The notes below the pieces were generated by a model. The model saw nothing but the letters and a program-made list of their open reading frames with translations. It had not been told where the DNA came from and ran no database searches. The translations under genes and the position numbers were made by a program. Source: a virus. From it: a stretch of DNA of 31,281 nt. The stretch covers positions 1 to 31,281 of IMG/VR virus record IMGVR_UViG_3300042446_000094; one strand, given 5' to 3'. This document shows, piece by piece, positions 1 to 31,281 of this stretch (positions are counted from its first letter, which is position 1; each line of letters opens with the position of its first letter).

Positions 1-127
1 TTAATGCTTTAACCTTTGCTGATTCTATTTCTTTTATTATAGTATCTGATAATGCTTCGTTGTCTAAATATGTTAATGTTATAAAGTCTACATTATCTTG
101 AGTTAATATTTCTTTGTCTACCCAAAA
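1..127. repeat. Terminal direct repeat, left copy (circular junction)
   Basis: These 127 bases are identical to the last 127 bases of the window. The repeat lies inside the large terminase gene and both copies keep the same reading frame, so joining the ends restores one uninterrupted protein. The length equals a common maximum k-mer in de Bruijn assemblers. I therefore read it as an overlap of a circular contig, not as a biological terminal repeat. The unique circle is 31,154 bp. Confidence 0.95.
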
Positions 128-577
128 AGAAGATGCTGGATTGTAATCTAACCATATATCACCTGATGTTCTAATTGCCATTTGATAATAAGAATCAAAG
201 TCAATGTTGTTACACTCATTAACATAAAGTATGTTACGCCTTGCACCTCTAAGCTTGTCAGGTTGGTCAACACTAAAGAATTCTATATAACTACCATTAG
301 CGAAACTATATTTTAAAGTAGACTTATTGAAGTTAGCGTCTGTGTATCTACCTAAAGCCATTATGATTTTTAAGAAATCTTTTAATGCTCCTCTTCTTAA
401 ATGTGGAATTGATTCTGATACTACACTTATTTCAAGCATAGGTTCTTTTATTGCTTTATCAATTAGCAATGGTAATATACCAAAAGTTTTACCTGCTGAT
501 GTACCACCTCTAATAACCTTAATACGTTGCTTTAGACGCAATAACTTTTTAATTGCAGTAGTTACTATAAATTCCAT
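1..577 (-). CDS. terL: Large terminase subunit, N-terminal ATPase part (split by window end)
   Basis: Packaging motor ATPase that drives DNA into the procapsid. ATG at 575-577 opens a frame of 192 codons that runs off the left edge. Residues 24-31 read GGTSAGKT (Walker A). Residues 116-121 read ILYVNE, a hydrophobic Walker B strand with its catalytic Glu. A conserved DYNPA segment follows near residue 144, where the family has its coupling motif. The frame continues without a break at 31155 downward, and the joined protein is 388 residues, short but plausible for TerL. It begins 11 bp after the small subunit gene, as expected for a terminase pair. Confidence 0.93.
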   Translation of the reverse strand, partial: MEFIVTTAIKKLLRLKQRIKVIRGGTSAGKTFGILPLLIDKAIKEPMLEISVVSESIPHLRRGALKDFLKIIMALGRYTDANFNKSTLKYSFANGSYIEFFSVDQPDKLRGARRNILYVNECNNIDFDSYYQMAIRTSGDIWLDYNPASSFWVDKEILTQDNVDFITLTYLDNEALSDTIIKEIESAKVKAL

Positions 578-588
578 AAAATAGTGTC

Positions 589-849
589 TTAGATTAAGTC
601 TAAATCATCTATATTGAATATAGGTTGCTCATTAGTTACTGTAATATCTTTAGTCTCTCTTGGTTTACCTGCATAATAGTTATAAAACAATTGAACAAAT
701 TTAAAGTCTCCACGTTCCAATCCTTTTTCTAATGCCATAAATGCTGATGGTTCTAATGCACCTAACTTTTCTATTAGTTGTACTTCTTCTGCTTTAGACT
801 TTCTACCTGCAGTTGTATGACCACCATTGAATTTTCTTTTATCTTCCAT
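589..849 (-). CDS. terS: Putative terminase small subunit
   Basis: This 86-residue protein sits directly upstream of terL with an 11-bp gap, the usual place for the DNA-recognition subunit of terminase. The basic N-terminus (NGGHTTAGRKSKAEE, residues 8-22) resembles the GG-x-GAGRK start of many small terminase proteins in Bacteroidota phages. It is followed by a helical stretch and a GDFKFVQLFYNYYAGKP segment also typical of them. It is much shorter than classical TerS proteins (about 140-200 residues), so the oligomerisation part may be minimal. Function rests on context plus this pattern. Confidence 0.7.
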   Translation of the reverse strand: MEDKRKFNGGHTTAGRKSKAEEVQLIEKLGALEPSAFMALEKGLERGDFKFVQLFYNYYAGKPRETKDITVTNEQPIFNIDDLDLI

Positions 850-899
850 AATTAAAAAATATTATTATTAATTTAAAAATAAAATAAAAGTTTTATTGT

Positions 900-1121
900 T
901 TATAAGTTAACTTGTATTTTCATTGTTGCACAACTTAATTTATGGTTGCCATTTTCTTGATTACAATATTCACATACTTCCCAATAGTAATCACATTGAT
1001 TGTTTATATTAGGTTCTTTTACAAAGTATGATTGATTATACTTACTTGGTTCTGCTTTATATCTGTAACAGGTTTTTGATAATTCGCAATAGTTACCATT
1101 ACACATTGTTATATCTGCCAT
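900..1121 (-). CDS. Small cysteine-rich protein, possible zinc binder
   Basis: A 73-residue protein of unknown function. Seven cysteines (residues 7, 12, 18, 43, 50, 53, 64), including a C50-x2-C53 pair and His60, suggest one or two metal sites or disulfides. No signal peptide is seen, so metal binding in the cytoplasm is more likely. It lies between the small terminase gene and a chain of small ORFs, with a 2-bp gap to its upstream neighbour, so it is in the same operon. The 50 bases between it and terS are AT-rich and show no promoter. Confidence 0.75.
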   Translation of the reverse strand: MADITMCNGNYCELSKTCYRYKAEPSKYNQSYFVKEPNINNQCDYYWEVCEYCNQENGNHKLSCATMKIQVNL

Positions 1122-1123
1122 AG

Positions 1124-1333
1124 TTATTTGTTTTTAAATGTTTCTTTGTAGTATTGTTTTGCATTAATTGTAGGAAATGAATTTTGGCCATCTTCCCAAG
1201 CATCAATAATCTGTTGCTTTTCCATTTCTTTTGCATCGTTAATTACTCCAATTATAACTTGAGGATAATTTTCTTTTTCTATTATAATACCTTTAAACTT
1301 TAAATAATCTTCTATAAATTCTACTGCTGTCAT
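1124..1333 (-). CDS. Conserved small phage protein, function unknown
   Basis: A 69-residue predicted helical protein. It contains an AKEMEKQQIIDAWEDGQ stretch (residues 34-50) and a QYYKETF end, a pattern I recognise from many small proteins of Bacteroidota phages that have no assigned role. It has no membrane segment or metal motif. It is separated by 2 bp from the Cys-rich gene and by 4 bp from the upstream 54-residue ORF, so it is cotranscribed with both. Confidence 0.8.
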   Translation of the reverse strand: MTAVEFIEDYLKFKGIIIEKENYPQVIIGVINDAKEMEKQQIIDAWEDGQNSFPTINAKQYYKETFKNK

Positions 1334-1337
1334 AATA

Positions 1338-1502
1338 TTATCTTTTATAAAGCTTTGCTAATTCCTTTGTTACTTCTTTCCAATGTTCTGTTTGATACAT
1401 ATCACCCATACATACAAGTCTATTATATTCTTTAGTGTATTTATTATAAAGTATTACTGCCCGTTCATATGGTGTTATTTGCTCTATTGTTTGTGTTGTC
1501 AT
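1338..1502 (-). CDS. 54-residue small protein, function unknown
   Basis: This ORF starts MTTQTIEQITPYERAVILYN and ends LAKLYKR. Its ATG overlaps the TGA of the upstream gene as ATGA, a translational coupling pattern seen at several neighbouring junctions, which is the main evidence that it is real. It is mostly helical with mixed charge and no membrane segment. A single Cys31 is present. No function can be assigned. Confidence 0.72.
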   Translation of the reverse strand: MTTQTIEQITPYERAVILYNKYTKEYNRLVCMGDMYQTEHWKEVTKELAKLYKR

Positions 1503-1726
1503 AACTTTTCTATTTCTTGTTTAACATCATCTAAATATTTATCGAATAAACTACCTTCTGTTAAATAAAACAATCTTTCGTGAAACCATTTAACTTCATC
1601 AACTGCTATTAATGAGCATCGTTTTGCGTGAATTACATTTGTAAAATATCCATCATCATCTTCTTCAGTTCTCAAAGCGTGACAATATTTATCAAATAAT
1701 TCTTTTGCTTTTTCTTTTGGTGTCAT
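1499..1726 (-). CDS. Conserved small phage protein, function unknown
   Basis: A 75-residue protein starting MTPKEKAKELFDKY with a central HAKRCSLIAVDEV segment (residues 33-45) and a VKQEIEKL end. This architecture is common among short proteins of Flavobacterium and related phages and prophages, where it stays unannotated. It is predicted helical and soluble. It is coupled by ATGA overlaps at both ends, to the 54-residue ORF downstream and the 34-residue membrane ORF upstream. Confidence 0.8.
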   Translation of the reverse strand: MTPKEKAKELFDKYCHALRTEEDDDGYFTNVIHAKRCSLIAVDEVKWFHERLFYLTEGSLFDKYLDDVKQEIEKL

Positions 1727-1827
1727 AATACTATAGATTTAATTATTAATACTATTGCTAATGCAACTATAAAGGATGCTATAATTGCAAATGTTTCTAC
1801 TGCTATTTTTTCTTGTTTTGGTGTCAT
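1723..1827 (-). CDS. 34-residue single-pass membrane protein
   Basis: The ORF reads MTPKQEKIAVETFAIIASFI, then a long hydrophobic stretch to the end, with one predicted transmembrane helix at about residues 12-29. Both ends use ATGA overlaps: its TGA overlaps the ATG at 1726, and its ATG overlaps the TGA of the 45-residue ORF upstream. A role at the inner membrane is likely from sequence, but nothing more specific can be said. Confidence 0.7.
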   Translation of the reverse strand: MTPKQEKIAVETFAIIASFIVALAIVLIIKSIVL

Positions 1828-1961
1828 AGTTTATTTATTAATTTTTTTATTTCTTTTTTTAATCTTTCATTTTTACTTTTAATAAATGCTAATTCAAATT
1901 TTAATTTTATGTTCTCTATTTCAAGTTTGTTAAATTGTATAGTATCATCTTTTATATTCAT
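1824..1961 (-). CDS. 45-residue coiled-coil protein, function unknown
   Basis: Starts MNIKDDTIQFNKLEIENIKL and ends in a Lys/Leu-rich helix (ERLKKEIKKLINKL). The regular spacing of Leu and Ile suggests a short coiled coil. An ATGA overlap couples it to the 34-residue membrane ORF downstream. Its start lies 4 bp after the HExxH gene, so all are in one operon. Very lysine- and AT-rich, as are its neighbours. No function is assigned. Confidence 0.68.
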   Translation of the reverse strand: MNIKDDTIQFNKLEIENIKLKFELAFIKSKNERLKKEIKKLINKL

Positions 1962-1965
1962 AGTT

Positions 1966-2292
1966 TTAATTTTTTAAAAATGTTTCTATTTGTTTAAATA
2001 ACCATCCTGTTAAATATGCTTCAGGTTCATCATTAAATCTATCTAACTCAATTCCTTTATCTTGATAAATTAAGTTTTTTAAATGAACTACTTCGTGTGC
2101 TATTATAGTTCCTTCAGTATATTCAAAAGCTACAATATACTCACTAAATTTATCAGGCACTCGCATTGTAATAGCCCCGTAGTCAGATAAAGATTTTGTA
2201 CCATATTTCTTCTCAATATAGGATAAGTCTTTATCAAAGATTATCATTAATTTACACTGATATATTGGAATCTTTATTGTTTTTTGTTTCAT
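1966..2292 (-). CDS. HExxH putative zinc metallopeptidase-like protein
   Basis: A 108-residue protein with the motif HEVVH at residues 66-70, in which two His and Glu67 would bind and activate a zinc ion. Glu89 or Glu91 in the DEPEAYLTGW segment is a candidate third ligand. This arrangement (about 60 residues, then HExxH, then an E-x-YLxG helix) is seen in small phage proteins of Bacteroidota often labelled putative peptidase. No signal peptide is present, so it would act in the cytoplasm. The substrate is unknown. The start overlaps the stop of the upstream gene as ATGA. Confidence 0.72.
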   Translation of the reverse strand: MKQKTIKIPIYQCKLMIIFDKDLSYIEKKYGTKSLSDYGAITMRVPDKFSEYIVAFEYTEGTIIAHEVVHLKNLIYQDKGIELDRFNDEPEAYLTGWLFKQIETFLKN

Positions 2293-2483
2293 AGTCTTAT
2301 GTTTTTTATATGTTCGTTTAAATGTTTTATTTCACAATCTCTTTCTATAATTTCATAATCTCTTTCTATAATTTCATTTAACATATGTGATTTTTCTTTT
2401 TTTAATTTTTGTATTTTTATTTTAGAAGAAATTACTAAATATAAAATATAAATGTTCAATAATAAAAATATAACAATATACAT
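2289..2483 (-). CDS. Small membrane-anchored coiled-coil protein
   Basis: A 64-residue protein with an N-terminal hydrophobic helix (about residues 2-19) followed by a charged coiled coil. Two copies of EIIERD stand one heptad apart (residues 37-50), encoded by an exact 21-bp tandem duplication at 2336-2377. The topology resembles small inner-membrane proteins with a cytoplasmic or periplasmic coiled-coil stalk. It is not near the lysis genes, so a spanin role is not supported. Gaps to neighbours are 2 bp upstream and an ATGA overlap downstream. Confidence 0.72.
   Translation of the reverse strand: MYIVIFLLLNIYILYLVISSKIKIQKLKKEKSHMLNEIIERDYEIIERDCEIKHLNEHIKNIRL
2336..2377 (-). repeat. Exact 21-bp tandem duplication inside a coiled coil
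   Basis: Two back-to-back identical 21-base units (2336-2356 and 2357-2377) lie in the membrane-anchored coiled-coil gene. Twenty-one bases encode exactly seven residues, so the duplication inserts one heptad and keeps the coiled-coil register. Perfect identity at DNA level points to a recent event. Confidence 0.9.
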
Positions 2484-2485
2484 AA

Positions 2486-3007
2486 TTATAGTTTTATGTT
2501 TTTATTCATTAAGTAAAATGCTTCTAATCTATCTTGTATTAATGTGTGTTGTGTTGTTCCTTTAGTGTTTAACATTAGTGTGTTTAGTTCATCTATTATT
2601 TTGTGTTCGTATCTTGGTTTTTCTATTTGTTCTTTTAGTTCTCTTTTAAGATTAAAGTTTTCTAATGTAAGTTTATGTATTTCGTGTTTTGCTTTTTCTA
2701 TATCTGAAAGTTCTTTTAGTTCTGTTTCATCCATTGTAAAGTAACTTAGTACACTTGCTTTAAATCTTTTTAATTCAGGATTATATTCTTCATACATCTT
2801 ATAATTCTTTAAAGCATGAATAACTGTAGCATGATTTAATTCTATACTATCTCCTATTGACTGTAGTGTTTTGTTTGGTTTTAATTCTTTTAGTATATTA
2901 CAATATAGTGAACGTAATTCAATAACTTCTCTTTTACGTGTTCTTACTTCTATATCTGTATTTGTTTCTTGCTTAATTATTTCTTTTAATCTTTGTGTAA
3001 TTTCCAT
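2486..3007 (-). CDS. DnaA domain-IV-like replication/DNA-binding protein
   Basis: A 173-residue protein whose first half matches the DNA-binding domain IV of DnaA: RKREVIELRSLY, a TLQSIGDSI turn and the signature-like NHATVIHALKNY (residues 58-69), comparable to DHTTVLHA in DnaA. The AAA+ ATPase domain is absent. The second half (about residues 90-170) is a predicted coiled coil. It could recognise DnaA-box-like sites to recruit or compete with host DnaA, or act as a regulator. It sits 2 bp downstream of the GIY-YIG/MazG gene. Confidence 0.78.
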   Translation of the reverse strand: MEITQRLKEIIKQETNTDIEVRTRKREVIELRSLYCNILKELKPNKTLQSIGDSIELNHATVIHALKNYKMYEEYNPELKRFKASVLSYFTMDETELKELSDIEKAKHEIHKLTLENFNLKRELKEQIEKPRYEHKIIDELNTLMLNTKGTTQHTLIQDRLEAFYLMNKNIKL

Positions 3008-3009
3008 TA

Positions 3010-3765
3010 TTATTTATCTTTTATAAATGTTCCATTCTCCATTTTACCTGTTCTTTTTGCTATTACATTATAAGCGCTATTAATACAATCTTCTATATTA
3101 TATCCTGCTAACTTAGATAGATTAGTTAATACTACTACACAATCACCAATAGCATCTATTATTTCTTCTTTATCGTTATTTAATAAAGCTTTTGCTAATT
3201 CACCTGATTCTTCTTGTAGTTTTATATATTGAGTCTTTACATCACCTTTATCAAATATTCCTTTTTCTTTAGCCCAAGTTCTAATATTACTAAATATTTC
3301 TAATTCAGTTGATTCAACAGGTTTTAAATAATTTTGTAATGCTCCAATATAAATAAACCTTTCTTTATTATGTGCTGAAGATACGTTATTTGATTTACAC
3401 CATTCTATAGTTCTATTGTCAAACTCTATATGACTACCATCTAATAGTTGTACTAACATAGGAAATTTATATCCTGTTAAATGTAAATCATCTGTTCCTT
3501 TAAATGTAATTGTTCTTAATGTTACGTGAATTGTTTTGTCCATTGTTTTTTTGTTTTTATTAATCATTAATTGTAAGTATGAATTTTTATCTTTTTTGTA
3601 ATTATATACTTCTTGAAAATGTATTTCTAATCTTGAAGCGTGTGATATATTATCTGTTGATGCAAGTATATCATATTCTTTATAACCTTGTATTTGTTCA
3701 ACACGTCTTTTTAAATCATTCGTGCAACCTACTTTAACTCCTTTAATATGATATATGTAATACAT
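3010..3765 (-). CDS. GIY-YIG-like / MazG-like fusion protein
   Basis: A 251-residue two-domain protein. Residues 1-65 resemble a GIY-YIG nuclease core: YYIYHIKG, VKVGCTNDLKRR with Arg20, and Glu47 in RLEIHF as candidate metal ligand. Residues 155-251 resemble MazG/all-alpha NTP pyrophosphatases: EESGE (185-189) gives the EExxE motif, and EIIDAIGD (201-208) the second acidic motif. Residues 75-150 are unassigned. MazG-type enzymes split NTPs or dNTPs to monophosphates. T4-type dCTPase belongs to the same broad superfamily, so a dNTP clean-up role in the modification pathway is possible. Confidence 0.75.
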   Translation of the reverse strand: MYYIYHIKGVKVGCTNDLKRRVEQIQGYKEYDILASTDNISHASRLEIHFQEVYNYKKDKNSYLQLMINKNKKTMDKTIHVTLRTITFKGTDDLHLTGYKFPMLVQLLDGSHIEFDNRTIEWCKSNNVSSAHNKERFIYIGALQNYLKPVESTELEIFSNIRTWAKEKGIFDKGDVKTQYIKLQEESGELAKALLNNDKEEIIDAIGDCVVVLTNLSKLAGYNIEDCINSAYNVIAKRTGKMENGTFIKDK

Positions 3766-3767
3766 AG

Positions 3768-3992
3768 TTAAATTTTTCTACCACAAAGAGGGTATATATA
3801 TGAATGATATTGAGTACCTTTTTTTATTACTTTATTATTTTTAAATTTAATATCCTCATCAGCTACACTATCTTTTCTACTATAGTAACCAATAGAATCT
3901 CTATCATTTTCAACAACAAGTATACTTCCAACATACTTATTATTAACGTGATACTCAATAAAAAATCCTAAATCTTCAAATACTTGTCTCAT
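3768..3992 (-). CDS. Small protein, function unknown (first gene of a promoter D unit)
   Basis: A 74-residue protein (MRQVFEDLGFFIEYHVNNKY...) with no recognised domain. It has mixed beta/charged composition, one Cys near the end and no membrane segment. It is the first gene after the TATATTTG promoter at 4013-4020, with an A/C-rich leader of about 20 nt and no Shine-Dalgarno sequence. It is followed after 2 bp by the GIY-YIG/MazG gene. Confidence 0.72.
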   Translation of the reverse strand: MRQVFEDLGFFIEYHVNNKYVGSILVVENDRDSIGYYSRKDSVADEDIKFKNNKVIKKGTQYHSYIYPLCGRKI

Positions 3993-4012
3993 GGTTGTTT
4001 GTTTTTGTTATA

Positions 4013-4073
4013 CAAATATACTTATTAATTTTATTTTATTTACAAGTTATTTACAATTTAACATAAATTTAAC
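4013..4073 (-). promoter_or_regulatory. Promoter D with phased GTTAAA pair
   Basis: On the minus strand a TATATTTG box (4013-4020, matching Bacteroidota TAnnTTTG) stands about 20 bp before the ATG at 3992. Upstream are two GTTAAA boxes (4057-4062 and 4068-4073) whose starts are 11 bp apart. The nearer ends 36 bp before the box. The far copy overlaps the stop codon of the thymidylate-synthase-like gene. The same pair occurs at three other promoters, so it is probably a regulator binding site. Confidence 0.78.
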
Positions 4074-4716
4074 ACTTTTTATTATAGTGTCTTTCATATA
4101 TATGTAAGTTTTGAGCGTAATGAGTATAGAATCCTTGTTCTACATTTAAAGATTTACAAACTAATTTATGTAATTGTAAAAATGTATAAGCATCATTGCA
4201 GAATCCAAACCATAAGTCATTGCTTCTCATTAATACTGTCATATGTAACTTACTTGAATCAGGTGTAAAATAGAATTGAATTGATAGTGTGCAAGGAGTA
4301 TCTTTAGAATACTCAGAGTGTTCCTTTCCATCGTAGATAGATATTAATGCACGACGAGAATATTTGTCCCTCTGAAGTTCTTTAATTACATATTCTAATT
4401 GATTGTTTCTACTCCATTGCCAACCATAGTTTGAGTTAACATAACCACGTTCATCCATATGATTATACCAAATCTTTGCTACTTTAGCTATTTCAACAGC
4501 GCTTCTATCTTTACTTAAATACCATTCCCATTCTTTTTCAGCGTAATCTAATTTAAAGTTTCTAAATTCAGATCTAACTATTGATTCAGATGTATCTAAT
4601 ATAGTAAACATTTGATTGTATAATGCTTTAGTACCTGTTTCTTCTTGTGCTACTTGACTATCTAACTTTTCGTAGTAATATTCAAATGCTTCTGTTATTG
4701 TTTTAAATTGCCACAT
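4069..4716 (-). CDS. Thymidylate synthase / dNMP hydroxymethyltransferase homologue
   Basis: This 215-residue protein belongs to the ThyA superfamily. Visible motifs are NYGWQW (96-101, cf. YGxxW), SRRAL (120-124, phosphate-binding Arg pair), DTPC with Cys142 as catalytic nucleophile, MRSND (163-167), and LHIYERH (205-210 region). The residue four after Gly171, equivalent by spacing to E. coli TS Asn177, is Asp175. Asp at this site is typical of dCMP hydroxymethylases. It may therefore make 5-hydroxymethyl-dCMP rather than dTMP. It is shorter than cellular TS (about 264). It lies beside a glycosyltransferase, supporting a DNA-modification role. Confidence 0.8.
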   Translation of the reverse strand: MWQFKTITEAFEYYYEKLDSQVAQEETGTKALYNQMFTILDTSESIVRSEFRNFKLDYAEKEWEWYLSKDRSAVEIAKVAKIWYNHMDERGYVNSNYGWQWSRNNQLEYVIKELQRDKYSRRALISIYDGKEHSEYSKDTPCTLSIQFYFTPDSSKLHMTVLMRSNDLWFGFCNDAYTFLQLHKLVCKSLNVEQGFYTHYAQNLHIYERHYNKKC

Positions 4717-4871
4717 ATGTTTTCTTTTTTTATAGGATATTTATATCCTTGTTTGTCTTCAAATAAATAAACTTTTGTTCCTTCGTATAATATTTCTGTT
4801 CCTTTAAATTTAGCATACATAGTTTCACCAGCAAATTTAAAATAATATTTGTTATCTATTACTAATTTCAT
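4695..4871 (-). CDS. 58-residue small protein between modification genes
   Basis: This short ORF (MKLVIDNKYYFKFAGETMYA..., ending NICGNLKQ) looks beta-rich with alternating hydrophobic residues. It fills the gap between the glycosyltransferase and the thymidylate-synthase homologue, overlapping the first by 20 nt and the second by 22 nt. Without it there would be a 135-bp hole in an otherwise gapless operon. Function unknown; the location suggests it may assist one of the neighbouring enzymes. Confidence 0.6.
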   Translation of the reverse strand: MKLVIDNKYYFKFAGETMYAKFKGTEILYEGTKVYLFEDKQGYKYPIKKENICGNLKQ

Positions 4872-5886
4872 CTATTATTTCTTTTAATCTATTATCAAAC
4901 TTTTCTTTATTCCAAGAATAAGAAAATATAGCTTTTCTTTGTTCTAATGCTACTTCAGTTAATTCGTTTTCATTTAATTGTTCAATATATTTATAAGGTA
5001 AACCTAAAGCCTTTAAATCATTGTAAGAAGTTATAATTATAGATTTTTGTAAAGCAGCATAAATATATCTAATTCTAAACCAACCACTACCTGAGTGTGG
5101 ATATTCAGGACAAAGTATTCCCCAATATTTACCACATTCATTATAAACATCTGTTTCTGTTTCTAATTTAATAGAATCTTTTATTGATTTAGCTCCATAG
5201 TAAGTAGTTTTCCATGCAAATCCTTTTTTCTTTACCCAACCACTATGGTCTACTAAAGAAGCTAACATGTATTTTCTTTCTTTTATTTGTTGTTCTGGTC
5301 TTAAATTTATATTCCAATTTTCTAAAACATAAGGAGTAAGATCTAAGTTATAAATATTTTTTGATTTAATTATCTTTCTAACTATATCTTTATTACCCCA
5401 ATCAAATGCTGGAATTAAAGAATCATAAAAACCTTTACTTAATTTGAATATAACTTCTTTAACTATATTAATATCAAATGATTCATTGTTAACTCCACTA
5501 TAAAAATAATCACCATTACTCCATTTTTTACTTATAGATTTTTCTAATATACCTGGTTTAAGCATTGTTTCAAATGATTTCATATTAGAATCTATTTTCC
5601 AATCTTCATAAAATACTAAACATTTTTTTACTTTATGTAAAGCATATAAAGAATTAAATATATATTTTGAATAATTACTACTACCAAAACATCCTACACC
5701 TACTATAGCTAAATCGTATTCTGATAAATCATCATCCCATTTTATTTCTTTTCTATCTACTATATAGCCTTGTTTTCTTAAAGATTCACATATAATAGTA
5801 CTATCATCTATTCTTTTAACTCTTGCTCTTTGCCAAGCTAAATCATCTGTTTGTTTAGATGTGCTTCCTGTAAATAAAATCCTCAT
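4852..5886 (-). CDS. Putative GT-B-type glycosyltransferase
   Basis: A 344-residue protein with an N-terminal Rossmann-like strand (MRILFTGSTS), a second alpha/beta segment DLAIVGVGCFG (58-68), and a C-terminal part containing PEYPHSGSGWFRIRYIYAA (260-278), then IIITSYNDLKALG. The two-lobed arrangement and late Gly/Arg-rich loop fit GT-B sugar transferases. No signal peptide. Its neighbour is a dNMP hydroxymethylase-like enzyme, so the attractive reading is transfer of a sugar to hydroxymethylated bases in phage DNA. Other acceptors, such as surface glycans, cannot be excluded. The gene starts 1 bp after the DUF6378-like gene. Confidence 0.65.
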   Translation of the reverse strand: MRILFTGSTSKQTDDLAWQRARVKRIDDSTIICESLRKQGYIVDRKEIKWDDDLSEYDLAIVGVGCFGSSNYSKYIFNSLYALHKVKKCLVFYEDWKIDSNMKSFETMLKPGILEKSISKKWSNGDYFYSGVNNESFDINIVKEVIFKLSKGFYDSLIPAFDWGNKDIVRKIIKSKNIYNLDLTPYVLENWNINLRPEQQIKERKYMLASLVDHSGWVKKKGFAWKTTYYGAKSIKDSIKLETETDVYNECGKYWGILCPEYPHSGSGWFRIRYIYAALQKSIIITSYNDLKALGLPYKYIEQLNENELTEVALEQRKAIFSYSWNKEKFDNRLKEIIDEISNR

Positions 5887-5887
5887 A

Positions 5888-6148
5888 CTACTTACTATTA
5901 TAGTTATTTAAACTTCCTAAATAAGCTACTGCGTCAAGTAAATTATCTTCTTTATGATTATAAGATTGTCTTGACAACTTTAAAGCTACAAGACACATGT
6001 ATATATCTTGAGCAGTTAATTGTTTACCTGTGCAACCTGAAGCTATCATAGCAGCGCGTTCCATACCTTCTTCAAATGGTCCATACATTCTTTCTTTTTC
6101 TTCAGAACGTAAATTAATAATCTTGTTTGCTTCTTCTAAAATGTTCAT
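5888..6148 (-). CDS. DUF6378-like protein
   Basis: An 86-residue helical protein. The pattern Y-G-P-x4-GM (residues 22-29), ALKLSRQ (residues 55-61) and DNLLDAVAYLG (67-77) matches a widespread phage family of unknown function (DUF6378, from memory). The DNLxDAxGY motif resembles metal-binding Asp/Glu patterns of all-alpha nucleotide hydrolases, so a nucleotide-related role is possible but unproven. It directly precedes the glycosyltransferase gene. Its 47-bp leader holds A/C-rich sequence and a weak TATATTTA box. Confidence 0.72.
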   Translation of the reverse strand: MNILEEANKIINLRSEEKERMYGPFEEGMERAAMIASGCTGKQLTAQDIYMCLVALKLSRQSYNHKEDNLLDAVAYLGSLNNYNSK

Positions 6149-6217
6149 TGTTTTTGTTTGTTTTAGTTAATAAAATGTAAATATATAATTTTTTTTTAAT
6201 TAGTTCTTAATTTTAAC
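6149..6217 (-). promoter_or_regulatory. Weak promoter-like region upstream of the DUF6378 gene
   Basis: On the minus strand a TATATTTA octamer (6178-6185) differs from the TATATTTG used elsewhere only in the last base. One GTTAAA box (6212-6217) ends 26 bp upstream of it, inside the end of the exonuclease gene. There is no second box 11 bp further. This could be a degenerate member of the phased-promoter set or chance in AT-rich DNA. Confidence 0.3.
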
Positions 6218-6909
6218 AAATTGTAGCATTCAATATAACGTTGTCTTGCTTTTCCTTTGTGTATTTTTTTAAATAATTCATAAACTCTTTTTGTATATTT
6301 ATAACGTGAATCACAATGCACAAGTAACTTTTCAGCATATTTCTTTCCATAACCTTTACAATATTGTACATTATCTGCTCCATCACCTATAATCATTTGC
6401 TCATAAAAATTATACATAGCTTCTGATTCAGATATATCATAAACACATTTATGCTTAGCATGATAGTTATATATCAAAGCAGGAAATTGCTTGTAATCTT
6501 TATCGATTGATATTATCATTACATTATCTCTACCATGTTCTTGTGATAGATTATACCAATATCTTGCAACCATATCATCTGTCTCTACTCCATAACCTAT
6601 TATTGAATCATAATTGTCTTTTACAAATTGATGCATCTCATTTAACAATGGTGGTAGTTCGCTATTAACTCTATTAGCTTTGTACTTTGGAGATATATAT
6701 TTTCTAAAATTACCTTTAGAACTTGAAAAAACAAGCACTTGATTTATTTCATATATTTCTTCTAAATGATTTATTATACTCATAAATCCTTCGTCAAACT
6801 TATGTACAGTTAAAGCCATTTCAGTATAGAATCTTTCGTCTTCTTCGTGTTCTTTTCTTTTACAACAACTTGAATAAATTAAACTGTCAGCATCAAATAG
6901 TAGTATCAT
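6196..6909 (-). CDS. 5'-3' exonuclease, FEN/T5-exonuclease family
   Basis: This 237-residue protein has the acidic residues and helical arch of FEN-type nucleases in order: DAD at 6-8, YKANR (76-80), ETDD (109-112), SIDKD (134-138), and GDGADN (175-180) followed by the helix-hairpin-helix turn KGYGKKYAEKLL (185-196). Two metal ions would be bound by Asp6, Asp8, Asp111, Asp112, Asp136, Asp138, Asp176 and Asp179. Expected roles are removal of RNA primers, 5'-end resection for recombination with the ERF protein, or host DNA breakdown. The canonical GD-x-x-DNIPG motif lacks Pro here. Confidence 0.9.
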   Translation of the reverse strand: MILLFDADSLIYSSCCKRKEHEEDERFYTEMALTVHKFDEGFMSIINHLEEIYEINQVLVFSSSKGNFRKYISPKYKANRVNSELPPLLNEMHQFVKDNYDSIIGYGVETDDMVARYWYNLSQEHGRDNVMIISIDKDYKQFPALIYNYHAKHKCVYDISESEAMYNFYEQMIIGDGADNVQYCKGYGKKYAEKLLVHCDSRYKYTKRVYELFKKIHKGKARQRYIECYNLLKLRTN

Positions 6910-6910
6910 A

Positions 6911-7114
6911 TTAATTTTTATTAGAATTTAACAATATTAATTTTAAAATATAATTATAAACACTTAATTCTCTCGTAGTACTGTTAATCATTGATGTTAA
7001 TTGGTCATCATTTAAATCAGTTTTACCTGTTATTAACTCATCTACATATTGTTTTAATTCTCTATCTAAACCAATTATTTTAGATTGAATCTTAATTAGT
7101 GCTTGTTCATTCAT
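6911..7114 (-). CDS. Small helical protein, function unknown
   Basis: A 67-residue protein (MNEQALIKIQSKIIGLDREL...) predicted all-helical with heptad-like hydrophobic spacing. It has no Cys, no membrane segment and no recognised motif. Its ATG overlaps the end of the upstream 69-residue gene (shared base at 7114), and the exonuclease gene begins 1 bp after it. It is part of the promoter C operon with recombination and modification genes. No function assigned. Confidence 0.72.
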   Translation of the reverse strand: MNEQALIKIQSKIIGLDRELKQYVDELITGKTDLNDDQLTSMINSTTRELSVYNYILKLILLNSNKN

Positions 7115-7323
7115 TATCTTATTTTTATATTATCTAAATTTAACATTGTTTCATCGTAATTTAATACATCTTTTACTTCTTGTTCATACGTATCAGAATA
7201 ATTAAATTGTGCTTTTATAGCTTCTGTAATTTCTTCTAATTCGTGTTTAACATAAGTGTTTTCTACTTCTGCCATTAACCAAGTAATGTTTTCTAATCTT
7301 TTAATAATTTCTTGTTGTGTCAT
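7114..7323 (-). CDS. Small helical protein, first gene of promoter C unit
   Basis: A 69-residue acidic helical protein (MTQQEIIKRLENITWLMAEV...). It is the first ORF after the TATATTTG box at 7347-7354. It has an A/C-rich leader (CAATTAAAACAAACATT before ATG) that is identical over 20 bases, ATG included, to the leader of the 29-residue gene at 12414. No recognised domain. It could be an early host-takeover or regulatory protein, but nothing in the sequence proves it. Confidence 0.72.
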   Translation of the reverse strand: MTQQEIIKRLENITWLMAEVENTYVKHELEEITEAIKAQFNYSDTYEQEVKDVLNYDETMLNLDNIKIR

Positions 7324-7346
7324 AATGTTTGTTTTAATTGTTTAAG

Positions 7347-7396
7347 CAAATATAAAAAAGTTATTAATACGAATTACATTTTAACAAAAAATTAAC
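7347..7396 (-). promoter_or_regulatory. Promoter C with phased GTTAAA pair
   Basis: Minus-strand TATATTTG at 7347-7354 lies about 24 bp before the ATG at 7323. Upstream are GTTAAA (7380-7385) and GTTAAT (7391-7396), starts 11 bp apart, the nearer ending 25 bp before the box. The arrangement equals promoter A exactly, and is one 11-bp step closer than in promoters B and D. Confidence 0.78.
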
Positions 7397-7398
7397 AT

Positions 7399-7425
7399 AA
7401 AAAAAAACTACCTCTTTTGAGATAG
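7399..7425 (-). terminator. Intrinsic terminator after the promoter B operon
   Basis: Minus-strand hairpin CTATCTC-AAAA-GAGGTAG (7-bp stem with one G-T pair, 7425-7408) followed by nine T. The TAG at the end of the 3' arm is the stop codon of the 44-residue ORF. Promoter C begins directly downstream, so this separates two transcription units. Confidence 0.85.
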
Positions 7426-7542
7426 CTTTTGAATTATTATTTTTCTGTATACTTCATTAACGGATTCTTTATTATTTCCACGTTTCCATAAGAAGTCCAT
7501 TATTCTATTTATTCTTTGTAATGGTGATTGTTTACTTTTCAT
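7408..7542 (-). CDS. 44-residue basic protein, last gene of promoter B operon
   Basis: The ORF starts MKSKQSPLQRINRIMDFLWK and ends IIIQKLSQKR. It is strongly basic and helical and could bind nucleic acid, but no motif identifies it. It overlaps the upstream MazG-like ORF by 11 nt. Its last seven codons and stop form the intrinsic terminator stem. That arrangement fixes both elements and makes the ORF end of the operon clear. Confidence 0.65.
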   Translation of the reverse strand: MKSKQSPLQRINRIMDFLWKRGNNKESVNEVYRKIIIQKLSQKR

Positions 7543-7717
7543 ATTGTTTTAATTTTTCTAAATACAAAATCATATCCATAGCCTCTTCTTGAGCATGTTG
7601 TAGCCACTCTAATCGACTTAAATCTGTTCTGTCTAATGTTTTATTGTATTTTTTTATTCCTACCTCAGAACGTTGTTTAAATTGTTCTATTACTGATTCT
7701 ACTATTGTATCTTTCAT
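7532..7717 (-). CDS. Small MazG-like helical protein
   Basis: A 61-residue protein with pattern VGIKKYNKTLDR, then WLQHAQEEAMDMILYLEKL (residues 39-57). The EExxD helix followed by YLxKL resembles the core acidic helix of MazG-like or MazZ-like all-alpha nucleotide pyrophosphohydrolases, and this short form is common in Bacteroidota phages. It is far shorter than an active MazG dimer subunit (about 90-100 residues), so activity is uncertain. It overlaps both neighbours (ATGA upstream, 11 nt downstream). Confidence 0.65.
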   Translation of the reverse strand: MKDTIVESVIEQFKQRSEVGIKKYNKTLDRTDLSRLEWLQHAQEEAMDMILYLEKLKQYEK

Positions 7718-7848
7718 TTAAGTTCTAGTAATGTTTTAAAATGATTTAACGCTATTATATACCCTTTTTCTTGTTTAGTTTTTTTATTTAATAAACTATA
7801 GTTTTCTAAAGTAATATCTATTCTTTTTATTATTTCTTTACGTTTCAT
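7714..7848 (-). CDS. 44-residue basic small protein, function unknown
   Basis: An ORF reading MKRKEIIKRIDITLENYSLL and ending ALNHFKTLLELK. Lys-rich and helical. It is joined to the MazG-like gene by an ATGA overlap at 7714-7717 and to the 30-residue membrane ORF by another at 7845-7848. This gapless chain is the reason for calling it. Confidence 0.65.
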   Translation of the reverse strand: MKRKEIIKRIDITLENYSLLNKKTKQEKGYIIALNHFKTLLELK

Positions 7849-7937
7849 TTGTTTGCTTGTTTGATTAAGTAATACCAAAGCCAAATTAATTTTGACCTTA
7901 TAAATTCATAAAATACTATTATTAATATATAATTCAT
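7845..7937 (-). CDS. 30-residue membrane mini-protein
   Basis: The ORF encodes MNYILIIVFYEFIRSKLIWL plus ten more residues. Two hydrophobic/aromatic segments around one Arg-Ser-Lys suggest membrane association. Both ends are ATGA overlaps with adjacent ORFs, which would be unlikely by chance for a spurious frame. Function unknown. Confidence 0.58.
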   Translation of the reverse strand: MNYILIIVFYEFIRSKLIWLWYYLIKQANK

Positions 7938-8197
7938 TTTGTAAATCTTTTAGCGTGTTGAGTGTAAAGTTCCATTGTTTTTTTTAAAGCATCGTATTCC
8001 GTAAATTCAACGTCAATATTATTCTCTTTGTAATTATGTACTTCCAACCTATTTGATATTTGAAATTTAACAACTTTAAATTTTTTAGTATATTGAATAG
8101 GTTGAATCACATAAGCTAAATCATTTCTGTTACATACATACATACTTTGAATTTCTTTTTCTGTAGGTTTATAATTAACTTCATATTTTTTAGCCAT
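7934..8197 (-). CDS. Small basic protein, function unknown
   Basis: An 87-residue basic protein (MAKKYEVNYKPTEKEIQSMY...) with a probable beta-rich middle (YVIQPIQY, KVVKFQISNRLEVH) and a C-terminal helix ending HAKRFTK. It has no metal motif or membrane span. It shares one base (8197) with the stop of the upstream helical protein, as in TAATG coupling. No family recognised. Confidence 0.72.
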   Translation of the reverse strand: MAKKYEVNYKPTEKEIQSMYVCNRNDLAYVIQPIQYTKKFKVVKFQISNRLEVHNYKENNIDVEFTEYDALKKTMELYTQHAKRFTK

Positions 8198-8565
8198 TAA
8201 TCTAACTTTAAAAAATCAGTTTCACAATACTCAGTAAACCACTCTTTGTTTTGTTTATATTTGTCAATTACTGCATTTATAAATATTAACTCGTCTATTG
8301 AGCTTGTTTGAAGTTTTTTAATTATTTCTTCAATGCTATTTAAAATATTAGTAGTAGTTTCAGGATCTGTATTATAAATTATCTTATATTCGTTTCTTAC
8401 AGTTTCTTCTAAGTCTTTATTTAAACTATTTATTTTATGTTTAATTTGTTGCTTATACTGAGTTGTAAAAAACAAACTTTCATTTGCTTCTAATAATAAC
8501 TGACTTAATAAAACGGATTTTAAATACTCTTGTTGTATAACATTTTTATTTTCCATATTGGTCAT
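8197..8565 (-). CDS. Helical protein, function unknown
   Basis: A 122-residue Glu/Lys/Asn-rich helical protein. The middle (about residues 45-90) looks like a coiled coil. The start at 8565 overlaps the upstream gene by 20 nt. A second in-frame ATG three codons later (MENKNV) is an alternative start that shortens the overlap. There are no catalytic motifs. Operon position is between the Cys-motif protein and small basic ORFs. Confidence 0.7.
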   Translation of the reverse strand: MTNMENKNVIQQEYLKSVLLSQLLLEANESLFFTTQYKQQIKHKINSLNKDLEETVRNEYKIIYNTDPETTTNILNSIEEIIKKLQTSSIDELIFINAVIDKYKQNKEWFTEYCETDFLKLD

Positions 8566-8917
8566 AAACTTGTTTTAATTCTTGAATTTTACCTGCCCAA
8601 CAAGATCCGCAAGAACTTAATTGCAATCTATAATTAAATACATTAAAGTAAATTTCAGAAATTAAACTTTGTTCTGCTGGTGTTAACGTGTTTTTACTTG
8701 GTGCAATTAAATCAGTAAGCGCATTGTAATCCGATTCAGTTAAACAATTAACTTGTCTTGTGTAAGAAAATAATTCATTTAGCTTTGCTTTACGTTCTTC
8801 GCATCCACAATCAATCCCTGTTGCTTTGCTAAACATTTCTACTGCAGCTTTAATTCCTGTTGCTTCTGTGATTTGTTCAATTGTATCACCTAAACCTTGT
8901 GCTTTCTTTTTAGCCAT
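8546..8917 (-). CDS. Conserved phage protein with CGC and CGSC motifs
   Basis: A 123-residue protein with GLGDTIEQITEATGIKAAVE at the N-terminus, then DCGCEERKAKLNELF (residues 36-50) and CGSCWAGKIQEL near residue 102. This layout recurs in Bacteroidota phages without a known function. The CGC and CGSC pairs could form a metal site. It is preceded by 11 bp after the sigma-like gene. Confidence 0.78.
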   Translation of the reverse strand: MAKKKAQGLGDTIEQITEATGIKAAVEMFSKATGIDCGCEERKAKLNELFSYTRQVNCLTESDYNALTDLIAPSKNTLTPAEQSLISEIYFNVFNYRLQLSSCGSCWAGKIQELKQVYDQYGK

Positions 8918-8928
8918 AATTTTAATTT

Positions 8929-9471
8929 TTAATAAGTGTTATTGTAATCGTTAGTAATATAATCTTGGTAATCTTTATTGAATTTAGTATTTAATATTTC
9001 TTTATAGTTTTTAATACTATGGAATATTGATATTAAACTTATATTTGTTTCTTTAGCAATATCTCTCATTGACATATCAGAATCTCGATATAATTTAAAA
9101 AGCTTTTTATCGTACCAATGCCAATTATCTATTTCTTCATCAATCATTAAACAAATATCGTTGTAAGCATTATGCTCTTCTATGTTTGAATCATCAAATA
9201 ATTCCCAACATCCATCAAAAGATACTTTTTGTATTGTTTTCTTTTTATTGTAATATTGATAATATAAAGAACGTAGTGTAAAAAACATATAACCTTTTCG
9301 TACATTTCCTTTATCATCTATTAACTTTTCTGCATTTGCATACTTCATTAAAGCAATATAAGATTCTTGTACTATATCTTCAGCGTAATCGTACTCACCA
9401 AGTTTTTGGATTGTTTTAACCCATTCCTTGTGGTGCTTTGCTACTTGTTCAAGCCATTTGAAGTTGTCCAT
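8929..9471 (-). CDS. Sigma-70-like (ECF-type) RNA polymerase sigma factor
   Basis: This 180-residue protein has a region-2-like helix set: YAEDIVQESYIALMKYAN (29-46), cf. the DAEDLVQET motif. After a linker comes a region-4-like helix-turn-helix: LFKLYRDSDMSMRDIAKETN then ISIFHSIKNYKEIL (about 124-160). Region 1 and a long region 3 are absent, as in ECF sigmas. It would bind host RNA polymerase and redirect it. Being in the promoter B operon, it could serve later promoters, but which ones is not shown. It overlaps the upstream membrane-protein gene by 31 nt. Confidence 0.8.
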   Translation of the reverse strand: MDNFKWLEQVAKHHKEWVKTIQKLGEYDYAEDIVQESYIALMKYANAEKLIDDKGNVRKGYMFFTLRSLYYQYYNKKKTIQKVSFDGCWELFDDSNIEEHNAYNDICLMIDEEIDNWHWYDKKLFKLYRDSDMSMRDIAKETNISLISIFHSIKNYKEILNTKFNKDYQDYITNDYNNTY

Positions 9472-9665
9472 AAAAAGTTAAATGAAATAAATAATATTAG
9501 TATTTGAATAGTATGGTCAGTTTCAGTATCATAAACATCATCATTGTATAAAGCACCAAACATAAAACCTTTAATTGGGGTTATTAATATATTACAATCA
9601 AAAAAACTTGTTGCAATAAATACTAATGCTAAAATAAATACTAATAATACTATAAATAATTCCAT
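9441..9665 (-). CDS. Small two-span membrane protein
   Basis: A 74-residue protein with an N-terminal transmembrane helix (MELFIVLLVFILALVFIATS) and a second hydrophobic segment at about residues 53-66 (IQILILFISFNFLW), joined by a polar loop with NDDVYDTETD. Inner-membrane location is likely. It overlaps the sigma-like gene by 31 nt. Role unknown. Confidence 0.7.
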   Translation of the reverse strand: MELFIVLLVFILALVFIATSFFDCNILITPIKGFMFGALYNDDVYDTETDHTIQILILFISFNFLWTTSNGLNK

Positions 9666-9669
9666 AATT

Positions 9670-9957
9670 TTATTTTTTTATATATGCTGATTTCTTTTCT
9701 GTTTTTATTTCTGCTATTTGTACTTCTATATTAACGTGTGTTAATTCTGTATCTACTTCTTTTAACTTTACAATTAGATTTTCTATTTCAATCCAATCAT
9801 ATTTAGAATCCATTTCAACTAACTGCTGTAAATATATTAACTTTTCATTTAAGTCTTTAAAATAACTTATTAACATTTTATTATCTGAATTTAATACTAA
9901 CATTCTTGTTGCAGAAGTTTGTAATTCGTTTAAATGTGTTTTAATTGTTGTTTCCAT
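9670..9957 (-). CDS. Helical coiled-coil protein, function unknown
   Basis: A 95-residue protein (METTIKTHLNELQTSATRML...), helical throughout with Leu/Ile heptads and a basic C-terminus (KTEKKSAYIKK). It has no recognised motif. Its start overlaps the end of the 107-residue gene by 17 nt, and 4 bp separate it from the membrane protein downstream. This spacing fits one polycistronic mRNA. Confidence 0.72.
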   Translation of the reverse strand: METTIKTHLNELQTSATRMLVLNSDNKMLISYFKDLNEKLIYLQQLVEMDSKYDWIEIENLIVKLKEVDTELTHVNIEVQIAEIKTEKKSAYIKK

Positions 9958-10264
9958 AATTATTTTTAATTTCTTTTTTTACTTGATTCCAAAATAAAAC
10001 AAAAAGACTAATTTCTGCTCTAACTTTAGCGTCTAATTCCATAGCGTGAGATGTATTTGTATAATCAATAGTATATGCACATTCTTTATTTGCATTAATT
10101 ATTTCATCTATTACATCAATAATAATTCTTTTACTTAATTCATTATTTATACTCGCTACAATCCAACCATATTTTTCATCATCATAAGATTGGTGTTTTA
10201 AATAAAATTTATTCCAAAGCTCTTTAGCTTTATTTTCTACGTTAATTTCAAATTGATTTTTCAT
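9941..10264 (-). CDS. Conserved small phage protein, function unknown
   Basis: A 107-residue helical protein. The start ENKAKELWNKFYLKH, the middle RIIIDVIDEIINANK and the end FWNQVKKEIKNN resemble the short proteins with A-x-x-L-x-x-K-F and I-x-x-VDEI segments common in Flavobacterium phages (compare the gene at 1499-1726 in this genome). Only one base separates it from the upstream ATPase gene. No function known. Confidence 0.75.
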   Translation of the reverse strand: MKNQFEINVENKAKELWNKFYLKHQSYDDEKYGWIVASINNELSKRIIIDVIDEIINANKECAYTIDYTNTSHAMELDAKVRAEISLFVLFWNQVKKEIKNNYGNNN

Positions 10265-10265
10265 A

Positions 10266-11108
10266 TTAAAATATATCTTTTAATGGGTCGTAAAAAGCAC
10301 CTTCAACTTGCGGTAAACCAAAACTATTAACTTTAAAACTAAAGTTTTCAAATGGAGCATTACGTGAACGTTTGCAAGATACTGTTACTAATGATTTGTT
10401 TACTGTGTTTAATTCTAATTGTATTTGTGTTTCTGCTTTCTTTTCTAAAAACGATCCTAAATGACCTGTTGGTTTATCTGATCCGAAGTTTGAGTGGATA
10501 ACTGTTACTATATGACAATTTAATTCTTTAGACCATTTCATTAACTTTTGAACTACTGCATTTGATTCTTCAATGTTATTTACATCAGAACATAAATCCG
10601 CAATACCATCTATAATAACTAAACCGATTTCTTTAGATTCTAATTTGTCGTATAGGTAGTATTCTATAAAGTCAACACGTTCTTTAAATGATAATTGTCT
10701 TAATGCTAATGTATGATATCTATCAGTTTTTAAACTTGTCATATCTAATGGTCGTTTAAATACCATTTGAGCGTGAAAGTTACCTTGTTCAGTATCAAAA
10801 TGAATTATATTTTTATTCTCTCTATTTGCTTTTAAATCGCCACAAAATGATTCTAATTTATCAGACAAATAAACTGCTGATAATAAACTTACAAAAAATG
10901 TTTTCTTTGATTTTGGTGGTGCTTGAACAAAACTAAAGTTACCATAAGTTCCTAAAGGTATAGGATATTCTTTTAAACCATCTTTTGTTTCATATGTTTT
11001 AGTTCCAAATGATATTGCAGGTTTAGGATATTCTATTTTTTCTAATGGATTTATAAAGCAATCTTCTTCAAACATTTGCATTAATAGCCTTTGTGCTTCT
11101 GTATCCAT
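10266..11108 (-). CDS. RecA-like (AAA_25/RepA-type) ATPase
   Basis: A 280-residue P-loop protein of the RecA/DnaB-like fold. Walker B is clear: LVIIDGIADL at 163-172, and FDTEQG (104-109) supplies the catalytic Glu region seen in RepA-like ATPases. The Walker A position reads APPKSKKTF (63-71), keeping Lys69-Thr70 but with Lys instead of the usual Gly before it. THLGSFLEKKAETQI-like and HSN elements resemble sensor regions. Its place next to SSB and ERF suggests a replication helicase/loader or recombination ATPase. The gene has a long A/C-rich leader. Confidence 0.78.
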   Translation of the reverse strand: MDTEAQRLLMQMFEEDCFINPLEKIEYPKPAISFGTKTYETKDGLKEYPIPLGTYGNFSFVQAPPKSKKTFFVSLLSAVYLSDKLESFCGDLKANRENKNIIHFDTEQGNFHAQMVFKRPLDMTSLKTDRYHTLALRQLSFKERVDFIEYYLYDKLESKEIGLVIIDGIADLCSDVNNIEESNAVVQKLMKWSKELNCHIVTVIHSNFGSDKPTGHLGSFLEKKAETQIQLELNTVNKSLVTVSCKRSRNAPFENFSFKVNSFGLPQVEGAFYDPLKDIF

Positions 11109-11145
11109 ATTATTGTTTTCTTTGTTTTTGTTTTAATTTAGTAAG

Positions 11146-11198
11146 TGTCAGGCAAAGTAGTTCGGTTCTACATACACGTATTTATTTATGCCTAACAT
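11146..11198 (-). ncRNA. Structured leader enclosing a 16-codon ORF
   Basis: In the 110-bp gap between the SSB-like and ATPase genes, the minus strand has a 9-bp stem, TGTTAGGCA (11197-11189) with TGCCTGACA (11154-11146). Inside it is a hairpin GTAG-AACCGAA-CTAC. A mini-ORF (MLGINKYVYVEPNYFA) starts at 11198 and stops at 11148, so its start and stop codons lie in the two arms of the stem. No T-run follows, so it is not an intrinsic terminator. It may be a leader peptide/translation switch for the ATPase, or a binding site. Confidence 0.45.
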
Positions 11199-11218
11199 TC
11201 TTACTTGTTTTAATCTAA

Positions 11219-11515
11219 TTAAAATGGTAAATCTGCTTCTACTTCTTTTGCAGTAACTTCTACCTTTTTATCTGCAAGCTTAATGTTTCCATCAGTCCAT
11301 ACAACATTTCCATTACCTAAATACATTTTAGGCTTTTTAGCTTCACGTTCTTCTTTAGTTTGTGAATCTGTTGCAGAAACGTTTTGACCCCATTGGTTTG
11401 ATTCGTCATTTACTCCAATAGTAAAATTGTAATAAACTGCGCCATCTTTACCTTGAATAAACTTTTCTTTTGGTAATTTGTCAACTCTTAAACTTAAATT
11501 AATTAATGCACCCAT
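11219..11515 (-). CDS. ssb: Putative single-stranded DNA-binding protein
   Basis: A 98-residue OB-fold-like protein beginning LINLSLRVDKLPKE, with YYNFTIGVNDE and a strand NVVWTDG. It ends with the acidic tail EVEADLPF, matching the D-x-x-PF tail by which SSB proteins contact partner proteins. It is shorter than bacterial SSB (about 115-180), as in many phages. It lies downstream of the ERF annealing protein and upstream of the ATPase, as expected for a recombination/replication module. A TATATTTG box at 11571-11578 may give it its own promoter. Confidence 0.78.
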   Translation of the reverse strand: MGALINLSLRVDKLPKEKFIQGKDGAVYYNFTIGVNDESNQWGQNVSATDSQTKEEREAKKPKMYLGNGNVVWTDGNIKLADKKVEVTAKEVEADLPF

Positions 11516-11570
11516 ATTATTTGTTTTTATTTGCTTACCTTTTTTTACTGTTGTCAGCTATTCAGTTTTA

Positions 11571-11578
11571 CAAATATA
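11571..11578 (-). promoter_or_regulatory. TATATTTG promoter box upstream of ssb
   Basis: A minus-strand TATATTTG matches the Bacteroidota -7 element and lies 55 bp before the ssb start codon, directly after the stop of the ERF gene. No GTTAAA pair is found at the 25- or 36-bp positions upstream, so it differs from promoters A-D. Confidence 0.5.
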
Positions 11579-12142
11579 TTATTTATTTTTTAATAATTCA
11601 TCTTTTACTTCTTTTGTCATTTTATATTTTGACTCAATTGTTGCAATATTACCACCATTTTTTAAATAATCAATAGCTTTATTAAATTCAGGTGTATTTT
11701 TATTTAACCATTTTAAATCATCTGTTTTAGCAGGTGTTTTATCGTGCTTATTAGTTGCGTCAGGGTCTTGTGTATCGTCAATCAATAGTAAATTACCTAA
11801 AGCATATTTTTTACCATAAGAAGATGCAGAACCAAATTGTTGAGGTACTTGCATACCTTTTTGTTGTAAGTCTACACCTACAATAGCTGTTGCTGATATT
11901 TCATTAATTCCATTATCGTCATAAATTGTAGCTTTACTTTCTAAAATTGGAAATCCAAAACCATTAATAATACTTTCTGTTATTATAAAACTTACTTGGT
12001 ATTTTTCATTAAAAGGTTTCAATGCTTCTAATATATCCTCTGCACTTCTAAAATTGTATTTACCAAAGCTGTTAAACTTTGACTTACTTGCTTTAAATTC
12101 TTTTTGAATTAAAGATAATTTCTTGTTTAATGTTAATTCCAT
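11579..12142 (-). CDS. erf: ERF-family single-strand annealing recombinase
   Basis: A 187-residue protein with the ERF family pattern: GKYNFRSAEDILEALKP (27-43), a beta-rich core, then QQFGSASSYGKKYALGNLLL (about 101-120) and IDDTQDPDA. ERF proteins form rings on ssDNA and anneal complementary strands in phage recombination. The C-terminal 50 residues are Lys-rich and probably contact partners. It works naturally with the neighbouring SSB-like protein and the exonuclease at 6196-6909. The start follows the 59-residue ORF by 1 bp. Confidence 0.88.
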   Translation of the reverse strand: MELTLNKKLSLIQKEFKASKSKFNSFGKYNFRSAEDILEALKPFNEKYQVSFIITESIINGFGFPILESKATIYDDNGINEISATAIVGVDLQQKGMQVPQQFGSASSYGKKYALGNLLLIDDTQDPDATNKHDKTPAKTDDLKWLNKNTPEFNKAIDYLKNGGNIATIESKYKMTKEVKDELLKNK

Positions 12143-12143
12143 T

Positions 12144-12323
12144 TTAATTGTTTTTTGAGTTATAAAGTTCTTGTTTAATTACTGTTTTGTATTCTTCAGG
12201 ACATTCTATATCTGCTAATTCAAAAACATAAGTTTCTAATGTTGCAATATGATGTTCTAATTTACATATTTGAGCCTGTAAAGCTTCCATTCTAAATCTG
12301 TTGTAGTCTAATAAATCTTTCAT
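12144..12323 (-). CDS. 59-residue helical protein, function unknown
   Basis: An ORF starting MKDLLDYNRFRMEALQAQIC and ending KQELYNSKNN. The sequence is a likely coiled coil (EALQAQICKLEHHIATLE). It fills the gap before the ERF gene, from which it is separated by one base. It starts 1 bp after the 29-residue membrane ORF stop. The tight packing supports it as a real gene. Confidence 0.7.
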   Translation of the reverse strand: MKDLLDYNRFRMEALQAQICKLEHHIATLETYVFELADIECPEEYKTVIKQELYNSKNN

Positions 12324-12324
12324 A

Positions 12325-12414
12325 TTAAATAAAGTTTGAAATTAATAATTGCATTGTAAATAAACCCGCCCATAAAAGTAAAGCTAATCCGAAATTTTTT
12401 AATGTTTGTTTCAT
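12325..12414 (-). CDS. 29-residue membrane mini-protein, first gene of promoter B unit
   Basis: The ORF encodes MKQTLKNFGLALLLWAGLFT followed by nine residues, one predicted transmembrane helix. It is the first ORF after the TATATTTG at 12448-12455 and has a 20-base leader (ATG included) identical to that of the gene at 7323. The promoter and leader point to real translation. Function unknown. Confidence 0.66.
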   Translation of the reverse strand: MKQTLKNFGLALLLWAGLFTMQLLISNFI

Positions 12415-12447
12415 AATGTTTGTTTTAATTGTTATTGTTTGATGAGG

Positions 12448-12508
12448 CAAATATATAAATACATTTTAAATAAAAAACTATAATATAAAATTTTAACAAA
12501 ACTTTAAC
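12448..12508 (-). promoter_or_regulatory. Promoter B with phased GTTAAA pair
   Basis: Minus-strand TATATTTG at 12448-12455, 33 bp before the ATG at 12414. Two GTTAAA boxes (12492-12497 and 12503-12508) stand 11 bp apart, the nearer ending 36 bp upstream of the octamer, exactly as in promoter D. The promoter lies directly downstream of the terminator at 12514-12541 and would drive the recombination/sigma operon. Confidence 0.8.
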
Positions 12509-12513
12509 AAGAT

Positions 12514-12541
12514 AAAAAAACCCTGCACTATTAATACAGGG
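12514..12541 (-). terminator. Intrinsic terminator after the ninG-like gene
   Basis: Minus-strand stem CCCTG (12541-12537), loop TATTAATAGTG, CAGGG (12525-12521), then seven T (12520-12514). GC-rich stem in AT-rich DNA followed by a T-run is the classical form. It ends the transcript of the nuclease gene and late genes and insulates promoter B. Confidence 0.88.
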
Positions 12542-12570
12542 TCTTAAAACAAAGAAAAACAAGAAACAAA

Positions 12571-12945
12571 TTATAAGCTATTTACTTTTTCAGTATAGTA
12601 TTCTATTAACTCTATCAAATCTATATCTGCAAATTTAACTACTTGCTTTGATTTAATATGTAACTCTTCAGATAAGTTATTACCAAGATATTGACTAAAT
12701 TTATATTGTTCACCTGAACGAGATATATTACATCCGTAACATTGAACACCTACGTTTCTTTCGTCCCATCTTGTTGAGTAATGTGAACGTGACATAAAAT
12801 GGCCACATTGAAGTTTTTTATAATTATCATGCTTTCCGCAAGTAACACATTTAGCTATATCATTAAAGGCGTCTTTACGTCTTATGTATTGACTAAATAT
12901 TGCGTCAAGTTTTACTACTAAAGATTTACGAGTAGGTTTTTTCAT
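12571..12945 (-). CDS. ninG: NinG/Rap-like recombination nuclease
   Basis: A 124-residue protein with a zinc-ribbon/HNH-like core: C33-x2-C36, C47GH49F, then HYSTRWDERNV and C69-x2-C72-N. This matches NinG (Rap) proteins of lambdoid phages, which help resolve recombination branches, and relatives in Bacteroidota phages. It would act with ERF and the exonuclease, though it is transcribed separately from them: a terminator follows it, and a TATATTTG box lies only 4 nt before its ATG. Confidence 0.83.
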   Translation of the reverse strand: MKKPTRKSLVVKLDAIFSQYIRRKDAFNDIAKCVTCGKHDNYKKLQCGHFMSRSHYSTRWDERNVGVQCYGCNISRSGEQYKFSQYLGNNLSEELHIKSKQVVKFADIDLIELIEYYTEKVNSL

Positions 12946-13027
12946 TTTTCAAATATATATATATATTATTAACATATTAGTTAATAAGTATTTATATATT
13001 ATTAATTTATATATATTAAATATTTAA
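12946..13027 (-). promoter_or_regulatory. Near-pure AT region with TATATTTG next to ninG ATG
   Basis: Eighty-two bases of almost only A and T separate the spanin and ninG-like genes. Minus-strand TATATATTTG ends at 12950, and only AAAA lies between it and the ATG. If used as a -7 box, the mRNA would begin at or near the start codon (leaderless). The region could also be an easily melted DNA segment. No protein-coding ORF is seen in it. Confidence 0.45.
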
Positions 13028-13507
13028 TTATATAATAAACCTTTTATATTTATATATAATATAAAGTATTATAATACCTATGATAAAATATATATATATA
13101 AAATAATTAGCTTTTTTATCTATTTCTTTCTGTTTAATGTTTTCTTTAGTAGAAGTTTGAACCTTATTAGTAGTTTTAACGTGTTTAGAGGCATTCTGAG
13201 ACACTTTTGTCTTATTGTTATATAAACTATTAGTTTTAGTTTTTTTATAGCTTAAAACAACGTTTTTATAAGTTTTACCTTCTACAATAAATTCTTTTAA
13301 ACTATCTAAAGGTTTAATTATAATTTCATCAATATTTATAATAGTCTTTGTATTTGTTTCTGCAGTAGAATCTTTAACTTTATTTTCAGTTAAATCTATT
13401 TTTGTTTCAACTAAACTATCTTTTTTAATATCTGTTGTTTTAATATCAACCTTACGTGATGCACAACCAATTAAAAATAAACTAACTAAAATAAATATGT
13501 GCTTCAT
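13028..13507 (-). CDS. Putative unimolecular spanin (lipoprotein with C-terminal TM)
   Basis: A 159-residue protein. Residues 1-15 form a lipoprotein signal (MKHIFILVSLFLIGC) with lipobox LIGC and Cys15 as lipidation site. Residues 135-152 form a transmembrane helix, with a basic tail after it. The polar, Lys/Thr-rich middle would span the periplasm. One protein anchored in both outer and inner membrane is the layout of u-spanins, such as T1 gp11, which fuse the membranes at lysis. It overlaps the lysozyme gene by 26 nt and ends the lysis cassette. Confidence 0.77.
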   Translation of the reverse strand: MKHIFILVSLFLIGCASRKVDIKTTDIKKDSLVETKIDLTENKVKDSTAETNTKTIINIDEIIIKPLDSLKEFIVEGKTYKNVVLSYKKTKTNSLYNNKTKVSQNASKHVKTTNKVQTSTKENIKQKEIDKKANYFIYIYFIIGIIILYIIYKYKRFII

Positions 13508-13928
13508 AATTTCTTCTTCTTGTTAAACCTGCTACTTCTTTTTTATTTACTTTATTCCACTTTTTAAATTCTAATTCTATAGAAGTGTCATTGTGATTTT
13601 TGTTTACTTTTTTTAATATAGTAGAACTTGCAAAGTTACCTGTTCCGATATTATATGCTAAAGAAACTAATGCGTTGAATTGATTTTGATTTAAAGGACT
13701 TGTAACTAATTTATTTACTTTATCAGCAAATCTATCAGCTATTGTTTTAAACATTTCAAATGCTTGTAATTTAGTGATTTCTTTGTCTAACATTGTTACA
13801 CGTTTACCATCAGAATAGTATGTATTACCATATCCTATTGTAGGAATCTTTGCAGGGCATAAATAAGGCTTTGCACTAAAACCCTCGAATTCTGTAATTA
13901 AAAGATAGCCCGAATTATTTAACCTCAT
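13482..13928 (-). CDS. Endolysin, GH24 lysozyme
   Basis: A 148-residue peptidoglycan-cleaving muramidase. Residues 13-35 hold Glu15, then Cys24 and Thr30 with spacing E-8-C-5-T, the catalytic triad spacing of P22/P21-type GH24 enzymes, followed by GYGNT. FNALVSLAYNIG (84-95) and GLTRRRNYEA are further family motifs. No signal peptide or SAR helix is present, so release to the periplasm should need a holin, two candidates for which lie directly upstream. Confidence 0.92.
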   Translation of the reverse strand: MRLNNSGYLLITEFEGFSAKPYLCPAKIPTIGYGNTYYSDGKRVTMLDKEITKLQAFEMFKTIADRFADKVNKLVTSPLNQNQFNALVSLAYNIGTGNFASSTILKKVNKNHNDTSIELEFKKWNKVNKKEVAGLTRRRNYEAHIYFS

Positions 13929-14088
13929 TGTTTTTGTTTTTTTCCATTAGATACCATCTTCTTGCAGTATATCCTGTAGCTATTACAAAAGCTATTACCT
14001 TCATAATAACATCAACATTTGCAAATGTGAACATAAAATAGCCACCTGTAATAACTGATTGCCTTAAATCTAAAATGTATTGTTTCAT
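13915..14088 (-). CDS. Small two-span membrane protein, holin or antiholin candidate
   Basis: A 57-residue ORF starting MKQYILDLRQSVITGGYFMF and ending NKNNEVK. It has two hydrophobic segments at about 13-24 and 27-41 and a charged tail. It overlaps the lysozyme start by 14 nt and the upstream holin by ATGA. Its position inside the lysis cassette, between holin and lysozyme, suggests holin partner or antiholin. Sequence alone does not decide. Confidence 0.65.
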   Translation of the reverse strand: MKQYILDLRQSVITGGYFMFTFANVDVIMKVIAFVIATGYTARRWYLMEKNKNNEVK

Positions 14089-14267
14089 TTTCTTAATCGT
14101 TCAACTATATTTGTAACTCCTTCAATTCCTATATAAGCTGTAGCAATAACAACCCAATCAGAAGAGGTTAAACTTTGGTTAAACAATCCAAAACAAGCAA
14201 TAGCAAAAACTAATAATTTTCTGCTAATTAACTTGTTTAATATAACATCAAATTGCTGCCTGCTCAT
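14085..14267 (-). CDS. Holin
   Basis: Using ATG at 14267 (a GTG lies one codon further upstream), the product is about 60 residues. Residues 1-18 are polar (MSRQQFDVILNKLISRK), a hydrophobic helix follows (LLVFAIACFGLFNQS), then SSDWVVIATAYIGIEG and a VERLRK end. The S-x-x-W-x-x-V-x-x-x-YIG pattern is common in small holins of Bacteroidota phages. It would form inner-membrane holes to release the lysozyme. ATGA overlap with the next ORF; 20-nt overlap with the gene upstream. Confidence 0.78.
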   Translation of the reverse strand: MSRQQFDVILNKLISRKLLVFAIACFGLFNQSLTSSDWVVIATAYIGIEGVTNIVERLRK

Positions 14268-14610
14268 CACTTAATAATTTAAAATCTATTTCTTTAATTG
14301 GCTCGCATCCTGCAAAATTATGCTTTGGATTATTTGGGAATATTTCGCTTTCAAACTTGTACTCAATATCACTCATAATATCATAAGCATATCCGTCAGC
14401 GTAAACAGGTGCGGTTACTTCTTTAAAGTCTGCATCGTAAGTTCCATTAGTCAAAACTATTTTACCAATTTCTACAATAGCTTGTATTCCTTTTCCGTAA
14501 GCAAGTTGCTTTTCTTTGTTTAAATCCTCAACCTCAATTAAAACTCCTTTTTTTAAGAAGTCTTTTATTGCAGTTTCTTTATCTAAATAATTAAGTTTAT
14601 AAATATTCAT
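14248..14610 (-). CDS. Protein of unknown function after the adhesin gene
   Basis: A 120-residue protein (MNIYKLNYLDKETAIKDFLKKG...) that appears alpha/beta, with no signal peptide or membrane segment and two Cys-free halves except Cys102. It follows the large adhesin gene with a single base between, and its end overlaps the holin gene. Genes here in related phages often encode tail-fibre accessory or assembly proteins, so that role is possible but rests on position only. Confidence 0.75.
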   Translation of the reverse strand: MNIYKLNYLDKETAIKDFLKKGVLIEVEDLNKEKQLAYGKGIQAIVEIGKIVLTNGTYDADFKEVTAPVYADGYAYDIMSDIEYKFESEIFPNNPKHNFAGCEPIKEIDFKLLSDEQAAI

Positions 14611-14611
14611 A

Positions 14612-16300
14612 TTATATAGTTGTTAGCGAGGCAAGCTCTGAATTTGTTAAACGTGTTTTAAAAATAATAGATGAATTATATCTTGAAAATATTGATGAAG
14701 TTATACTATGTGAAGCTCCAAAATTTATTCTGTCTAAAGAAATAGGTGTATTTACTGAATTTTCAGAAGTAGAATTTATTTTAACGCCATTAAGGTAAAA
14801 AACTGAATCGCCACTTTTATAAGAAATAGCTATTTTTAATCTTTGATTATCAGTAAAATTTGTTTGTCCATTCATACCAAGATTTCCATTACCATTCATT
14901 TGATAATAAATAGTATTATTAGAAATATTATCTAATCCAATTTGAACTCTATTATTTTGCGTACCATCACTTAATTGAGCAATAAATCCACTGTTTAAAC
15001 CAACTTTTAAATTTACATCCAAAAACAAAGTCCCCTCTGTTTGCCCTATTAAACTACTTATTCCTGTTTTAGAAATAACATCAGCGTTACGAGTTACAGC
15101 GGTGGCTACAGTCGGCACGTATGAAGTGGCATAACTTCCTAATTCAACTTGAGCACCATAAAAATAAAAATCAAACCCCGATTGTAATGCTGAATAATCA
15201 ATAACTACAAAAGTTCCAAGAGTTATATTTTTTGTAATATCAAATCTTTGCCAATTTGTTGTAACAGCTATGTTTTTTGTTGTACCACCACTTCCACCAA
15301 TATCATTAATAACAATATTTATATTTACTGCTGCAGATGCTTTTACATAAATTGAATAAGTATAAGTTCCTGCACTTAAAGCAGGAAGTATTCTATAATT
15401 ATAACCACCATTACTTGTTATTTTAATAGCATTTTGTGTTCCATCAGGACTAATTCCACTATTTGCAGTTCTTGTTGTTGTTCCATCATCTGCCCAATAT
15501 GTAGAAGTAAAGTTATTTGAATAAATTAATAAATTCGTTCTTTGTGGCTCTACCAATAAACTCGGACAACTTCCGTTTGTGTAATCAATACGAGGTATAT
15601 TTAAACGTGTTGTTGTAGGGAAATATTCTGTTGCTGTTGAGCCTTGTTCTAATTGAGCGCCAAACACAAAAACTCCTTTTGTAATATCCCCTAAATAACT
15701 TTCGTATGTTGCAGTTTTTTGTAAAATAACCGTTACTTGGTCTAAATTAGTTGTATTAGACGGATGAATTACTGAACAACGAAACCAACCATTACCTACA
15801 TTTTCAATAGCAGTAGTTATTCCTGTATTTGAGCCAACGTTATTTACATAAACTCCGTCTTGTAAATCAAAAATAGGTCTTGCTACTCCTTGACCGCTAA
15901 CGGTTGCTAATTGAACATATCTACGACCGTTTTGTTTTAAATAAACACTATATGTTAAAGAATTGTTATAACTACCAAACCCACCATTTGTAACGTAATG
16001 GTCAAAAACAGTAGTTGCAGTTTCCATTAAACTACTTGCGTTATTTAATCCAAATGGCGAAGTTGTAACATTATTTGTTTTAGTTGCATTAAGAACACTA
16101 AAATCATTTAAAGTGTCTGAATATCTTAATAAATTTCTCGGTACTACTTCAATCAATCCCGCACTATTTACTCTCGTTGCTGTTGTAGCACGAACAACAT
16201 CCATATCGCCCGCTCCACTTGAGGGAACTACTGAATATAACTTGCTTTCTTTGTACGAATTTGGCGTTACTATTAACGATGCTTTATCTAATAAACTCAT
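14612..16300 (-). CDS. Large adhesin / receptor-binding tail protein
   Basis: A 562-residue Ser/Thr/Asn-rich beta protein. After an N-terminal segment (MSLLDKASLIVTPNSYKESK) it has two related carbohydrate-binding-like jelly-roll units (about residues 55-230 and 255-415), each ending in a line like FGAQLEQGSTATEYFPT or YGAQVELGSYATSYVPT. The last 140 residues resemble a LamG/concanavalin-type domain (EGTLFLDVNLK, YLNGVKI). Such proteins recognise surface glycans. The start overlaps the stop of the 81-residue gene. Low Cys and many repeats fit an extracellular fibre. Confidence 0.8.
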   Translation of the reverse strand: MSLLDKASLIVTPNSYKESKLYSVVPSSGAGDMDVVRATTATRVNSAGLIEVVPRNLLRYSDTLNDFSVLNATKTNNVTTSPFGLNNASSLMETATTVFDHYVTNGGFGSYNNSLTYSVYLKQNGRRYVQLATVSGQGVARPIFDLQDGVYVNNVGSNTGITTAIENVGNGWFRCSVIHPSNTTNLDQVTVILQKTATYESYLGDITKGVFVFGAQLEQGSTATEYFPTTTRLNIPRIDYTNGSCPSLLVEPQRTNLLIYSNNFTSTYWADDGTTTRTANSGISPDGTQNAIKITSNGGYNYRILPALSAGTYTYSIYVKASAAVNINIVINDIGGSGGTTKNIAVTTNWQRFDITKNITLGTFVVIDYSALQSGFDFYFYGAQVELGSYATSYVPTVATAVTRNADVISKTGISSLIGQTEGTLFLDVNLKVGLNSGFIAQLSDGTQNNRVQIGLDNISNNTIYYQMNGNGNLGMNGQTNFTDNQRLKIAISYKSGDSVFYLNGVKINSTSENSVNTPISLDRINFGASHSITSSIFSRYNSSIIFKTRLTNSELASLTTI

Positions 16301-16542
16301 ATTGTATCTAAATTATTTAATGTTTGTACTAAACAAGATTGTGCTTCGAATACTCCTGCATCTGCTATAACTCTTGTTATAAAATTAGTTGTTATTACAC
16401 TTTCATTTCCTACTATTTCAGTTTCACCTGAATAGCTTACATAGTGAGAATAACCCCAATTAATAGAATTGTTTGCAGCACCTTGACCCCATCCAATTGT
16501 GTTATTATTTGCACCTTGACCCCAACCTATATTATTTGCCAT
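16297..16542 (-). CDS. GWGQGA-repeat small structural protein
   Basis: An 81-residue protein with three N-terminal repeats around NNxIGWGQGA (residues 4-30), then YVSYSGETEI, and a C-terminal module FITRVIADAGVFEAQSCL (54-71). Repeats of this type precede adhesin genes in many Bacteroidota phages, where they are presumed tail-fibre or collar components. The C-terminal module recurs at the start of the 721-residue tail protein of this genome. An ATGA-type overlap joins it to the adhesin gene. Confidence 0.78.
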   Translation of the reverse strand: MANNIGWGQGANNNTIGWGQGAANNSINWGYSHYVSYSGETEIVGNESVITTNFITRVIADAGVFEAQSCLVQTLNNLDTI

Positions 16543-16627
16543 TTTGCTTTTCTAATTTATTTAAAAAGATTTCTAATTTTTTAACATTAGTTTCTTTTGG
16601 TTTATATGTTTCTTTTATAGCACCCAT
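16532..16627 (-). CDS. 31-residue basic mini-protein
   Basis: The ORF encodes MGAIKETYKPKETNVKKLEI and a helical, Lys-rich end (FLNKLEKQNGK). It overlaps the connector gene end by 13 nt and the GWGQGA gene start by 11 nt, filling a 72-bp gap in a gapless operon. No function known; expression is plausible from packing alone. Confidence 0.55.
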   Translation of the reverse strand: MGAIKETYKPKETNVKKLEIFLNKLEKQNGK

Positions 16628-17115
16628 CCTGTAAAATTTGCGTCTTTATCAGGATACATATCTGCATTTGAATTTAGATTGTATTCAGGAAATAAAACTT
16701 GATTGAAAGTCATATAGTCTATAAATCTATTAGTATAACTTTGTGCAGTATCACGTGCTTTTTCAATTAAAAAATCTATTTCTGTTTTATCAACTACAGT
16801 ACTGTTTTCAGAATTATGTTTGAATACACCTTTCTCGCTTATTTTAATAGATGCATAAGGTAAATATTCTACCATAGTCCAATGTATTACCATCATTTTA
16901 ATATAGTCGCTTAAAAGCGTTGTATATGGACTTGCTAAATTACCTGCTACAATACCATCGTTAATCTTATTGTATAATTTAGTTCCTAAATAGTTCTGTA
17001 TATGCACTTGTTGTGCTTGAAAGATATATTGTGTATAGCTATCAGGGTCTACATTACCATTTATAATAGTATGTTTAACTAAATCATTTGTTGTTATAAA
17101 GAGTGCTTTTGCCAT
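16615..17115 (-). CDS. DUF6712-like head-tail connector protein
   Basis: A 166-residue protein. The pattern with AQQVHIQNYLGTKLYNKI (residues 34-51), a DYIKMMVIHWTMVEYLPYAS segment and a C-terminal helix resembles family DUF6712 of Bacteroidota phages, similar in size and helical plan to adaptor proteins that bind below the portal. It lies 6 bp downstream of the portal gene, which agrees. It probably forms the first connector ring; identity with DUF6712 is from memory of the pattern. Confidence 0.72.
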   Translation of the reverse strand: MAKALFITTNDLVKHTIINGNVDPDSYTQYIFQAQQVHIQNYLGTKLYNKINDGIVAGNLASPYTTLLSDYIKMMVIHWTMVEYLPYASIKISEKGVFKHNSENSTVVDKTEIDFLIEKARDTAQSYTNRFIDYMTFNQVLFPEYNLNSNADMYPDKDANFTGWVL

Positions 17116-17121
17116 TTCTTA

Positions 17122-18897
17122 TTAATTTGTATATCCCATTTTATCCCAATATTCTTGTGTGTATCCTTTCGTAGGCATATCACTTGGCTTCATAGAAACT
17201 TCTTTGTCATTTCTTATTCTGTATCCGTATCTTTCAGCTATTGCAATAGATAATGGTTCTGCATTAGGATTCGTAGGGTCTATTTTAGTTTCAAAACTTG
17301 CATATGTTCTACGTAACCATTTATGATTGCATCTTGCTCCGCCCTTGTAAAGCCATATAGAATAGGTGTTTGAACCTTTAGGACCAAAACCTGAATTTAC
17401 AACTTGTGTTTCCATAGCTATAATATCCTCTTTACGGTATACTTTTTTAGCACGAATCATTTTATTGCAAAATTCACGTTCACCTGTTAAATCACCACTA
17501 TAAACATATCTTGTAATGAATTGAACGCCATCTATAACTTTATCTTGTTCAGGGCTTTTAGCGTTTGGTCTTGCTGTACCTGTAGAAGTGATAAATTTCC
17601 ACATTTTAGATAATGTACTTTTCTTTTTATTATTTAAAGTATTTATTTCAGCATCTAATTCTTCTTCTGTATCATAATCAACTTCTGTTTCATCAATTAA
17701 AAACCATTCATCGCTTAATTCTTCACCTTTATCGATTAACAAATCAGCAATAGAATCACTTGACATTTTAACACCTGTTTCTTCTTCAGTTGTTTCTTTG
17801 TTCATTCCTTCAACATCAACAAATTCTAAAGGCTGTATAGTCTTAAAATATAATTTTAATGATATACTATTAACCGCTAATATTTCGTCAATAGCATCAA
17901 TTATTTCGAGTTGATATGGTTTAATAACGATATTATCAAATAATAAAGTAGCAGTTTTAATTTCATCTGCATTGTTACCTAACCCACCATCACCTGTTCT
18001 AATTCCTAACAACATAGGTGAAGTAACTCTATGACCTACAATAAGTTTATCAAAACATTCTTTACTTAAGTACTCGTAGTGTGCAGGTGCATCGTTTAAC
18101 GGTAAATCTTCAACAGTAGTTTTAGATTCCGCATTAGCGTTAAAAGCAATAATAACTTTTTCACCTCTTGCTCCTGTTAATTTACCCATTACATCACGCT
18201 TCATTTTATCACGCATTTCCTCTGAAGGAATACCATTATTGAAGTTGATTACTTTTGTTCCTGAGAATCCGTTTTGTACATCGTTAATTTGATAATCAGC
18301 TATATTTTCTTCTAATAAAGCATAAGGTAAAGAACCTGAATAATCTATTGGTGAATAATAATCAAATCCACTTACATAAGGTTGTATTACATATATTTCT
18401 ACTTCATTACCATTACCAAAACCAAAAGCAGGAATACGTTTGCAATCTTCACTTGGTTTCTTTTTACTCCAATCGTAGTGATAATACCAAGCTTCTATTT
18501 GTCCTTTATCGTTGCATTTTTCAGCACGTAATGTTTGCATAGGAAAGTGTAGAACTTGTTTAACTAAATTCTTTTCTTTTACAACCTGCATAGCAGCCAT
18601 TCCTAACAATTTACGTTCTAAAGATATTTTACGCAAATCTGAATCTTTAATAATAGATTTCATTTGTGCATATTCATTTGGCTTTTTATTAGAATCTAAT
18701 GCATCTAAACCTTTACCATAAATCATATTAGCAATACCTGTAATAATTGCACCATTGGTAGCACTATATAAATATCTATCAATTAAATATTGAAAGTAAT
18801 TATTATCACTTCCGTATTCAATGTAACTATTCTTTTTATTTTCTTGTATTACAGGGCTTGTATAAGCACTTAAATTTACTATTGATATATTACTCAT
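17122..18897 (-). CDS. Portal protein with C-terminal extra domain
   Basis: A 591-residue portal, the dodecameric ring through which DNA enters. The core (residues 1-400) shows a typical succession: NGAIITGIANMIYGKG, helices with RKLLGMAAMQVV, and a late MLLGIRTGDGGLGNNADE (stem/tunnel loop area), then IKPYQLEIIDAIDEIL. After an acidic linker (EETEEELDAE type), residues about 455-545 form another domain, containing GEREFCNKMIRAKKVYRKEDI and CNHKWLRRTY with conserved Cys and His. That domain recurs in phages as a separate or fused structural unit of unknown role. Confidence 0.85.
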   Translation of the reverse strand: MSNISIVNLSAYTSPVIQENKKNSYIEYGSDNNYFQYLIDRYLYSATNGAIITGIANMIYGKGLDALDSNKKPNEYAQMKSIIKDSDLRKISLERKLLGMAAMQVVKEKNLVKQVLHFPMQTLRAEKCNDKGQIEAWYYHYDWSKKKPSEDCKRIPAFGFGNGNEVEIYVIQPYVSGFDYYSPIDYSGSLPYALLEENIADYQINDVQNGFSGTKVINFNNGIPSEEMRDKMKRDVMGKLTGARGEKVIIAFNANAESKTTVEDLPLNDAPAHYEYLSKECFDKLIVGHRVTSPMLLGIRTGDGGLGNNADEIKTATLLFDNIVIKPYQLEIIDAIDEILAVNSISLKLYFKTIQPLEFVDVEGMNKETTEEETGVKMSSDSIADLLIDKGEELSDEWFLIDETEVDYDTEEELDAEINTLNNKKKSTLSKMWKFITSTGTARPNAKSPEQDKVIDGVQFITRYVYSGDLTGEREFCNKMIRAKKVYRKEDIIAMETQVVNSGFGPKGSNTYSIWLYKGGARCNHKWLRRTYASFETKIDPTNPNAEPLSIAIAERYGYRIRNDKEVSMKPSDMPTKGYTQEYWDKMGYTN

Positions 18898-19219
18898 AAA
18901 TTTTATATTCGTTGTTTGTAACGTTTGCTACGTAATCATTTTGGTTTACTGTATATGTATCATTCGATTGATTTGTACAAAAGATAATATCTTTGTAAAC
19001 TATATTTGCACCATTTTTAATAGTTAAATTATAAAATGTATTTTCATCTAAATCAAAAATAGTACTTGTTGTTAGATAATAACTTGATAAACTAAATGTA
19101 GCACTGATTGTAGTTTCAACATTTGTAGTTTCATTTCTTAAAACAATAGTATTCGCACTCATTACTCTTGGAATAAATGTTAAAGTTTGTGCTGTAGCTT
19201 GTTTTCTTAAAATTATCAT
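18890..19219 (-). CDS. Small structural protein, function unknown
   Basis: A 109-residue beta-rich protein (MIILRKQATAQTLTFIPRVM...) with several Thr/Asn-rich strands (VLRNETTNVETTISATF). Proteins starting with this IILxKQxTAQT pattern occur next to structural genes in Bacteroidota phages. It overlaps the portal start by 8 nt. It is likely virion-associated. A terminator lies just upstream, between it and the major tail gene. Confidence 0.72.
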   Translation of the reverse strand: MIILRKQATAQTLTFIPRVMSANTIVLRNETTNVETTISATFSLSSYYLTTSTIFDLDENTFYNLTIKNGANIVYKDIIFCTNQSNDTYTVNQNDYVANVTNNEYKIYE

Positions 19220-19267
19220 AAACTATTTTTATATATTAATAATTTATATTCAAAATTGTTTTAAAAC

Positions 19268-19295
19268 AAAAAAGGATGCTAAATAAATAGCACCC
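19268..19295 (-). terminator. Intrinsic terminator after the major tail gene
   Basis: Minus-strand hairpin GGGTGCTA (19295-19288), loop TTTATT, TAGCATCC (19281-19274), an 8-bp stem with one G-T pair, then six T. It sits in the 101-bp gap between the major tail protein and the small structural gene. It must be leaky or the genes below need another promoter; no TATATTTG was seen in the gap. Confidence 0.82.
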
Positions 19296-19320
19296 TCTTT
19301 AAAAAAAACAAACAATAATA

Positions 19321-19863
19321 TTATGCTACAGTTCCTTCAACAATAGAAGCTAATATTCCTGTAGTTAACGGTCCTGTTACAAAGTTTGCAGGTACAGGCT
19401 CCATTCCTTGGAATTCCATAGAATATCCTGTTTTGTCAGCCATAGCTGCACCTGAAGAAATAGTTGCAGTAACTAAATCCATACCTTTTGTTAAACCTGC
19501 CATAAAGAAGTTACCATTGTTATCTTCTACTATGATTTGTGGTCTACCATAAGCTAATAATTTCAATTGCTTGTGGTCAGCAATAGTCAATTTATTAATG
19601 CTTAAAGTTAGTTTTTGGTCTACAAATGTAGTTCCATTTTCTCTTGATGAAGTTACAGTTTGTTCAAATGTTGAAGTCCCTTTTAATTCATATTTGTATC
19701 CAATAGGAGTACCACCTAAAGCAGTGATTACATCCTCTTGTCCTGCAGTTGCAGAATAAGTTACCGTTGTAGCATCACCCCAATTAATGAAGTATGCTGC
19801 TCTTAATCCACCGATTGAATTTTTACATTGTTCGGCTCTTCCTAATGATATATCGCAAGGCAT
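19321..19863 (-). CDS. Major tail (tube) protein
   Basis: A 180-residue protein beginning MPCDISLGRAEQCKNSIGGL, with beta-rich GYKYELKGTSTFEQTV and TLSINKLTIADHKQLKLLAY. The length and place just after the capsid gene fit a tail tube subunit that stacks into hexameric rings. Related proteins in Bacteroidota siphophages share the CDIxxGR-x3-C start. Strong terminators flank it on both sides, suggesting its level is set separately from genes below. Confidence 0.78.
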   Translation of the reverse strand: MPCDISLGRAEQCKNSIGGLRAAYFINWGDATTVTYSATAGQEDVITALGGTPIGYKYELKGTSTFEQTVTSSRENGTTFVDQKLTLSINKLTIADHKQLKLLAYGRPQIIVEDNNGNFFMAGLTKGMDLVTATISSGAAMADKTGYSMEFQGMEPVPANFVTGPLTTGILASIVEGTVA

Positions 19864-19883
19864 AGTTTTATTTTTTAAAAGTT

Positions 19884-19913
19884 AAAAAAAAAGGGAAGGC
19901 ATTTTACCTCCCC
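19884..19913 (-). terminator. Intrinsic terminator between capsid and tail genes
   Basis: Minus-strand GGGGAGG (19913-19907), a 7-base loop TAAAATG, CCTTCCC (19899-19893), a 7-bp GC-rich stem with one G-T pair, then nine T. It stands 21 bp before the start codon of the major tail gene. It probably attenuates read-through so that the capsid transcript exceeds those after it. Confidence 0.82.
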
Positions 19914-19935
19914 TTTTAAAATTTATTTATAATGA

Positions 19936-20880
19936 TTATGCAGCAGGTGTGTAAAGTACAATCTCAGAACCAACACCATATTGAACAGTAGCTGTAAATC
20001 TTGCTACTACTCTTACATTTTCTGAACCATCGATATCAGCCATATCAATTACTTTAACTTCGTTTTGGTCAGATAATAAACCAGTTCCAAAATATAAGTT
20101 AGATTTTTGTGCAGCCATCATATAATCGTTAGTCATTCCGTTGCAAACAAAGATTTTAACACCATCAAAAGATAATGAACCGTTGTTAAACCATTGAGTT
20201 CCCATTGTATTAGTACCATTAGCTCCTAAACCTGATGCTCCGAATCCTCCTAAAGCACGTACATAATCACGAGCTACAGATTGTGAAACATATAAGTATA
20301 AATCTTCTTTCCCGTATAATGAAGCAGGAATTAAATCTACAACTTTTCCAAGTTCTCCGATAACGTTAGCAGCAGTAACTCCACCAGAAGCAGGAGAAGC
20401 TACATCAAGAACAGTAGCATCAGCAGCAGCAAGAGTTAAGAATCCGTCAAATTCTCCAGCAGTAGCATTAACACCTTTCCAAATGTTTTGTTCTGTTTTT
20501 TCAGCAATTTTAGAAACAACGTGTGCTAATAAAAAATCTGCAAAGCTTGGAGGTAAAGAATCAAATGCAGAATATCCCATTTGAACTGCTTCCCAATCAG
20601 ATTTGAAGTCTTTTTTACAAAGTTGTAAATTTACTTGAAATTCTTCAGGAGTAATTACTCTTTCAGTTAATGTTACAGTAGAAGTAGCATCAAAATCACA
20701 AGTTGCGTTTTTAACGATTCCGTCAGTTGCAATTCTTTTGATAACTTCTTTGTATTTAATGTTTGGTTTTACTTCAATACCGCCATTAGCGATTGTAGAA
20801 CCTGATAATAATGCTGCAGAGATGTATTTTCCTGCAAATTCACCAGCATAAGTGGTAGTAATAGATGTTGTAGTTGGCAT
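19936..20880 (-). CDS. Major capsid protein
   Basis: A 314-residue HK97-fold candidate forming the icosahedral shell. Features: an N-terminal arm, PEEFQVNLQLCKKDF (near residue 78), a long helix region LLAHVVSKIAEKTEQNIWKG, a Gly/Ala-rich flexible part, and terminal strands VVARFTATVQYGVGSEIVLY. It lies directly after the scaffold-like gene and the protease gene, in canonical local order. The codon use has few rare codons, and Ala/Gly content is clearly higher than in neighbours, as for an abundant protein. Confidence 0.85.
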   Translation of the reverse strand: MPTTTSITTTYAGEFAGKYISAALLSGSTIANGGIEVKPNIKYKEVIKRIATDGIVKNATCDFDATSTVTLTERVITPEEFQVNLQLCKKDFKSDWEAVQMGYSAFDSLPPSFADFLLAHVVSKIAEKTEQNIWKGVNATAGEFDGFLTLAAADATVLDVASPASGGVTAANVIGELGKVVDLIPASLYGKEDLYLYVSQSVARDYVRALGGFGASGLGANGTNTMGTQWFNNGSLSFDGVKIFVCNGMTNDYMMAAQKSNLYFGTGLLSDQNEVKVIDMADIDGSENVRVVARFTATVQYGVGSEIVLYTPAA

Positions 20881-20886
20881 AATTTA

Positions 20887-21435
20887 TTAATTAAAAAGTT
20901 TAGACATAACGATATCTTGTGTCGTCATTTGTCGATTAGGTGATAATTTATTTAGTTTAACTTCGTTTTTAACTTCAGGTGAGTGTGTTAATGGTTCAAC
21001 AACTACTTCTGAACTTAATTCTTCTTTAACAACTTCTTTTACTGATTTTAATTCAGCAATTTCAGTTCTTAATTTTTCAATTTCAGCAAAGAACATTTCT
21101 TTTGAAACTGATTCTACAATTCTTTTTGGAGTAGCAGCAGTAGCTTGAGCTTCTACTTCAATTTCTACTTCTGGAGCTTCTTCTTCTACTACCTCAGCAA
21201 CTGGTTCTTTAATTTCAGCAATAACACCTTCAACAGATACTACTAAAATCATACCATCTTCTAATTCGTATTCTCCAACAGGCATAGGAACTCTTTCCTC
21301 ACCATTAACGATAAAAACAGCATTATCCATTTCAAAAGCATCAGCTTCTAAAACAGTAACACCATCCATTAGTTTCATTTGAGCAAGATTTACATCCATT
21401 CCCAAAAGAGTTTTAATTTCATTGATTACATTCAT
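20887..21435 (-). CDS. Scaffold-like protein
   Basis: A 182-residue highly acidic protein. Residues 1-75 contain a MDVNLAQMKLMDGVTVLEAD segment followed by PVGEYELEDGMILVV. The middle is almost only Glu/Val/Ala (residues 76-100), then a coiled coil (EMFFAEIEKLRTEIAELK), then a basic end. Acidic coiled-coil proteins just before the capsid gene normally act as internal scaffold, removed by the protease. The TTQDIVMSKLFN end may bind capsid subunits. Confidence 0.75.
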   Translation of the reverse strand: MNVINEIKTLLGMDVNLAQMKLMDGVTVLEADAFEMDNAVFIVNGEERVPMPVGEYELEDGMILVVSVEGVIAEIKEPVAEVVEEEAPEVEIEVEAQATAATPKRIVESVSKEMFFAEIEKLRTEIAELKSVKEVVKEELSSEVVVEPLTHSPEVKNEVKLNKLSPNRQMTTQDIVMSKLFN

Positions 21436-21455
21436 ATTTACTTATTTAACGATTA

Positions 21456-21818
21456 TTATATTATTTGTCTTAAATAACCTTTTTGTCTTTCAACCTCTCT
21501 ATCTGCTACAGAAACTTGTATAGCATTTTTAACTTCTTGATTTTGTTGAAAATCTAAACCTAACTCTTTAAATTGTTTTTCAATTGAAGATAAGATATCA
21601 AATAATTTTGATTTGTCATTTTGGTAATTATCTGCATTTTTCAAAGCTAATCTAGCAGCAACTACAGTATCATTATTAGATTTATTAAATAAGTCTAAAT
21701 TTTTTTTAGCATTTTCAGTTACTGTTTTTAAATCACTTAAAGAAGCTAATTCAACTTTCTGTGTTGCTAATTCTTCTTTTTTAAATAAAGAACTAAATAC
21801 TAATTTTTCAGTTTGCAT
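21456..21818 (-). CDS. Helical head-associated protein, function unknown
   Basis: A 120-residue coiled-coil-like protein (MQTEKLVFSSLFKKEELATQ...) lying between the protease-linked small gene and the scaffold. Long amphipathic helices (residues 10-100) and a basic C-terminus suggest an assembly or scaffold helper. No motif gives a function. It is 20 bp upstream of the scaffold gene. Confidence 0.73.
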   Translation of the reverse strand: MQTEKLVFSSLFKKEELATQKVELASLSDLKTVTENAKKNLDLFNKSNNDTVVAARLALKNADNYQNDKSKLFDILSSIEKQFKELGLDFQQNQEVKNAIQVSVADREVERQKGYLRQII

Positions 21819-21865
21819 AATTTTATTTTTTTATATTAATTAAAGTTATTTATTATTGTTATAAA

Positions 21866-22075
21866 TTAGCCGTTAGAACGAACCGTAGTTCTTGTTCCAT
21901 CTACATTAGTAACTGAACTTGATTGTTGTGCTACTGTAGCTCCAATTCCTTGTTCTTGTAATTCACCTTGACAACATTCTGAACTATACTTTCCATCTTT
22001 ACAAAGACATCCTCTTTTTCCACCTTTTGGCGAACTTGTTTTATTTCCCATAATTTTATTTATTAATTTAAACAT
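21866..22075 (-). CDS. Conserved small Cys-containing head protein
   Basis: A 69-residue protein with SPKGGKRGCLCKDGKYSSEC (residues 15-34), a CC pair, then LQEQGIG and a Thr/Ser tail. This GCLCKDGxYSxxCC pattern is highly conserved in Bacteroidota phage head operons with no known function. Four Cys could bind zinc. Its ATG shares a base with the protease stop (TAATG), so it is coupled to the protease. Confidence 0.8.
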   Translation of the reverse strand: MFKLINKIMGNKTSSPKGGKRGCLCKDGKYSSECCQGELQEQGIGATVAQQSSSVTNVDGTRTTVRSNG

Positions 22076-22974
22076 TACTCTTTTCTTATTTGTTTTAGTT
22101 TTCTACTTGCCCACTCTATACCTGCATCGCCACCCCAAGCTAACCACATTAATCTTCCACATCCTTCGCCTAATGCTCTATCTGAATTTTGTCTTTGTCT
22201 TTCAAATGAAGCCATTCTACTAATTGTATCTTCGCTTATTGGTTCTCTATTTGCTAATTGATTTGCTCTTGCTTTTCCAACAGGAGTTCCACAATCGCCC
22301 CAACCGTTTTCTTCTGCATATCTTAAAGCTATCTTTGCATTTTCAGTAGCTTGTTCAGGATAATCTGTATATGATTCTAAATTAGTCTTTTTTTTTTCGT
22401 TATTTAAAATAATATCTTTTATTTTATTTACTAACTCTAATTCTTTTTCTTGTTGCAAACTCATTTCTAATTTGTCTGCAAAGTATCCTTCAATAGAAAA
22501 TCCTTTAACCTTACCTGTTTTAACAAAGTCATTCCATATAACATCATTATTAACTTTCATAGAAACAACCCAAGAACCTACAGGCGCATCTAAACCATAC
22601 TTTTTAGATTTATCCATATCTGTATCTTCTACTATCCAAGATTCTACAATACTTAAATCTTTTAATTCTTTATCGTGTTCTAACGTAGCATTGTTTTGAT
22701 TTGAATTCATTAAAAACAATTCACTTGCTTTACGTACAGTTTCATTTGAAAAGAAAATATAATATTCATCTTTACCATTTCTTCTATAAATGTGCTTATT
22801 AGGTATTAAAGCAGCACCCATTAAGATACGTTTTTCATCATCAACTTTAGCTAATTCTAATTGTTTGTTTAATGAAATAAAATTTGATTCTATTGCAGGA
22901 AATTCTACTATTGAAACTGCGTCAACTCCTGAAAGTTCTTCGTTTTCGTCTATTATTAGTTCTATTATCTTCAT
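22075..22974 (-). CDS. XkdF-like prohead protease with C-terminal domain
   Basis: A 299-residue protein. Residues 1-170 match the XkdF/S78-type putative serine protease pattern: GVDAVSIVEFPAIESNF (16-32), MGAALIP, TLEHD with His100, and VKGFSIEGYF with Ser160 as candidate catalytic pair. Residues about 205-299 form a second unit: WGDCGTPVGKARANQLANRE and CGRLMWLAWGGDAGIEWA, a segment found in many head-morphogenesis proteins. It would cleave scaffold and capsid arms before packaging. The gene starts 38 bp after the tape measure stop. Confidence 0.82.
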   Translation of the reverse strand: MKIIELIIDENEELSGVDAVSIVEFPAIESNFISLNKQLELAKVDDEKRILMGAALIPNKHIYRRNGKDEYYIFFSNETVRKASELFLMNSNQNNATLEHDKELKDLSIVESWIVEDTDMDKSKKYGLDAPVGSWVVSMKVNNDVIWNDFVKTGKVKGFSIEGYFADKLEMSLQQEKELELVNKIKDIILNNEKKKTNLESYTDYPEQATENAKIALRYAEENGWGDCGTPVGKARANQLANREPISEDTISRMASFERQRQNSDRALGEGCGRLMWLAWGGDAGIEWASRKLKQIRKE

Positions 22975-23012
22975 ATTATTAAAATAAATTAAATTTTGTT
23001 TTGTTTTAATTA

Positions 23013-24869
23013 CTATAAACTTGCACCTCGTATAATATTTCTATTCAATGCTTGTGCAGTTGTAACATCATTTGATACTACGTATGCTTGTATTGGTGTC
23101 CCTTGTTGCGTTCCTATTGTTTGTGCTAATTGATTTGTTGAACTTGCACCTACAACATTAAAGTTTGGTGGCATACTTGGTCCACTTCCACCTGCAGAAC
23201 CTACACCACTTGAACTTGGTGCTCCACCTCCACCTAAAGCAGATAAAGCTTTTGATGTTGCAGCTATATTCGACGCGATACCAATACCTGCACTCACTCT
23301 ATTTAATACTTTCTTTGTTGCTAAATATCCAACTCCAAATGGTCCCATTAAAGCTGCTGCTGCTGTATCGGCTGCGTCTGCTGCTTGTGTTCCAATTATA
23401 ATTCTTGCAATACCTACTGCACTTTCACCTATAATTAAACCTTTTTGAACTGCTTCATTTCCTTCAAACAAAGTTTTTAGTAAACCTAAACCACCTTCTA
23501 TGCTTGATAATGTAGCTTCTTGGATTGCTTTTTTACCATCGGCAATAGCCTTTTCTTGTTCTAATATTTTCTTTTTTGTTTCTGTAGCATTAGTTACTAA
23601 AGAATTATCTGTTTCTTGTTTTTTAAGTAAAAATTCATTTTCAGCATCTACTCTTGCTTGTGTTCCATCTTTATATAATTTTCTTTTACGTTCTAATTCA
23701 GCAAGGTCTATTGCTTGTTGTAATACTATAGCTTCTTTTTGTTTTTCTAATTTAGTTATTTCATTAGTTTGTTGTTCGGCATCAAATTGTTTTGATTTTA
23801 CATTTAATTCGTTTTTTGTATCAATTTGGCTTTGTAATAAATCATTAGATTCTTTTGTTAAAGAATTTTCATTTGCAAGTTGTTCACTTTTTAAACCTTT
23901 AATTTGAGCTAATACACCTTCTACATTTGCTTCTGCATTAATTAAAGCAACTCTATTTTCTGTAGTTTTATTAAGATTATATGTAGCAGCTGCAGCATCT
24001 TTTTGAAGTTTAGCAGCGGACAACATAGCTTTTTGTTGTTTTTCTAATACAATACCAAGGTCATTATTGGCTTTAATTCTATCACTAATGCTTAATAAAT
24101 CATTATCTCTAATTTGTCTTAAACCCTCTGCCTGTCTATCATATTGTTCAACTAATTTAGCTTGTTGAGCAGCAGCAATAAGTGCTGAATTTTGAAGTTT
24201 TATATTTGCTTCAGATGCTTTAAAAGTTTTTACTGCATAATTACTAATTGCATCAGCAGCTTCACCTAACGCTTTTCCTGTTCTATCAACTGTATTATTA
24301 ACACCTGTAAATATATCAACTGATTCTTTACCTGCTTTTTTAACAGATTCCATAGCACCTGAAAAGTCACCTTCAAATACCTTTTTAATTGCTTCGCCTA
24401 CAAAACCTATTGTATCTAAAAATGAATTAAATCTTTCAGTTAAATTTTCTTTAACTAAATCACCAAACTTTTTTAAATATTTTGTTGGATTTTCAAATAC
24501 ATCTTTAAATAGGTTTACAACTGCAGGAAACTTATCCATTACAAAACCAATCAAATCATTAAACGCAATAGATAAAGCACCAATAACAGTATTGAAAGTA
24601 TCTACTACTTTTTGATTCTTACTTAATACATCTTTAAAAATATTAAAAGCTTCTAATACTAAACCAATACCAAGTGCTTTAATGGCAAGTCCCATTCCTT
24701 TAAATCCATCAGCCATAGATTTAATTCCTGATTCAGCATTTTTAGTTGATTTCTGTATGCCTTTTATTTCGTCAGAAGTATCTTCAAAAGTTGTATTTAA
24801 TTTTTTAACATCTTTAGTAATACTATCAATATTGCTTTGTATTTCTAAATTGACTATTTTATTTTCCAT
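23013..24869 (-). CDS. Tail tape measure protein
   Basis: A 618-residue protein. Residues 1-55 form a coiled coil. A hydrophobic stretch (GMGLAIKALGIGLVLEAFNIF) follows, then a central long Gln/Glu/Lys coiled coil (about 250-460), and a second hydrophobic block (LLIGESAVGIARIIIG and VGYLATKKVLNRVSAGIGIA). It ends with a Gly/Ser region. This alternation is typical of tape measures that set tail length and are ejected with DNA. At about 1.5 A per residue this predicts a tail near 90 nm (inference). Preceded by a 48-residue ORF. Confidence 0.88.
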   Translation of the reverse strand: MENKIVNLEIQSNIDSITKDVKKLNTTFEDTSDEIKGIQKSTKNAESGIKSMADGFKGMGLAIKALGIGLVLEAFNIFKDVLSKNQKVVDTFNTVIGALSIAFNDLIGFVMDKFPAVVNLFKDVFENPTKYLKKFGDLVKENLTERFNSFLDTIGFVGEAIKKVFEGDFSGAMESVKKAGKESVDIFTGVNNTVDRTGKALGEAADAISNYAVKTFKASEANIKLQNSALIAAAQQAKLVEQYDRQAEGLRQIRDNDLLSISDRIKANNDLGIVLEKQQKAMLSAAKLQKDAAAATYNLNKTTENRVALINAEANVEGVLAQIKGLKSEQLANENSLTKESNDLLQSQIDTKNELNVKSKQFDAEQQTNEITKLEKQKEAIVLQQAIDLAELERKRKLYKDGTQARVDAENEFLLKKQETDNSLVTNATETKKKILEQEKAIADGKKAIQEATLSSIEGGLGLLKTLFEGNEAVQKGLIIGESAVGIARIIIGTQAADAADTAAAALMGPFGVGYLATKKVLNRVSAGIGIASNIAATSKALSALGGGGAPSSSGVGSAGGSGPSMPPNFNVVGASSTNQLAQTIGTQQGTPIQAYVVSNDVTTAQALNRNIIRGASL

Positions 24870-25000
24870 TCTCTTTTGATTTTTTCAAATGCTTGTTTCC
24901 AAGAAGTTACTAATTTATATTTTCCCTTTGCTATTTCTATTACGTCACTTTGTCCGTAATGTTTTTCAAGTGCTAATAATTCTAAAATGTTCTTTATCAT
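24854..25000 (-). CDS. 48-residue small tail operon protein
   Basis: The ORF encodes MIKNILELLALEKHYGQSDV and ends AFEKIKREWKIK. Helical and charged. It overlaps the tail protein upstream by ATGA and the tape measure start by 16 nt, so it is translated in the same operon. Its position directly before the tape measure suggests tail assembly, but no family is recognised. Confidence 0.65.
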   Translation of the reverse strand: MIKNILELLALEKHYGQSDVIEIAKGKYKLVTSWKQAFEKIKREWKIK

Positions 25001-27162
25001 AATTCATTTAATAATTCAAGTGTACTTTCACCTGTTGTTAAATTTGTTGTAATCTTATTAATTATAAATAATCTATCTACAATTTTCATTCTATCGTTTA
25101 ATTTAAGATTTAATAAAACTGATAATGGTAAATATGCTTTTAAAGTAGTTAATCTATTTTTAGGATTAAATACATTCATTATGTAATCTTTATAATACAG
25201 ATCAAACAAAGTACCTGTAAAGTTATTTGTTCCTGTCCATTCGTTTAATTCAGCTTTAAAATTAATATTGCTTGTGCTTGTCCCTGAACTTAAACTTCTA
25301 CTATTAGAAGGTAATATATAAGATGTAATTGGTTCGTGTGTAGAAGTAGTTGGTCTAAATGACATACTAATACCTGTTTGCAATATTGGATAAAATAACA
25401 AAGGTTTACAAAGTGATGATTCATAGTTACCTGTGGCTGCATTAAAATTATCAGTTGCAGAATAACCCCATTGTATGTTTTTTAAAACATTACCATTAAT
25501 ATCGTATAATCTTTCATATTTAAAATGTGCAAATGGTAAAGTTACTTTGTAGATTTCGCCATCTATTTCAGGTGATTCATTATACAATTCTCTACCCCAT
25601 TCATAGTTGAATTGCTGATTGTGTTTTAAAGCTAAAAGTTGTTTTGTATCTTCATAACCAAATTCAACTTGTTTAAATGGTAAAGCAACATTTACAGTTT
25701 TTGTATCTGTAGTTATATATTCTGTAATATCGTAAACATTAGAAGTTGCATAAAAATCGTTTAATGTTTTTACTACTACAATTCCATTTTCTAAATAAGC
25801 AGTTAAATTAAACATTTTAAAAATACCTGTTAAAAAGTCTATTACTTTTATTTCAGGAGTTTGTTGTGCAATATCAAATATAAATGTATTGTTTGTATTA
25901 AAACTTCCTGTATTATAATTATCATAAACAACAGTACTTGGGTTGTCAGGTAAATCATATCTTGGAATACTTAACGCTGCAGATAAAGTTATTATAACTT
26001 GAGCCTGAATATAAAATGTATATTGTGCTACATCTAAAACACCTAAATTAATTGTTTGTGTGTTGTTTAAAGTATTACTTTGATAAAATAATTCACCATT
26101 TCTGTAAACACTAATTTTATAATCACTTGATGTAGTTGGAGTAATTATCAAATCTGTATTACCTGCACCTGTATTTTCAGTAACAACTAATGTATTATAG
26201 GTAGAAAAATAACTAACTGCACCTGTTCCGCTCCAATAGTTAATTAATTCAGGTGGATTGATTCCACTTCCTACTCCTTGAACATCACCTTTACTTCTAT
26301 GCAACCATAAAAATAAATTATAGTAATCTAAATTAGAACTATTAAAGAAGTCTGTGCTGAATGTTAAACCGTATTTAGTAGCAATAGCTTGTATAATAGA
26401 ATTTAAACGAATAGCGTATTTTAAATCACTCCATAACAATCCGTGATTGTGTCCACCACCACTTTGATAATATAAGTTGTGAACATCTTCTCCGTGTCCT
26501 GAACTACTATCGTAATAATATCTATTAGTGTGTGAAATAAATGGTGCAACTATATCAACTGAACTTGGATTTGCTTGTAGTGATGTTAATATATTTGAAC
26601 TATTATATGTTAAATTATAAGTTGATAAATCTAAAGCGTTTAATTTATCTTCACCTATAAGGTCCTTCAGGTTAACGGTATTTCCAAAGTATGTTATTCT
26701 ATAGGCATATGGTTTATTGTCCTTTAAATCAACTCCTTCTAACTTTACTTTACCTGTATTAAACCTAACTGCATCTATTTCTATGTATGCGTTTATTTTT
26801 ATACGTGCATCGAAGCCACCATCAATATCATAATTATAATAATGTTTGAATAGTTTATTGTTTTCTGCTGTTGCAGGTATTGTAAACGTTTTAGAAAATT
26901 CTGTAAATATTTTAGATATATCTTTTACATCCTGAATCACTTGTGTAATAGAAATTGATTCATCGGCAAATAAATCTGTTCTTTGGTATTTACTTGCAAA
27001 ATTTTGAGTACCACCTAAACCAAGTAAAGTAGTATTTAAACAATTATAATTTTCAAATATTCCATTATCAGCTTTTACTCTTGTGATAAATTGATTTTGA
27101 AAATCTTGTGTAGTATCTATATATTGATTGCTCTCTAAATATAAAGCTAAATTTAAAATCAT
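24997..27162 (-). CDS. Large distal tail / baseplate protein
   Basis: A 721-residue beta-rich structural protein. It opens with a short strand, then FITRVKADNGIFENYNCL (25-42), shared with the GWGQGA protein. A segment KIFTEFSKTFTIPATAENNKLF (residues 83-104) follows, typical of hub/distal tail proteins of Bacteroidota phages. Its middle is Thr/Asn-rich with a His/Gly loop GHGEDVHNLYYQSGGGHNHG (near 227-246). The C-terminal half has LTGIFKMFNLTAYLENG. Position beside the tape measure supports a tail-tip role. Confidence 0.75.
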   Translation of the reverse strand: MILNLALYLESNQYIDTTQDFQNQFITRVKADNGIFENYNCLNTTLLGLGGTQNFASKYQRTDLFADESISITQVIQDVKDISKIFTEFSKTFTIPATAENNKLFKHYYNYDIDGGFDARIKINAYIEIDAVRFNTGKVKLEGVDLKDNKPYAYRITYFGNTVNLKDLIGEDKLNALDLSTYNLTYNSSNILTSLQANPSSVDIVAPFISHTNRYYYDSSSGHGEDVHNLYYQSGGGHNHGLLWSDLKYAIRLNSIIQAIATKYGLTFSTDFFNSSNLDYYNLFLWLHRSKGDVQGVGSGINPPELINYWSGTGAVSYFSTYNTLVVTENTGAGNTDLIITPTTSSDYKISVYRNGELFYQSNTLNNTQTINLGVLDVAQYTFYIQAQVIITLSAALSIPRYDLPDNPSTVVYDNYNTGSFNTNNTFIFDIAQQTPEIKVIDFLTGIFKMFNLTAYLENGIVVVKTLNDFYATSNVYDITEYITTDTKTVNVALPFKQVEFGYEDTKQLLALKHNQQFNYEWGRELYNESPEIDGEIYKVTLPFAHFKYERLYDINGNVLKNIQWGYSATDNFNAATGNYESSLCKPLLFYPILQTGISMSFRPTTSTHEPITSYILPSNSRSLSSGTSTSNINFKAELNEWTGTNNFTGTLFDLYYKDYIMNVFNPKNRLTTLKAYLPLSVLLNLKLNDRMKIVDRLFIINKITTNLTTGESTLELLNEL

Positions 27163-28268
27163 AGTACATCGTTTAAAGAGTTGTAAGCGTATTCAAAATC
27201 TAATTCGTAATTAATTAATTTGTCTTTTAAAACGTTTTTAAGTTCTAAACTTTCTGTTTTTATTTTAACAGGTTTTCTATCCAATAAGATAGTTTCAGAT
27301 AATAGTAAATCAGTAAGTACTTGAGAATAGTTTTCATCTACAAATCCTGTATTAATTTTTATTGATTTAGTTGCTGAGTGATTAAAAGATTTTGATTGAC
27401 CTTTTAACGTATTATAATTAACCGCTTCAGGCATTAGCTTATAACTTTCTTTTTTAACTTGTACTGTATTAGTTTGTGCTTTATATAAAGTTAATGTTTG
27501 CCATCCACCATACGAGTTTATAAAGTCACATAATACAGGAGTGTATTTACATTCTTCTATTGGATATGTTAAAATATTAGAAAATATTGTAGGACTTCCA
27601 CCATCAGGTAAAAATGATAAAGTCATATTAGAACCTTTAATAAAATTGTTGTCTATTTTAGCTAAAGTAATCGGAACTTTAAATAAATAAATTCCTGTTA
27701 CTCCATTAAAATTTTCAAGTGCAGAATATCCACCACTTAATCTATTATATGTAACAGAAAATAAATCATCAACATCAAGAAATTCTACCAATACGTTTAA
27801 GTACTGAATTGTATTTACAGGATATGTGGTTTGTATTTGATAGTTATTTTGAATAGTAGGATTAAATAATAATTTAATACGTGTATCTTCAGCAACTTGT
27901 AAGCCATCCATATAATCTGAATAGCCATTAATACCTACATAGGATATTGTGTCTAATAAAGTATAAACACCTGCATTATTCCAATATCTTTTTACTTTGA
28001 ATCTTGCATAGTTATTATTAGTTTCATTATTAGCAGGGTAATTAACATAAGTAGGTGCAATATTTTCAATATATTCTTTTACAAAGTTTGATACATTGTA
28101 ACTTGTTAATCTTTGATTTGAAGTTGGAATAGGTTTACTTAATGTATATGTTGGTACTGTTGGTTCTGTTTCACCATTACGCCATATAAATAATTCTATC
28201 TTACTGCCTATTTGTGTAGATTCATTTACCTGAATCATAAATGGACTTCTAACTTTTACTACTTTCAT
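27159..28268 (-). CDS. Minor tail / distal tail protein
   Basis: A 369-residue beta-rich protein (MKVVKVRSPFMIQVNESTQI...) with RSP-x-I-x-V-start and IGSKIELFIWRNGE, resembling minor tail proteins seen beside the larger hub in Bacteroidota siphophages. It contains several Asn/Tyr-rich strands and no membrane segment. Overlap of 4 nt with the 721-residue gene indicates coupling. A structural role in the tail tip is inferred from context. Confidence 0.7.
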   Translation of the reverse strand: MKVVKVRSPFMIQVNESTQIGSKIELFIWRNGETEPTVPTYTLSKPIPTSNQRLTSYNVSNFVKEYIENIAPTYVNYPANNETNNNYARFKVKRYWNNAGVYTLLDTISYVGINGYSDYMDGLQVAEDTRIKLLFNPTIQNNYQIQTTYPVNTIQYLNVLVEFLDVDDLFSVTYNRLSGGYSALENFNGVTGIYLFKVPITLAKIDNNFIKGSNMTLSFLPDGGSPTIFSNILTYPIEECKYTPVLCDFINSYGGWQTLTLYKAQTNTVQVKKESYKLMPEAVNYNTLKGQSKSFNHSATKSIKINTGFVDENYSQVLTDLLLSETILLDRKPVKIKTESLELKNVLKDKLINYELDFEYAYNSLNDVL

Positions 28269-28801
28269 TTTATATCTTTTAAATTGTAATCTATAATTGT
28301 ATCTATATCCTGACCAAATGCTTTTAGTAAATCAACATCAATGTATTTCTTATATCCTGCTTCAAATGGTTTTGTAAAAAACAAACTTGGTTTAATACCT
28401 TTGTTAAATATTGCTCTTGTAATTAAATAAGCTGTTGATTCATAACTTAAGAACCTACCTTTTTTATCTCTAAACTGAAATCCTTTTTGTTTAACCCATT
28501 TATTTATACCTTGAGTTAAACCACCTTTTCTTCCTGTACCACTACCAAACTTATAAGGACTATTAGGCGCTCTATTAGAACTTGTTTTTCCCTTCACACC
28601 TAAATCTACAAATGTTCCGTAATCGTTCATCTTAAAGCCTACAATAGCATATTTATCATCTACAACTATTTCACCTTTTAAACTATTTGCTAATGAACTT
28701 GTATTGTTATGACCTGTACGTTTTAAATTATCCTTTGCTTCACGAATAACATAGTCACGAAACATCTGAATAGTTTTATTTACTTTTTCAAGTTTTAACA
28801 T
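28265..28801 (-). CDS. HK97 gp10-like head-tail completion protein
   Basis: A 178-residue basic protein. It contains SLANSLKGEIVVDDKYAIVG (35-54), a Gly/Ser-rich NDYGTFVDLGVKGK, and a C-terminal SLFFTKPFEAGYKK, matching the HK97 gp10 family, which forms the connection where tail meets head. It overlaps both neighbours by a few bases. The tail terminator candidate precedes it, the usual adjacency. Confidence 0.8.
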   Translation of the reverse strand: MLKLEKVNKTIQMFRDYVIREAKDNLKRTGHNNTSSLANSLKGEIVVDDKYAIVGFKMNDYGTFVDLGVKGKTSSNRAPNSPYKFGSGTGRKGGLTQGINKWVKQKGFQFRDKKGRFLSYESTAYLITRAIFNKGIKPSLFFTKPFEAGYKKYIDVDLLKAFGQDIDTIIDYNLKDIK

Positions 28802-29250
28802 ATTGTCATTCCGTTTTCAATAGCCATATCAAATGTAACTGTAACACCTGCTATTTTATTTTCAAATCGTTCTGTAAAGAATTCAATGTTTGCAGAATCA
28901 TTTACCAATTCATAATCATTAGATAAAGCTCCACGACTTAATACTTCTAAAAATCTATTTGCTACTGCTAATTGAGTGTTCAATACATCTTGTTCGTTAT
29001 CATTACCCAAGAATATATCTGTAACCTTTGACTTGCTTTCATCTACAATATCCATACATAGGATTGATATATTATAGTTCAACACAGGACCTGCATAAGT
29101 TACTGAATTGATTATAATATGACTTAAAGGAAATATAGTTTGTTTATTTAAATCAACTTTAAATATATCACCTGTAGTTACTGTATTAACAAATAAATCT
29201 TCTTGAAGTTTATTCTTAATTACTTGCGTTATTTCGTAAAATGTACTCAT
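28795..29250 (-). CDS. Tail completion / terminator-like protein
   Basis: A 151-residue protein. The length, alpha/beta pattern (N-terminal helix YEITQVIKNKLQEDL, then beta strands with PLSHIIINS and ILCMDIVDE) and position next to the gp10-like protein fit a tail terminator that caps the tube and joins it to the head. Its ATG shares a base with the TAA of the frameshifted chaperone product (TAATG), which also supports that frame being real. Confidence 0.72.
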   Translation of the reverse strand: MSTFYEITQVIKNKLQEDLFVNTVTTGDIFKVDLNKQTIFPLSHIIINSVTYAGPVLNYNISILCMDIVDESKSKVTDIFLGNDNEQDVLNTQLAVANRFLEVLSRGALSNDYELVNDSANIEFFTERFENKIAGVTVTFDMAIENGMTIC

Positions 29251-29995
29251 TATCTTTTTTTAATTAAATCTGCTTCTATTTGATTCTTTTGTTTTTCAAA
29301 TGTAAGAAACGTTAAACATTGGTTAATTGGTAGTTCGGTAACTCTATCAAATCTTGTAACATCACCTTGAGCGATAGCATAGATTGATGAATACCAACCC
29401 CATCTTTTTCCAAATTGTGCTGTTGCAGAATAGTCTGCATCTCCTTGTTGTTCTCCAAATAAGTCATCGTACTTTTCAATAAGTCGTTGCCTAAATGATA
29501 AAAAAAAACATTGGCTCCAAATACTACATCTAAAGGAGCGTGTTTCATTACATCACTATATGTTATTGAACCATTATACTTTTCTATTTCATACGTGTCA
29601 TTTATTCCTTTCTTTGTAATTGGTCTATATAATACTGCCATTGCTTTGTGCATATTGTCCCAATCACCTATGTATGAATCTAAATCTGTATATTCGCCAA
29701 ATGACATATCTTCTAAATCAGGAATAAAACCAAACTCAACTCCTGCAAGTTTAAATCTATTTATAAACCTATGAGATTGTACATCGAACATTTTACCAAG
29801 TGATGCAGTTATTTCTAATACATCCTTAAATCTAATTTCTGCTACATCTTTTAAATCTATACCACAAAACGTTTGAACCATTTTCTGATTCAAGAATTCC
29901 ATATCTTCATTATCTTTAGCTATCTTTAAAAAAGCCTGATATTGTGATAACTTAATTTCTTTTAATTCCGTTGGTATGCTAATCTCTAATTTCAT
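29250..29995 (-). CDS. Tail assembly chaperone, -1 frameshift product (GT-like)
   Basis: Reading from ATG 29995 to codon 165 in frame 0 and then in the -1 frame after a T9 run gives a 248-residue product. The -1 tail contains FGKRWGWYSSIYAIAQGDVT and RFDRVTELPINQCLTFLTFE. It has no start codon of its own after a TAG upstream, and it runs exactly to the next gene with TAATG. Such sequence cannot be a shadow frame. In lambda-type phages, G and GT chaperones arise by a -1 shift and help tape measure folding. A homopolymer assembly error is the alternative. Confidence 0.75.
29312..29995 (-). CDS. Tail assembly chaperone, unshifted product (G-like)
   Basis: A 227-residue protein from ATG 29995 (MKLEISIPTELKEIKLSQYQ). 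The first 165 residues show a conserved pattern of Bacteroidota tail chaperones: FGFIPDLEDMSFGEYTDLDS, MAVLYRPITKK, and FFYHLGN. The last 62 residues in frame 0 look like a shadow of the -1 frame. A start at 30055 is rejected, because the terminator hairpin would lie inside the coding sequence. No clear promoter is visible upstream. Confidence 0.8.
   Translation of the reverse strand: MKLEISIPTELKEIKLSQYQAFLKIAKDNEDMEFLNQKMVQTFCGIDLKDVAEIRFKDVLEITASLGKMFDVQSHRFINRFKLAGVEFGFIPDLEDMSFGEYTDLDSYIGDWDNMHKAMAVLYRPITKKGINDTYEIEKYNGSITYSDVMKHAPLDVVFGANVFFYHLGNDLLKSTMTYLENNKEMQTILQQHNLEKDGVGIHQSMLSLKVMLQDLIELPNYQLTNV
29500..29508 (-). other. T9 slippery site for -1 frameshift
   Basis: Nine T on the minus strand read GTT TTT TTT TAT in frame 0, so T_TTT_TTT fits the X_XXY_YYZ heptamer with perfect re-pairing after a -1 slip. 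It is the point where frame 0 leaves the conserved protein and the -1 frame picks it up. Confidence 0.75.
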
Positions 29996-30044
29996 ATTAT
30001 TGTTTTTTATATTAATAACTATTTGTTCAAATTGTATTAAACAG

Positions 30045-30072
30045 AAAAAAGGCACATATTTCTATGTACCTT
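30045..30072 (-). terminator. Strong intrinsic terminator upstream of the tail chaperone
   Basis: Minus-strand AAGGTACATA (30072-30063), GAAA tetraloop, TATGTGCCTT (30058-30049), then T. The 10-bp stem with one G-T pair and the GNRA-type loop make a strong hairpin. It ends the transcript of the 68-residue gene and lies 50 bp before the chaperone start. Confidence 0.9.
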
Positions 30073-30085
30073 AATTATTAATTCC

Positions 30086-30134
30086 AATCCGCCTTGCTCC
30101 CTGTAATATGGGCGGGATTTTTTATTTATCAGGG
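30086..30134 (-). ncRNA. GC-rich structured RNA, possible H-type pseudoknot
   Basis: In minus-strand RNA, CCCUG (30134-30130) can pair with CAGGG (30103-30099), and UAA with UUA extends it. AAUCCCGCC (30119-30111) can pair with GGCGGAUU (30093-30086) with one bulge. The order of arms (1,2,1',2') is that of an H-type pseudoknot, unless the two helices are alternatives. It stands out as GC-rich in AT-rich DNA, in the 3' UTR of the 68-residue gene directly before the terminator. On the plus strand the second hairpin is followed by T6 and could end plus-strand transcripts. Confidence 0.5.
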
Positions 30135-30141
30135 TTTTGAA

Positions 30142-30348
30142 TTAATCTTCTATTTGTTGTATTGCTAATTGAATTATATCATTCCATATTTTTGTAGATA
30201 ATATTTGATACACATCAATACCTTCTATAAATATTGCAGCATCTTCAATAGTACTACCTGAATTATCATAATCAGAACCTTTACAATAATATCCATCTAC
30301 TTCAAATTCTATATCACAATAGCTTACAAATTCTTTAATCTTTTCCAT
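30142..30348 (-). CDS. Conserved small phage protein, monocistronic
   Basis: A 68-residue acidic protein (MEKIKEFVSYCDIEFEVDGY...), with EFEVDGYYCKG (residues 14-24) and AAIFIEGIDVYQIL. This pattern is common in Bacteroidota phages. It has its own promoter (A) and terminator with only this gene between, which is unusual in this genome. Function unknown; it may be needed at a specific time or amount, or the transcript may serve mainly to make the structured RNA after it. Confidence 0.8.
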   Translation of the reverse strand: MEKIKEFVSYCDIEFEVDGYYCKGSDYDNSGSTIEDAAIFIEGIDVYQILSTKIWNDIIQLAIQQIED

Positions 30349-30370
30349 TTCTTTTGTTTTAAATTTTTAA

Positions 30371-30420
30371 CAAATATAATATAAATTTGTTACATAAATT
30401 AGTTTTAACAAATATTTAAC
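30371..30420 (-). promoter_or_regulatory. Promoter A with phased GTTAAA pair
   Basis: Minus-strand TATATTTG at 30371-30378, 22 bp before the ATG at 30348. GTTAAA boxes at 30404-30409 and 30415-30420 stand 11 bp apart, the nearer ending 25 bp before the octamer, as in promoter C. The far box overlaps the stop codon of the 49-residue ORF. Confidence 0.78.
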
Positions 30421-30565
30421 TATTTAAATGTTCAGCAGCTATAGCATACATCTGTTGCATCTTTTTAATTTCACCTATATTTCTTGGTAGATTAATATTT
30501 ACTTCTATTCCTTTAACGTGATGTATGTAACATTGTATTGTAGCTATTATTTGTCCGTAAGTCAT
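30416..30565 (-). CDS. 49-residue protein coupled to terL
   Basis: The ORF starts MTYGQIIATIQCYIHHVKGI and ends YAIAAEHLNS. Its ATG overlaps the terL stop as TAATG, giving translational coupling. A central EVNINLPRNIGEIKKMQQMY suggests a small alpha/beta fold. No function is known. Its end lies in the upstream box of promoter A. Confidence 0.7.
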   Translation of the reverse strand: MTYGQIIATIQCYIHHVKGIEVNINLPRNIGEIKKMQQMYAIAAEHLNS

Positions 30566-31281
30566 TAGTATATAAAGTAATTACCTTTATTAGGATTCTC
30601 TAATTGACTTGTTATAGCGTATCTCATTGCGTCTATAGCATGATTGTAAGAATCTATTGGCTTATTCATTTTAACTCCTGATTTATCTGTTAACCATATA
30701 TAGTTATTCAATTCATTTATTAAGTTCTTACTTCTTGATGTTACGTATATTTTGTTTTGATTAATTAAATTAATGCCATATAAGATACTGTCTCTACCTT
30801 TACTAACAGGTAATACATTATGACCATAACTATTCAACTCAGCAATTGATTTAGGCTCAGCACAATCAGCGTGTATTATATCATTAACATCATTTGCTTT
30901 TAATAGATTAGATATTTCACTATTCAATAAACCTTTCTTATATATTATTTCATCAAATATAAAAGCATCATTGTATTTATACATAGCTACTAAAGATGTT
31001 GGGTCATTACTATAACCAAAGTCCATTCCATAACATAAAATTCTTGCTTCTAAAGGTAGGTTTATTTCGTTCCAATCTGTTATACATACACCTTCTAAAC
31101 TTCCTGTTTGTCCAAGTCCATATACTTGCCACCAATTAGCCCAATAAGAAGATGTTAATGCTTTAACCTTTGCTGATTCTATTTCTTTTATTATAGTATC
31201 TGATAATGCTTCGTTGTCTAAATATGTTAATGTTATAAAGTCTACATTATCTTGAGTTAATATTTCTTTGTCTACCCAAAA
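30565..31281 (-). CDS. terL: Large terminase subunit, C-terminal nuclease part (split by window end)
   Basis: This fragment of 238 residues continues the frame that begins at 577 through the circular junction; residues up to 31155 repeat those at the left end. It has ATPase-nuclease linker SSYWANWWQVYGLGQTGSL, then an RNase H-fold nuclease: MDFGYSNDP with the first Asp, HADCAEPK with the second, and DSYNHAIDAMRYA with the last acidic residue. The nuclease cuts concatemers at packaging. Reading only from the ATG at 31026 would give a truncated, misleading ORF. Confidence 0.93.
   Translation of the reverse strand, partial: FWVDKEILTQDNVDFITLTYLDNEALSDTIIKEIESAKVKALTSSYWANWWQVYGLGQTGSLEGVCITDWNEINLPLEARILCYGMDFGYSNDPTSLVAMYKYNDAFIFDEIIYKKGLLNSEISNLLKANDVNDIIHADCAEPKSIAELNSYGHNVLPVSKGRDSILYGINLINQNKIYVTSRSKNLINELNNYIWLTDKSGVKMNKPIDSYNHAIDAMRYAITSQLENPNKGNYFIY
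31155..31281. repeat. Terminal direct repeat, right copy (circular junction)
   Basis: Exact copy of bases 1-127. See the left copy: both are inside terL in the same frame, so the molecule closes into a circle of 31,154 bp. No evidence in the sequence separates a cos, pac or circular-permutation strategy. Confidence 0.95.

What the first reader, a model, noticed from the sequence alone, without database searches (positions are those of the whole stretch)
3010..6148. Predicted DNA hypermodification cassette
A ThyA-type dNMP hydroxymethylase candidate, a GT-B-like glycosyltransferase, a DUF6378-like protein, a 58-residue ORF between them and a MazG-like pyrophosphatase occupy 3.1 kb. In T4 the analogous logic is dCMP hydroxymethylation, removal of dCTP by a pyrophosphatase, and glucosylation. 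A compact version in a 31-kb phage would be unusual and would protect against host restriction.
Basis: inference. Interest (0 to 1): 0.72.

Follow-up and report, generated by a model that had tools for sequence, protein, structure and literature searches.

The report
Swappable DNA-sugar-coating gene cassette
This 31-kb bacterial virus carries a compact set of genes that very probably replaces cytosine with a hydroxymethylated form and then attaches a sugar to it, and near-identical sister viruses carry a different sugar-attaching enzyme in exactly the same slot, which makes it a natural experiment in how viruses change the armour on their DNA.

Summary
The ThyA-like protein is a T4-type dCMP hydroxymethylase by sequence: best solved match T4 gp42, with the dCMP-specifying Asp (D175 = T4 D179), the nucleophilic Cys and Glu60 invariant in 71/71 sequences. 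The 344-residue protein matches no curated family, but its confident AlphaFold model is closest to T4 DNA beta-glucosyltransferase (Z 18.4 over 299 residues). A MazG-type pyrophosphatase adjoins the hydroxymethylase in 68 of 69 loci. The strongest evidence is a natural swap: sister phages with 95-99% identical flanking DNA carry a T4 alpha-glucosyltransferase homologue, or another unrelated enzyme, in place of this glycosyltransferase, exchanged at the start codon; other clade members carry a T4 beta-glucosyltransferase homologue there. The record is a complete genome of 31,154 bp from a clade of about 30-37 kb, probably Bacteroidota, phages. No large ORF suggests a phage DNA polymerase, so the host replisome presumably incorporates the modified nucleotide. 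The sugar, its linkage and the extent of modification are unknown; the role of DUF6378 is unresolved. Verdict: predicted glycosylated 5-hydroxymethylcytosine DNA; a new variant of the T4 kind with a likely new DNA-glycosyltransferase family and an exchangeable tailoring slot.

The parts
5888..6148 (-). DUF6378 protein, 86 aa, all-helical, function unknown; first gene of the conserved block
   Evidence: Pfam PF19905 E 8e-13 above its cut-off; present in 57 of 62 ThyA loci with room; AlphaFold pLDDT 92, no PDB fold match above Z 4.6
4852..5886 (-). Predicted DNA glycosyltransferase, 344 aa, GT-B fold; occupies the exchangeable tailoring slot
   Evidence: No Pfam hit; PHROG 14998 (unknown function) E 1e-7; AlphaFold pLDDT 94.4; best fold T4 BGT, Foldseek E 1.3e-5, VIA Z 18.4, rmsd 4.3, 299 residues; replaced by a T4 AGT homologue in the near-identical phage L096
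4695..4871 (-). 58-aa ORF of unknown function between glycosyltransferase and hydroxymethylase; its start overlaps the 3' end of the slot gene
   Evidence: Conserved in 40 of 68 loci regardless of the slot enzyme; junction sequences
4069..4716 (-). Predicted dCMP hydroxymethylase, 215 aa, thymidylate synthase superfamily, T4 gp42 type
   Evidence: Best solved match T4 dCMP hydroxymethylase E 2e-17, ahead of every thymidylate synthase; C142, E62, D139, T143, D175 invariant in 71 of 71; Glu60 equivalent present, unlike RB69 5-hydroxy-dCMP synthase
3768..3992 (-). 74-aa ORF, unknown function, often linked
   Evidence: Present in 45 of 68 loci
3010..3765 (-). GIY-YIG/T5orf172-like domain (about residues 9-60) fused to a MazG-type nucleotide pyrophosphatase (about residues 156-250); predicted dCTP-removing enzyme
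   Evidence: PF03819 and PF01503 above cut-off, T5orf172 above cut-off; PHROG 1992 E 6e-31; EExxE...ExxD...D motif invariant or nearly so in 68 relatives; adjoins the hydroxymethylase in 68 of 69 loci
1..127 (.). Direct terminal repeat, identical to 31155-31281, marking a complete circular or circularly permuted genome

Best explanation
The cassette hypermodifies the phage's cytosine. (1) The MazG domain hydrolyses dCTP, starving replication of normal cytosine and supplying dCMP (inferred). (2) The ThyA-type enzyme adds a hydroxymethyl group to C5 of dCMP using methylene-tetrahydrofolate (strongly supported by active-site residues). (3) Host kinases and the host replicative polymerase, since no phage polymerase or nucleotide kinase was recognised, put 5-hydroxymethyl-dCTP into phage DNA (inferred). 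(4) The 344-aa GT-B enzyme transfers a sugar from a host nucleotide-sugar onto 5-hydroxymethylcytosine in DNA, as T4 alpha- and beta-glucosyltransferases do (strongly supported by fold and by in-place exchange with homologues of those enzymes). The result should protect the DNA from restriction enzymes and some CRISPR systems. The glycosyltransferase is the exchangeable part: phages swap it as a unit while the rest stays constant, presumably to change which modification-dependent defences can recognise them (inferred).
For: Hydroxymethylase: best PDB match is T4 gp42. The Asp that switches thymidylate synthases from dUMP to dCMP is invariant in 71 of 71; PMC8670742 reports that this position and position 147 are the two most associated with modified cytosine. 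Glycosyltransferase: T4 BGT is the top fold. Slot exchange: window versus L096 is 98.6% identical up to the glycosyltransferase start codon, unalignable through the gene, then 96.2% identical; the L096 gene is a T4 AGT homologue (PF11440 E 1e-16, PDB 1xv5 E 2e-25). 21 loci carry a BGT-like enzyme in the slot (PHROG 7922 E 6e-19; hhalign to T4 BGT 98.9%; T4 residues E22, D100, R191, R195, R269, E272 all kept). Linkage: MazG in 68 of 69 loci. Genome-wide co-occurrence: 20 of 21 other phage records with this glycosyltransferase family also carry ThyA, and all 20 copies have the Asp/Thr dCMP-type pair.
Against: No modified base has been measured; the phage is known only from metagenomic sequence. 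The glycosyltransferase shows no sequence-profile similarity to AGT, BGT or RB69 ORF003c, and many cellular GT-B enzymes score Z 14-17 against the model, so fold alone does not prove a DNA acceptor. The dCTP specificity of the MazG domain is untested. No kinase for 5-hydroxymethyl-dCMP was found, although T4 encodes one (gene 1, own knowledge).
Confidence: 0.87

Rival explanations
1. The glycosyltransferase is a cell-surface (LPS or exopolysaccharide) enzyme that alters the host envelope, and its place beside the hydroxymethylase is incidental.
For: Its GT-B fold also resembles many cellular enzymes, such as SenB at Z 17 and glycogen synthases at Z 15. Some phages do carry surface-modifying glycosyltransferases (PMC7029224).
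Against: The slot is exchanged one-for-one with T4 AGT and BGT homologues between related and in part near-identical phages. T4 BGT is the top fold match. 20 of 21 other carriers also have a dCMP-type ThyA. A limited pattern scan of 84,980 prokaryote genomes found no close cellular relative.
Confidence: 0.05
2. The ThyA-like enzyme makes a different 5-substituted dCMP: 5-methyl-dCMP, as in phage XP12, or 5-hydroxy-dCMP, as in RB69, so that the sugar, if any, is attached directly to the ring.
For: N-to-D mutants of canonical thymidylate synthase make 5-methyl-dCMP (PMC8670742). RB69-type phages use a homologue that makes 5-hydroxy-dCMP (PMC13390438).
Against: The window enzyme keeps the Glu60 equivalent needed for methylene-THF activation (71 of 71); RB69 lacks it in the alignment. 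It matches T4 gp42 better than RB69 (33% versus 26% identity). It ends shortly after the H-x-Y motif, so it lacks the C-terminal lid of thymidylate synthases. AGT and BGT homologues in the same slot imply a 5-hydroxymethyl acceptor in sister phages.
Confidence: 0.07
3. The ThyA-like and MazG proteins are ordinary nucleotide-pool enzymes (thymidylate supply and house-cleaning), and phage DNA is unmodified.
For: ThyA and MazG homologues are common in phages generally (ThyA matched 1724 phage records).
Against: The Asp/Thr dCMP signature is invariant; canonical thymidylate synthases mostly have Asn there. The adjoining gene is exchanged with DNA-glucosyltransferase homologues, and the association is very tight.
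Confidence: 0.03

Closest known systems
T4 dCMP hydroxymethylase (gp42)
   Same: Thymidylate synthase superfamily; same catalytic Cys, Glu, Asp145 and Asp179 equivalents; adjoins a glucosyltransferase gene in T4 as well
   Different: Only about 33% identical and shorter (215 versus 246 residues); in a 31-kb genome in which no phage polymerase or dNMP kinase was recognised
T4 DNA beta-glucosyltransferase (b-gt, PF09198)
   Same: Closest solved fold over nearly the whole chain; a weak profile alignment places the invariant D95 opposite catalytic D100
   Different: No detectable sequence-family match; carries its own motif (GSGW[FW]RxR); sugar and linkage unknown; PHROG 14998 family of unknown function
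T4 DNA alpha-glucosyltransferase (a-gt, PF11440)
   Same: Its homologue replaces this gene exactly in sister phage L096; GT-B fold, Z 14.9
   Different: Unrelated in sequence to the window enzyme
Glycosyltransferase exchange at the T-even b-gt locus (T4 beta-GT versus TAGT; PMC13390438)
   Same: Different DNA glycosyltransferases at one syntenic position among related phages
   Different: Here at least four unrelated enzyme classes, including non-GT sets, exchange at the start codon, several times in 95-99% identical backgrounds, in small phages
MetaGPA ThyA-Asp plus carbamoyltransferase modules (PMC8670742)
   Same: dCMP-type ThyA plus pyrophosphatase plus a tailoring enzyme, found from metagenomes
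   Different: The tailoring step there is carbamoylation, here predicted glycosylation

Membership tests
T4-type dCMP hydroxymethylase | Homology to the thymidylate synthase superfamily with T4 gp42 as nearest solved relative | tested here: met
T4-type dCMP hydroxymethylase | Catalytic Cys148, Glu60 and dCMP-specifying Asp179 equivalents | tested here: met
   C142, E62, D175 invariant in 71 of 71 sequences; alignment to T4 gp42; roles from PMC6400193
T4-type dCMP hydroxymethylase | Product is 5-hydroxymethyl-dCMP | not testable with these tools
   Needs an enzyme assay
RB69-type 5-hydroxy-dCMP synthase | RB69 lacks the Glu60 equivalent (feature read from this alignment, not from the literature) | tested here: not met
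   The window keeps the Glu, RB69 does not
T4 beta-glucosyltransferase family PF09198 | Match to the curated sequence profile | tested here: not met
   No Pfam match at E 1 or better; hhalign to T4 BGT 5.7% probability
T4 beta-glucosyltransferase family PF09198 | GT-B fold with closest similarity to BGT | tested here: met
   Foldseek ranks 1-4; VIA ranks 1-4, best Z 18.4, 299 residues
T4 beta-glucosyltransferase family PF09198 | Catalytic Asp100 equivalent | tested here: inconclusive
   Invariant D95 aligns with it in a low-probability profile alignment; no residue-level superposition was available
T4 alpha-glucosyltransferase family PF11440 | Match to the curated sequence profile | tested here: not met
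   the L096 slot protein does match
DNA glycosyltransferase (functional class) | Transfers a sugar to 5hmC in DNA | not testable with these tools
   Inferred from slot exchange and co-occurrence
MazG / all-alpha NTP pyrophosphatase | EExxE...ExxD metal-binding motif | tested here: met
   E185, E186, E189, D204, D208 invariant in 68 relatives; Pfam above cut-off
MazG / all-alpha NTP pyrophosphatase | dCTP specificity, as in T4 gp56 | not testable with these tools
   Inferred from linkage only
DUF6378 | Match to PF19905 above its cut-off | tested here: met
   48.9 bits versus 27.1

The most novel reading that the evidence does not exclude
The slot is a genuine exchange module: small phages keep a constant 5-hydroxymethylcytosine core and swap the tailoring enzyme (new GT family, AGT, BGT, GT plus UDP-galactopyranose mutase, PLP-enzyme set, methyltransferase) as a single allele, giving near-isogenic phages with chemically different cytosines, including sugars other than glucose (galactofuranose where the mutase is present) and non-sugar decorations not yet described on cytosine.
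Probability: 0.5. Interest if true: 0.88.

Novelty: new variant of a known kind. Interest (0 to 1): 0.74.

Why it matters
Phage DNA glucosylation is known mainly from large T4-like phages, and a 2026 survey counted only AGT, BGT and TAGT homologues (PMC13216743). This finding adds a likely further DNA-glycosyltransferase family. It places the pathway in a 31-kb genome that appears to use the host polymerase. It also supplies naturally near-isogenic phages that differ in the tailoring enzyme, so the question of why phages change their DNA decoration becomes directly testable. New DNA glycosyltransferases are also useful reagents for mapping 5hmC.

Tried and rejected
Sequence-profile links of the 344-aa protein to AGT, BGT and RB69 ORF003c: none. 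Solved-structure sequence search for it: none. DUF6378 as a recognisable pyrophosphatase fold: no PDB match above Z 4.6, which leaves it open. A cellular origin of the glycosyltransferase: two alignments were too divergent to search, and a third found no relative in genome contigs (limited to two peptide patterns). UDP-galactopyranose mutase in the window genome or three sister records: none. The GT family or the BGT-like family in the Bacteroides phage with the nearest ThyA: none. I considered a C-terminal QLxLF tail on slot enzymes as a sliding-clamp docking signal. It is strongly enriched (1 of 1348 background ORFs), but in many loci the tail overlaps the start of the 58-aa ORF in another frame, so part of the signal may be a by-product. 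The window enzyme lacks the tail.
Full report
Observation. Family scans give thymidylate synthase, DUF6378 and MazG/PRA-PH above curated cut-offs; the MazG protein also has an N-terminal T5orf172 (GIY-YIG-like) domain. The 344-aa protein has no Pfam match and falls only in PHROG 14998, a family of unknown function.

Genome. The record has an exact 127-nt terminal repeat. Joining the ends at that repeat completes the large terminase gene, so the genome is complete at 31,154 bp, 27.6% G+C. The portal protein is nearest to Nonlabens phage P12024S (35%), and the ThyA-like protein is nearest to Bacteroides phages (48%), which suggests a Bacteroidota host. The only ORFs of 500 residues or more are a portal, a tape-measure-like virion protein, a 721-aa protein of a phage family of unknown function lying among the tail genes, and one 562-aa protein that was not scanned and lies among the structural genes. 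No ORF therefore suggests a phage replicative DNA polymerase. No nucleotide kinase was recognised among the proteins scanned, but not every small ORF was scanned.

Hydroxymethylase. T4 dCMP hydroxymethylase is the best solved match, ahead of all thymidylate synthases. In an alignment of the window protein with 70 others, the Cys nucleophile (C142), Glu60 equivalent (E62), Asp145 equivalent (D139), Thr at E. coli position 147 (T143) and the dCMP-specifying Asp (D175) are invariant. Roles of these residues come from PMC6400193 and PMC8670742. RB69's homologue, reported to make 5-hydroxy-dCMP (PMC13390438), lacks the Glu in the alignment, which argues against that chemistry here. The protein also ends a few residues after the H-x-Y motif and lacks the C-terminal lid that excludes water in thymidylate synthases (established knowledge of the family), consistent with hydroxymethylation rather than methylation.

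Glycosyltransferase. The AlphaFold model from 32 sequences has pLDDT 94.4. T4 BGT takes Foldseek ranks 1-4 (best E 1.3e-5) and VIA ranks 1-4 (Z 18.4, rmsd 4.3, 299 residues); T4 AGT scores Z 14.9. Cellular GT-B enzymes also score highly (Z 14-17), so the fold does not by itself fix the acceptor. Sequence-profile comparison to BGT is weak, but one alignment places the invariant D95 at the catalytic Asp100 position.

The swap. Searches of IMG/VR with the two proteins gave 69 distinct ThyA loci, the window's own included, in which the neighbourhood could be classed. The slot upstream of ThyA holds a BGT-like enzyme (21), the window's GT family (17, of which 2 with an FkbM methyltransferase and 1 with UDP-galactopyranose mutase), an AGT homologue (12), a PLP-enzyme set (11), a 440-aa protein of no known family (3), a class I methyltransferase (3), or nothing recognised (2). 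In a few divergent loci the order differs (for example L033 and L028). Identities rest on Pfam, PHROGs and PDB matches of representatives and, for the BGT-like group, on hhalign to T4 BGT at 98.9% with all six checked T4 active-site residues kept. On the ThyA tree the slot label changes at least 28 times; some of these reflect truncated contigs. Several pairs with identical ThyA proteins have different slot enzymes. At DNA level the window and L096 are 98.6% identical to the start codon of the glycosyltransferase, share nothing detectable through it, and are 96.2% identical from its 3' end on. Four further pairs show the same exact replacement with 95-99% identical flanks (L118/L150, L021/L119, L099/L100, L096/L098). 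This is the strongest evidence that the window enzyme does the same kind of job as T4 AGT and BGT.

Wider co-occurrence. 21 other phage records with this GT family, including Gordonia phages and the Dishui Lake phage DSL-LC01, were searched for ThyA: 20 have it, and all 20 copies carry the dCMP-type Asp and Thr. These records are not all independent lineages. In DSL-LC01 two members flank a UDP-galactopyranose mutase, and a member lies beside one in L139, which suggests that some members use galactofuranose.

MazG and DUF6378. MazG adjoins ThyA in 68 of 69 loci with its metal-binding motif intact; DUF6378 is present in 57 of 62 loci, the 58-aa ORF in 40 of 68 and the 74-aa ORF in 45 of 68. The constant core is therefore hydroxymethylase plus MazG, usually with DUF6378. 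By analogy with T4 gp56 the MazG domain probably removes dCTP; this is inference. DUF6378 gave a confident helical model with no PDB match, so its role is open.

Comparison with the known. The working logic is that of T4. A syntenic exchange of one glycosyltransferase for another is known at the T-even b-gt locus (T4 beta-GT versus TAGT; [quoted passage not shown] What appears new is the likely further GT family, the compact genome, and the start-codon exchange of several unrelated enzyme classes in near-identical backgrounds. The literature search covered open-access papers only.

Shown here: gene content, active-site residues, fold similarity, linkage, DNA-level swaps. Inferred: enzyme activities, dCTP removal, incorporation by the host polymerase, the sugar, and the defence benefit.

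Noticed in passing
L151, L152, L155, L156, L158, L159, L160, L166 upstream of ThyA: A three-gene set (316-aa and 303-aa proteins of unknown function plus a PLP-dependent enzyme, PF00291) replaces the glycosyltransferase beside the same dCMP-type hydroxymethylase; possibly a non-sugar cytosine decoration.
   Followed up: partly
L139:3861-5868 and L013:8992-12137: Members of the window's GT family lie beside a UDP-galactopyranose mutase, suggesting galactofuranose as the sugar in those phages.
   Followed up: partly
C-termini of slot enzymes, e.g. L096:3088-4290, L147:4782-5999, L117:4793-5998, L160:2971-3867; window 4852-4888: Unrelated slot enzymes end in a QLxLF-type tail resembling a beta-clamp binding motif (1 of 1348 background ORFs). 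In many loci it overlaps the start of the 58-aa ORF in another frame. In the window a TAA stop precedes a remnant reading QILF.
   Followed up: partly
L163, L167, L170 upstream of ThyA; L021:5203-5853 and L028:865-1509: Class I or FkbM-type methyltransferases sit in or beside the tailoring slot.
   Followed up: no
L138:4442-5068: Cytidylyltransferase/heptose-adenylyltransferase-like protein directly upstream of a BGT-like enzyme; could supply an activated sugar.
   Followed up: no
window 3010-3765: GIY-YIG/T5orf172-like domain fused to MazG in the window and close relatives; other loci have a stand-alone MazG of about 100 aa.
   Followed up: partly
L034, L059, L069 and similar: Tandem pairs of this GT family (about 400 and 340 aa, or about 345 and 336 aa) with DUF6378 about 1 kb downstream in other phages, some on contigs up to about 115 kb.
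   Followed up: partly
window 10266-11108 and 2486-3007: An AAA ATPase and a protein with a DnaA C-terminal-like helix-turn-helix domain, possibly part of replication initiation using the host replisome.
   Followed up: no
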